The translations under genes and the position numbers were made by a program. This document shows positions 1-64,000 of a DNA stretch of 64,000 nt, one piece after another. Within the stretch, counting starts at the first letter, position 1. Each line of letters starts with the position of its first letter. The notes under the pieces were generated by a model, which worked only from the letters and a program-made list of their open reading frames with translations, did not search any database and was not told where the DNA came from. Origin of the DNA: Polytrichum commune (taxonomy: Eukaryota > Streptophyta > Polytrichopsida > Polytrichales > Polytrichaceae); NCBI GenBank assembly GCA_950295325.1, contig OX485803.1:18910001-18974000 (forward strand). The letters run 5' to 3'.

Positions 1-3000
1 TGCAATTCAGGGGTCCATTTCAGAATTCTATGCCGCCGCAGCCTCTGGAGCTAGTCTATAGACCTGTTGACCACCAGAGTCAGGGAGAGGAGGTTTTTGC
101 ACCTTTTATGCAGCGTTCAATCTCTGCACATACAATGGGTCCTCCACTTGGTTCTGTAGCTACCAATACTTATAATGCTGGAGTTGGTTCAGCACCCACC
201 TCTCCAAGGATGACCTACAGGGATTCATCTAACAGACTTCCAGCTGGCCAACCTCAGTCACAATCTCAACAGGTCCACCGAGCTTACGGACCAATGTATT
301 CAGATCCACAACATGGGAGAAGGCACCTTGGTCACAGTGATTCTTCCACTAGGCTAAGGCCATCAACCTCGCCTCCTCGGTATCGGGATCATCTCGGACA
401 TACAGATGACAGATTGCATAGATCTCATCAGCAGCCCTCTTTAATGACTTCTGATCCATTGCCACAAGAGCACTTTGTGTATGATATCCCTCCTATGGCA
501 TACAGCCAATATGCAGATGGAACAACAAGGTCACAATTATCTCAGTACCAAGGCCAAAATCCATTTCAGGATAATCTAAGTGTTTTCTCAGATCCTGGCT
601 ACCCAGATCACCAAGATGGTGGAGATGGAAGGCGGCATGGTTTGTACAGAGGGGAGAAGATTGTGCATCAGCCATTTCATCCCGCACACTTGAATGCATA
701 CCAAGATCTTAATCCTGCTGGAGCAGAGTCCCTGCCAGTTCACTCACGACCCCAAGAGAAACCAATGGATTGGTTAACACAGCAGGATGAACCAAGGCCA
801 CGGGTGGCTGGAGCTGGATGGCCTGGTGCTGCTGAATATGTAGATGAAGGTGGTACTGTTGAGTTTGCTCCTCTTCTACACGGTTTGGAGCCACATGGTG
901 GAAATTATCTCCATTTGCCTGAAGATTCTGATGCTCTGCTTGCACCAGTGGTTACAGATCCCTACCTTCACAGAAAGGCTGAGTGGGAGGAACCATCTGA
1001 GCTCAGTAATTTTGCATTGAGGGGTAGCATCTCTCAGTCGAGTGCTCTGCCAGCATATTCCTCAAATCTGGGTAGAGCAGTCACTGATGGCTCCCAAGCT
1101 GGCCCTTATCTTGGAAGAGTGAGTGAGACAAATCTCTATCCTGAGCCATCATCAAGGCCCAGAGAGAATCCACCGGATTTTGAGAGTACACCTGCACTAT
1201 CTGATATGGGTGGTCGTGCCCTGCCCTCTCTTCCAAACCCTAATACTCTAGCAGGTCATATCCTCACAGAAGATACCGCAGCTACAGTTGCTTTCAACCA
1301 TATGGTTCCTCATCTTTCATCCTATTCACAGAATGCGAGGAATATCGAGTCAGTCAATGCTGCTGAACTGAGGTGGGGAGGCCAAACAGGTTCTGATGAT
1401 GCAAGAGTGGAGGGGCTACCACATGCCCGTGACCAGGCCAACACCCAAGATCGGCTTCAGCAGTTGTCTGTTATAGGAGGCGTACAAGGTCAAGCTAGTA
1501 GGCCCTCAAGTGGGACAACCTTGGATGCTCTAGGGGATGGTGGCTTGCATGGATTGCATATTGGATCTGTCACCACTCAAAGCAATGAAACCTTGGTTGA
1601 AGATGATGTTGCTCTCACTGCTTTTAGTCTCCACAACATGGGTATCAGTGATAGATCTACACCTCCTAGCATTCACCAGTCCACCTCAGCAGGTCAGACA
1701 CAGCTTCCTCAGTCTATGACCAGCAAAATGACATCATTCACAGTTCCCACTCGCTCAATCCAGGTCTCAACAGAATCGTTTATACCAACTATTTCGACGC
1801 TTCCAACGTCTGTTAACACAAGCACCTCCTATTCAGAGCAAGTGCCCACCATTCCCTCCATTCTCTTTGAGCCAGTTGTTCCTGCTCCAAGAATGTCAGA
1901 AGGTGAATTTGGCAATTCATCAGGACCAAATGCTGAAGTTGAAAAGGAGAGCAACAAAGATTTTCTGTTACAGCTTTCTGCGACGGGTCATCTTGCGGAG
2001 GATATGGCTTCATCAGTCCTAAGAGGCTCTACTAAAGTACTTACACCTCTTCAAGCATCAAACAAGACACACGAGGAGGGCAAAGAAGCATGGCTGCCTG
2101 GTCCTCAAGATGCCACTGCTGTTCTCCCAGCTCCTCTCATATCTTCACCCACTTTTGCCATGCAGAATTGGGAAAAGAATCTTGCAGCTCTTGATGCAGA
2201 AGAGGAGGATGAACAAGATCGACGTGCTGCTGAAGGATCTATTTCTGAAAGGGATGTTCATGAAGTGCAGTCTCCGATTGTAGAAGTTCAAGAGGAGCCT
2301 GTGGCAGTGGTTCCAACAATAAAGGTAGTTATTAGTACTACTGTAATGGGGTGAAGGTGTGGAAGTAATTGCTATTATTTTGGAAATCTGTTCAAAGAGT
2401 CTTTTCTGATGGAAGGTCATGTGCAGGAAGCAACTGCTGATCTTCCAGGTTCTGTAGAAGACTTGAAGAAGATTGACAGCAATCCTGAAACAGCAGTGGA
2501 AGCTGAAGCCGAAGCAATTTCACGTGGTTTGCAGGTCATGCTCTGTTTGCAATACAGAATTGTTTTGAAGCATTTTGAGTATGTTCAGTTTTTGGCAGTG
2601 GGCATTGTAGACATTGACACCAATGAAAAAACTTTCTCACTTGCAGACCATTCTCAATGCTGATCTTGAAGAAATGAGAGAGCTCGGCTCTGGTACCTTT
2701 GGCACAGTTTATCATGGAAAATGGAGGGGTACAGATGTTGCTATCAAGAGAATTAAAGCTAGTTGCTTTGCAGGACGGCCTGCAGAGAGAGATCGTCTGG
2801 TAAGAAATATGAATGCATCAGTTTCTTGTCCTCTTCCTTTTGCATTTATGATGTCGTAAAGCTTATTGTAAGAGGCAGGTAAGTTTACTGATCCTGTAGG
2901 TAAGTATATGTGAGATTTTGAAAAGAGTTTGGTTGTCCGTCTTGCAGATTGCTGACTTTTGGAGGGAGGCCTGCACATTGGGTCAACTACATCATCCAAA

Positions 3001-4596
3001 TGTTGTGGCTTTCTATGGTGTGGTGCGGGATGGCCCTGGGGATACATTAGCAACTGTTACTGAGTACATGGTGAATGGGTCACTGAAACAGGTTCTCCAC
3101 AAGAAAGACAGGTAAATCAGCCGATTTGACTGTAGGCCACACACTGATAATTTTTCCTTCTTTCACTTGCATGTTGGGAGGTCCATGGTGGATCTGTCAA
3201 TTTGATTTTTCTTCTGAACAAACTGTGTTGTGACCAGAACTATTGATCGCCGAAAGCGACTGCTCATAGCAATGGATGCAGCTTTTGGAATGGAGTACCT
3301 TCACAGCAAGAATATTGTCCACTTTGATTTGAAATGTGACAACCTTCTTGTGAACATGAGAGACCCTCACCGACCTATTTGCAAGGTATACTACCACCTG
3401 TGAAGCGTGTGGTTATGGTGTGATTTCAGTCATCCTCTTTCCTCTTATCCACTACTGTAGGAATGTGGCTAGAAGTCTGAGGGAATTTTCTTGCTTTGGT
3501 ACATATTGCTATATGGGGTGCTGTTCAATCTGTTGATTATTGATGTTCTAGATTATTTGCTGTTCTATATGTCTTCAAGAAGACCGAAGGAAACTCAAAT
3601 GTGAAATTGCTGGTACTTGATGAGCATGTGTGAAGTATGAGTGATGTCAGTAGGAGTACTTGGAATGGTTTTTGTGTTTTCAGGTTGGTGATCTGGGATT
3701 GTCAAAAGTGAAGCATCAGACCATGGTTTCAGGCGGAGTTCGAGGAACATTACCATGGATGGCGCCAGAGTTATTAAATGGAAGCAGTAGCATGGTTACA
3801 GAGAAAGTATGTGCTTTTGTTCTGTTGTCAGAGGCTTAGCTGCATTTTTATACTCAAGTCTTGCAATCTTGGCCTTATACTTGGATGCTCTCTTCCTTCG
3901 CCCTATTGGAACTTCTCTTCTCTAACATTCAGAAATCAGCCAAGCTTGCAAACCTCTCAATAACTGTTTGTGTATTTTGAATGGAAGTTATTGAAAGAAA
4001 GTGTTACTTGTGTTTAGGGAAAATGAATACTTAAAGTCTGTTTTAAACTCGGGTTTTGTGACTACTTTCCACAGGTGGATGTCTTCTCCTTCGGGATAGT
4101 GATGTGGGAGCTTCTTACGGGGGAGGAGCCTTATGCAAATATGCACTATGGTGCCATTATAGGTAAGTCACTTCCTGCTTGCATAAGAATTTTTTCATAT
4201 TAATCTCAGAGACTAAGCAAGGTTCACATAGTTACAATCATGAGTGGTTTTGGCCTTTTAGAAGGGGTTGGCATATGGCTTTCAACTACTGGATGGCTAA
4301 ACATCCATACATACATTATAGTGTTGGTAAATTCTTACCAACCAACTCCATGTGCAGGAGGGATAGTTAACAACACTCTGCGACCGAAAATACCCACTTG
4401 GTGTGATCCTGTCTGGAAGTCTCTGATGGAGAGATGCTGGTCAGCAGAACCTTCATCTAGACCTAGTTTTACAGAGGTTGCAAGTGAACTGCGGGGTATG
4501 GCAGCAGCTCTTCAGCCGAAGCCTCATGGTGAGCCTCCTTTGCCCTTACTAAGACAATTAAGAGCTCCAGCTGAGCCTTCTGAATACTGGTTCTAA
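1..4596 (+). CDS. Raf-like MAPKKK protein kinase, group B type, 5'-truncated by window edge
   Basis: Serine/threonine kinase of the plant Raf-like MAPKKK family, whose group-B members act in ABA, osmotic-stress and related signalling. I place exons at 1-2324, 2427-2534, 2647-2799, 2948-3111, 3238-3385, 3684-3806, 4075-4162 and 4358-4596; all junctions are GT-AG and phase-consistent. The first exon is open to the window edge, so the true start, and probably the N-terminal PB1 domain usual in this family, lie upstream. Exon 1 encodes a long Ser/Pro/Gln-rich linker (about 765 codons visible). The kinase domain follows: glycine loop [11 protein letters not shown], lysine in VAIKRIK, catalytic loop HFDLKCDNL (Phe replaces the Arg of HRD), DLG in place of [12 protein letters not shown], and a C-lobe ending near GMAAAL. 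HFD and DLG both occur in plant Raf-like kinases, so they do not by themselves argue against activity. The protein ends at EYWF. Family assignment is strong; the exact subgroup is inferred. Confidence 0.95.
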
Positions 4597-6317
4597 TGGC
4601 ACTTGGATGGTGCTGTATATGCAGATGGCAGATAACAAGTGAGCCCAGGTCTACAAAGGATGAGATCTGATAAGGACTTACATTAAGACCTTCAAGATTG
4701 CGTCAATGGGGATTGTAAGCCATGCATTTATAATTTGTTTGTTCCATTGAAGAGTAGGCTGCAGTATGCAGTGTTGTATAGATTTGCTGGTTGTACCAGT
4801 CACTATATGGTACTGATGCAGCCAGCTAACCGGTAATGTTTTGTAAAGGAAAAGAGGAGGTTGTTTGTACAAATGTTGGCGAGCCACCACTGCTGGAATG
4901 ATAGTGTTCCTCAATGGTAAATTTCGCCAGATATCGCCAATATCATAAATATTGTAATTACCTCAACTGTTATTGAAGTGATTTTGCTCTCTGGTTGGAT
5001 AGAAGTGGGTCATCATCCTGGTTTTCAGATGGGACATGACACTGATGTCCTGTACATCAAATCTTGTGGCATAGAAGATGGATGTTAGTCAATGACCTCT
5101 AACCCAGAGATTTGTAAAGAAGTTCATTGTTAGAGCTTAGCCCTTTTTGTTGGTTGCTCAAATTGTTGTTCGTTACACTGAAGTGACTGTTTATTTGCTG
5201 TTTATTCTCTACTCATTATGTTCCCCTGTCAAGATCTCAAACACTACTCCATGTTAAAATTATTCAAGGACTTCCAAGTCTCTACGAGTATTGTGATTTT
5301 CCCATCTGTTTCCACGGGATGAAATAGAACCTTCTGAAATAGCCTATGAACCTGATTGCCAAGTAGTGGATTTTGGCGCACATACAGAATGCTCAATACT
5401 GGGGTTGGAGTCTGTGTAGTATCCTACCACAGTAGTGGTGGACAAACTTGATTTCCGCAGGAATATTACTCATTTTAATCAAAATTCTGAAATTTACTTA
5501 CACTTGCCCGCCTACTGAATAAGATGCATAATATGTCACTGACGACTTCTGTGAATTATGAAGTGGCATATATTTTGCAAGTGTGTGTGGTGAACAAGTG
5601 CGTCGATGAAATCCTTTGCAGGAGGAGGCACTGTGGCAAAAATGGCCTGAGATGGACTTTGATGATGAAGCTTGGGGATTTTGTCACAAACTTGCTATCC
5701 ACGAATCATTTGATGTTCTGGCTGGCAATCTCCGTAACAGAGTTTAAAACACAATCAAATGTGTCTTCCTCTTGCAATGTAGTGGTGGCTGCAATTTTAG
5801 GAAGCAAAAAAAACTGATGCAAGGTTTCTGAGGTTGTTATAGGTTGCATCTAGTTGCTTGGGTGGTTGTTGTACACATGATATCATAAACTTTTTGTGAC
5901 CATGTCCAAGTGGTATGCTCCAGGGAGAACCTGAAAAAAATGTAAAACATTTGCAAATAGGGGGTGAGAGGGGTTACTCCATACAAGTGCACCACTCACC
6001 ACCAACAAACAATTCCTTCAACAGTTTATAGTCCTAGAGACTACTTTTAAGTTCTAATGAATCACCAGAATTAGTTTCAGGAACTCTGAATTAGAGAAAT
6101 AAGACGCAATTGAGATGAATTAGTCATAGTGTTCCAAATATTGATTTTAACATAGATGGATGAAAAGTTCGTAAACTTGTGTGCAAGAATTTCCAACTTT
6201 GAGGAGCTGCAAGTAAGAATTAGACAGGTGCCCGCCCATTGACGTCAATTAGTCTTTTGCTATCTCACCCTTAACTTTTTCACAAACCAAATTGCACGGA
6301 GTTATGTGGCACACTAT
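4597..6317. other. 3' flank of the kinase gene; no further gene seen
   Basis: The first few hundred bases after the stop probably hold the kinase 3' UTR. A 97-codon open frame at 5524-5817 has no recognisable domain, no splice context and ordinary intergenic composition, so I do not call it a gene. Confidence 0.5.
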
Positions 6318-6754
6318 GGGTGAGTTTCCAACTAGGCCGCTTGCTCATTAGATTCTAGATAATAGTGGGTCGGAGGTGTTCTCATGTAGTTAAACACAAG
6401 TTGCGATCCCACCGCATTTTTGCGGTCCACTAGAATGTGGAGGGTCATGGACACATGCCGCTAGATTTTCATGCGCCCACTAAAGAATCTTCAACCTACA
6501 AGTGCCAACCTACAAGTGCTAGATTGAAGGGTTAAGACCGGTTGAAGACTCAAGAGAACCAATGTTGATCTAGAACTTCATCATTGGTAATTGGGAGGAG
6601 GAGGTTAGTAGGTGGGCCTGGATTTGAGAAGATGGGAGTAGCTAGTTGGCACATATGTACCCTACCCTACAAAGACTCCCTTTACATTTAGGCAGATTTA
6701 TTCTTATTCACACTAGAATGTGATGGGTGAGTGGCCTACATTGAAAATTCACCC
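6318..6754. mobile_element. Tourist-like MITE, 437 bp
   Basis: The ends form imperfect terminal inverted repeats. The left end starts GGGTGAGTTTCCA, and the reverse complement of the right end starts GGGTGAATTTTCA; similarity continues inward for about 40 bp to a shared ATTCTAG motif. The flanks are TAT on the left and TAA on the right, a degenerate 3-bp TWA-type duplication. There is no coding capacity. It shares its terminal sequence with the 122-bp element at 6884-7005. PIF/Harbinger (Tourist) affiliation is inferred from the TIR start and 3-bp target. Confidence 0.6.
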
Positions 6755-6883
6755 TAATTTTTGTATACATGAAGTTGATAGAAAATAATTAATCAAAAGA
6801 TTCAGTGTCTTGAAGTTATAAATAGCCTCAAATGTCCTCTACCTTACCCCTCAAATAATGGGTGTCCATTTTAAGGAGTTTAA

Positions 6884-7005
6884 GGATTGGTTTCCAATAT
6901 AGGGTGTTCACCCACTAGATTCTAGTGGAAATGTAGATTCCACTTGGTGGCATCTACATTTCCACTAGAATCTGGTGGGCAAGCAACCTACATGGAAACT
7001 AACTC
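6884..7005. mobile_element. Tourist-like palindromic MITE, 122 bp
   Basis: This is nearly one long hairpin. The arm at 6911-6938 pairs with 6952-6979 with one mismatch, around a 13-bp loop. The outer ends are related to the element at 6318-6754, and TAA lies immediately outside both ends (6881-6883 and 7006-7008), as expected for a PIF/Harbinger-type target duplication. No coding capacity. Confidence 0.7.
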
Positions 7006-7080
7006 TAAGTGACATGAAAGTGAGGAATAGATAATCCCCACAAATGCAAAGTTGGTTAGCAATGCAAATCTGGCATGAGA

Positions 7081-7223
7081 GGCCCTAACATTATTCAGAT
7101 CCATAACAATGTTCTGTAGGACTGACAACATTCAATGTGAATGTGGGGAATATTAGGGAAATATTCCATGGAATACTATCAGTCCCACAGAACATTGTTA
7201 TGGATCTGAATAATGTGGGGGCC
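7081..7223. repeat. Long imperfect hairpin (foldback), 143 bp
   Basis: The arm 7081-7123 is the near-exact reverse complement of 7181-7222; 35 bases around CAGATCCATAACAATG pair with a single mismatch. Pairing continues weakly inward, and the loop holds a second small palindrome (GGAATATT...AATATTCC). Read on the minus strand, several inner mismatches become G-U pairs. It could be a MITE whose target duplication is no longer visible, or a small-RNA precursor. I cannot decide between these from sequence alone. Confidence 0.65.
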
Positions 7224-7707
7224 ACCACTTTGACTTAATTTTTGTGAATAATCTCACCATAACATTGTTTGGTACCTAGTTTAGTTGTGCACCCCAATGT
7301 CTAGGGGAATTTTTGGTCAAAATCCTAGTGTTTCCAAGTCCAACCAATTACATGTTGTGATTTTTGGGTTTTCTTTAAAAAAAAAAAGAGGTATATTCCA
7401 TAGATTCCTCTGAAATGATCGATCAATTGCTTGAAGTCTTGAACTTCAACCCATTATTTCTCAAACTCAACCGGGTCATTAGTAATTAGTAGTCGGTTCA
7501 CCCCGTTCATTGGTGCCCCCTTGATCTCATTGAATAGTATGGATTGATCTCCACAAATTTTCTCCATTTCACAGGAATAGATTACAAGTTATGAACAAAT
7601 GCTATTTTATTTACAAGCAACTCCCATTGTACCCATTGTCTCCGAACTATGAGTCAATATTGTAAATTCATCAAGACATCATATCTTACATTCATATGCA
7701 TGAAGTT

Positions 7708-7845
7708 CGAGATCACCCTAAACTACCAGGTGATAGTAGAGAGGTATCCATTTTTGAATGAAGTGGTTGGCAGTTCAATTCCCGCTGTGAAATCTTCTAT
7801 TTACTTGATGGAAAAAACTAGTTAGGTAGGTAGGAAGCCAAGAGC
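7708..7845 (+). repeat. Putative tRNA-derived SINE copy
   Basis: A tRNA-like stretch carries a B-box-like AGTTCAATTCC at 7772-7782 and an A-box-like segment (GTGATAGTAGAGAGG) about 45 bp upstream. The same unit recurs, degraded, at 29046-29190 in the same orientation. It does not fold as a convincing functional tRNA, so I call it SINE-like. Confidence is limited because only two copies are visible. Confidence 0.4.
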
Positions 7846-9397
7846 GCACCCACCGTAAGGTAAGCAATAAACCCCACTCTGCACATGGAGGATTCTTGAG
7901 CAGGATAAGGCCAACGGGCTCAAATTCACATCAAATTGCCCAAAATTGGTTGGTTATTTATTTATTCATATGAATGCAAGTGAGATGATAGAGCATGTTA
8001 TAAGAACGCGTCTGAAACTCAATCTTTTTAAGAACTTGCTAGTTTTTTAACTCTTTTCGTTCCAATGTTTGAATGCGTTAAGGGAAGGGTTACAAGTGCC
8101 CCAAGCGTCTCTTATAAGTGCTTCCTTCTTGATCCTTCAATGCCTGAAATTATGAGGTTGATAACTTGGGGGAAACAACCATGTAAAATAATATTTCAAA
8201 ATTTAAGGGTTCCAATCGCTTCAAGATCCATAAATTAGAATTGTTGAGCAGTTAATGTGAACTGCTAAAGAAGTTTGACAATTCTGTTGTAGGAAAACAA
8301 ATTATTTGATCTTGGTAGAAGATCATTTGAAAAATTCTTAATAACTGCACTGAGCTTAGTTAGAGCTGGCATAAGCTAAGGGCCGGTTTGCACCATGGAC
8401 CATGAAGTCAGACCATGGAAGATGGCATTTTTTCATAGTTCTACTGGATGGTCCAACTTCCATGGTTTGATCCCTTCAAACATCAATTACAAAGCTTTTG
8501 GGCCCCTCACTAGGTGTAAATCGAATGTGGACCAAGAGGAACGATCATGCACCAAAAAGTGAATGTGCTAATCCTTTTAATATATGTCCAAAAAGGGCGG
8601 TTTTGAAAAATTCAAGTTTGATCCTTTTTTTATTGGGGGGGGGGGGTCTTTTCTTATCTTCATCTTCTCTTTTCCAAAGAAAAATACATCAAAAATTCAT
8701 TATAACAATATTTCTCTGCCATGGGCCCTTGCCTTTTTTCTACCAAAGCACCTCTTTTACCTTTCCCATCACAAAACCCATTGGACCATGTCAGTGAATG
8801 ATTTAGGTATGAAAATATGTCTTTTGGGGACCTCGAACTTCATGATCACTCTGACATTTTTTTTCCTTGGTGTAAACCGAAGTGGTCCCGGGACGAGTTC
8901 GACAACCAATCACAAATATTTAAACAAGCTGGTTTAATGGAAGAATACTAAATGTGCCATTTAGATCAGCTAATGGCAAATCACATAGGCGACATTCACA
9001 AGTGTTATTATTTTCAAATTGTTTTGTAAACAGGGGAAAACTACCTCGTCATGCAGACTTCCTTGCAAACAGATTGTCTATAACCATCTTTGATGTTCTT
9101 TCGTCTCCAATAGTAGTCCATGTATGCTACTTGCAGTTGATGAAGGTATAATAGTCGATGCAATTGCCACTTGAATGTCCACAAAATTCTATCAGCAGGG
9201 CCTCTGATATTGAATGGGCGCCATATTGTGGTACTCTGGATAATAAATGCACACAGTACATGGGAGAGAGTATGGAGGATATGACTATAGAACATACATG
9301 AGATAGTACAAGGAAGAAGACAATAAATCTGTAGCTTCATTTTCAAATAGAAGCCGATTATCACCGGTCAGAACCATTGGAATTGGCAATCTTATTG
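7846..9397. other. Intergenic, no gene supported
   Basis: AT-rich DNA with an 11-base G run near 8637 and overlapping 99- and 117-codon frames at 8498-8937 that are low-complexity and unlike any family I know. The 9000-9397 part may be the downstream continuation of the copia remnant next to it, but I could not read a conserved domain in it. Confidence 0.4.
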
Positions 9398-11860
9398 TCA
9401 GTTGGTCCGATACTTACTCCATGTCTTGGAAACATCTGGCATGGGTCCACACAAGTCCAAGTGAATAACTTGAAGTGGTTCTGTTGTGGCCATTGTCCTG
9501 TGTTGTGGAATCCTCTCATTATGCATCTTCCCAAGCAAACAATGCGCGTGGAGTACATACCTTCTTCAGCAATAGAAATTTTAGGGCTATTATGGGGCAT
9601 TCCCACTTGACATTAGTTAGAAGTAGTTTTAGTCTAAAAGCGGTTTTAGTTATCTAGGGTTCACACATACGGCTCTTTTTAGTGCCTAGCCTAGGTGGCA
9701 AATGATGTGGCATGGCTTAAAAGTGGAGGTTTTAAGCCTCAACTACCGACCCTCCCATCGGTACCTAAACATGAGGCAAGAATATTGGAACTTTAAAAGT
9801 GTCGCCTCCCACCCTTGTGATTGGTTGCTTTTTAGTCTTAGCTATGAGGGCACGAGGAGCTTCATTAACAAAAACCGATGGTAAGATAGGTGAGTAGTAA
9901 GGCATTTGGGGATGGGACAAAAACTACCCAACATTCATTGCTTGGTAGATAAAACCATGAACATGTGTGAAAGCTACTTAACTAAAACCTACTTGAAAAT
10001 CTCCAGAGCAAGTTCTTGTAGGTGCATTGGGATAGTTGGATGCCTCCACTATAACCGAGGGAGCTTTACCCGGTTTTTAGGAAATACTTTGGGTCTTAAC
10101 TAGAGTCAGGTGGGAATGCCCCATTAGCCACATAGTTGACTCTAATAGTTGATGTGGCTAATTTTGCAATGCCAACACTTAAATTTTGAGTTTGAATGGC
10201 ATCAAGCTTTCGTTGATTTCGTTGTGGACATTTAGTTGTTTGACTCCCTCAGGTGTCTTGCCTATCTCTATTGAGAAGTATTCACTCGCCCTTCCTTCTC
10301 TCTCCTCATGTGACTTCTCCTCATTGACCAAGGCCAAACTCACGTGTGGTGCTTTCTCTATCTTGTAGAGACTGTCCTTAGAATTCCTCACTCCTTTGTA
10401 TGAAAACTTTCTCAGGTTTGTCTATTTCAAGAATGCAGTATTGCTTTGAGTTAAACAAGACTAAATGTCCACAGTAAGTTTGCCTGCTGAAAGTAAATTA
10501 GCGTGGGCACCGGGCATCTAGAGAACATTTTATTTTCTTCATGTCTCCTGAAATGTTTGTGACATTCCAATGTCCTTTTCAAAAGGACATGCATGACCTG
10601 ATGTCCAGCTAGTCTAACACTCAGTGTGCAAGAAAGTTTTGAAGTTTGCAATCAACTTCATGTTTCCTGTAACGCACAAGGTGGCCCCTTAGAGCATCAC
10701 CACCCATCCTGAAAAACGGATGACTTGAACTTATATTGTGAGAGGTGGCTTGCAAAAGTGCCCCACCCATCCTGCAAAACGGATGATTTGTTGGTAGGGC
10801 TGGCTTGCAAATTGGGGTCATTTTGCAAGTCGGAGCTCCGTCCCCAAAACAACAAAGGACAAACTCCATATTCCTCTCTGATTTCCAAGGTGCCAATGAG
10901 ATTCATCTTGCTTTTGTTTCTTCCTTGTTTTATCACCTTGTATACAAGTCATGGGTGGGTCACCCGGCTTGCAAACCGGGTGACTTGAACTTATTGTGAG
11001 GATGATCCACTCTGCATTTTGTAGGATGGGTAGTGATGCTCTTAATAGAAGAACTATTCCTCCTCGTCTTCTGAAAATGCACCCATGCACATGTTGACTT
11101 CTTCTGCATATGTGGTTTGGGCTAGATGGCAGATTTTGCTTTCCCGTGTTCATTCTTGCAAGCTGATCTTGCAGAGATTTTAATTTGGTACTCAGCTTGA
11201 ACTCGGGACAATCTCAGGCTAAATGCCCAGCCTTCTGACAATTATAACATTGGAAGTCTGGTGATTTGACTCTGGTGACTCCAGTGGTTCCAGAAGGCGT
11301 GTATCTTGATCATCCTCCTCCAAGGGAATTTATGTACCTCAGTAAATTCCTCTACCTCCTCTAAAACTTCTTCTCAGGAACATAACTTCATCCTCATCCT
11401 CTTTATTTCTTTTCAATAATCCTGCTCATATCTTCCTCAAGTAGCAGGCCTTCTGGTCCTCCATAAGTAGGTCAAGTAGTTCTTCAATATCGTTTCAAAA
11501 ACTGCTCCGCTTCTAGGCAAGCTATTGAGAACTAGGCTAACTAGATCTTCAGCCGTCACAGCTGTGCATAACCTAGCAAGTTAGGTCTTCAAAAGATTGA
11601 TGTTCTAAATGTGGTCTCGTGCCCTTTTGCCTTCAAGTAGTTGATACGTTAATAGCACCTCTGAGAGCTTGGCGTCTCAAGGAGCTCTGCACATCACAAG
11701 TAATTTTCAGTCTCATCCATATCTCACCCGGATCTATCATTGACACAAAAGAATGATAGATCATGCCATTACACAACATGCTCAACATGATTATCATCTT
11801 GATTCTTGAAGAGTGAAGACACTGGACCATCATGCCCGTGTGAGCCCTAAACATTCACCC
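9398..11860 (-). mobile_element. Decayed Ty1/copia retrotransposon (gag, protease and integrase remnants)
   Basis: Read on the minus strand in the normal copia order, three remnants appear. At 11208-11249 there is a gag zinc knuckle CYNCQKAGHLA-DC with a stop inside it, preceded by a degraded gag region (about 11630-11854). At about 10450-10620 a protease-end motif resembles the usual VPG..NLLS.G.L and reads PGAHANLLSAGKL. At 9398-9559 the GAG-pre-integrase/integrase junction reads CLLGKMHNERIPQ and then LQVIHLDLCGPMP. Many stops and frameshifts show it is dead. A Tourist-like MITE (10692-11041) sits inside it, so that MITE is younger. I could not identify LTRs. Confidence 0.8.
10692..11041. 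mobile_element. Tourist-like MITE, 350 bp, TTA target duplication
   Basis: Terminal inverted repeats GAGCATCACCACCCATCCT (left) and GAGCATCACTACCCATCCT (reverse complement of right) differ at one position. TTA lies directly outside both ends (10689-10691 and 11042-11044), the signature of PIF/Harbinger insertion. Internally it holds several copies of a CACCCATCCTGnAAAACGGATGA unit and a palindrome CACCCGGCTTGCAAACCGGGTG. No coding capacity. It is nested in the copia remnant. Confidence 0.85.
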
Positions 11861-14427
11861 CTGTGCGTCGTAGTCCGGGTGAATGCCTGGAGCCTACACG
11901 TTCTCGGTTGACAACACTTGACCAATCACAATGTTACCTTCTACCCAATGTAAATCTTCAACACATACTCTTTATTTAAATGGCACAAGGCCCAAGTATT
12001 AAGAAATACTCGACTCACTTGTGGACATTGCCCCAACCCCACAATAATTCAATGAGCCCCCAAGCTCCACCTCTACAGTTTGAGTAATGACTAACCTAGG
12101 CTAATTTCCTTTAACAACCACCAACCTAATGTGCATAACAGCTTGCACCTATTTAAATATCTATCCAATCTTGACCATCCCGGCCCATCACTTATTCTCA
12201 CTGGACACCCTAACAATCACCCTCTAATCTCCGATTAACTCCCTGTGTCCTCCTGGCAGCCTCCAAAGCCTGTCTCCACTCATTCCAGCTCCAACGCCCT
12301 ACCTTCTGTTCTACCGGGGTGGAATTCCAGTGAGTCTTGCTGCCTTCACCTTTGGCCGACTTGCTGGCCCGAACAAAGTTCTCCCCTAGTGGACAGCAGA
12401 AGCTGCACTTCCTGCCAGCTTGGTTGAAGGGCCTACAAGGCATTAAGGCTGCCCCTGCATTCTCTGTTCCTTAAAGAGGCCGAGCTCTGGTTGTGAAGAC
12501 ACCAGGCTCCCGAATCCTTTGAAGCCTTGAGTTGCTCTCCCCCTTCGATTCCTGATTCAGTACAACTGAATTCTGCACGACAGTCAAGTCCCAGATCCTT
12601 GCATCCGATTCCACCCCTTCCCTCCAATTCGGCCAGGATGATTCATCCAGAGCTCAGCAGTTTTGCACAGCTGCCGAGAGCGAGTTGGGTCATGCATCCC
12701 CTCGACTCCTTCCGCTGTCACTTCCTTTCACCTCCCCTCTCGCATTCGCTGGTGTGTCCTTCCCGAAGCTGAGTTCACCTTCGATGAAGGAATGCTGTGG
12801 TTCGAAGATCCCCTCTCCCCCTTACACGCCGATGGAGATGCAGGATTCCCCGGCTGTGAACAGAGACCTAACACCCACACCCTCTCTCTGGGAGGGAGTC
12901 CAACTCTGCCCGCTTCTCTGCCATCGCCCTCCGAAAACAGCAGCCGCACTCCTAAAACCCCAAAAGAGCACCGAGAGGTCCAGGGCCTTCCCCTTCCCTG
13001 GATCCGGTAGTTCGGCCTCATCCATTTGGGAGCCCAGCCCTAAAATGAACGCTTCTCTAACCTTGGATGGTCAATAATCTGGCCTAAGCAGCGCTTTTAG
13101 AGTTATCCCTAACCCCTTACTCTTAATAATCACCCACTAACTAATTCTACCATCACCCCAAGCACTAAATGCCCACTCTTAGTACTAAACTAAAACCACA
13201 ATCCAACCCAAGCCACACTCTTTTTATGCGTTTAAATATTTGAAGAACCTAAAGACCTGTGTGTAACTGAATTCAAAGGTCCAATAGTACATGTGAGCTT
13301 AGTTTTAGGCTCACACCCCACTCCAATTAAATTACAAGCCTAACTTTTAAATTCCCCACCATCAACAATTCAACTCCCCCACCCTACTCTATCACATCAA
13401 AACTAGCTCATACAATATAAGTTTTAACACTTCACTCTTTTTATTGTGTTTTGAGTATTCAATGCCCGTACCCAACCCATGGTTTCAATGATTTTACCAT
13501 TAGGAACAATTGTGGGCACTATTTTGGGCTCACAGCCCGGTACCTTTCCTCGTCTGTGTTAGGAATCTGGTGATTAGTGGTTATTCTCAGTCCTGGACAA
13601 CCCAAGTTTACCTGTTCTGCAGCCTTCACATATTTCCAGAGTCCCTCTTGGAGCAAAACCATCTTGACTTTGTAGACATTAGAATTTAATTTCTGGGACC
13701 TTGCAATTTCATAGCCTTGGAATGCTTTTCCTGCTTGATTCAAACTTCTTAGTAGTATAGAAGCTTCTGCAACTATTTCGCACCTTCCTCCAACTCATAT
13801 GCCTACAAGCATTCCTATGATTGCATATAAGGATTTATTTGAAATGGTGCTCTATGGCATCTGTTTGAAAGAACGAGAGAAACATATCTCATCAAAGCAA
13901 AATACATTTATACAAATTCCTACCCCTAAGTGGTTTCCCAGATTAAATGTCTAAGAGAGATGAGCGTTGAGCGGAGGCTTGAGGTCACAGTGTTCCCAAT
14001 ACATGGATGAACCCTTGAAGACTTGGCAAAGAATCTATATTATGTTGTCCAGTTAGCATTTTCGATTTCGGAAATGTCTATTCTTACAACAAGACTTCCG
14101 ACATAACCTATCGCAAAATTGCTGGCTCAAGCTATGAACTCAGAGCTCAAGTAGTGCTCAGAAACACATCGTTCAAACAATTGGAATAAACATCAGGATT
14201 GTCCGTCTCCCACCGCAAAAGTGAAATGCATGTAGATAAGATACGAATAAGAATAATCGACAAATTTCATTGACTGTACCCGACGTCAAGTCGGAGACCT
14301 ATTTTACATTTCGAAGGGGGGACGACAGACAAAAACCTCCGAATTCCAGCTCTAAATCTGCTCATAATCCTGCATTACTGACTACGTATTCCTGCATTCT
14401 CTTCACAAACAGAAATATATTTGTGAT
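11861..14427. other. Intergenic; includes an unexplained GC-rich island at about 12210-13080
   Basis: The sequence from about 12210 to 13080 is clearly more GC-rich than its surroundings and has overlapping open frames on both strands (up to 130 codons on +, 97 on -), none recognisable. It could be a dead gene or a captured gene fragment. The remainder is AT-rich and featureless; the last few hundred bases before 14428 probably hold the Lhcb3 3' UTR. Confidence 0.4.
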
Positions 14428-16405
14428 TTAGGATGAGGGAACGAAGTTGGTGGCGTATGCCCATGCGTTGTTGGCAACGGGGTTCTCGAGATGGTCCAAC
14501 AAGTTCTCGAGGGGGCCCTTGCCGGTGACGATGGCCTGGACGAAGAATCCGAACATGGAGAACATGGCAAGTCGGCCATTCTTGAGCTCCTTAACCTTCA
14601 ATTCGGCCAAGGTATCGGGATCGTCAGCCAAGCCCAAGGGGTCGAAGTACTTGCCTCCGGGGTAAAGGTCACCTCCCTCACCGACACCGGGGAGACCGTT
14701 AGTGCGGAATCCCTCTACCAAACCCATGAGCACCACCTGCACGGCCCATACGGCCAGAATGCTCTGGGCGTGGATCAGGTTAGGGTTTCCGAGGTAATCC
14801 AGACCTCCATCGCTGAAAATCTGAGCTCCAGCCTTAAACCACACTGGCTCCTTCAATGTCACACGGGAGTATTTCTGAAGAACCTCAGGAAGAACGCATC
14901 CGAGAGCTCCGAGCATGGCCCACCTGGCGTGGATCAACTGCATAACATACAGACAGATGTCACGAATGATTACCAAGAAGGCTTGATATTTAATCATGCA
15001 TGGAAGAATACCACATTCTGAGGTAGATTCTTTATTCACTTTAAGAAACTGGATCTCGCACTTATCCACCGATCCGGCCCTATTCAGATTACTTCCAACT
15101 CCACCGACCTTATCCTAACAATGATGCTGACAAACGACAAATATGGTGCACACAGGTGCAGGAGCTGATACACACAATGTATGCCATGAAGGTTTCTCCT
15201 TTTCCTCAACATGGAAGAAAAGATTCTACGGTGGATAAGATTCTCTCCGTATTGGATATACCTCTCCCCCTGCGTTGCATCTCTGTTCGGGAAACTGACC
15301 TCTATCGACCTTATCCTGACAATCAACCTCAGTATGGTGTGGCATATGACTGAGCCAGATGAGGGTAGGCCTAGTTTTCGCCGTAGCATGATGGGAAACA
15401 CTAAGTGAAACTCGAAACCTCCGTTGACAACGATTGAAAGCTCTACGAACCTTATCATTAAAACGAAACTGGCAGATAACAAATACGGTATGCATAGATG
15501 CAAAATTTGATGCTTAAAAGAATGCAAAACATAGGGTTCTTAGTTCATCGTATTTACCTCCAAGGCCCTGTTGCGGGCGAAGGACTCGGGGTCGGCGGAG
15601 AGACCTGCAGTGTCCCATCCGTAGTCTCCGGGGAACTCACCCTGAAGGTATGAGGGGGTGTTGGCAGAGAAAGGTCCCAAGAACTTGGGTCTGTCTGGGC
15701 CATAGTAGTAGTCGCCGCTCTGCACTCATCATCATATCCCACAACCACGAATTAATAAGACCAACCTCAGACAATTTTGTTCAAGCCAACCTGCTCCGCA
15801 CACAAGCTATACAGTATTAATGGCCATAACTTAACGTCCAGACTTGCAGATAACTCATACCCAGAAAAACTCCGCCACAACATTGCAGTAAAACGTTTCT
15901 CGAGACAGTCTTATTTTACTCCCATTGCCACAATTCAACGAACATGACCACAACGCAAATGCCCACACCCATATCCACAGCCTCTGCGAAACTACACACC
16001 AAATCGAGGATGCTCTTCATCGTCCCCCCAGGATTGAAGACTACAGAATGGGTTCCTCGGCCACGTTTTCGAATCGCACATGTAAATCACATACATACAG
16101 AGTCCCCTCCAGAGCACTCACTGAAACCCAAATGCAAATGTGGCCCCTAAATGTACACCTCACGTACATTTGCGGATAATGTAAATGTCCAACAAATGCC
16201 GTCTTCGGGTGCAATGAGCACCAGAAATCGATTGAATGTGAATTGAACAAGAAATAGAGAAATTGCAAAGTGAGGTGTTGTAAGTTACCATGGAGAGCTT
16301 AGCCTGGCAGGCCCCGACACGCTTCTGGAGGCCATTCTCCTTGGCGACAGCTCCAAAGAAGGCTGAGCGGCTGACGGCCGACGAAGCTGCAGTCATGGCT
16401 GCCAT
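14428..16405 (-). CDS. Lhcb3: Chlorophyll a/b-binding protein of LHCII, type III
   Basis: Light-harvesting antenna protein of photosystem II in the thylakoid membrane; type III sits in the medium-bound LHCII trimer. Exons on the minus strand are 16405-16289 (39 codons, plastid transit region [18 protein letters not shown]...), 15719-15558 (54 codons) and 14937-14428 (169 codons plus stop). The protein is 262 aa, close to the family norm, and junctions are phase 0. Helix and pigment-site motifs are intact: [18 protein letters not shown], the first-helix [25 protein letters not shown], and the third-helix [16 protein letters not shown]. Type III rather than I/II is indicated by [37 protein letters not shown], and a short N-terminus without the phospho-threonine region. 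The trimerisation motif is YYGPDR instead of the usual WYGPDR. I chose the downstream ATG at 16405 because it gives the standard transit peptide; an in-frame ATG 48 bp upstream also exists. Confidence 0.96.
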
Positions 16406-16560
16406 CCTATCTCGTCCTACAAAATTCGGAGGTGAAGAAGCAGGGTTGATCACGACGGATTGACAAGGGGACGAGCGGAGGAGTGTGAATTTCTAGGAGA
16501 GGCGCAGGCGAATTCGGAGGCCAAATCGGGAGATGGAGCTGGGTTGGGTAATCCTGTAGG

Positions 16561-16628
16561 CCAATGGTTGCTCACTCGCGCATGCGGGCAGCGGGCAGAT
16601 AAGGCGTCCACCGGGCTCCTGCCACGTG
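16561..16628 (-). promoter_or_regulatory. Lhcb3 upstream region with G-box, I-box and CCAAT motifs
   Basis: Within about 230 bp upstream of the Lhcb3 start there is a palindromic G-box CACGTG at 16623-16628, an I-box GATAAG at 16598-16603 and an inverted CCAAT box at 16561-16565. This combination is well known from light-regulated Lhcb and rbcS promoters. I see no clear TATA box. The regulatory role is inferred from motif type and position. Confidence 0.55.
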
Positions 16629-16751
16629 GTAGGAGGATAGAGAAAGTCCCTCCGAAAACCAACTCTGCTTATTTTGTTGTAACTTATTAACATAACAAGA
16701 GGTGAGTGTGGCATGCCCATTTGGACCCACTGATATGAAAAATTCTAATAA

Positions 16752-17151
16752 CTTACTGCACTGATTTTCCCAATTAGTGAGGGAGGGCTAATAGTGCATA
16801 AGCGAAATTAGTGAAGGTGATACTAAATATCTTTGCGCTATGAAATTAGTGCCACCAAAAGATCTAGGAAGAATCGGTTGTCCCAACATTATTCACTTAA
16901 AGCACCAACATTATTCACCTTGGCAATTCACTGACAAGCATGTGTTTGCTTATAATTTCTTTTAATCATTTTATAAGCACCTTAGAGCACAAACCAATTT
17001 TCTTGAAATGTATGGTAAATGAGCATGTATTGATGAATTTAGTATCATTCAATACAAATTCCAACCCTCACTGATTTTGAGACGTGGCAAAATAGTGCAT
17101 GTTTCGGGAATTAGTACCACACGCACTAATTGGGATAATCAATGTACTGTA
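16752..17151. repeat. Inverted-repeat element about 400 bp upstream of Lhcb3
   Basis: The left end (about ACTGCACTGATTTTCCCAAT, running into TAGTG) is matched by the reverse complement of the right end (ACAGTACATTGATTATCCCA, running into ATTAGTG). The interior repeats short pieces of the same words (ATAGTGCAT, GAATTAGT). It looks like a MITE; no certain target duplication is visible, so the exact borders are approximate. Confidence 0.5.
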
Positions 17152-17352
17152 TTCAAGGAAAATCACAAGATAAAATGAAGAGAATCTTTGCATACCTGAG
17201 GCATCATTTGGGTCGATACTCATCCCGATGCCGTATGGGAAATTCGAGTCGACTTCGGGCCTTTCTTATGGTACAAGAGGCCATAAGATTTTTAGGGTAT
17301 CAATCATCTCAGCTTCGGCCTTGTGTTCTTCTAGTGCAGGTAGCTGATGTAT

Positions 17353-17965
17353 CTTGTGATGAGCAAGTTACAGGAAAAGGGCACTTAATTCACAAACTTT
17401 CCCAAGCTGGATTCAAGGTTCAATGCAATTTTCTGTATGATCAGACACATTTCTTCTGCAGCTCAGAGAGTAATCCCCAAAATGCCACAAGGCAGATTTG
17501 TGTAGGCGACAGGCCGTGAAACCTTGAAGAGGTTTCAGAATTCTCCACAAAGACTTGACGCTTTGCAGTCTACATCCACAGGTATCCGTTGTTCGTGCAG
17601 TCGATCACATTCTTGAAGGCACATTGCAGTTGGAATTGCTTGAAATTCAGGTTGGTCAACTTGTGATGAGCAAGTTGCAGGAAAAGGGCACTTAATTCAC
17701 AAACTTTCCCAAGCTGGATTCAAGGTTCAATGCAATTCTCTGTATGATCAGACACATTTCTTCTGCAGCTCAGAGAGTAATCCCCAAAATGCCACAAGGC
17801 AGATTTGTGTAGGCGACAGGCCGTGAAACCTTGAAGAGGTTTCAGAATTCTCCATAAAGACTTGACGCTTTGCAGTCTACATCCACAGGTATCCGTTGTT
17901 CGTGCAGTCGATCACATCCTTGAAGGCGCATTGCAATTGGAATTGCTTGAATTTCAGGTCGGTCC
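17353..17965 (+). repeat. Tandem direct duplication, two units of 307 bp
   Basis: 17353-17659 and 17660-17965 are near-identical head-to-tail copies starting at CTTGTGATGAGCAAGTT, differing at only a handful of positions. A 125-codon open frame (17142-17519) runs into the first unit but matches nothing I know and is not maintained in the second. High identity means a recent duplication. Source unknown. Confidence 0.75.
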
Positions 17966-18042
17966 ACTGCGTTGCATCAGAAGACAAAGAATGGAAGTTG
18001 CACGCTTTCTGTGAAGGTTGAACAGAGAGAGGTAGAGTATTA

Positions 18043-18877
18043 GGGCCGCTTCACACTATGGCCGTCCAAGTCAAGAGGCCGTGGGATTGAGTGGCCAAAC
18101 TTTGTTGAGAGTCCAAAGAAATGAGCTGAAAATAGTCAATAACATATAGTAAGTGGAGCCTCTAGCCGGGCATAATGTGAAGCCTCCAAAGGCCAAGCCC
18201 AAAGTCCAAACCTTTGGCCATGAACTCCCACGGCCTCTCGACTTGGACGGCCATAGTGTGAAGCCTCCAAAGGCCGAGCCCAAAGTCCAAACCCAAAGGA
18301 GCATCCCACTTGATTCCTTGCTCAAAATAACCCCTCCAATCTAACGGCCAAGATCTTATCAATGATTGATTTTTTAATGAAAAAAGATCGACGGCCTCTC
18401 GACCATAGTTTGGGTTTCCATTCTTGTCCGACCCAAACTTTCTTCGAGAGTCCGTCGCCTTCTTCAAAAAGTAATCATTTTTAAATTGCGACGGCCTTTG
18501 GACTTTGGCCAAAGTGTGAAGGGTCAAGAGGCCAAACTCTTGGTTTCTTGCAATCTGATTGGTGGAGATCGACGGCCTCTCGACCTTCAGCCATAGTGTG
18601 AAGCGCCCCTAACAGCCAAGATGATGTCAATGATTGATTTTTTTGGAGAAATATAATTGACAACCTCTTGACCATAGTTTGGGTTTCCATTCCTGTCCGA
18701 CCCAAACTTCCTTCGAGAGTCCGTCGCCTTCTTCAAGAAGTAATCATTCTAAATTGCAACGGCCTTTGGACTTTGGCCTTAGTGTGAAGGGTCAAGAGAC
18801 CGAACTCTTGGTTTCTTGCAATATGATTGGTGGAAATCGATGGCCTCTCGACCTTCGGCCATAGTGTGAAGCGCCCC
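18043..18877. mobile_element. Tourist-like element with an internal tandem duplication, 835 bp
   Basis: The left end GGGCCGCTTCAC and the reverse-complemented right end GGGGCGCTTCAC form TIRs that extend into CACTATGG, and TTA lies directly outside both (18040-18042 and 18878-18880). The segments at about 18340-18612 and 18613-18885 are tandem copies (period about 272 bp), each ending in GTGTGAAGCGCCCC. Further copies of the TIR word occur internally at about 18240-18260. A related, oppositely oriented copy lies at 42792-43102. No coding capacity. Confidence 0.75.
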
Positions 18878-19123
18878 TTAGAAACCCTCATGCCAAGGAA
18901 TGGCAGAAATTTACAGCCTTGCATAATTTACATCCCCTTAAAGTTGTGAACAATACAATAGAGCGATCTCGATAATGGTAATGCTAATCAATGATGACTC
19001 AATTGGTGTACGTGATTAATTATGCTTCCACTCAGTGCAACCCATTTCAATTCTGCAAGTGAAGACACAGCAAACAACTGAGATCCCACTGGTGAATGTC
19101 AATAATCCTCGAAATAAGTACAC

Positions 19124-19453
19124 TAAATAGTCCCATTAGTGTGGGTTGGAAATTAGTGTGGGCTACACCAATATTTTAGTGAAGGTGGAATCAATGTGGG
19201 TCCAAGACACCAAGTTCTCCCCTCCGTCTTCAAGAAAGAATTCCGACCAATACATCAAATATTAGCTATAGCACAAAAATAGCACAATATCAATTATTCA
19301 TTCACATTATTAATGTGGCCCATGCTAATTTTCCACTAGAAATTTAGCATGGTTTGAAAATTAATGTGGCCCACATTAATTCTCGTTATGAGAATTAGCA
19401 TGGCCTCTAGAAAAATGAATGTGGCCCACATTGTTAGGACTATTTAGTGAACC
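19124..19453. mobile_element. MITE-like inverted-repeat element, about 330 bp
   Basis: The left CACTAAATAGTCC and the reverse complement of the right end (GGACTATTTAGTG) are perfect 13-bp inverted repeats; looser matching (TGTGGG) continues inward. The interior is rich in GTGGCCCACATTAATT-type palindromes, which also recur around 33960-34230. I see no convincing target duplication. Confidence 0.6.
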
Positions 19454-19532
19454 TTCTAATAATCATGAATAGGTGGAAATGCTCTTCCAAATGTAATAAC
19501 CTAGGTTGGTAGTAGCTCCAACCCTATAATCG

Positions 19533-19705
19533 GGGAGAACTGGCAATTAATTACAAATGAATTGGTTGAGTTTGAGAAAGAACTGGTTGAAGTTGCAGAG
19601 TGCAAGAAAATTACTAATCATTTTAGAGGAATTTATAGAATATACCCCAATTTAATAAAGGAAAAGCGGAGGATGTCAACATGTAACCGGTTGGACTTGC
19701 AAACA
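19533..19705 (+). repeat. Dispersed 175-bp repeat, copy 1
   Basis: This segment (TTGAGTTTGAGAAA...GGTTGGACTTGCAAACACT) is repeated at about 54846-55025 with roughly 85-90% identity by eye. In the second copy the sequence stops at the start of a hAT-like element. It contains GGTTGA/GGTTGAAGTT direct repeats. A 117-codon frame running through it (19562-19915) is not conserved in copy 2, so it is not called as a gene. Confidence 0.65.
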
Positions 19706-19916
19706 CTAGGATCTCAACCGATTATGCCCAAAAATCTCCCTGGTCACTGCTCCAGCCTTAATAATGAACCAGGTCTCATTTTCACATATTTTGCCACAAA
19801 CAAGCCATTTGTGTTGGACAATACACGATTGAAGCGGACAGTGTGGAGCAAGCCCTCAAGTTGGCATGGCCACGACTTCCCAATATCAGCTTCTTGTAAG
19901 GCATTTGGGTCTTAAA

Positions 19917-20240
19917 TGGTTACTTTTTCCGCCTAGCTTACTTCTCCGAGAACATGAAACACATGATTAGTACGAGGTGGTAAGCATATCTAAGTCGAGG
20001 CCAAAGCAACTTTCCCAACAAGTTTTGAGCTCATATGAATATCTTATTTACCATCAAGCGAAGATTCTCATGCTCATTAGAAGTTCATTATAGGTCCTCC
20101 TCAATTATGTTGATTATTCACTTTTGAGTGTAAAATAATTATCATGTTTGGAGCATATAGTTCAATATTTTAAACATGTCTTTTTGAGATCCATTTTTGG
20201 AGCTTCACCTAACCACATGCCACTCAACACATGGGTGTCC
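19917..20240 (+). repeat. High-copy dispersed ~330-bp repeat, copy 1
   Basis: One of about nine copies in the window of a unit recognisable by TGAGCTCATATGAATATCT, AATTATGTTGA, CACATGTCTTTTTGGTGT-like words and CACCTAACCACATACCACTCAA. Other copies are near 27040-27215 (+), 30195-30510 (-), 32530-32890 (+), 34945-34985 (fragment), 41500-41830 (+), 42360-42560 (-), 44000-44210 (-) and 53498-53812 (+). No coding capacity, and the class is unknown. Confidence 0.75.
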
Positions 20241-21666
20241 AATGCCAAATACATTCAAGAGCCAAGGAAAACGCGCCCACTTCAAGGGGTGGCGGGGCCC
20301 CTCCAACGCGTCACACTGCCACACAAGAACATAGAGCCAAGTAACAAGATCCCAACAAGGACAACCCACCAAACCACTCAACCAAGGACCACTCCCACCC
20401 CACCTACCCAAGGACAACCCACCTAACCCCTTAGGCTAAGAAGGTTATATGGCCATGATCTTCTAGTTCCATGAAATCACGAGTTCATGGTTGCGGCATA
20501 AGATGCCCCGCACTCCCCATGACAAATCAAATTCCTCAATGATAGAGGCCTTCACCGGAGAGTCTCCCAATGTGTCTAAAAGCCTTTTTCCAGGAGACTT
20601 TGCCATAGATAATGCATTCGTCCTAAGTGATGTTCTTCACCTTGAGTTCATGCCACTGTTCTTGGTTGAAAACCTTGTCATTACATCCAATCCAAATAGT
20701 CCACATGACGATGCCCAGGAGAAGATGCCAAATTTTGAACCAAGGTTTGTATTTCTGCCGGATGTCATGTCTGAACATGCCGTTTTGCTAGTTGAAATTT
20801 ATGAAATGGGTGTTGCAGGGTGCCACTAAATTCAAAAAGGATTTGTAAAACCCACACCAAATCTACTAAGTTTGGATGCAGTCCCAAAACCTATGTTTGA
20901 GGGTCTCCTTGGTGAAGGGGAGGTAGTAGGCACATTGAGCAGAGAGATGTTAACCAAGATTTTGGTATGCCATTCATTGATCGTCATTGCCTGGTGCCAT
21001 ATGGATTAGATGAAGGCCACCTCCTTTCCAGCTCTTCATGTGTCCAATATACATGCCCACTTGAATTGGTACATGTCCACTCTGATGGTTCATACCAGGT
21101 ATCAGAATTTCAAGACCGAGAACAACTGCATTACAAAGTATGCACACTCTGCTGGATAATCGTGAAGTTTGACATTTACATTTGTTATTAATGAAGTGGG
21201 TAATACAAAACAAAATTGAAGATGAGAAGTAAGCAGATAACTTTTGAAAGTGAACATGGCTATCTGAACATATAAATAGCCAGAATAACAGTGAAGTGGT
21301 GAAGAAATACATGCATTCAAACCTCAGCTAGAATGAGGAATGCAAAGGAAGGAATATTGAGCCTGGTAACTGAAGAGAAGTTCTATTCAACAGTCACTTA
21401 TACCTTTACAAGATTCGAACGTGATACAATGAGGTCATTTGGTTTCAAGTAACCAAGTGTGAAGGAAATGTACAGGCACCCTGTGTAGAGCACATTAGTA
21501 AGAAACAGGTTCAGAAACCTTGTTTTGAACTGAGTGGTGCTAAGATGAAGGGGGTTCTCCCAATGAGACCAATATCCGCGAACCCTGTGTAAAAGATGAA
21601 AGAAATGATATCTGGTTGCTATTTGACACAGTGGAAACTCACAGGTGAGATGCCCTTTTTGCTTCC
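20241..21666. other. Intergenic and DCP2 3' flank
   Basis: A 112-codon frame at 20491-20829 (PRTPHDKSNSSMIEAFTGES) faintly resembles retrotransposon integrase regions but lacks a diagnostic motif. The part nearest 21667 is the likely 3' UTR of DCP2 (minus strand). No other gene seen. Confidence 0.35.
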
Positions 21667-24600
21667 CTAACTATCAAGCTGCTGAAGGATGAGCGCAAAG
21701 TCGAATCTAAAGTTGCGGAATGCCTTTCCAGGTGGCTCCTGGCCAACAGCTGCATTTGTAGATGGTTGGATCGTTGTTTCAGGCTCAGGTTGGGGTTGGG
21801 GTAGGGGTGGGGGTGAGGGGCAGGGGGCAGGGGGCAATACTGGTACTGGCATTGGTAGCAAAGGTGGAGTTTCAACAACCACCTGGGCTAGATTCCCTGA
21901 CCCACCTGAGGACATGTTCCTCACCTTCCAAACTGTAGCACCTGTAAGAAGGGGAAAATCAGACCTTCATTGATCAGATGGTTGTATAGGAGAAAAGAGA
22001 AGAGAACAGAGTTTCAAAAGACATTGATAAAACATCATTAGAAAGACTAATCCCTTCCAAGGTAGGCATACCCAAAACCACTGTATGTACCATTATCTTC
22101 CCAATTTGTGTGAGTATTGAAGCAGATGCAAAATTATTTAGAAGACATGCACTCTGAAGGTGTTAAGTGCTAAAGCCAGCGTCGATAAAAATTCATGCAA
22201 CTGGTTGAGTACCTGGAAGAGGAACTTCTCGCCTTTGCACATTCTGAGGCCGATTTCTTGCAATCCAAGCTTTTAATGGTCTGAACAGAAAAGCAAAAAG
22301 GTTCATACATATCAAGATTAATTGGATTAAAATAGGTAGAATTATCACAAGTCAAATTAGGATCGCACATCAAGTCCCATCCTGAAAGTTACCAAGTCCA
22401 CAATCCTGGCTATATTTTGATGAATGCATATGAAACTTTTCAACCCGAAAGAAGGCAAATTTATACATTCTCATCAGTCTGCATAGTGAAGCTTTCGTAA
22501 GAATGCAAGAAACTAAACTTTTAAATCACGACTTGCATATATAGAGCAATCAGCTTATTATGCACAGCATTTCAGCAAGCTGCAAAAACAAGACAGTCAT
22601 TTCTAGCAACCAGAATGGGAGCAGGCAAGTGCTGTACATACGTCACGAATGGAAAGACCATAAAGTACTTCAGTCCAGTAGGACCACGATGGTGAGATTG
22701 TGCTTCATTGCTTGCCATTGGTAGTTCCTCCACTCTGTGCCAGGCTATTTCCTGCACTTCAGAACATCGATTATCAACATCACTGAGACATCATTGTCAT
22801 CATATATCATATACTCTGCATCCTTAGAAAAAGGGCTCCATTGAAACTAAGTACCTAATGCAAGTCAATCAGAGAATCTCCAGAGGCATATGCAACAACC
22901 AAGGATAAGCCATGTACTTAAGTGAACCAAATATCAAAAATGACCAACAGACCGTGTCTACATTAATGAGACATACACTGATTTCTTTTTTTGTTAGAGG
23001 CGCAAACCGAGTATCATCTCTGACGCCTGGGATTATGTAGAGGCGCATACGTTGCTGGCCAATCAGAACTTCCAAATGATCATCCAGTCTTAACTTTGGG
23101 GCAATGTCAAATCCCGTCTCTTCCATCACCTGTAATGTAACATTGAAACACTTTTCATTTAGGTTTACAGATGTACAGACCTTACATTGTTGCATTTAAG
23201 GTAGAATATCATATGGTAAGCACTAACTTCCCAGTGCACATTGACCTTGTGACTGATGATCACACTCAATACAATAATCACTCAGAAGTGTGTGCCAGAA
23301 GATTGGGTCCACACAAACAATTCTAGCCAAATCTCAGAATGCAACCCATTGAGGGTGAGGAGGGTGTAGTAACAGGCAAAAAAAGATCCATACCTCCCGT
23401 ATAGCACAGTTGGAATCCTCTTCACCTTTGTTTTTCTTGCCTCGAGGAAAGCTCCAACTTGCACCAGCTTTCCAGCCCTTCACCAACAGACACTGCAACA
23501 GACAAGAAGCAACCTTGCCTTAATATTGACACTGATTCTTGTGCTGCTTGCACTGGTATATAAGAAGTCAACATGAACATGTGCCTTTAGTACTGGACCT
23601 AAATAGTTATGAACACCAGCTACAGATAGTAGCTGACTCCCCTGAATATCATACCTCAGGGGCACACAAAAAATTGGCCTCCAGGCTTTTTTACAATACT
23701 GCAACAGATAAGCAGAATACACCTAAAGAATGACGGCCACTTTCGTTACGCCCTGGTCAGTAATGTAGTTTTAACAATGCTCTGTCTAATACTTTGAGAT
23801 GTAATCCCTAGTGTACTTCAAAATCTTCAAGGAAAATAGAGAGGTGCTAGGACAGGAGGAGCATACCCTCTCAAGAGTTTCATCAAGAATAATGGCACCA
23901 GTCACAGGGACTCTGGTCTTGTACGTAGTGAAATCCTTATAAATGTCATCAATTTGTGTTATGTACGGTCTCAAGGCTGAACAGCTCTGAAACACTTAAC
24001 AGATTCATCAGGTTAAGGAAATCTACTAAATGACCAAGTGATCACAACGCAGGACAAAAAGCTTAGATACTTCGCATAAACGGTGAACAAATAATAGAAG
24101 GCCTTCTGATTGGATACTTAATGAAGTGAAATCTCGAAGTGACAAGGACTTCAAGGAGGGGTTCTGCTCCATTGTGTTGTCTTCATAGAACCAGTGTGCT
24201 TGCTCCACCGAAAACAAAATTCTCTCAAATGCTTGTAGCTCCTCCTCCGGCACGTTCAACACAAACCGGCTGAAATCAACACAATTGTTGCTCATCAGTT
24301 AATATTTGAGCAAAGATTCCACATCAACAGAAGAAAGGGCAATATTTCTGGTCATCTGGTCTGCCAGAAGCAATCAAAGAGATTTAGTCTGTCTCGAGTG
24401 AATTAGACTGACATAGGATCGTCTAATCATCCAGAATCACATTCTTTGTCTTTGCCTGTGTGCAGTGTTATGCAAACTCAAATGGATTGTCTTTGTGTTG
24501 TATATGCAGCTCTTTGTGGTGGACAGGCAAATTTAAAAATATATTTGTTTCACATACTCACTTGATATGCCTTCATACCAATAAAATGTACACTGCATGC

Positions 24601-25764
24601 AACACAAACTCAATACATTTACAAACTCAATACATTTACAAATTTGTGCAAAATTCACCCAGTCACCTCAGAATGAAAGGCAACTGCTCTTTACATGGTT
24701 TCTAACAAAAGTGTGTGAGATTATTTCCAATCTATGAGGGTCAAGTAACGGATGAAGAGAAAGAGGGGAAAATATGTCATTAACCACGTCCAGAAGCCTA
24801 CAAAACGATTCTATTCTACCAGAAGGACTTTCTGGCTACTGTCCAGAACTTTTAACCCAAAACCATCAGCAGGAGATTAAATGAAGCCAATCCGGTGTCG
24901 GATTTGTAGGGACTGTTTGTTTGATAAAACTGAGAACGTGATATTTTCAACTCATAGTCTGATAGGGCAACCACATCACCACCCATACGTAAGACCCATA
25001 CTCCCATAGGCTGGATGTCTAGAGAGAGAAGGAATCCCCATCCAACATCAACGCTATTGTTACAAATTTGACTACTTGAGCCGATCGACAACAAAATCTC
25101 AAGCGCAATTGTTCAACTTCCTACACATATACACCTCCAAGATCACTAAGATGTTCACAAGAGGACCAACCGCAAGTAATCCCATTCTGCAAATTTACAA
25201 GCTTGATAATTTGGCAACCACATCCTGACAGATACAAACTCTTATAATTCTCGAGAATTTCCATCATCGTGTGTATGCACATCAGTTCAGGACCAAAACA
25301 AAACAAAAAAAAACTCTCAACCCTCAAAACGGTTTCTTGCATTGTGATGTAGACTTTACTTTTGCACTGAGGCTAATGAGAATGAAACCCATACAAACAC
25401 ATCCCAGTACCCATGCCATTGTAACCCTAGAGCGAATGAGAAATTCACGCCACATGGCCAGAACCCCGTACACGACTTCGATACTCGCCAAGGCTCTAAG
25501 AAAAAATCCGAAACGAGGCCTTATACACAAGGCTTAATCCACCACACATGTTCCCCTACCTCCCCTTACCCTCGCCATGGCCATGGCCATGGCCTAAACT
25601 TCAAACTAAGCCACATGACCATGCCTTTTTTCGCAATGGCTCTCTTCCACACAAGAGGGAGAGAGAAATCGAAACCCCCTATACCTGCACAGGTCATCAA
25701 GAAGCTCCTGAGATGGGAGCATGGTCCGCTGCGGCCCGCTCCCTCCCCGTGTTATCCCCGCCAT
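21667..25764 (-). CDS. DCP2: mRNA-decapping enzyme subunit 2 (Nudix hydrolase)
   Basis: Removes the m7G cap from mRNA in cytoplasmic processing bodies, committing the transcript to 5'-3' decay; works with DCP1 and VCS in plants. Exons on the minus strand are 25764-25685, 24269-24118, 23994-23867, 23492-23394, 23129-22977, 22751-22642, 22280-22213 and 21941-21667, giving 354 aa with every junction phase-consistent. The N-terminal regulatory domain (LPSQELLDDLCSRFVLNVP, then QAHWFYED) is followed by the catalytic Nudix domain: SWSFPRGKK leads into the Nudix box, where G, E, RE and EE all occupy the required spacing and an intron splits RE from VMEETGF. Box B (LTKKEIS, EIAWHRVEELP) follows. The C-terminal tail is proline-rich (about residues 280-310) and ends in the conserved KAFRNFRFD-type motif. 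Intron 1 is the longest (1415 bp). All catalytic residues are present, so activity is expected. Confidence 0.96.
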
Positions 25765-26349
25765 GGCTGCAACTCTCCTATCACCACGAAGCTACAATCT
25801 CTGAGTTCTCCGAACACCCGCCATCGCATCGCAAGGGGGAAAAAATCTGAGGTTCGCCGAGCGAGTGCCCACCGTCGAGCCAAACAAGCTCGAGTACGTC
25901 CCGCAAGAGCAGAATCCGCGGGCCACACCGAAACTACCCCTCCTGGTCCGCCATAGCTGCAACGGTCACCAGCCGGTTACCATGGCACAGGGGACCGGAA
26001 CAGAGCGCCTACGTCCGCGGGAGATGAGTTAGGGCGACCGGCAGCTGGCGGCGGGCTGGACTCTGGGACTCTTGGGTGCTCGTGGCATCTACTTAATAGG
26101 GGGCGATCAGAGGTTCGAACTCGAACCAGTCAAACAATTGAAAACGGAAAACAATAAAGGCAACAGAATTTCCCCCTTAAATCATTGGAAGCGTATCTTC
26201 TACGGTATCATTCTTTCTGGTGTATGTATAGGTGCCTATCTCCTTTGCGACTCGGTCCATTTAATTGGCTCCTAAATTTAATCCATGAAAAGGTCACGGT
26301 GACATACATGTCATCACTATTATCATGTTATTAGCGGCCCTTAAGTTAC
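25765..26349. other. DCP2 5' flank, GC-rich near the gene
   Basis: GC-rich sequence immediately upstream of the DCP2 start (25765-26060) is the likely promoter and 5' UTR. A 67-codon frame on the plus strand (26072-26275) has a hydrophobic stretch but no known relative, and I do not call it. Confidence 0.45.
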
Positions 26350-26352
26350 TTA

Positions 26353-26874
26353 GGGCATGTTTAGACTTGGGGCCAGCGCCAATATGAACGAAGGCCAATA
26401 TGTCCCATGTGGCATGCAAATGGGCCCCCAAGGCCATTAATAAGATATTAACCTAACTCCATTCATTGCTTTCATGTGTAAACCTATTTAGGTGGGGTTG
26501 GGGCCATTTGGAGGCTGCAATTATGAGAGGGCTCCAATGTACTCATGAACTATTCTATGGATAATGATTAAAGTATAATAAATTTAGAATTTCTCCCCTC
26601 CTATTCAATGCTCAAAGAATAAACTACTACAAGCAAATAAAAGCTTTGACAATGGCCTCAACTAGAGGGAAAGAGTCCACAAGGTTGGGAGCTCTCTTTT
26701 CCAAGGCTTGAGGCCATTGTCATGATGAATAAAATAATTTATTTGTTAATTGGCCCCAACTCATGGTGTAAACTTGAAGAGGTGAGTACGTCCCAGCCTC
26801 TCTACCAATGAGAGGAGTGGATTTCTTGCACCCCAGCCCATTTTTGAGCCCTGACTTCAAGTCTAAACCCGCCC
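26353..26874. mobile_element. Tourist-like MITE, 522 bp, TTA target duplication
   Basis: The left end GGGCATGTTTAGACTTG and the reverse-complemented right end GGGCGGGTTTAGACTTG differ at two positions, and TTA flanks both (26350-26352 and 26875-26877). The GGGC..GTTT start plus TTA is the classic Tourist/PIF-Harbinger pattern. Inside, 26649-26720 forms a second hairpin (GACAATGGCCTCAA ... TTGAGGCCATTGTC). No coding capacity. Confidence 0.85.
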
Positions 26875-26877
26875 TTA

Positions 26878-29800
26878 ATCGCCCACTTTTAGCTCTGCAC
26901 CCACTATGTACATCTAGAACATTGACCACGAGATCATTAGCAAATCTACAATGAGGTCGTACCCGCTTCCCCATGTTTTTAGAGGTTCCATAATATGTTA
27001 TGTGTTATCATTGTGGTGAAGATTTTCTTTTTTCTTTTTCGATGATCATATAGGTGTTAGGTCTTTCTGATTATGTTGACGACTAAAATTATAACATTTA
27101 ACAGTTTTTGAGCATGTAGTCCAATCTTCTTCTTTCTTAAATACATGTCTTTTTGGTGTTTGTTTTTATATCTATATTTATCATGCACCGTTCAAATACA
27201 AGTGTTAGATTAAGATGAGGAGCCACGGCAATTTTGTCTGAGGTCTATTGGGTGGAAGTTATAAAGTTCATTTGTTGTGAGTCACATTTAGATTTAATTT
27301 CTTTAAAGCTACACAAAATATGATATGTAGTGTTTGATACACTAAATACGAATGCATACACTAAATATCAATAACCTTATGAAAGTAAGTAACATTGAAT
27401 GAAAACTCAAACACTAAATATCAACTATGGTAATATGTGGAACTTACATGTTTGAATTTAGTGTTAGTAAGGATATGAAAAAGAGAGGATATAATAAGGG
27501 ATGTGGCAGTCAGGAAAGTAGCAGCACGTTTATGTCTAACACTAATTGTCAAAGAATTGAAAAATTAGTGTTGAGCATGGTAGGGCGGTAACAACACTAA
27601 ATATAATCAAACACTAAATATCATGTTTTGTGTATATATGTTGTCTTGTTACATATCATTGAATGTATATGTCGTAGTAGGAACAATTTGTCATATTATG
27701 ATGATGTAAAGCCACATTGAATTATGGTCATAATACATCTGACATGTGGACCACAATAAAACCATCGATGATTCTAGAGAGAGAGAGAGAAAAAAAAACT
27801 TCGGTCTCTGGAGGAGACCGACGTGAATTAAGTGTCTGTTCGATCCACCAATGATTCTAGAAAATAATGTGACGCACAATAAATAGTTCAATGTTCATTC
27901 CATGAAAAGCGGGGCACACACTAAGCAAAGATACATACATTGATACGTGCGATAAGATTGCCACACACTAATACATCAACAATCCACACTATTTTGAATA
28001 TTTACTACCACAATATTAAAATACATTATTATTAGTATTATTGCTTTGTTTTGTTTTGCTATGGTTGCTTTCATTAGCGAAGTTATAGTGGTTTTTTTTT
28101 TTGGTACCAAGATAATTTGCATGAGTGAAGACCTATCCATGAAGGCAACCTAAATGCACGTATCAGTGTAGGCAATCGTACAATATTTTTCTATTTGAAC
28201 ACCTAGGCTTTGTATTGATGAGATGTCTAGGTATTTAAAAAAGTATCTTAACCTATGATGCGACTAGATATTGCATATGCCAAATTCGAGGTTAGTCAAG
28301 AACTACACTAAATATTGTATTTAGTGTCCCCATTTATGTTTGTCTTGCTCAATACTAATTGTATTGAGTCTGCCCATATAGTGTCACCAAGACTAAATGT
28401 AAGCCTAACATTATTTTTCATTCCTTGTAGAAAAATTTAGGCATTATAGATTTACAATGTTACTACTGTTGTCATTTCCATCCAAGTTTTCATCCAAACT
28501 TCATCATCCATGATAATGTTTCATTACAAGTTTGTTGAGATACATAATATACCGAACTTTGTTTCAAAATTTGGATGAATAAAAAATAAGTTGGGATGTC
28601 AACACTTGTAAACTTATTTATAAGAAGTGTCATGAGGAAAGCTACCACAGTGACATAAAATACCATATGACATTAACTATATCATTTATTGTAGTCCAAA
28701 CTCATCTCAAAAGCAAGCTCTCTTTGTGAGAGCCATGACATTACTTTCAATTTCAATCCAAATTCAAGCAAAAAGAGACATCTCGAGTCTATAGGACTTA
28801 GAAAATTTTAAACCTTAAAGGGATAAAGGTTGACCTTATATTACAATATATATGTCTTAGAATGGACATAACACTTGATTATTGCTTAATACAATGGTGT
28901 GGTGTATGTCTATATTATCATTGTGTCTTTGAGATGTTTATGGGAGCCAAGAAGGTCATGAAAGCTTCTCAGATATAAACATGTCATATAATGAATTGGT
29001 TGGTGGTAGATACATTTAGACTTGAACATGTCCCTCTAAGCAGTCCAAGATGATCTTAAACTAACAAATTATAGTAGAGAGGTACCCAAAACCAAATGAA
29101 GTGGTTGGCAATTTGATTCTCGCATGTAAAATATTCTCTCTATTTGACAAAAACTAGCCAAGTTGCCATACGCCTCTTGTGTACCCGATAAAAAAGAATA
29201 TGTACCTCTAAGTTTAATATACATAAAACCAAAACTTGACCCAAAACCAACACCTAATTTTTTTTTGACAATAGAGTTATCCGTAAAGTGAGCTGAAGAG
29301 AGGGTTTTGGGCATGGATTTGAGAAAATTGTGTGACAGGCCCTAAAAGTGGAGCAGGTGTCTGTAGCTACAAAAAAACACAGGCACAAATCTTTTGAGGG
29401 ACCGGAAATGGTGAAATTTTTTTTTTGCTCCTGTGTTGCGAGCGCGCCCCGGGAATTTAGCGTCGCTTTGTCAGAGGGCCCTCTCTTGTTTCGCTAATTC
29501 TGTTAGGGGTGCAGACAAGACGCGCATGATGGCGATGGCGATGGTGGGGTGAGGTGATGGTGGACAGGGGAAGGGGGGAAGGCGGCGATGCAAAGCAAAG
29601 CAAAGGAAAAACAAGTGGCTCTCTCTCATCTTTGTGGGGGGATCAAGGATGAAGGCGTGGCTTGTGGCAAAGGGGAGGAGGCCAAAAGGGTGAAGCACGC
29701 CCAAAATCAGCAAGCACGCATGACGGCCTCAACCACGAATAGGCGGACCCCGATTCTGTCATCCAAAAACAAGCAGACCATCTCTGACCCTAAACCCTGG

Positions 29801-30994
29801 CCTTGTGTATTATGCCCCGGAATTCAAGAGCCTTACTTTGCGTTTCCATGGGTTTGTGTGAATAGTGCACTCAAAATCTGTCAAAACACCAGCTTACTTT
29901 ACGGATAACTCCAATAGGCACATATTGAATCTAAACATATGATATAGGTGTTTATTTAGATTGCCTACAAATGAAACTTTAAACCCTTAAAACTTTTTCA
30001 TATGGTGTCCAAACAACACATTTAATATTGCATTAAAATCCTCTTGATTTTTTTTAAAATTAAGATATTCATAATTATAATAATAAGAAATATGCTCCAC
30101 ATTTACTATGTCACTTTTGGGTACAATTACCTTATGTTAGAAAGAAATTAAGGCCATTGTAAGATACAAAACCCTTTTTTGACTACATTCTCTTAGTTGG
30201 ACATATGTATTTGAATGGTATGTGGTTAGGTGTGGCTTAAAGAATGAATACCAAAAAGAAAAGAAGAAGAAGATAATTGATATGTGCTTAAGGGAGATTG
30301 GACTGCATGTTCGAAATATGATAACCATTTTAAATTCAATACAACACAATTGGGGGGACTATATGACCAAGTATTCGTCCCAAGAATCTTCTTTTTGATC
30401 ATGAATAAAATATTCATATGAGCTCCAAAAATTATGAGGAAAGTGGCAATGCCCTCGATTTGGATTTGCTACTAATCATCTTGTACTCATCGCACGCTTC
30501 ATATGCTAGGAGAAGTCAGCTAGTTGGAAAAAGCAAATATTTACAACCCATCCACCTGAATGTGAGGGCCTAACCTGAGAAGGAAGAAAATGATCATCTG
30601 CAACATGATAATTGTAACAGAAGGTGTATTGACTATGTTTTGATAGTTCAGGGACTCTGCTCGTAAGGCTTGCAACAGAAGACAAATCAAGTGCTTATCT
30701 ATCATGCATTACTTCGCCATCTATAACCTTCAGTCAGTTGCCATTAGCACTGCAAACAACCAGCAGAACTAAGGAGATGCTATGTACAATAGGAGTTACA
30801 AAAGATGTTACTCAATTGAAACACTAAGCCACGTCCTTGTCATTACATATGCAGGCCTGGTGTCCTAAAGCATAACCCATGATACTGTAAGTCGAAGAGG
30901 TACATATATTCTACATGCCATTCACAGAGGAGAACATTTCAATCAGGTCACAACTAACTCCACCAAAACCTGACGCTGAGCAAAAGGTGATAAA
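26878..30994. other. AT-rich intergenic region with repeat copies, no gene
   Basis: Contains copies of the ~330-bp dispersed repeat (27040-27215 +, 30195-30510 -), the second SINE-like copy (29046-29190) and many ACACTAAATAT words between 27290 and 28400. A small GC-rich patch at 29430-29820 has a 106-codon frame of no recognisable family. The last few hundred bases are likely the 3' UTR of the MIF-like gene. Confidence 0.45.
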
Positions 30995-33254
30995 CTAGAA
31001 AGTCGAGCCATTCCAGCCGAAGTCAGTTCTCTGCACGTACAACAGAGACACCAATGAGTTGAAAAATCAATCCAAAGCCTTGTCAACATAAGCACCTGAG
31101 CCCTTGTGCCTTCTTGGTGTGCATATTGAACTCCACCATTCATTCAGGGGGAGAAAAAAATTATTTAAAAAAAGGATTTACATGTTTAGTTGATGATCTC
31201 ACGCTTACGTTTGAGGATATGTATTGAATCATGTCATGCTTCAGATACAGCTACTTACCCATGGACATCAACCGCTAAGGGTCTTCTGTATAATTTTCAA
31301 GGCTTGTAGCCTTTAGCAGTAAGACCTATTGGTGAAGGATATGCATGCACATTGTTTCTTGAGAATGTGGCTGACCCTGCCCATGACATGCCACATTAAA
31401 GATGCAAGAATAAATTGATCACTTACACCAAAACTTAAGAATCTAGAAGACCTTGGGAGTGAAAGGGCACTAGCTAGCAAGAAAGTCACCTATCAGTATT
31501 GTTACTTTTAGGAGGTTGCCCATGAAGTTTTTTGATAGATGATTAGGGTGGTCATTCCTCTTCATTCCGCGTGATGCCCAATTACACTACAGACTATGGT
31601 GCCATGAGCACTGGTATAAGAAGGGAGCTCATGCAGGTGACTAGGACAAATGGAAACAGTCCTTAAGATTATAGTTAATATTGGTCGACAAGCTCCCGAA
31701 GTCTCTTTGAAACAATTTCTGTTGAAAGTTAGAATTAATACAGGAAACTGGATCCTACCTTGACATCAAAAAATTTGATGTAAAACCTTGCTGGAGGCAC
31801 AGATAATTTGGTCTTCAGGATCTCTGAAAGGGCAGCACTCAGTTGCTTGTTTGTGTCAGGCGCAATACCTCCAATTGAGATCAGCTCACCATATGCACAT
31901 GGCTCCTCACTCCCTCCAAATGACATTGGCACACCCCCTCGAAGAGATATCATTACATACTGTCAATCAAGCAACACAGAACCCATCAAACACCTCCCTC
32001 CAAAAGCCTTCCAGGATATGTAAGTATGGCTTGCAGAGAAAAGCATAGTATATCTATAATACAATAAGGTATATGTGGGTACTAACAAAGTGGCTGGATA
32101 TTGACAGCAGCATGTTGAGAGGACAATGTGAGAATGGCCTGGGACATTAATTCATATGCATGAGTACAACAGGTTGGGATGGCAAGGCCCAAACTAGTTA
32201 CAATACAACGGACAACCTACTATCCTCTCAACAGTGTGAACGCAGTGAACCAACTCGTCTTCAGTTCATATTGCCAAGCACTTGTAGAGATGGGCTAAAC
32301 TCCTTAATTCCCACCAAATCGAATAGTCTTTTTTCCAAAGTGATCCTCTCCACCTCGGATTTGGCTTCTGTAGGACACACTCTTGACCATATAGGACATG
32401 CTCTTGATGGTCAACGTAATTGGCAATACAAACTAAATGTCACACTTACAGCCACTGCTGCTCAGGATTCTGATAGCCAAAATGTCTAATGTTAATCATG
32501 AGAGCTAATTTAGAGTGGCTCCTTCATGTTCTAAGTGCTCACTCACGGTAAGCAGGTGTAAATGATCACTTTAAGCTCTGCATCTACTTCCCCACTTCCC
32601 ATAGGTTGTGAAGCATGCAATTAGTGTGAGATGATTGCCAATTCCAAATTGTGTCCGTAACCATTTTCCTCATCACTTTCATTGACAAAGTGAGGATTCG
32701 GTTTGACATTAAATGGTTATATGGAACCCCCCAAATATGTCCCCCATTGAGCCTACTAGAATGGTTAACGAGCACATAGTCCAATCCCTTTTACACACAT
32801 GTCATTTTGGTGTCCATTCTTAAATCCACGCCCAACCACATACCACTCAAATATAAGTTAGCTGCCCAATTAGAAAAACTGACCATGAGAGACCCGCTAC
32901 CTTAGGACCCTTCTGGACTCCCACACACTGTCTAACACCAAATCCGATATCATCATGATGAAGGAGACCATAAAGATACGGCATAACCCCGAGTCTAGTT
33001 TAGTTCATCGCCTACACATTTTCCAATACTGTTCACTCCGACACAATGGTGCGCACAAATAAAACTTCGCCTACATAAGTTCGAGCATAGAACCCCAATC
33101 ACCGTCTCTAATAGCTGAAATTGAGCATCAAGGAGCAACCTACCGATTCGGGTTTCCCGAGGACACGCGCAACGGCCTTGCTGGCGTCCTTGAGGATGTC
33201 GGAGGTGACAACCCCGTCCAGGGGCACGTTGGTCTGTACATTGAGGGTCGGCAT
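30995..33254 (-). CDS. MIF/D-dopachrome tautomerase-like protein (MDL)
   Basis: Small trimeric tautomerase-fold protein of the macrophage migration inhibitory factor family; plant members are called MDL proteins and act in the cytosol or peroxisome with poorly known substrates. Exons on the minus strand are 33254-33144 (37 codons), 31959-31759 (67 codons) and 31030-30995 (11 codons plus stop), total 115 aa, exactly the family length. The invariant Pro follows the initiator Met (MPTLNVQTNVP), so the catalytic Pro1 is kept. Other conserved stretches are GGVPMSFGGSEEPCAYGELISIGG, RFYIKFFDVK and the C-terminal FGWNGSTF. Intron 1 (1184 bp) contains a copy of the ~330-bp dispersed repeat at about 32530-32890. 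A (GA)n run lies upstream at 33427-33442. Confidence 0.95.
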
Positions 33255-35899
33255 TGCCACAAACGACGCCCAAAACAACCACGTCACAGCACCGTTTCGA
33301 GTGCCGCGCCGCTTGCTCGCAAGCTCGCAATCTCGCGTCGCAGAAATCTCACGTCCTGGCTCCAATGCTCCTCCCCTCCTGGCTGTGTGGATTGAAGTTG
33401 GTGGCGGTGGCGGGAGGGAAGGGGAGAGAGAGAGAGAGAGGGAAGGCTCGACAGAAAGCGCAGCGATCGACTCAGCGGACCAGAAACCTTGACCTGCTAG
33501 GGTTCTACGAATCAACCAATTTCTCGCAGCTCATGTTCACAAGAGCTACATTTACATCTGTACCTCGTCAAGCATGTACGAAGGGTGTAGATACCTTACT
33601 CACCGTGCCCAATTCCAGCGAGTTTTTCAGGGAGACACCCTACGGACCAGAGGAATCTTTGGCCACAAACGCAAGAATAATAATAAAACGGGCCATCCTA
33701 GCCACTTTTAATGTGGCTGGGGCAAACCAACCCGTACACTGGTTCCTTGGAGGCAAGGGTTTAGGCATTCAACAAAAAACGAGTGATGGGTTGATTTGTC
33801 TAAATCTCTTAATGTTGAATCTGTCGCTCGTGTCACCCTGACCCCTCGTCTCTTGTTACAACCTCTTGATTTTTTTAAAAATTATTAAAATTAAAATTAT
33901 TATTGTCTTTTTCTCTTAAGATATTGCATCACTAGGGTTGGCTAATGAAGGTAAAACCATGCTACTTAACATGGGCCACATTGTTTTTCTAGCAAAACCT
34001 ATTCTTATTCACGTTTATTATTGTGAGCCACATGATTTATCATGTACGAATATCAGTGTGGGTTGGTACTACTATAGTATCGGTACTTTTTTGTTGCACT
34101 AGGTAAATAGTACTATTAGCATGGGTCATAGTTTTTTGTGTGGGTGTAGTGATGCCAAATCTCTCTACTTTAGAATTAGTGTGGGCCACATTAATCTTTT
34201 CTTCTTCTAGGGAATTGATGTGGGTGGTTGTTTTATTTTATGTTGAAAGGTGTTGGTAGGAAGTTGCAAGGAGGATTGATGGGGAGACCTGGGGGTCTTG
34301 GAGCCACATTATTTCCACCCCAACTAGACAACTAGAGTGCCCCATGAAAAACATTTCCACGCTATTTTTCCATCCACACTGATAGGACTCTTGTTGTAGC
34401 TTTTGCTCTGACAAGAGGCTTCAATTTACATTGATTTTGAAGAGTTTGATTAAAAATTTGGGCCACAATAAATATGTGGAATATTATTTCTAATGCCACG
34501 CTAAATTAATTATTTAGTGTAGCTTGCATAACGATGGGTCAGCATTACACTATGTGAACAATGTTGTGTCTATGCACATGTATTCCATGCAAATTGAAGC
34601 AAAGGAGAGACTTGGTGTTCAATTTTTGAGATGAGAATTATACTTCCATTACATATAGGTACGGTCATTCCATCTTCAACCTCAAGACTTATAAAAACCC
34701 GGCAAAACTTGCCATTCACAACTTAGCAAAAATATACTTATGTGTACATGTTTATGGTGCTATTGTGAGCGCCTCCAATTCCACTTACCATTTTGGCCAT
34801 TGGATTGGCTTGGAAGTTGTCTCATTTAGTTGGCAATTACACATTGCGAAGATTGTCGTTGCCAAGTTTTGAAATCAAAGTGAGTCACATGGAAATTGTA
34901 AGAGGTCAAATTGAAGCTTTCCTTTGTAGTGAAGAGGCCCTTCCAAAATTATGTCAACTATTGAACCTAGAATGGTCTTAACTCTACATCATGGCATATA
35001 CCGATCAAATAATAGGTGTTCAATTGTGAAGAGTGTCCAGATAAGGTGGCCATTCCTTGGTATCACGATAGGCATGGTTTACAGTGATCCAATCACTTCC
35101 GTTAGACTAGATAATGGATCAGCCCATGAACAAAATCTAGTAGTCATGGATGATATTGTGCCTCCATCGATGGAAAATTGTGACAAGTTCTGATAACTCT
35201 AATCAGTAAGGGATAAGTAACAACACTTGCCACATCCTCATCCTTGATTGCCACTATGCTTCCAATAGTGTACAAAGTTTACACAGTTCTACATTTATCA
35301 TTGAAATTTGTGAAAGCAACACATAAAAAATGAAAGAAAGGGATGGCAGAATAGTTGAATTGAAATACTAAGTTATTAGATGAAAACAACATGGATGCAA
35401 ACTACTACCAATTTGCCACCTGGTGTGATGATAGAACATCTATACATATGCGATAGTGGGTCAATCTATGTCAGATTGAGCTGGCAACTGATTGACTTCT
35501 TATGCACAAGTGAAACATTTCCCTATTGATGTGTTTCAATTGACTGAAGCGACAATTGAAATTACTGAATCATCTATCAGTGTGGATGAGAGCATTTATA
35601 GGAAAACAATGCTGGCATGGAGATGCTAAATTGTTCAAGAAATCACACCGATACTTCACAAACCTGCTCTGTGATCACACAACATATACTCCCAAAAGGC
35701 AGTTTGAATCCGTTATTTACTCCTCTTCAATAGTACAGTGCAGTAGTATAATATGATGGGGGAGGGACTCTTTTCAAAGTCTCCTTTCCCAGCATCATCA
35801 AAATTGAAAAGACACCTTTGTGGATTGAGAGCCATATAGTACATTTTCCTCCAATTCTACCTAAACAAAAGCAAAAAACTAAGCTCTGTTGTCAATTGA
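33255..35899. other. MDL promoter and intergenic region, no further gene
   Basis: 33255-33520 is GC-rich and probably the MDL promoter/5' UTR, with a (GA)n tract. From 33900 to 34560 there are repeated words like GTGGGCCACATTAAT shared with the element at 19124-19453, in opposite orientation. A fragment of the ~330-bp dispersed repeat is at 34945-34985. The part nearest 35900 is the likely 3' UTR of the BTB gene. Confidence 0.4.
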
Positions 35900-38849
35900 T
35901 CAACAACTTGCTCGAGCAAATACCTCACCCGCTCCTAGAAAAGAAACCTGTACACACAAGGTGCAATCCTTTTGTATGCCGTGGTCGGGGAGCATGCTAT
36001 CATCTGGGAGCTTCTTACCTCCGTAGCACAACCACCAGGTCCTCACACATTGCACAAAACCTTTTCTTTTAAGAAGCAATTTAATGGAGTGGATGGTGGT
36101 GTCTGGTGTCACCATGATCGAATACGTCCGCCCTTCGAGAGACCGGATGAAGATGCTGAATTGCACTCCATGATCATAATACTCCTGCATTGAGCCTCCA
36201 ATGATCTTTCTTCTCTTAGATTCACTTTCTTCATGCTGCACAAGGACAATGCAGAGCTCAACAACTTTACATGCCAGAATTTGCATGAGGTGCAATCGGA
36301 AACCCTAGAGGAAGATGTCCTGTGGGTATATATAATGAGGATTTTACATTGTTTTTGATGCCAGTAGGGTATGGGTACTTGAAGGTGTAATTTTTTCTGG
36401 TTTTTTGGATACCATACGGGTCTATATACCATGCTGGAACCTTCTTACCTTGGTAGAATTGTCCTAGTACCAATGTGGTCTTAGGATGGTTATCAACCAA
36501 TGTTGGATTGGTATATAGGTGAATGCAGGGTATCAATAATAAACATCAATAATGGTATCAAAGACCCTACGTGTGGATATCAAAATTGCAATATCAGCAA
36601 ATATTGATTCTCGGTGCGTATGTGAAGGTGAGGGAATCTTTGTATACCAAGTTATTATTTGGGTTCATACAATTCTAAACCATATTGATACTAGGGCGAT
36701 TTTACTTAGGTATGAAAGTTCTTGCATAATATTTAGACCTGAATGGTATTAATAAAAAATAAATCCTTCAAATACCAGTAGCCTACTGGTATTGAAGAAA
36801 TGTGAAAACGTCATTACAGACACCCGAATGGTATCCAAAAAAGATGATACCAGCCCAACAGTAATATTAACCCAAATAATGACTCGGGTGTACAAAGGTT
36901 CTCTCATCTTATGATAGCCACAAAGTACCAGAATCTAACTGGTTTTACAATTCTGATACCACTCAGGTAGGCCTTTTAGTACAATTATTGACATTGTGTA
37001 TCAATACCATGCATTCACCTATATACCAGTCCAACAACATTCATTTGAATGAACTGCAAACTAACATGGACAAACTAAGAAAATGTCAAGAATGTGACTT
37101 ACATGAGCAAGTTTTCTCTTGAGGTTTTTGAACATGTCTTGGTACTTTTGCAGCATGGCACCAAGAAACTCTGGACAATGTGGAATCAAGGACTCGACAG
37201 CAGTCTCGACGGTTGTCTCCGACACTCTTTGCACATCAACCAACGCCCAAAGGTCTAGTGCCTCCTCTTGAGGAATAGATCCTGCGAACCTCGCCACAGC
37301 ATCATACAGCACATCGTGTCTCTCTCTCGCATTTGAAGGAACACATTGCGCCACTTGCTTGAACGTCTCTTTGAATTCTCGTGTCCAAAGATTTTTTTGC
37401 GCTCCTAACAACAGATACGCATCGATCAGTTGTGCCAATCGTTGCAACTCCTCTCGGGAAGCAAGGGCTCTTTCCAGTGCTGGTGAGAAAAGCTCCATGA
37501 TGATGTCCGGGCTTAAGTTCAGCATATCCTCCGCGTCGAGGTAAACGAGTTTCGTCGACATGCACTCCTTGATGTTCGATTTGCTCATTCTTGAGTGTTT
37601 GAGGAAAAAAGGAGTGAGAAGAAACACCAGTTTCTTCGGGTGCACTTGGTCGACCTGAACCTCACCTTGATGGAGCGATCGTTCAAGGCCTGCGGCGAGG
37701 AACAACATAATTGAGCATGCATTTGCGCTTGCCACACTGTCAGAAGTGACCATTGCACACCAATCCGCGGGCGTCTCACCACACCACACCGAATCTGCAA
37801 AGGTTACCGCGCGGTTCTCCAATTGTTGTAAGATATTGGCCACTACGTCAGGTCTCAGCTTTGTCAGCCCTAACAAGAGGTTTACTATTTCTTCGTTGTT
37901 GCTGTGGCCTGTTTGCTGTAAGCATTGCGCTTGGCTGGAGAGGCTGTTGATGAGCATAGGCTCAACCCAAGTGCGCACATTCTCATCACAATTTGCAACA
38001 CTTGACATGCTTGATAAGATTTTCAGAGCACTGTCTATGCTGCTTGTCCCTTCCCTATCTATGAATGCCTTGCAGTGCATGCACAGGTTGTTCTTTGCAA
38101 CATCCTGGACAATCCACAAACAGCTGATTAGATGGTTGGGAGCCACTTCTTAGGTCATAAAATCAAGATGAGGCACCCTTGGAAGTCGCAGCAGCTCCTA
38201 GAATCTGTTACAACAAAGACAGCATCTGAGCAAGACAACACTTGTAAATATCCATAATTGTGAAAACTTTTTGATGTGGAGATTTATGTTATCGCCTCTG
38301 TGCATCCAAGGAATTCTGCTAAAGAGAGTATAACAGCTGATTAGTGAAGGTTCTGTAAGATGGTTGGACGCCAGCTTTTAGACATCTAAATACATTAAAT
38401 CAAGAGGAGGAGACTTTGCGAGTTGCTGCAGCTCCTAAAATTTGTTGCAAACAGCACCTGAGCAAGACAACACTGTGAAAACCTTTTGATATAATAGAGA
38501 TATATATCACCTCTGTGCATCCGAGGAATTCGGCTGCAGCGAGGATAATGAAGACGTTCGTTGACGTGAGTGTCACCGGACGCTGATAGCAGAAGTCCAT
38601 AATAAACTCAAATGCCTTTTCCTTCCCCGGAAGCGCGGAAAGATCCATCTGCAGAGGCCATTCCTTCTTGCAACTTGCGAAAAAGTTCACAAAGTACAAA
38701 GATTTTGTATAAAACATCATGTAGTGACACTCATAGACATGTGTGTCTATGATCACCCTCATACCACACATTGCTCGATACCGTGTCCAGATGTACTCTG
38801 CCTGGAATGCGTCAGCTACGATGACCTGCTTTCTTTCTGTGTCTTCCAT
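35900..38849 (-). CDS. BTB-NPH3-family protein with C-terminal ubiquitin-like domain (predicted fusion)
   Basis: Predicted exons on the minus strand are 38849-38511, 38104-37103 and 36235-35900, about 558 aa, all junctions phase 0 with good GT-AG sites. Exon 1 carries a BTB/POZ domain: VIIDTHVYECHYMMFYTKS, KEKAFEFIMDFCYQRPVTLTSTN, LAAAEFLGCTE. Exon 2 resembles the NPH3 helical region, with LIDAYLLLGAQ and ERHDVLYDAVARFAGSIPQEE. BTB-NPH3 proteins serve as CUL3 ubiquitin-ligase adaptors. Exon 3 begins with a basic patch (ESKRRK) and encodes a ubiquitin-like fold: FSIFIRSLEGRTYSIMV, DTTIHSIKLLL, WWLCYGGKKLPDD, HGIQKDCTL; it lacks a C-terminal di-glycine, so it would not be a cleavable modifier. 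The start is uncertain: ATG at 38849 is the first in frame, but an upstream frame (MSDDLANIVEHVHGF, 38926-38880) would join it with a one-base shift. Domain calls are good; the fusion itself is inferred from splice phase only. Confidence 0.72.
36501..37036. mobile_element. Inverted-repeat element inside BTB gene intron 2, 536 bp
   Basis: The left end TGTTGGATTGGTATATAGGT pairs with the reverse complement of the right end (TGTTGGACTGGTATATAGGT) with one mismatch, and pairing continues through GAATGCA. The interior is full of short GGTATCA/TGATACC words. A related partial copy is at about 44210-44450, just upstream of the gluconokinase gene. No clear target duplication. It is not expected to affect the protein if spliced out. 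Confidence 0.65.
38115..38545. repeat. Tandem duplication (~215 bp) across the BTB exon 1/intron 1 border
   Basis: Two head-to-tail copies (about 38115-38330 and 38331-38545) share ACAGCTGATTAG, ATCAAGA, GAGCAAGACAACAC and CTCTGTGCATCC. The copy nearer exon 2 still encodes AEFLGCTE on the minus strand, but the splice donor GTGATA has become GCGATA. The duplicate is therefore a fossil exon end inside the intron. Confidence 0.7.
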
Positions 38850-38981
38850 AACTTCAAGCAATTCCAGGATGCTGACTACGGAAATCCATGCACATGCTCT
38901 ACAATGTTCGCCAAATCATCTGACATAGAAACTCTGCGTTTGTAGTTCAACTTGATTTTGCAAAACACAAAGTCTGAAAGT

Positions 38982-39008
38982 ACTCTCTCTCTCTCTCTCT
39001 CTCTCTCA
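38982..39008. repeat. (CT)n microsatellite upstream of BTB gene
   Basis: About 13 CT units directly upstream of the BTB gene's likely first exon. CT/GA tracts are common in plant 5' UTRs and promoters. Confidence 0.85.
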
Positions 39009-39930
39009 CCCATTTGCCACTCCAATGCCACCACACCAAACTTCAAACAAGGAAGCTGATGTATGAGAATTTCAAAAATCTTACATAACCACACAACTTA
39101 CATGAAATAATACAGACTTATTTACCTTGGACACATACTGGGTACATCTGCTGTTGCAGCACTTCTCCTTGCCCTGCTTGTGGTCATCATACTTCATGCT
39201 GCCCAATACCCATGAGACGTTATCCCCACTTCTAAGACTGTAGCAGCCTTACAATGTTCTGGATGAATAATGCATAAATCATGGGAGTGTTCATAGATAC
39301 TTGTAAGACTGGACATAGCAACTATGACATTCCAGAATCATGTACACAAAACATCAAAACCACTGGAGAAGCACACAGAGGTTGATTTTGAGAAGGATCC
39401 CCTAGAAGTTTCAAATTCGTCGATGAGCATTCGGACACCTCATCACTGGCACTCTGGACACAGTGGACATCTCGTTTTACCTCACATTGGCATCGAACTT
39501 GACAACACGCAAAGTCACTTATATGACTCCTTAAAGATATAGTTGTCTTGATTATACGCATAGACAATGATGATCCACTGCACAACAGAGCAAATGCACA
39601 TTGATCACAAAACTCGACATTTGATGAGCCAATATAATTACAGCGCCCGGACCAAAATCAGACGCTAACGCTAGCTACCAGATACCTACTGATTTCCACA
39701 TCTGTCTCTTAAGAAGGCTCAGAAATTGAGTCATCAAAGCATCAGCAGTTTCCGCAATTCTGAGCCAAATCCAAACCAGAACCAACGAACCGCATTCACG
39801 CTACCGGTAACCCACAGCTTGGTCCTCACTATACAATCCCAAACTCAAAACTCAACCTCCTCCGCCATCCAGAACCCTAACTTTAGCAGTACAGCACCTC
39901 TCGACCAACCCCCGCGGTCGGTGTGAGGGA

Positions 39931-41480
39931 ATTGAGTGGCCATGCGGTGCAGAATTGTGGAGGTCTGTGCTGCAATAATCTTCTTGTGTTCAGAAGAGTT
40001 TCTAATAAACTCCTCACAAATCCTCCGTGCCTACAGATAACTAGTGACAACCCTATGTGCAATAGAGAAATTTTGGCAATTGCTTATGAACAAGAAATGA
40101 AAAAGTTTTGGTGAACTGAATGATAGGGAGTGAACTCAAGCTGTCGCTGAGTCTCAAAAAGAAAAGTTCTTAGGACCTCATCCACAGTTCCAATTAACCC
40201 GATCAATCATTACCACATCATAATTGTGATCACAAATTCATTGCCTGTGAAGAAATTGAGTCGCCATGGCGCTTGTGCAGATGGAGCTCTGTGCTGCAAT
40301 CTTAGGTTAACAAGGGTTTCTTCCTCCCTCACACAATTCTCCATACCTACAGATAAGCAGTGACAAGAGAGAGGTCGGCAATTGCTTGTGCCCATGAGAA
40401 GGTTTTGGTGAACTGACAGGGAATAAATTCAAGCTATCTATTGAATTTCCGAATGCATTTTCCAGAATATAAATTCCCAAAATGCAATTAACCTCCGATC
40501 ATCATTACCACATCAGTATTGTGATTACAATTTCGTTGCCTGTTCGGAAGAAATTGAATTACCATGCCACTTGTGCAGATGGAGCTATGTGCTGCAACAA
40601 TCTTGGGTTAAGCACAGGGAGTTTCTATCTCCTTCTCAAAGCCTCCAGAACTATAGATAAGTAGTGGCAATCCTGTGTGCAAGAGAGGGATCGACAATTT
40701 CTTCTATGCACAAGAGAAGAGAAGAGAAGATTTCGGTGAAGTGACAGGAATTGAACACAAGCTGTCTACTCTCAGCATCTAAAAGACTTTTCCTTAGCTA
40801 GCAATTCGCAGAATCCACTTAACCTACTCCGATCAATCATCAGCCTTGTTGTGGTGACAATTTCATTGCTTGTCATGGAGAAATTGAATCACTATGTCAC
40901 TCGTGCAGATATGCTGCAACAATTTGGGCTGAGCAGGCTTTCTTTCTCCCTTACCACCCCTCTATACCTCCAAATAAGCAATGGCAACTCTGTGCAAGAG
41001 AGAGATCGGCAATCGCTTGTGCACAAGAAAAGAGAGCGTTTCGGTGGACTCATGGTATCTACTCTCAATCTCCAAAAGGCTTTTCCTTAGCTAGCTATTC
41101 ACAGAATCCACTTAACCTACTCCGATCAACCATCACCAACTCCTAGAATCGTGATTACTTGTCAGGAAGAAAGTGAATTACCATGTGGGTCACACTCTGT
41201 GCTGCAACAATCATGCGTTCACAAGGGTTTTTTCTCCCTCACAAATCCTCCATACCTACAGTGGAAATCCTGTGCGCAAGAGAGAAGTCGGCAATTGAGA
41301 AGCTTTTGGTGAAGTAACAGCTTGGGAGTGAATTGAAGCTAACCTATCTACTCTAAAAGTCTCAAAAAGACTACGCCTTTAGCCATCTACCGTAGCTATT
41401 CACAGAATGCACCTGACCTACCTACTCCGATCAATTATGATTCATCACCACATCAGTATTTGTGATCACAATTTCACTGC
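39931..41480. repeat. Tandem array, about five diverged units of ~290-330 bp
   Basis: Units begin near 39931, 40251, 40546, 40879 and 41168, each with a variant of GAAGAAATTGAATCACCATG, followed by CTGTGCTGCAA, TACCTACAGATAAGCAGTG, GAGAGATCGGCAATTGCTTG and, in most units, CCGATCAATCAT. A stray partial unit lies at 42634-42710. Units are diverged and carry no consistent reading frame, which suggests a small satellite rather than a gene. Confidence 0.75.
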
Positions 41481-41499
41481 TTCTAAGGTAGATGGGTCT

Positions 41500-41830
41500 T
41501 ACATGGTTTGTCAAAGATTTGTGACCGCTTGACCTCGGATATGAAATACACAATCAGTACAAAATGATTAGCAACTCCAGATCGAGGTTGTAGCCACTTT
41601 CCTCATGATTTTCGGAGCTCTTATGAATATCTCATTCATCTTCAAAGTGAAGATTCCCATCCTCATTAAGTGGTCATGTAGATGTCTCCAATTATGTTAA
41701 TAATTGAGCAAAGAATGGTTTCATATTTTGAGCGCGCGATCCAATCTCTTTAAGAAACATGTATGTTTGATATATGTTCTTGAAGCCACACCTCACCACA
41801 TACAACTCAAATATCTAGGAGTCCAATGAA
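41500..41830 (+). repeat. Dispersed ~330-bp repeat, copy
   Basis: Shows the marker words in order: TTTTCGGAGCTC-TATGAATATCT, CCTCATTAAGTGGTCA, AATTATGTTAATAATTGA, GATCCAATCTCTTT, CACCACATACAACTCAA. It starts right after the tandem array. Confidence 0.7.
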
Positions 41831-42359
41831 AATAAGTAACCGAATTAGGCACATCTACATCTACCTTAAGATATGTGGGCTTTGAAATAGAAATACAGAA
41901 AACAATGAAAACAAGCTAATTTGGCCAAAAAGAGCAGCTTGGATTTTGTGCAATATTTTCATAGATGGAGTAGAGAAAATGATGAGGAGTGCAAGTTGTT
42001 TCAAAATTTATTTCCATGGTAATAATTAGTTACATTTTTTCAAAGAGGCAAGTAAGTCAAACCTCCTACTTGTATACTAGAGCCTCCCTAATTTGAGCAA
42101 CGAATTATCCTACTTTGCATAAGAATGCACCCAAAATGGTTAACTTAATGGCACCCAAAAGTGATCTCAAGTGGTGTGAAACAGCACCTATCCAAATAAT
42201 CATTACATTCCACCTATCACTGCATCATTTTTGGTCCATCACTTTTACATTTAGCCATTTTGGGTCCACACAAGAATCATTCTACCCCTAGTCTAGTACA
42301 CTAGTAGTGGTCATTCATCATTTTCAAATTTTCTACCTTGAGAACAAACACCAACAACC

Positions 42360-42560
42360 TATGTTTAATTGAGATTGAACTATGAGCTCAATTTTTAGTT
42401 AACCATTCTAGGTTCAATAGTCAACATAATTGGGGGGACTTATATGACCATTTAATGGCACATGGCTATTCCCTTTGACAATGAATAAGATATTCATATG
42501 GGCTCCAAAACCCATGAAGAAAATGGCTATGGCCATAGTTTGAATTCGTCTATCACTCAC
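42360..42560 (-). repeat. Dispersed ~330-bp repeat, partial copy, inverted
   Basis: Reverse-orientation copy with TTAACCATTCTAGGTTCAAT, AACATAATTGGGGGGACT and ATGGGCTCC-AAAACCCATGAAG; the CACATG-side end is missing. Confidence 0.65.
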
Positions 42561-42791
42561 ATTAAATGCATGTTTAATGTCCTGCAAGAAATGTGTGCAA
42601 AGCCAAACGTGTATGTTTATGGCTCACTTATTTTGAAGAAATTGAATCACCATGTTACACACTTTGGAAATGAAGTTTTGTGTTGTAGGTAACTCTTGTC
42701 TTTCTTCTTTGCAATTCCTTGTTAACTGGGCCTAAGCTACAAAATAGGTAATGGATGTGAGAGCCCTACGAGTCAATGCCCAACTTATCAT

Positions 42792-43102
42792 AAAAAAATC
42801 AAACATCGACAAGATCTTGGCCGTTGGATTGGAGGGGTTGTTTTGGTAAGGGAATAAAGTGGGATGCTCCTTCTTCCTTTGGACTTTGGGCTTGGCCTAT
42901 GGAGGCTTCACACTAAGCTTATAGCTGTCCAAGTCGAGAGGCCGTGGGAGTTCATGGGCAAAGGTTTGGACTTTGCCGCTTGGCCTCTTTAAAGCTTCAC
43001 ACTATGCCTGGCCGAAGGCCCCAATTCCTTTGCTTTATTGGCTATTATTGGCCTTTAATCCCATGGCCTCTCGACTTGGACGGCCATAGTGTGAAACGGC
43101 CC
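42792..43102. mobile_element. Tourist-like element, truncated, relative of 18043-18877
   Basis: The right end CCATAGTGTGAAACGGCCC is followed by TTA. The sequence 42792-42905 is the inverted equivalent of about 18270-18375 (AAGATCTTGGCCGTTGGATT; TTTGGACTTTGGGCTTGGCC). The left terminal repeat is absent, so the copy is truncated. Several internal GAGAGGCC and CTTCACACTA words repeat in both orientations. Confidence 0.6.
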
Positions 43103-43331
43103 TTATGCTCCCATCCACCTAAGCTTGTGGCCCCACATTCCTATTCTATAAAATCGAGGGGAAGCAACAATCTAGGGCTCATACAGTCCAATTTAGTGTT
43201 CTTTTGGTAGAGGCCTGAGCCTTGGGCAGGCCTTTCAGAAATTCTGGGGCGCCCTCGCGGGCACCGCAGGGGGGTTGGAAATAGTTTTCAACCAGCAATT
43301 GACGCGTCTCGGTTTCACCTCATTAACTGCG

Positions 43332-43647
43332 TCATTGCCCCAAGCGCAAAGATGCGTTAGTGGTATCCTCCTTCTCTTCATATACGGAGATGACCCACTC
43401 CTGCCGCCGATCGATAGGGGATAATTTCCCCTTCCACTTCCCATCCATTTCCTTAACCCTTTCCATCCCCAACCCAAGGAAGTAAAGCACATGCTCTGAA
43501 TCAGCTTCGTCCTTCTGCTTGGGATTGAATATGCTGCTCCGCAACGTCGTCGAAGTCCTCGGTCTTCTACTCCTCTCGAATGCCTTGGGAGGGAATGGGG
43601 ATGCATGTGTAGTGGAGACGTGTATTAGGCAGCAGCTGTGGTTAAGG
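43332..43647 (-). CDS. Unidentified open frame, possible gene fragment
   Basis: On the minus strand an uninterrupted frame of about 105 codons ends at 43332, with a protein-like composition (NPKQKDEADSEHVLYFLG, then EWVISVYEEKEDTTNAS). There is no good ATG at its start, the region is GC-rich relative to its surroundings, and it lies next to a truncated MITE. It could be a captured exon fragment or a real exon of an unmodelled gene. I recognise no family. Confidence 0.25.
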
Positions 43648-44627
43648 ATTCAATGTGGACAGCCACGCAGGGGATGCTTCTCGGTACGGTTTTCAACTTT
43701 CCTAGCTGCTAAGTTGTGGTTTGTGAGGGTTGTGTAATTTGCAGTTGGGTTTCGGTGATCTGCTGTCCTCATTGTTTCTGGGGTCTTGGGAAACAGCGTG
43801 AATGCATGTGTCAGTGTGATGTGGAGTGTTACATTTGTAGCTTGGGTAGTAGTAATGGTGTATCCTATCGAGTCGGACAGGTGATGCTATGTGGGTGGAG
43901 TTTTAGGTTTTCAATTAGTTTCTGGGGTTTGTTAAGGTCGACGTGTCTGAATCCAACATAGGAAAAATCTGGACACCACCAAAAATACATTTGTTTAAAA
44001 CAGATTGGGCTCCGTGCTCGAAATATATCATAAGCATTGAATCGTGAACGTGAACGTGATTGGGGGCACATACATGACTGCTTAATGAGCATGAGAATTT
44101 TCACTTTGATAGTTAATAAGATGTTCATATGAGCTCCGAAAATTATGAGGAATGTGGATACTGGCACGATTTGGATTTGCTAATCATCTCTTGCGCTAAT
44201 TGCATGTTTTTAATACCACTTGGGTATCATCCAAGAACCTTCTTACCTAGGTAAAATTGCCTTAGTATCAATTTGGTAATATGATGGTATTGACCCAATT
44301 AATAACCTACGTATACAAAGATTCTCTAATCTAGTGATAGCCACCAAGTATCGACATCTGACTGTTATTACAATTTTGATGCCAGTGGGGAGGGTTCTTT
44401 GATACCATGCATGCACCTGTATTCCAGCACAACTTTGGTAATCACAACTTCTTCTACCGGTGGGCTTGTCAATCTTACCTCAGGAAGTTGAGTGCAATTG
44501 CGGCGGCTGCAGCGACCATAATGATGGGATTCACTGAGTCTGATAACTTTTAAAGGTGGATTGGGCTGATGCTGTAACTTGAGGAGAACAATTGCACTAA
44601 ATTGTTCTGGAGTTCGGGCTTTCCAAG

Positions 44628-46233
44628 ATGGGGGCAGGGCAGGCTGTTGTCATCATGGGTATCTCGGGTGCCGGCAAGTCGTAAGTTCACATCCTGATTT
44701 TACCCACCCACTAGATAGGCAACGTTAGGTATTCTCTACTTTCTTAGTCTTCTTCATTGGGGCTTTTGTCAACTGATTCTCCAACTTTTTTTTTGTGGTT
44801 ACTGAATCACTGTGTGTTCTGTGATGGTACTTACATGTTGCACAGAACTGTGGGGGAGCTCCTTGCAACAAAAGCCCACTGCAAGTTCTACGATGCGGAT
44901 AATTTCCATTCTTCTGCCAACAAAGGTGCACAACCAACCATTCACAATATGCACTTCATTTCTTCTAATAATGCCAGAGCTTACGAGCATTTCAGAAAGC
45001 AACCTCTGTTCTCCTTAACAGGTGCAGATCCTCTAGAGTTATGGTCTTGGGTTTTACATGGTATTTGCACTTCCAGAAATTGGGTGTCACCAATACCCAA
45101 TTCCTACCAACCGCTCTACTTTCAAAAGAGGGCCCCCTTAATAATCTTTAGTTATTATTTAGAGAAAGAAAATTCTGTAAAGGTGCCACATCATTGGAAA
45201 AAGATGACTACATAAGCTTATAGTTTAACAAATACAAGTATTATCTGCCTTCCCTATTTTGGGTTAAAGTTGATCTGTTGAGTTTGTTGCATTTGTGAGA
45301 AACTGCAGAGAAGATGAAGAATGGGGTTGCACTAACTGATGAAGACCGCATGCCGTGGTTGGAAGCACTGCGAGACCTGTTGATAGACCATGTTCTAAGA
45401 GGGGAATGCACCGTGTTGGCATGCTCGGCGCTCAAACCAAAGTATAGGGAGTTTCTTCGAACTGCCGACTTTGAGTTCCAGCCACAGGCTACGGCAGCAT
45501 CCAACGGTGGGGCAACTCAAGTTTTATAATAAGCAATTTACTTTCTTCTATTATGAATGTTTTCTTTTATAAGTACCTCAATCAACACGGTTTGCAAGTG
45601 TCAAGTCGAAGTACGGTTTGCAACACAATTTCCAGGCTGCCCAACGCAACATCTGAACTATCAGTCGCATTGGTGACCCCACTCTAAGTATGTTGATCTT
45701 GTTGGAAAAAGTTCAGAAGGATGATCCTGATGAGATCTTATTCGACATGGTTTGACCTCCACATTCACTGGGGGTATTGAATAATACAGGAACAATAGGA
45801 GGATTTAGTATGCATGGGTCGTATGATATGATCATCTGGGATGTTCATAAATATCGTTGAATCGCATACCTTATAAGAACAACCTCGTGCTTTATTCTGA
45901 GCTTAGTATAAGTTGCCAGAGCCTCATTTTGCTGATGCCCCTGCTTATTGTATGTGAGCTGTCCCCTCAGGTGGTGGCGTTCAAAACGAAAGTAGTCGGA
46001 GGAGTTTGAATTCCAATCTTGTGTTTGTGTATTTGAACGCGACCGCGGAGCTGCTTTCTGCACGCTTGATTGCGAGGGAAATCACAGGGACGCACTTCAT
46101 GCCCGCAGTTTTGCTGCAATCGCAAATCGACGCGTTGAAGCTCGAGGAAGGTGAGGACGATATATTGGAAATGGATGCAAGCATGACTCCTTCCGAAATT
46201 GTGGAAGGTATTCGGAGGAAGTTGAGTTTTTGA
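44628..46233 (+). CDS. Gluconokinase (EC 2.7.1.12)
   Basis: Phosphorylates D-gluconate to 6-phosphogluconate with ATP, feeding the oxidative pentose-phosphate pathway. Exons are 44628-44680, 44846-44925, 45309-45506 and 45971-46233, totalling 197 aa with consistent phases. The P-loop GISGAGKS is split by intron 1 between the K and S codons. Next come KFYDADNFHS, EDRMPWLEALRDLL, the substrate-side CSALKPKYREFLR, VFVYLNAT (strand) and THFMPAVLLQSQIDALE-like THFMPAVLLQSQIDALK, all hallmarks of the GntK/IdnK family. Length is slightly above the usual 170-190 aa because of a loop between LRTADFEF and NLVFVYL that spans intron 3; the exact intron 3 donor (45507) is the least certain junction. No transit peptide is visible, so a cytosolic protein is likely. 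Confidence 0.93.
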
Positions 46234-49200
46234 GGCTCACAATTCACAAGAGCATGGGAAGCTAGCTGAGCATAACCTGGAGCCATGCAGGAGCTGGGTT
46301 GATAGCATCAGGTATGATGGATTTTGATTCATGGGCAACGACACTAAGCTTCTGATTTAGAGTGGCCCACACTATTCATCATTGACCCACATAGATCATC
46401 TAGAGTAGCCTACACTGTTCATCATCTAAAGTAGCCCACACTACACTAATCAAGCATTTAGGGCCATATTGTATTTTATATCACTGGTAACTTTTCTAAT
46501 GACACTTCTTATGAATAAGTATACAAGGTATCTAATCCCAACTTAATATCAGTTCATCTACTTTTAGTTTGTTATATTCTGCATCTTATCAATTCTATAA
46601 TGAAATATTTTCATAATTAGTGGTGAGCTAGACAATAGAATTGATGACACTAAATACAATATTTAGTGTAGAGAGGGTGTCAGATGACATTTGGTGTTAC
46701 ATGAAAAGTCATGAAGACCACTCTAATCAACATGACACCAATTCGAATGTCACAGTGCATTAAATTTTTGGTGGACGATTTGGGATGAAAGGGATCAAAA
46801 GTTGGCCATAGATAAAATGCAAAGGGTATTGTCTGCAACAGGTGCACATAGGGGGAAGGTCGAAATTCTAAAGGATGATCAACTCTCTGGAAAGACCAAC
46901 TCAGTCCCAAACAACCTTCATTTGGTGGTGCACACGTTGACAAGTTGTTCAAGCCAAGCACTTCAGAGGGAAGGCCTGATAGAGTGTGGAAGGATCTGGT
47001 TGCAGCAGAGAGAGCATTTATTGATAATGGATCTCACAGAAGAGAAAATTTGAAATGTGGCAGGAATTTGAGAACCTACGCCCATATCTCACTGGCCTAA
47101 GTCTCAGATGAAGAGATCAAACCTACAAAACAAAAACTGAGAACTGGGGTCAAAATTTTATCAGGTTTTTATTGGTGAACAACATCTCACCCTTACGTGG
47201 TATGTACAACATCACTCTTGCTACTTGCTTAAACTCAAAACATTACCATATAAATGTGATAGTATCACACAAACTTTGAATTGTTCAAGCCAATTTTTAC
47301 ATTCAAAATCAGTGTCTAGTTTGGACAGCATGTGCTCATAAAGCACACCCCGGTTTGTGGCCCAATATGATAGTCTGTTGATGTGGTCATGCCAAGGCAT
47401 GGAGTGTTCACACAAAGCAGCAAAATCTGTATACTCTGACACACCCAACACAATGGAGGCAGAACCAAAAAAATCCCATTCTACAAACCTAAGTGCATTG
47501 GTAGCAAATCATCTAGTATAGGTTTTGAGAGCAAAAAATCTAGGATACTGTAGATGATCAACAAAATAATGAATTGGAAGCCCAAATTGAAGCTCAACGT
47601 GGGAGGTCACTTGAATCAAGTACTTGTGAGCATGCAGCCGAATGGCGAGCTCAGTGTGATGAGTTGGAAGCAGGTGGATCCAAGAACAAGTGTTAGAGAT
47701 GAACGTGACATCGCACTAGATGCAGCAACATCCAGTGAAGGTGCCCATGGTAATGATCTTGAGTTAGAATTTCCGTTGTTTGAGGAGGAAGTTGATGGCA
47801 ATTGCATTTGATGACGAATAGCTATTAATCAAAAACAATACAACAAACTCTTGCAGGTTGCTCCACAGTGACCTCAGAAACCCTCCCTGCTTTCTCTGTT
47901 GTTCTATTAATCTGTGACTTTCCAAAGAAGATAACTTTGATATTAGATGTATTTGCTGAAACCAAGATGAATCAAATATAACTGCAAGAAAAAATAGTGT
48001 AAATATATGATTGATTGATCAGAAATCAGAATTTCTTGATACATATTGACAAAAGTTGACACTGCATATTTCTAGTAATGTGGGACTCATGTGATAGGTG
48101 AAACAAACTTTGTCCAGAATTATAAATGTATGTGACCCACATAAGTTCACTTTGAAATATAAGAGCAAATAAAGAATGATAATATTACCTTCTCCATAGG
48201 AAGTCCTTGCCGGACAATCCTCATGTTGAAATCTTGAGTACCATCCAGACCAGTGCACATGAGATTTTATTGTCGTAAATTTGACAGTTACCATGTTGAC
48301 CCACTTTAAGTACTATATCTCCTCAAGTTCGCACATGATCTTCTCAAAAACAATGGCTTCTAGCCTCCCAAAGATCTTAAAATATCATGTGTTTTCTATT
48401 AAACTGGAATGTGGTGTACAGTACTGATGTACCAATGTGAAGCCAACTATCTTCAAGTCAACTTTGCATCTCATAATGTCAGGACCAATTGTGATTTTGA
48501 TATCCCACCCATCATCCATCAAGTCTTGAAACAACTCGGTTGTTGGGTGTCTAATAATCCAAAAAACAAGTGTCTTGTTGCAGTTAAACTTTTGCTATCA
48601 CTCCAAACCAACCCAATGAAACAACCAAGGTTTTAGGTCTCAAGGAAGACTAACCTAGTGTTTATAAGGATTAGTGTTACATTGGATTAAGGCTTCTAAG
48701 ACTAATCTATGTTTTTTACTCCTGCTTCTTTAAGCTTAATTCACACTCCTAGAATTCATTGGTGCATTCTCAATCGTGTGTGGTTCCGTCGTACGTGAAT
48801 GGACTCCTGTCACTCTAATTCCATTAACTATGTCAATCAAGAATTTCAAGAGCTTGGGCTAATGTCTTTCATATTGGTCATAGTCTTCCAAAGGATCTTC
48901 ATCCATTTGAGGTCAATAATTCTTCCTTAGTTAGAATGACATTTAATCTAATCCAAGCATACATCAAATTGCTCCTTTATTTTATTTACCTTTTATTAGT
49001 TTCTCCTATTCATCATTGCCACACAACACACAAATGCTTGCTTAATTCCTGCAATAATTCCAAAGCAACCATATAGGTTTATAGACCAAAGCCACTTAGT
49101 CATAAGCTAATAGCTTTCGTACATAGCCTAGCCTAATTCCACTCATCGCACAAACTTTTCTATTATCATACCAAAGTATGTTTCTTGTTGATTTGATTAT

Positions 49201-49712
49201 TCGCCGACCGAACATCATCATTGATTGTACAGTTCCATCATGTCATGTCAATCTCCAAAATGTCTAGCCATTCTAATCATGATGAGCCCTAACAACTTCA
49301 TAACAACTAAACATTAATCCTTTGTTGAAGATCCTTGCCTTCTCGTCACAATTCATTTTCACTCACTCAAATTTTGCTCTCACAGCTCTCGCAACTCTCC
49401 CTCCCTGTCTATGTGGCTATATTCTATCTCTTAAGTCTCTTTTTATTCACCCTCCGGGATAAATTCAATCCTCTTTTTGCACTTCTTATTGTACTTTGTC
49501 ATCATGATAGTTCGTTCTTCTATCTCATTCAATATGTTAATGCCTCCAAACTATAGCCCATATAGAGTCACTAACCCAGGCTATAAACATTACACGTATC
49601 AAGTAATTTACTTCTTCCTCTCTCAACCACTTATATCTTGACGATGCATCCTCTCTCTTCCGGACTATTACTCTCTAACTTCTACATGCCATGACTATAA
49701 TCAAGATACTTC
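46234..49712. other. Intergenic; one unclear ORF at 47554-47811
   Basis: No gene is supported. An 85-codon frame (47554-47811) ends in an acidic tail; a second frame over its first half reads like a coiled coil (NELEAQIEAQRGRS, EWRAQCDELEAG), which suggests a frameshifted fossil gene. An exact 26-base match in reverse orientation (core ACACTAAATATTGTATTTAG) links 46644-46669 with 28304-28329, marking another dispersed repeat. The rest is AT-rich and featureless. Confidence 0.4.
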
Positions 49713-49734
49713 TTGACTCTATTTCCAGCCTATT

Positions 49735-50330
49735 ACTTTCATAGGTTGAGGCTATGGCCTCTTCCAACATTGGATCTTTATGGATGTGGCCAACTTCAAC
49801 ACCTACCTAAATCTATTGGTGGGCTCAAAAAGTTGGCATACATGGGCATATTGAACTCTGGAGTGGAAGAACTCCCAGAGGATATTGGGGAACTGCAAAG
49901 TCTTGTAGAATTCAACACAAGCCATTTCTTTTCCTTGTCAAGGTCACCATAAGCATTTGGTGCCATATCAAGGTTCAAAACATTGCAACCCCTTGATTGT
50001 GAGCTTCAAAGCCTACCCACATTTATTGGTGGGCTTAAGAAGTTGATATATATACATAGGCATATCTAACTCTGGGGCGAAAGAACTCGCAAAGGATTTT
50101 GGGGAACTACACAGTCTTGTACGATTCAACACAAGCATTTGTTCTTCCTCGTCAAGGTTGCCAAAATCATTTGATGACTTTTGAAACTTGGAACCATTGC
50201 ATCTCTATGACTGTGGGCATCTTCAAAGCCTACTTACATGTATCGGTAGGCTTAAAAAGTTGACATATATGAGCATATTGAACTCTAGAGTGGAAAAACT
50301 CCTAGAGGATTTTGGGGACTACGTCACTAG
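49735..50330 (+). pseudogene. Leucine-rich-repeat fragment of a disease-resistance-type gene
   Basis: The best frame reads LDLYGCGQLQHLPKSIGGLK, KLAYMGILNSGVEELPEDIG and ELQSLVEFN, the LRR style of plant NLR proteins. Three tandem units of about 213 bp (starting near 49770, 49983 and 50195) each encode roughly the same repeats, with stops and frameshifts (TAA/TGA) in all three. No NB-ARC or TIR/CC region is nearby. It is a dead fragment amplified in tandem. Confidence 0.75.
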
Positions 50331-51518
50331 AAAACAACATATCCAAAAAAACCATGCCTTGTGGTAGTGGTTACCTCTTAGTTCATTGCCACTTTGACGG
50401 TCACCCTCACTTCCACTGCCGTTTTGACTACAAACTAGGCGGCATTGGGTTACTACCAATTTTGTTTTAAATATTATGTTTTGTCTTACCACATGCACCT
50501 GACAGTGGCAACCATCATTGATTTGGTGACTAGTCAGTAAGCATTGGTTGCATGGTTGTGTGTTGTAGGTAGCATTCTAGATAGGAGGGTTCCCCATGGG
50601 TGAGTTTTGGAAGTACCTGCATGTGTTGTGCATTATAAGTAGAAGGGGTTTTGAAGTTTAGGGTACTATGGGAGTTCTTTACCTTCACAAGCACATCAAT
50701 CATGTGCTTTTTGTGAGCTCTGCCTAAAAAAGGTTGGGGAGAGTATTATGGACACTTGCAATGGGCACTTCCTACTTCTGTCGTACAAATTACGTTGATG
50801 ATTCTACGAGGCAAGTCTCAAGACTTGTCCTTCAATGTCACCAACTACAGCGACAAACTTAGAGGTTGGGCTACGAGAACAGAAGCTTGGAGTTGGGAGG
50901 GGTGTTGAAGACCTAAAAGGCAATGAAGATTGTTTTCTCACTGAATTGGACTCTTCCGGTGAATGAAGGCCTCTCCGAAGCTTTTACTTGCAAGTGTATC
51001 GCTAGTTTGGGTGATGACGCTTCTTAGTGTGAATCTGTTCCAGTGGCTGAGTGTTATTTGCTAAAATTATTGACTGATAGAGGTGCAGTTTTTTTTTTCT
51101 TCCCTTTCATCAATTGTCAACCAAGTTTCAAGTACATGGCTACCACTTCCTTCTTCAACCTTCCAAGGCGGAATTCTACATAGAAGCCGCGAGGAAAGGA
51201 AGGTTCCCTTTTGCTTGATTTACCAAGGTCTTAACAACACTAGTTGTGTGAATGAATAACACATGATAGTCCAAGTTTGGAGCCCCGTGGAGGGATGTAT
51301 GATTTTAAATAAAAGCTATTGCATGGGCTTTAGAATGTTGTAGGGTGTTGTAATATTTTCTTTGTTGCAGCATTTTCTTTGGGTTGCATTTGGAACCCAT
51401 TAATGACTTGGTGTCAATTGAGTTTTGTGTTTTGGAACACTTTATTGAGCTATGAGTTTCAACCCAATGAGTGGATAACCTCACTTTAGAAGCATGATTT
51501 TGAGTTCTACATTTTAAG

Positions 51519-52003
51519 CACGGGTAGATCACTTAGTGCATTTTAAAACGACATGCGGCATAATATAGAGAGGATTAAAATCATTTGAAATAAAAATGAT
51601 AAAGGAATTCTAAATAATGAAGGGGCCATTAAATGTAGACAAGTAAGTTAGATGGACATAAAACGTGGGCCATTATTTTTTTGTAAAATTAATATAGGGG
51701 CTGAAGATAAGGATCCTAGAAGGCATGTTTAGTATGGTATGTAAATGGGTTTAGGACTCACGGGGATGGATGATAATTGGGATTTCCGTCTATCCAAAAT
51801 TATTTAAAAGGAATATAGAGTACAAAAAATTGCAGTGACTTGGACAATATAAGTAATGGAAGGGTGCAAACAAATGGGCCATTTTTGAAATTTAAGTAAT
51901 TATAGGGAGGCTTTAATTCAGCCCTTGAAGGTAAATAGCCCCAAAACAAAAAACCCCCAGCCGCACGTGGTCCACAAAAATGCCTTAGAGTGATCTACCC
52001 GTG
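51519..52003. mobile_element. hAT-like MITE (family 1), 485 bp, complete with 8-bp target duplication
   Basis: Ends are CACGGGTAGATCACT in inverted orientation, with looser matching to about 45 bp (…GTGCGGC). A perfect 8-bp duplication ATTTTAAG flanks the element (51511-51518 and 52004-52011). An 8-bp duplication and a CA..GGG start fit the hAT superfamily. No coding capacity. Other copies are 55026-55575 (opposite orientation) and 63458 to the window end. Confidence 0.85.
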
Positions 52004-53497
52004 ATTTTAAGTTTTGACCATCCTTCCGTGAAGTGCGATTTGCAAAACTGAGTGGTATTCTATTGTGAACTCTGGGACATTGTGTTTATGGAGTTCTTAG
52101 TTGACTATTTTTTGATGTGGGTTGCAAACAATTGAGAACCTCTCCCTTCTTTCCTAATAGTATGCATAGCTTGCCACTCTTCTGCATAGTATCTACAACC
52201 ACTATTAATAATGTGGAATTTTTGTATCTTGTTTATCTTTTGAGTTGTTGCCTTGATCTTGCTTCTTAAATAGATGCTCTTGTAGAAGGAAATTTTAGGG
52301 TTAAGGTGATAAAGAGTCACAGTGGGATTGAGGTTGAGGTTCCATCCTTTCCACGCCAAAGTATCTATGAGATTATGTGGCTCTACTTTTGTAGTAGAAT
52401 TCATGGTTGGAGACCTAGGTCCATTGCTTTTGGTCTCCTTGGACCATTATAATCCCTAAACTAGTGCATTGATGAGGAGTTTATGGATCATGGGTTTATG
52501 ATTGTGTGTATGTGGCTTTTGGTGCAGGTGTGTGGGGCAGCCTTGAAGTCATCAATGGCAAGTAATGCCATTGTAAGCGAGAGCCTTGCATGTTCCAAAG
52601 GCCGTTGCATTAGCATTACCGCAACTTTGGCACCAAGGGGTTGTCTAGAAGAAAATCTCAAAAAGTGATTAGAAGGCCTGAGTGGCTATTCGTAGTGCCA
52701 ATGAATACACAAGATCCAAGGTAATGACGTCATCAACAATCTCCGATGGGAAATTGTTTTGTTATTGATCCTCCTTCATTTCCACCAATTGCCTTCACGC
52801 AAGAAATGGTCGCTTTGCATCAAATTTGAGTGAGGAGGGTCCCAACGGTGAGAAATAGGTATTGAATTGTTGTATTTGCTCTACATTTCTTGGACATAAG
52901 GTTATGTGCGAGGATCTCAACTTTAAACAATTAGAGGCTACACAACCTATAATGTTGTGATAAGATGTGTTTGAGGTTTAAATTGTGGTGGATTGGTTTG
53001 TGTGGTTGACATGGATGGATAGATCATGCACTTGGTAGCAACGCATCCAATTTTGATGTGACTGCGATGACAACTGACCATAAAGCAAGGCAATTGCTTG
53101 CCTCCGTTTTTCCTCATCTTATCACTCAAGTTTGTTAAGGACAAATTGCTTAATCATTTTATGTATTCATGTTTAAGGGTTCCAATATTGGGTGGAGGGA
53201 AGTGTATAATGGAAATCAATAGGCACATGAGAGGCCATGAAGTAATTGGATTGTAAATTGATATGGATGTTTTTATGCAAGATGTACATGACATGGTGGC
53301 CATCAAGGATGTTGATTTCTCTCGAAGGTGGATGTTGTGTTCTATTGTCTTCCTCATGGAACAACCCCTGTGAATATGGAAGCACATTGATGTTGTTTTT
53401 GTTGATACTCAAAGTCAATAATAGAGTTCAGATGCTCTTCCTCTTATATGCATGAAATTTATTATTGAGGGGAATTTTATAGTATTGGTATGTTTAA

Positions 53498-53812
53498 GAT
53501 AAGCAGGTGTTAAATGGTCACTTTAAGCCTTGCACCCACTTCTCACAGATTGTGCAACACTCAAGAAGTGTGAGATGATTGCCAATCTCAAATCGTACTT
53601 ATAGCCATTTTTATCATAATTTACGGAGTTCATGTGATGATTTTTTTTTTCTCAAAGTGAAGATTATCATGAACATCAGAGTCAAATATGTTCCTCCCAA
53701 TTATGTGGACTATTGAACCTAGAATGGTCAACATATTTTGAGCACGTAGTCCAATCTCTTTCAATCACATGTCTATTCTTACATTCACACCTAAACACAC
53801 ATCACTCAAATA
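53498..53812 (+). repeat. Dispersed ~330-bp repeat, full-length copy split by an insertion
   Basis: Begins GATAAGCAGGTGTTAAATGG and carries all marker words through CATCACTCAAATA. Its last part continues at 54677-54722 (TAGCTGTCCGATTAG ... CTTACCTTAGG), which matches the end of the intact copy at 32530-32910. The 862 bp between are a separate element. Confidence 0.7.
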
Positions 53813-54674
53813 CACTCTAAACTCCATAGTATCACACATGTGGCAACCAAAGTGCACATGATACTACAGAGTTTTGTAGTGTTAACATGGATGCGCGATA
53901 CAATAGATTTAGTGTAGCATGTGACATTATGGAATAACACAAAGGAGATGTGAGGACAATTTGAATTCGTTCTCCCGTCACCTACACTAAGGTGGGGGTG
54001 CCAATTTCCGTCCAAATTTCAGATGTGCCTAGTTGGGATGTTGAAACTATTTTTTTATAAATTTTGAGCGCTCCGCAAAGCTGGTGCAAGAGCAACTATG
54101 AAAAAATCAAAAATTTCCAGCATGTTTATGATTTCCTACAAATTTTTAAAGGAAACCTTGTAGAGTGACCAACACTCGCACATAGGGTACGTGGTATATC
54201 CACAGGGTGGATTTCTAAAACCGACCGCTGGCAGCCAATGAAATGTTGGCAGCGTTGTAAACGGTAAAACCACCTTGATAGGTGCTTTTGTAAACCTAGG
54301 TAAAAGCACCTAGATAGGTGTTTCCGACCATAGGGGTCGACTTTAGGACCCGCACGGAAATTGCCACCCCTACCTTAGTATGGTCCACTCCACTTGGCAT
54401 TCCCAGGCAATGTGGCAGATGCATGCACCAATATTCAACAAGTGTCATAAGAAGAATAAGAATAAAAACAAGAAGGTGACACTCCACATGATGACACATG
54501 GCGTAATGCGAGGGTGTGGGTTGACTTCTTTGGTGGTTTCAAATTTTGTGATGTAAATGAGAGAAATGTGACAATAAGGAGTGAGATTTGAACTATGAAC
54601 ATCCGTTCCCTAGAGTTCTGGGATATTAGAGAATGTGTGACATTATGGAGGTTGGTATTACGGAGTTTAGGGTG
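53813..54674. mobile_element. 862-bp TIR element with TA target duplication, inside the dispersed repeat
   Basis: The left CACTCTAAACTCCATAGTA and reverse-complemented right CACCCTAAACTCCGTAATA form about 24-bp TIRs. TA flanks both ends (53811-53812, 54675-54676), and removing the element plus one TA restores the host repeat. A TA target suggests Tc1/mariner-type. Internal hairpins: 53819-53880 and around 54270-54325 (GGTGCTTTTGTAAACC / GGTAAAAGCACC). No coding capacity. Confidence 0.7.
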
Positions 54675-54845
54675 TATAGCTGTCCGATTAGAAAAAAATG
54701 GCCATGAAAGGCCTGCTTACCTTAGGTAGTTGTTGATGTGGTGATGGTGGGAATTTAAGGAGATCATTGCAGCACTTCCTTAAGGACTTGAAGGTGGTAG
54801 CTCTGCAGAAGTTCTAGTATTTTTGACATTGTCTTGTACCTATGA

Positions 54846-55025
54846 TCAGAGAGAACCGACAGTTAGTTACAGATGAACCGGTTGAGTTTGAGAAATAACC
54901 GGTTGAAGTTCAAGACTGCAAGAAAATTACTGATCATTTTAGAGGAATTTATAGAAGAATTTACCCCAATTTAGTAAAGGAAAACCGGAGGATGTCAATA
55001 TGTAACTGGTTGGACTTGCAACACT
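54846..55025 (+). repeat. Dispersed 175-bp repeat, copy 2, truncated by a hAT-like element
   Basis: Matches 19533-19705 up to GGTTGGACTTGCAACACT and then switches directly into the CACGGGTAG end of the element at 55026. The sequence on the far side of that element does not continue the repeat. Confidence 0.65.
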
Positions 55026-55575
55026 CACGGGTAGATCACTCTAAGGCATTTTTGTGCACCACGTGCAGTTGGAGGTTTTTGTTTTGGGGCTATTTACCTT
55101 CAAGGGATGAATTAAAGCCTCCTTATAATTACTTAAATTTCAAAAATGGCCCATTTGTTTGCACCCTTCCATTACTTATATTGTCCAAGTCACTGCAATT
55201 TTTTGTACTCTATATTCCTTTTAAGTAATAAACGGGCGTGGGGAAGACGACCCCAACGACGGCGCGTTCCCTTTTCATCCATTTTTGGACAGACAGAAAT
55301 CTCAATTATTATCCATCCCCGTGAGTCCTAAACCCATTTACATACCATACTAAACATACCTTCTAGGATCCTTATCTTCAGTCCCTATATTAATTTTACA
55401 AAAAAATAATGGCCCACGTTTTATGTCCATTTAACTTACTTATAATGGGATTGTCTACATTTAATGGCCCCTTCATTATTTGGAATTCCTTTATAATTTT
55501 TAATTCAAATGATTTTAATCCTCTCTATATTATGCCGCACGTCGTTTTTAAAATGCACTAAGTGATCTACCCGTG
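55026..55575. mobile_element. hAT-like MITE (family 1), 550 bp, inverted relative to the 51.5-kb copy
   Basis: Both CACGGGTAGATCACT ends are present and inverted. Compared with the 485-bp copy it has an extra patch around 55225-55300 (GGGCGTGGGGAAGACGACCC). The 8 bases outside the ends (GCAACACT and ACTTAGAC) do not match, unlike the 51.5-kb copy. Confidence 0.8.
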
Positions 55576-56402
55576 ACTTAGACATCATAATTCTTATAGT
55601 TTGTTTTCTTTGCGCAAATCATTGCAGCGTTTATATGCTAGGAGATTATGGATATTTTCATTTTAATTTAATGGTCGATGTTAGCTTTCACGCATACACA
55701 AAAAAACATGTCCTCCTTGCAAAATGTAGTATGCAAAAGAATGTTACAACGATGATTGTGAGATGTGGGTGAAGGCACAGTCTTCATACTCATGGATACA
55801 AGCATAAGTATTCCTACATAATTTGGGTTCGGTTTGCATTTTTTATATGTTAAAGAATATTTTAGAGTTTACAAAGGCATTGAGAGATAGGCCTCATATA
55901 TTAAATGAGGTAAATAAGGCATAGACCAATTTTTATTTCAAGATAGGCTATAATACAATTTTATTAAATACTAAACAACATGAAAAACATAAAATTTTGG
56001 AGTTTTGTTGTCTTCATCTGTTTTAACAATAGTGGGGTTCTGTAGGAATTTACATTAAATTACAATAGGAGCGAGGCAATACGGATAATGATTCTTATAT
56101 TTTTAAATGCATTAATTAGGGTAGTACAATCTGGGATACAAAAGAAGACGGAATAGAATGTGCAGGTTTTGATGAAAGAGTCAGAACATCGCACAAACAA
56201 CAGACATACACAATCGAGATTAAGTTATAGAGTTGGGAGGAGGGTTGAATGTAGAAAGAAATTTGAATATATTATGGTGTACATATACAAATTTTGAATG
56301 TGCTTCAAGGTTATCATAACTTGGATGATTTTGGGTGATCACTCCTGTAATGTATTTGTATGGACTGCATTTTCTATAAAGTATCATTTTGATGGAAAAT
56401 TA
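55576..56402. other. AT-rich spacer, no gene
   Basis: No open frame, inverted repeat or coding motif was found between the hAT-like element and the minisatellite. Confidence 0.4.
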
Positions 56403-56884
56403 TAAGTTTTGTACATTCAATTTACTATAGTATTGGACTACCCTACAAGAGTATAAGTCCTACACATTCATTTTGCATTAATATAGGGTTGTTCTTCAAA
56501 GGTGTAGGTCTTATGTTCATTCCTTCGTTCTTTAGTGCGCGTTAGTATTTGGGTTGTCTTTCAAAGTGTAAGTCTTATGTTATTCAATATGCCTCTGTAT
56601 TTAAGTTGTTCTTGCAAAATATAAATATTGTGTTATTTAGTATGCCTTAGTATTTAGATAGTCCTTCAAATGTATAAGTTTTTATTTTTCAATGTGTATG
56701 AGTGTTTGGGTTGTCCTTCAGGAGTGTATGTCAGTTGTTCTTCAGTATGCGTTAATGTTTACGCTGTACTTGAAAAGTGTAAGTTTTTTTATTTTTAGTA
56801 TGCGTTAGTTTTTGGAATGCCCATCCAATGTGTATGTCCTATGTTCTCTAATATGTATTAGCGTTTGGACTATCATTAATGAGG
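56403..56884. repeat. Minisatellite, about nine diverged units of ~53 bp
   Basis: Units start with variants of GTGTAAGTCTTATGTT and contain ...CAGTATGCGTTAGTATTTGG and GTTGTCCTTCAAA. Unit lengths range from about 51 to 64 bp. There is no continuous reading frame. Confidence 0.75.
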
Positions 56885-57506
56885 GTCAGTGCATGGCCAA
56901 TGAATAAGAATCAAAATAGGAACATTTGCACAAGACCAAGTTGTACACGGGCAATGTGTACTTGAAGTATTTTAAGACAAAAGCACAAATGAGCTGCACC
57001 AAGCCATTGCAATGGCACGATACCATCCCCCCCCCCAAAAGAAAACTTTATATTCAAAACCTAAAATAAATACACAAATTACTTCTAGTAAACATATATG
57101 GCATAAAACAACTCACTCTACAAAATGGCACACACTTGATGTCCCATATACGAACTATTACAAAAAAAACAACGCACATGATAGAAACAAGCACTAAAAG
57201 TAGCAAAACGATAATTTTTCCATCCAAGTCACAATGAAAATTGTCAAGAACCATGCCAGAACCATTATCCACCACGTACTTTAAAACAAGAATACATTAT
57301 TTTGGAACATAAAATAGAACCATTAAATAGAGAAATCCTCACACATTCACCAACCACACAACATCTAATATATCCAACCACACCCGCACACATGCACACA
57401 TGAAAAATAACCCAATAAGATACCCTATACACTCAATAATAGATCATTAGATAAAACCAACCAAAGATAAATACAAAATTATAAAAAAAACAACAAAAAA
57501 TATACC

Positions 57507-58924
57507 GTAACATCATAGCAGGTTCGCCACCTGCCGCACGAATATTTAATTTTTTTGAAAAAATAAGGTTTGCGTTTCAAAAATAGATTTTTTTGAAATT
57601 TGTCTTCTCATTTATTGGATTAAAAATCATTCGTGTTTAGGGTGGGAAAGATGTGCAAAAATTTCATCCTAATTGCATTTTTCATCCATTTATGGCGGCC
57701 CAACTTGTTTAAACCTAAGTCATTACCCTAATCTTGTTTAAAAGGGTAAGTAAGTCTCGCTTGCTGCTTCCAAATTATTAACATTTCACATTTAGTAACA
57801 AACTTCTACTAAAGGTGGATATCATATCCAAACATCACTGCTTGAGTTTGGATGCAGCCCCACATCTAAGACGACCACCAGAGTAAATGTAAATTTGGCT
57901 GCACAGGGGACTCTATTGACAATGAAATGAGGTGTATCATCTTCGTAGTCAACACCGTCATCAGCCTCATGTTCCACATCAACATCTGCATAAACATTTC
58001 TTTCTAAATCACCAGCTTCGGCATCTAAATAAGTAGTTGACTGAGAACATCACCATCCAAATCCTTAATTGTGCTCAGAACATCAAAATCTGAATCACCA
58101 ACATCGGCCTCTGAATCACCAATTGTGCTCGAAACATCACCCTCCGAATCGTCTTCTGTACTCATCTTTCACAACAAGATATGAATCACCAACTGGGCTC
58201 AAAACAGTTCTCATTTGCTTTTATGTCAATGTGCACACATTTTTTGATGAACTCTAGCCAGATGCAACCACAGCTGTTACTCAATGATCAACTTTGCAGA
58301 AAAAATATCTACACTCCTCAACTCTAGATTCCAGTTACACCGGCCAAATCACGTTCATACCTCCACAGTGGTATGTTGTGAAGCTGCAATACAAAACCAT
58401 CCAAGGAGTCAGATCCCAAGCTTCCAGCAGAAACCCATACACCCTAATCAACATAAAACAAAACCAAGTTCGAATAACTTACACGGCCGATGGCACTTCA
58501 ACTTCTCCACCACTGTTTTGCAGAACCCAATCCTCAATAGATTCAACCCCAGCTTCCACCAAAAAAACCCAACTCTTACAACCTCGTATACACCCTAACT
58601 GATGTAAATGACGTCAAAACCCAGCACAAATTGTGCCGCCGACTCATTGCAACAAGAATGAGTACCTCCGAGATGAGAGATGGAGAGTGTTGTGTGAGAG
58701 AGGGTCTTATGCGACACAGGGCTTGGCGTTCAACACCGAAAGTTGAGGGAGTGGAACATGTTGCTAGGTTGTAGACATAGTGGTGGCCCTGATTTTCTGT
58801 CTTTTCGTTTTTATCACAGTATAATTTGAGAATTATTCGTTTCTCTTTGCCTGTAATTTCTGTTTTTTTATGTTTTTTTTTGGGGGGGGGGAATTATTTA
58901 TGAACGAACCTGCTATGGTGTTAC
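57507..58924. mobile_element. 1418-bp TIR element inserted in the LINE, with a coding-like fragment
   Basis: The ends GTAACATCATAGCAGGTTCG and GTAACACCATAGCAGGTTCG (reverse complement of right) match at 19 of 20 positions. The flanks TATACC and AATACC match at 5 of 6, so the target size is uncertain. The LINE coding remnant resumes directly on the far side. The minus strand carries an acidic repeat-like frame (58025-58165) and spliceable-looking pieces upstream of it. A long run of G lies near the right end (58883). Confidence 0.7.
58025..58165 (-). CDS. Short acidic ORF inside the TIR element
   Basis: A 46-codon frame from an ATG at 58165: MSTEDDSEGDVSSTIGDSEA and then DVGDSDFDVLSTI, with an acidic repeat (GDSEADVGDSD). 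After a stop, the same acidic character resumes in another frame (DAEAGDLERNVYADVDVEHE). Acidic N-terminal regions of this type occur in some plant MULE-derived transposases and other proteins, but I see no catalytic domain. It may be the start of a captured or decayed gene. Confidence 0.3.
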   Translation of the reverse strand: MSTEDDSEGDVSSTIGDSEADVGDSDFDVLSTIKDLDGDVLSQLLI

Positions 58925-59816
58925 AATACCTATGCCAATGGATACTACCTAATGGCACAATCTACAACCAAAAACTCCCACAATGAGAACTATTTCCCTA
59001 TCATCTCCCAAACAGCATACAACACAACACAAATATAATCCTCACATACTTAACCAAAAGACAACATACAATATACAAGAATATCATAAAAGTTTTTTTT
59101 TAACCCAAAATAAAGATCCAAAGCACATATCTCCACTCGTAAACATCCCCTTTGTAAAGATCTCAACACAATAATGCAACCTTGAAAAATATATTAATGC
59201 TTATACAAACAAAATCCAAGTACAAAATGACATTACCCAAATATACGACGAAACAAGAAAACACCTTATAATCATTTCCCACAACAGAGTGCATGGATGT
59301 GGAACCAATACAATCAAATGCTACACCAACCACATGACATAATACCCCCTACCCAATCATTTGAAATAGAAATAACCTGGTTATATCAAAGATATAAACA
59401 CAAAATCCCCAAAAATGATGCACTCAAAAACTCACACCACGCCCTATACTAGACTACGTCACTACATCCTTCAACATAACACACTTCTACTTCTCTTCAC
59501 TAGTTACATGCTCCACCCATTTAACAAAAAAAAATCTCACCATTACCTAAAGATTAAAAATTTGGATCTCTTTGTAGAGCAATCTCACATATATGGCAAG
59601 AAATAGGCTATGCTCACCCTCACAATGAAACAAAAGCACAAACAACCATCCATTGGGCTAGACTAGCAGCTAAACACAACCAAAACACTATTAGAATACT
59701 TATCATCCCATATACAAATTGGTATCAAAATTTTACCCCATATGTAGGCCTTTTCCCATACATGCATGTAATTACCCACATACCAGCAAATACCAGTAAG
59801 TACGAGGAACCAACTA

Positions 59817-60086
59817 CTTGGGGGGTTCACTCCCTCTTATATTTTGCATACACGTGCGTTCGGGACCTATTTATTGGGGGGCTATTTACCTTGCATAAAA
59901 GATAATAAGGTATGGTATTTCTCAAAATAAAGGTGTGATGGTATTTTACATGTAATCCTTTTTCATTATTTAAAAACCCCCTATATTATATGTAAGTTTT
60001 TTACAAAATTTATCTACAATGAATATATTAGACCTTATTTTTTATTGCACGTTGTTCTACGATTTTTCGCCAGTGAACCCCCCGAG
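59817..60086. mobile_element. hAT-like MITE (family 2), 270 bp, perfect 8-bp target duplication
   Basis: The ends CTTGGGGGGTTCACT and CTCGGGGGGTTCACT (reverse complement of right) differ at one base. ACCAACTA flanks both sides exactly (59809-59816 and 60087-60094). It interrupts the LINE coding remnant, which continues in register after one copy of the duplication. The interior GGGGGGCTATTTACCTT and the ACGTTGTT..TTTT motif near the right end resemble family 1 at 51.5 kb. Confidence 0.9.
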
Positions 60087-61368
60087 ACCAACTAAACCAC
60101 CGGAACTCACCGAGCCATGTGTAGAGTCACTTGTTATAAGAATCCTTTGCATACATCACCAGGATAATAGCATCGGTACCACAAAATAAATAGACATAAT
60201 AAGAAATATATGCAATAATCTTAATATAACCCGCACAATCATACAAATTGCCCCTCTTATCCCGCAAAATATAGAAGTCAACAAAAGTAAAACATGGAAT
60301 GCCCTCATTTGCCCAACCCCTAATACATACCCCCATAACATATTCCCACCAATCCCAAAGTACGAGAATGAAACGCCCCTTAAATTCTCTCCCCAATATT
60401 GTTTTTACACAGATGGATCTTTTAACCCTCCAAAAAAAGTAGGAGACATTTGGCTACAAGATGAAGCTGGATATGGTATATATAACCACGAAAAAATAAT
60501 TAAACTTGCAATGCAACTACCAAGCCTACAAAATACATTTAGAGCAAAATTAATGGCCATATATTACACCCTTATAATATTAAATAAAAACTTCCCAAAT
60601 GAACCCGCACATATTTTTACATACTACCTTAATGGTCTTTATGTGATAAAAAATACCAAGTAAGACACCCCACACTATACAATAACCACCCCGATAAAAC
60701 CATCTTAGAAGAAATGTTTAAGTTCCTTATACAACGAACTCAACCCACAACGCTATACAAAGGAAGAGTACATGCAAACATCATAGGAAACAAAGAAGCT
60801 AACACATTTGCTAAAGTACACTCCAACGCCTCAACCACATGAATTTGCCCACTCAACGTTGTACTACTACCAAAGAGACGATTGGCCGTCAATGGAAAAT
60901 ACCCCTGACAAAGATTTATAAAGAGCTTATTTATTTGGACCTATTAGATTCCTTGAAAAACATCTCACGAAATATGATAAGAATATAAATTTAGAATTAA
61001 TCCTCATACTATATCCCAATATAGATAAATTAATAGCTAATGAGAAAATAGATAATGAGCTATCATATAAATTTTGGACAAACAAAAATATAACCGACTA
61101 TCATAAAACATGTCTACTGAAATTACGGCATGGTCAATACATGGGGAACGCCAAAGTACAATTGTTCTTTGGAAGGGAAGCCTTCCCATCAATAACATGC
61201 CCCATATGTAACTCACTAGACCCTAATACGTGGCTACATATGCTTCTAGAATGCAAACAACACCACATACATGCCCTCTGAATCAAAAGACATACTACAA
61301 CGATATGAGAATTAAATAAACTTATAGTGGCATCAAAAAAATCAAGGTGCTAATACATGCACATTCAA

Positions 61369-62297
61369 TGTCGCAAACATTGTTAGCTTTCCTTAATTTA
61401 TCTTGACCGGTACTCAACTTTAGCAAGTGCCACGACCGCTAACCTGCACATCCCACGCACATGCATAGTTAATTTCCCATAGCGCGGACCTCCAATTTCT
61501 TAGCTTGGTCACCAAACCCTCTTACACATACATTCAGGATTTTCCCCTTAGTAGGTAGCCAATGATTAGATGTGGCATCTATCCATAGAAGTCCATTCTT
61601 GAATTGATCATTGTGTCTCCAAAGCAACACTACAACAACTTGAAGCATAGTTGCCAAATATGCTATGGATGGGGTCGGTTGGCAAAGCTGCTTCACCCAT
61701 ATAAGCCTCTAGAACTTTGGGCAGGGCCCCACCCCACCGTTAAGAAACCTTTTGTCTCTCACCTAAGGGTTGGGGTCAAGTAAACATTTTCCCTTAGCTG
61801 CTGGAGCTAGAAGCCCCCAACAGCTTCAAACCATCATAACTTCTTCCCATGATCTCTAATGCTATTAAGCGACCAAATATCAACATCTACTCTATTGATG
61901 GAACCCTTACTTGCTTCATTTAGGTGAGTATTAAAGAAGTTATGGTTGTTCAAACCTAGGCAGTCCCGCGCGCCACTCTCAGGTCATTGTTGTCCCATAG
62001 TGATGTCCCGGGACAACGCCCCACTCAAATTGCAATATCTCCTAGCTCACACCTCCGATTGAGGTGTTCTTGAGCATTCTAGAACTCGGGACGCCATAAG
62101 CTATTCATAACTCATAGCCTTGTCCTCGTGACTCTTAATCTTCCTGGGTGGGAGGTATTCTCAACATCCAGGGCCCTCACCCACACTATAGTCACTTGGG
62201 TCCTCTCACCAATGGCGCCACAAGTCATAGGTGTCACTCCAGGGTCCCCCTTGTGCCTATGGTGTTGTGGGTATTCCTTATGGAAAGGTGCGCAACA
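61369..62297. mobile_element. Solo LTR, 929 bp, 5-bp target duplication, inside the LINE
   Basis: Begins TGTCGCAAAC and ends GTGCGCAACA (TG...CA, with TGT..GC inverted ends), flanked by TTCAA on both sides (61364-61368 and 62298-62302). Removing it with one TTCAA rejoins the LINE frame into CTFNNDPPEK. The sequence holds no gag/pol and is less AT-rich than the LINE. Superfamily (copia or gypsy) cannot be told from one LTR. Confidence 0.85.
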
Positions 62298-62800
62298 TTC
62301 AATAACGACCCCCCAGAAAAAAACAACCCCCCCATGGTTTCTACCTTACACATGTGGCCAACAAAGATGTCATTGCAATGCCAGATTCAAATTAAATCTT
62401 CTATGGGTAAAAGAATTATCATACCAATCTCCACCACCAATAGAACCTAATGATAACCTAACAATATAATTCATTGAATGCACATACATGTAATGATAGA
62501 ATACCAAATGAAACTATACTCAAAACAATGGAAAAATATAAACTATTAATAAACAATATTATCAACAGAGGATGGAAGGTAGATTCATTTAAAATTATCA
62601 CGGCCAGTGCTAGAGCAGGCACACACACCCCTTCTATGGAAAGTATTTAAACAACATCTAGAATCCCTAAACTAAGCATCAAATACACATTTGAAAAAAT
62701 CAACGTCATCGCCATACAATATGCTATGTATATAATTCTACACAAAAGGAGGATAGAAAACAACAAACCACTACCAGTAGACACACAAATACCATAGCAA

Positions 62801-63457
62801 CCCCAAGTATCCACCAACCAATAAGTAATTAGCATTACAAAAGAATAAATGCAAACACTAGCTAAGGAATTGTCACAACTTAGGGTAGGGGTTGGTGGAC
62901 ATACTTTCTTTTCAAGTAACTCACATAGCAGATGCCAAGTCATTTACATCACAATATCGTGCTCATACAAGGTCATCATGAATTGAACCCGGACCACTAA
63001 ACATGTGATGCTTACCCTCAAATATAATGAACCACTGAGAAGACCTATGACTCGGCAATCACCTCATGAGGAAAAAATGATCATATACCCCTACAACAAC
63101 CCAACCACACTAACCCCACCAATACAAAGACCATCTAGCCGCTCAATTCCTATGGTCACTTTGGTTACCTTGGTTATTATAGCATCCATCCTAAGAGGGG
63201 TTAGTAGTCCTACATCATTGATATTATGTCTAGTGAACATAATACCAAGGGTGGATCGAACGGGCGTTTCAATCATGTTGATCCCAACGAGGTCAACGTT
63301 TCTTCTCTAGAGGCACCTATTCCCGATTAGGACCCCATCAACAACTTATATGGTATTGAAAATTTGTTCAGGCTAGGAGGATGAGCCGACTTCGTGGAGC
63401 ATGTCAGCAGGGGACCAACTCCAGAGGGAGGAGGATCGCCAAGAGGACAATTCCACT
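62801..63457. other. Spacer between LINE remnant and terminal MITE; no gene
   Basis: A 101-codon frame at 63005-63310 has no recognisable family. The LINE 3' untranslated region may occupy the first part; no poly-A tail marks its end. Confidence 0.35.
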
Positions 63458-64000
63458 CACGGGTAGATTACTTAGTGCATTTAAAAAACGACGTGCGGCA
63501 TAATATAGAGAGGATTAAAATCATTTGAAATAAAAATTATAAAGGAATTCTAAATAATGAAGGGGCCATTAAATGTAGACAATCCCATTATAAATAAGTT
63601 AGATGGACATAAAACGTGGGCCATTATTTTTTTGTAAAATTAATATAGGGGCTGAAGATAAGGATCCTAGAAGGTATGTTTAGTATGTTTGCTATGGGTT
63701 CCTATGTGTTTTCTTCATAACTCTGTTTGCAATGGTATTACTGTTTGCACCCTTCTTTGTTTTCATGCTTTCCCTCAACACTTGTCAATTGCGTTAGGAA
63801 GTATATTAACTTTTATTACTTAAAAGGAATATAGAGTACAAAAAATTACAGTGACTTGGACAATATAAGTAATGGAAGGGTGCAAACAAATGGGCCATTT
63901 TTAAAATTTAAGTAATTATAGGGAGGCTTTAATTCAACCCTTGAAGGTAAATAGCCCCAAAACAAAAAACCCCCAGCCGCACGTGGTGCACAAAAATGCC
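63458..64000. mobile_element. hAT-like MITE (family 1), third copy, cut by the window end
   Basis: Starts CACGGGTAGATTACT and follows the 51.5-kb copy in the same orientation, ending inside the last 20 bp of the element (CACAAAAATGCC). A stretch of about 130 bp (about 63685-63820) replaces the middle of the 51.5-kb copy and is unrelated to it. Confidence 0.8.

Follow-up and report, generated by a model that had tools for sequence, protein, structure and literature searches.

Organization of the locus

The window, by which we mean the whole 64,000-nucleotide stretch of the Polytrichum commune genome that was analyzed, contains a predicted three-exon gene together with several neighboring genes and repeats (Table 1). 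A frame check on the minus strand showed that the three exons form one collinear frame of 558 aa in which every joint is in phase 0. The start codon in exon 1 has a good context (GTT-ATG-G), and the stop codon of the model lies at 35902-35900 on the minus strand. The first-pass annotation had proposed a BTB exon, an NPH3-like exon and a ubiquitin-like exon in this order on one strand, joined at phase 0; its coordinates and protein length proved exact, and the order of the Pfam matches agrees with it. It had also suggested a domain search of the 558-aa model, in which BTB and ubiquitin scored above their Pfam cut-offs (20.5 and 25.4 bits, respectively) and NPH3 scored at its cut-off (27 bits). 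TPR_IPO11, Rad60-SLD, AbiEi_3, Ubiquitin_4, BTB_SANBR and UvrD_C all fell under their own Pfam cut-offs in the 558-aa model and were left unused.

Table 1. Positions of the predicted gene, its introns and other features in the window.
Feature	Position	Strand	Description
Exon 1	38511..38849	-	113 aa, with the start codon and the BTB domain
Intron 1	38105..38510	-	406 bases
Exon 2	37103..38104	-	NPH3-like region, 334 aa
Intron 2	36236..37102	-	867 bases; donor GTAAGT at 37102, acceptor end at 36236
Exon 3	35900..36235	-	KRRK-bearing linker, ubiquitin-like domain and stop; 111 aa
Dispersed inverted-repeat (MITE-like) element	36501..37036		about 540 bases, most of intron 2
MIF-like gene, probable first exon	33111-33530	-	Pfam MIF 20.7 bits, below cut-off 22
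Chlorophyll a-b binding protein exon	14431-15114	-	Pfam 128.7 bits; many solved light-harvesting chains match
783-aa open frame	3-2351	+	no Pfam match; at window edge
Protein kinase C-terminal piece	4204-4593	+	PK_Tyr_Ser-Thr 25.6 bits, cut-off 23.1

The assignment of exon 3 to the gene downstream was considered. Past exon 3, the first gene found on the minus strand is a MIF-like one that starts about 2.6 kb away. Since its MIF profile match begins at profile position 1, near 33250, exon 3 is unlikely to belong to that gene.

Exons 1 and 2 as an NPH3/RPT2-like gene

The Pfam BTB profile matched residues 27-115 of the whole model with 25.4 bits and exon 1 alone with 24.6 bits. The score of the Pfam NPH3 profile was marginal (25.8 bits at residues 328-408 of the whole model, 27.0 bits for exon 2 alone and 27.1 bits in the genome scan), and the match covered just profile positions 174-254 of 258. 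A second NPH3 profile was derived from the same genome and comprised 17 sequences, one from each of 17 NPH3 loci, with matches anchored on one locus. Against this own-genome profile, spliced exons 1 and 2 scored 83.7 bits, compared with 36.1 bits for exon 1 and 28.9 bits for exon 2 taken separately, and the best of 2000 shuffled sequences reached 6.8 bits. On the part matched by Pfam NPH3, the own-genome profile gave 22.8-24.2 bits. Because the joined exons score so much higher than either exon apart, the gene belongs, judged by its sequence, to the NPH3/RPT2-like family as a divergent member, and the joint between exons 1 and 2 is supported. The first block aligned to the profile, residues 65-177, crosses this joint (113/114) without a gap, and this continuous homology also supports intron 1. 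Alignment with hhalign gave a probability of 96.4%, for residues 40-147 only. Residues 178-325 did not align to the own-genome profile, so that the NPH3 domain is strongly diverged in its middle.

Divergence of this kind, with the best-matching paralogues at 28-35% identity, would also fit a decaying gene, that is, an old NPH3-family copy that captured exon 3 by chance and yields no functional protein. Weak donors and the near-neutral codon usage of exons 1 and 3 point the same way, as does the partial duplication of exon 1 within intron 1. In the intron, the exon 1 end and the intron start recur as a diverged tandem copy (direct repeats D1, D2, D5 and D8; 38105-38548) with a spacing of about 215-237 bases and a self-match of 71%; the second donor copy reads GAGGCGATA in place of GAGGTGATA. 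Decay is nevertheless improbable in our view, given the 558 stop-free codons over three exons, including an open run of 362 codons, and the conserved positions retained in the BTB, NPH3 and ubiquitin-like parts.

Arabidopsis NPH3, RPT2, NCH1 and NPY1 belong to the NRL family of CUL3 substrate adaptors. Like them, the predicted protein has an NPH3-like region behind its BTB domain, and the own-genome profile relates it to 17 NRL loci; it also has a formal R-x-S at its extreme end. Typical members end in a coiled coil, whereas the C-terminal module here is a ubiquitin-like domain. NRL proteins are described in PMC7242014 as generally trimodular, with a BTB domain, an NPH3 domain and a coiled coil. 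In our model, the NPH3 match ends at residue 416, leaving about 55 residues before the ubiquitin-like domain; single-sequence AlphaFold modelling, of poor quality (mean pLDDT 56.7), predicted a low-confidence helix at exon 2 residues 311-333. The C-terminus of the protein, RASC, is unlike the RRHSIS ending present in 2 of the 17 NPH3 loci, and its R-x-S could be due to chance. C-terminal RxS phosphorylation is described in PMC8531357 as conserved among several NRL members, and the RASC end may carry a family-like phosphorylation site.

Ubiquitin-like domain of exon 3

The Pfam ubiquitin profile matched exon 3 alone with 39.4 bits (E 5.1e-10) and residues 475-543 of the whole model with 37.1 bits. 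Exon 3 aligned with ubiquitin at a score of 89; the best shuffled sequence scored 46, and 0 of 2000 shuffles reached 89. Compared with the ubiquitin encoded in the same genome, L8, K27, K33, G47, K48 and K63 were kept, and the changes were K6R, K11R, K29L, I36V, R42W, I44C and F45Y. Three further changes, H68C, V70Q and G76A, were taken from the alignment to tandem ubiquitin, because the alignment to a single unit reaches no further than position 67. In the hydrophobic patch L8/I44/H68/V70, three of the four residues are thus changed and L8 is kept. The aligned end is LGAGEVFARASC, with A opposite G76, and the first-pass statement that the domain lacks a terminal GG was correct. An end of this kind allows neither processing nor conjugation.

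The same annotation had suggested that the domain lets the adaptor dock to ubiquitin receptors or to the proteasome. The ubiquitin-like domains of shuttle proteins dock in this manner, and L8, G47 and K48 are retained in exon 3. Contacts with ubiquitin receptors and the proteasome normally use the L8/I44/H68/V70 patch, however, and I44C, H68C and V70Q alter most of it. Docking is accordingly weakened as an explanation and is not favoured, because three of the four patch residues are changed; we give it little credence. We consider the domain unlikely to act as a standard proteasome or UBA/UIM docking unit.

After itself, exon 3 was matched best in the genome by polyubiquitin, with 29-30% identity. 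In addition to this identity, the 39.4-bit Pfam score relates the domain to the polyubiquitin/ubiquitin family, from which it differs in the missing GG end, the altered hydrophobic patch and the position behind an adaptor. Past the position of the former GG, the sequence weakly resembles the beginning of another ubiquitin unit (raw score 99 vs 89). As a control, the tail and its last nine residues were each shuffled 5000 times; 75 shuffles of the former and 13 of the latter scored as high. These values give a slight hint that the domain may derive from a fragment of a polyubiquitin gene. RAD23, DSK2 and parkin also contain a non-cleavable ubiquitin-like domain within a protein of the ubiquitin pathway. 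In these proteins, the domain is N-terminal and the hydrophobic patch is usually kept, and we know of none among them that is a BTB-NPH3 protein.

Modelling of the exon 3 domain from its single sequence with AlphaFold gave a poor mean pLDDT of 61.5, and a Foldseek search with this poor single-exon model returned no match at E 0.001. Inside exon 3, a strong donor-like site, GAG/GTAAGA (10.7), and an acceptor-like site, TGTACAG (11.5), were observed from 36018 to 35948 on the minus strand; splicing between them would delete 71 bases of the ubiquitin-like domain and cause a frameshift.

Predicted joint between exons 2 and 3

Splice sites were scored with matrices trained on 12 hand-picked paralogue introns, in which donors scored 6.1-11.5 and acceptors 6.4-14.6. 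The intron 2 donor, CAT/GTAAGT, scored 6.66 and the acceptor, TTGTGCAG/CAT, scored 5.97. The donor is among the best 2.7% of the 7107 GT sites in the window and is outscored by 11 of the 12 training donors; the acceptor is among the best 3.0% of 7694 AG sites and lies under all 12 training acceptors. The earlier description of these splice sites as good therefore holds against the background of the window, but not against the training introns. The donor has no G at -1, and its word recurs at 39101 and so is not rare. Elsewhere within intron 2, every acceptor-like site scored below 6.

In intron 1, the donor GAG/GTGATA scored 5.72, less than the intron 2 donor, and the acceptor GTCCAG/GAT scored 10.52. 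Intron 1 is backed by homology despite its weaker donor, and moderate scores are therefore compatible with real introns in this gene. The length of intron 2 lies inside the 119-1106 base span of the 12 kept paralogue introns. Most of the intron is taken up by the MITE-like element, whose arms of 73 bases are 78% complementary. Further partial copies, 75.5-78% identical, were found at 44225-44408 in the window and at three other NPH3 loci (L041, L046/L061 and L056).

The joint is the weak point of the model: genome searches gave no homologue that spans it. The region could instead hold two genes on the same strand. The first would be an NPH3-like gene that ends just past exon 2, either at the stop codon 37063-37061 or in another, undetected 3' exon, and the second a separate one-exon ubiquitin-like gene downstream, starting at 36190 or 36286. 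Such stand-alone diverged ubiquitin-like genes are common among eukaryotes. The exon 3 frame stays open as far upstream as 36304, with an ATG at each of these two positions, and the one at 36190 permits a stand-alone ubiquitin-like frame, yet both have poor contexts (CTC-ATG-C and TCA-ATG-C) compared with that of exon 1. The promoter of a second gene would be confined to the roughly 330 unique bases (66 + 265) that flank the repeat element, or would lie inside the element itself. The intron 2 splice sites are moderate, which suits two genes, but where the NPH3 frame ends there is an in-phase GTAAGT donor. Reading through this donor adds just 13 codons before the stop, and this tail, VSHILDIFLVCPC, short as it is, has the lowest codon usage score of ten segments. 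Taken together, these features lead us to judge it likely, on the sequence evidence, that exons 2 and 3 are spliced together in one transcript; two separate genes are rather unlikely.

Codon usage was +0.05, +0.12 and -0.04 bit per codon for exons 1, 2 and 3, respectively; exon 3 is near neutral and is not marked as coding by this measure. As a test of the joint, codon usage was rejected as uninformative, the 111-codon null (263 samples, mean +10.8) being off-centre. An intron position common with the paralogues was likewise unsupported, the donor here lying about 19 codons beyond the ends of the paralogue matches in a hand alignment. In 8 of the 17 loci, a paralogue match stops close to where the NPH3 domain ends (query 497-499). 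The motif past this point is uninterrupted in 3 of 18 loci searched, a count that is uninformative on the junction.

Rarity of the predicted domain combination within the genome

The three exons were searched against the 407.8-Mb genome; they gave strong matches to themselves only, and these searches found no second copy of the gene. Genome scans yielded at least 47 NPH3 matches, grouped into 19 loci, at least 39 BTB matches and at least 86 ubiquitin-family matches, all of them lower bounds because the scans score best candidates only. The BTB domain of this gene itself fell under the threshold of the BTB scan. By eye, and among the matches listed, a ubiquitin-family match lay within 50 kb of only one of the 19 NPH3 loci, namely this gene. 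The nearest other NPH3/ubiquitin-family pair among the matches listed was about 91 kb apart, on C7, and by eye none of the listed BTB matches lay within 100 kb of a ubiquitin-family match. The rarity of the combination refers to the Polytrichum commune genome only.

Two contig collections, in which plant genomes were not purposely included, were searched for relatives: 21 pattern matches to exon 2 in the viral collection and 72 pattern matches to exon 3 in the genome collection were obtained, and none was confirmed. A search of the freely accessible literature found no report of the BTB, NPH3 and ubiquitin-like combination. One paper retrieved by a broader search mentions NPH3 solely as a BTB partner domain and does not describe the combination.

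Another very divergent NPH3-like gene was observed at locus L069 (G000:C1:42883000-42892900), at about 42887212-42890960 on the minus strand. This locus (C1:42.88 Mb) was rejected as a second BTB-NPH3-UBL gene: none of the listed ubiquitin-family matches is near, and the frame following NPH3 looks coiled-coil-like by eye.

Proposed function

The explanation that we favour, with a probability of roughly 0.6, is a divergent NPH3/RPT2-like adaptor of the CUL3 type that ends in a ubiquitin-like module fit for interaction but not for conjugation. The gene would encode a BTB substrate adaptor for CUL3 ubiquitin ligases, with the ubiquitin-like domain, encoded by a separate phase-0 exon, in the position that the coiled-coil tail has in typical members; the original coiled coil would be gone. 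In NPH3, the BTB domain is reported to bind CUL3 and the coiled coil to bind phot1 (PMC7242014), and by analogy the BTB domain of the present protein would bind CUL3. The ubiquitin-like tail would act as a non-covalent interaction module that recruits a partner or substrate, or that tunes the ligase in cis, and the kept K48- and K63-type lysines could serve as internal acceptors. A bolder and doubtful extension is that the gene represents a new class of CUL3 adaptors, BTB-NPH3-UBL, in which a swap of the tail exon removed the coiled coil and the new tail acts as a ubiquitin mimic in cis (an acceptor, a chain nucleation site or an autoinhibitor).

According to PMC7242014 and PMC8531357, the C-terminal part of NPH3 includes the coiled coil that binds phot1 as well as a phosphorylation site regulated by light. 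A ubiquitin-like domain as the tail of an NPH3-family adaptor appears to be an unusual combination. If the favoured explanation is true, such a domain in the NPH3-tail position would be a natural domain-swap experiment on the role of the tail, and the gene would show parts of the ubiquitin pathway recombining inside a single gene.

A short upstream frame was also observed at 39197-39084 on the minus strand. It begins with MKYDDHKQGKEKCCNSRCTQYVSK, had no Pfam match and is crossed by a strong donor-like site, AAG/GTAAAT, at 39125; it may represent either an upstream open reading frame or a 5' exon.
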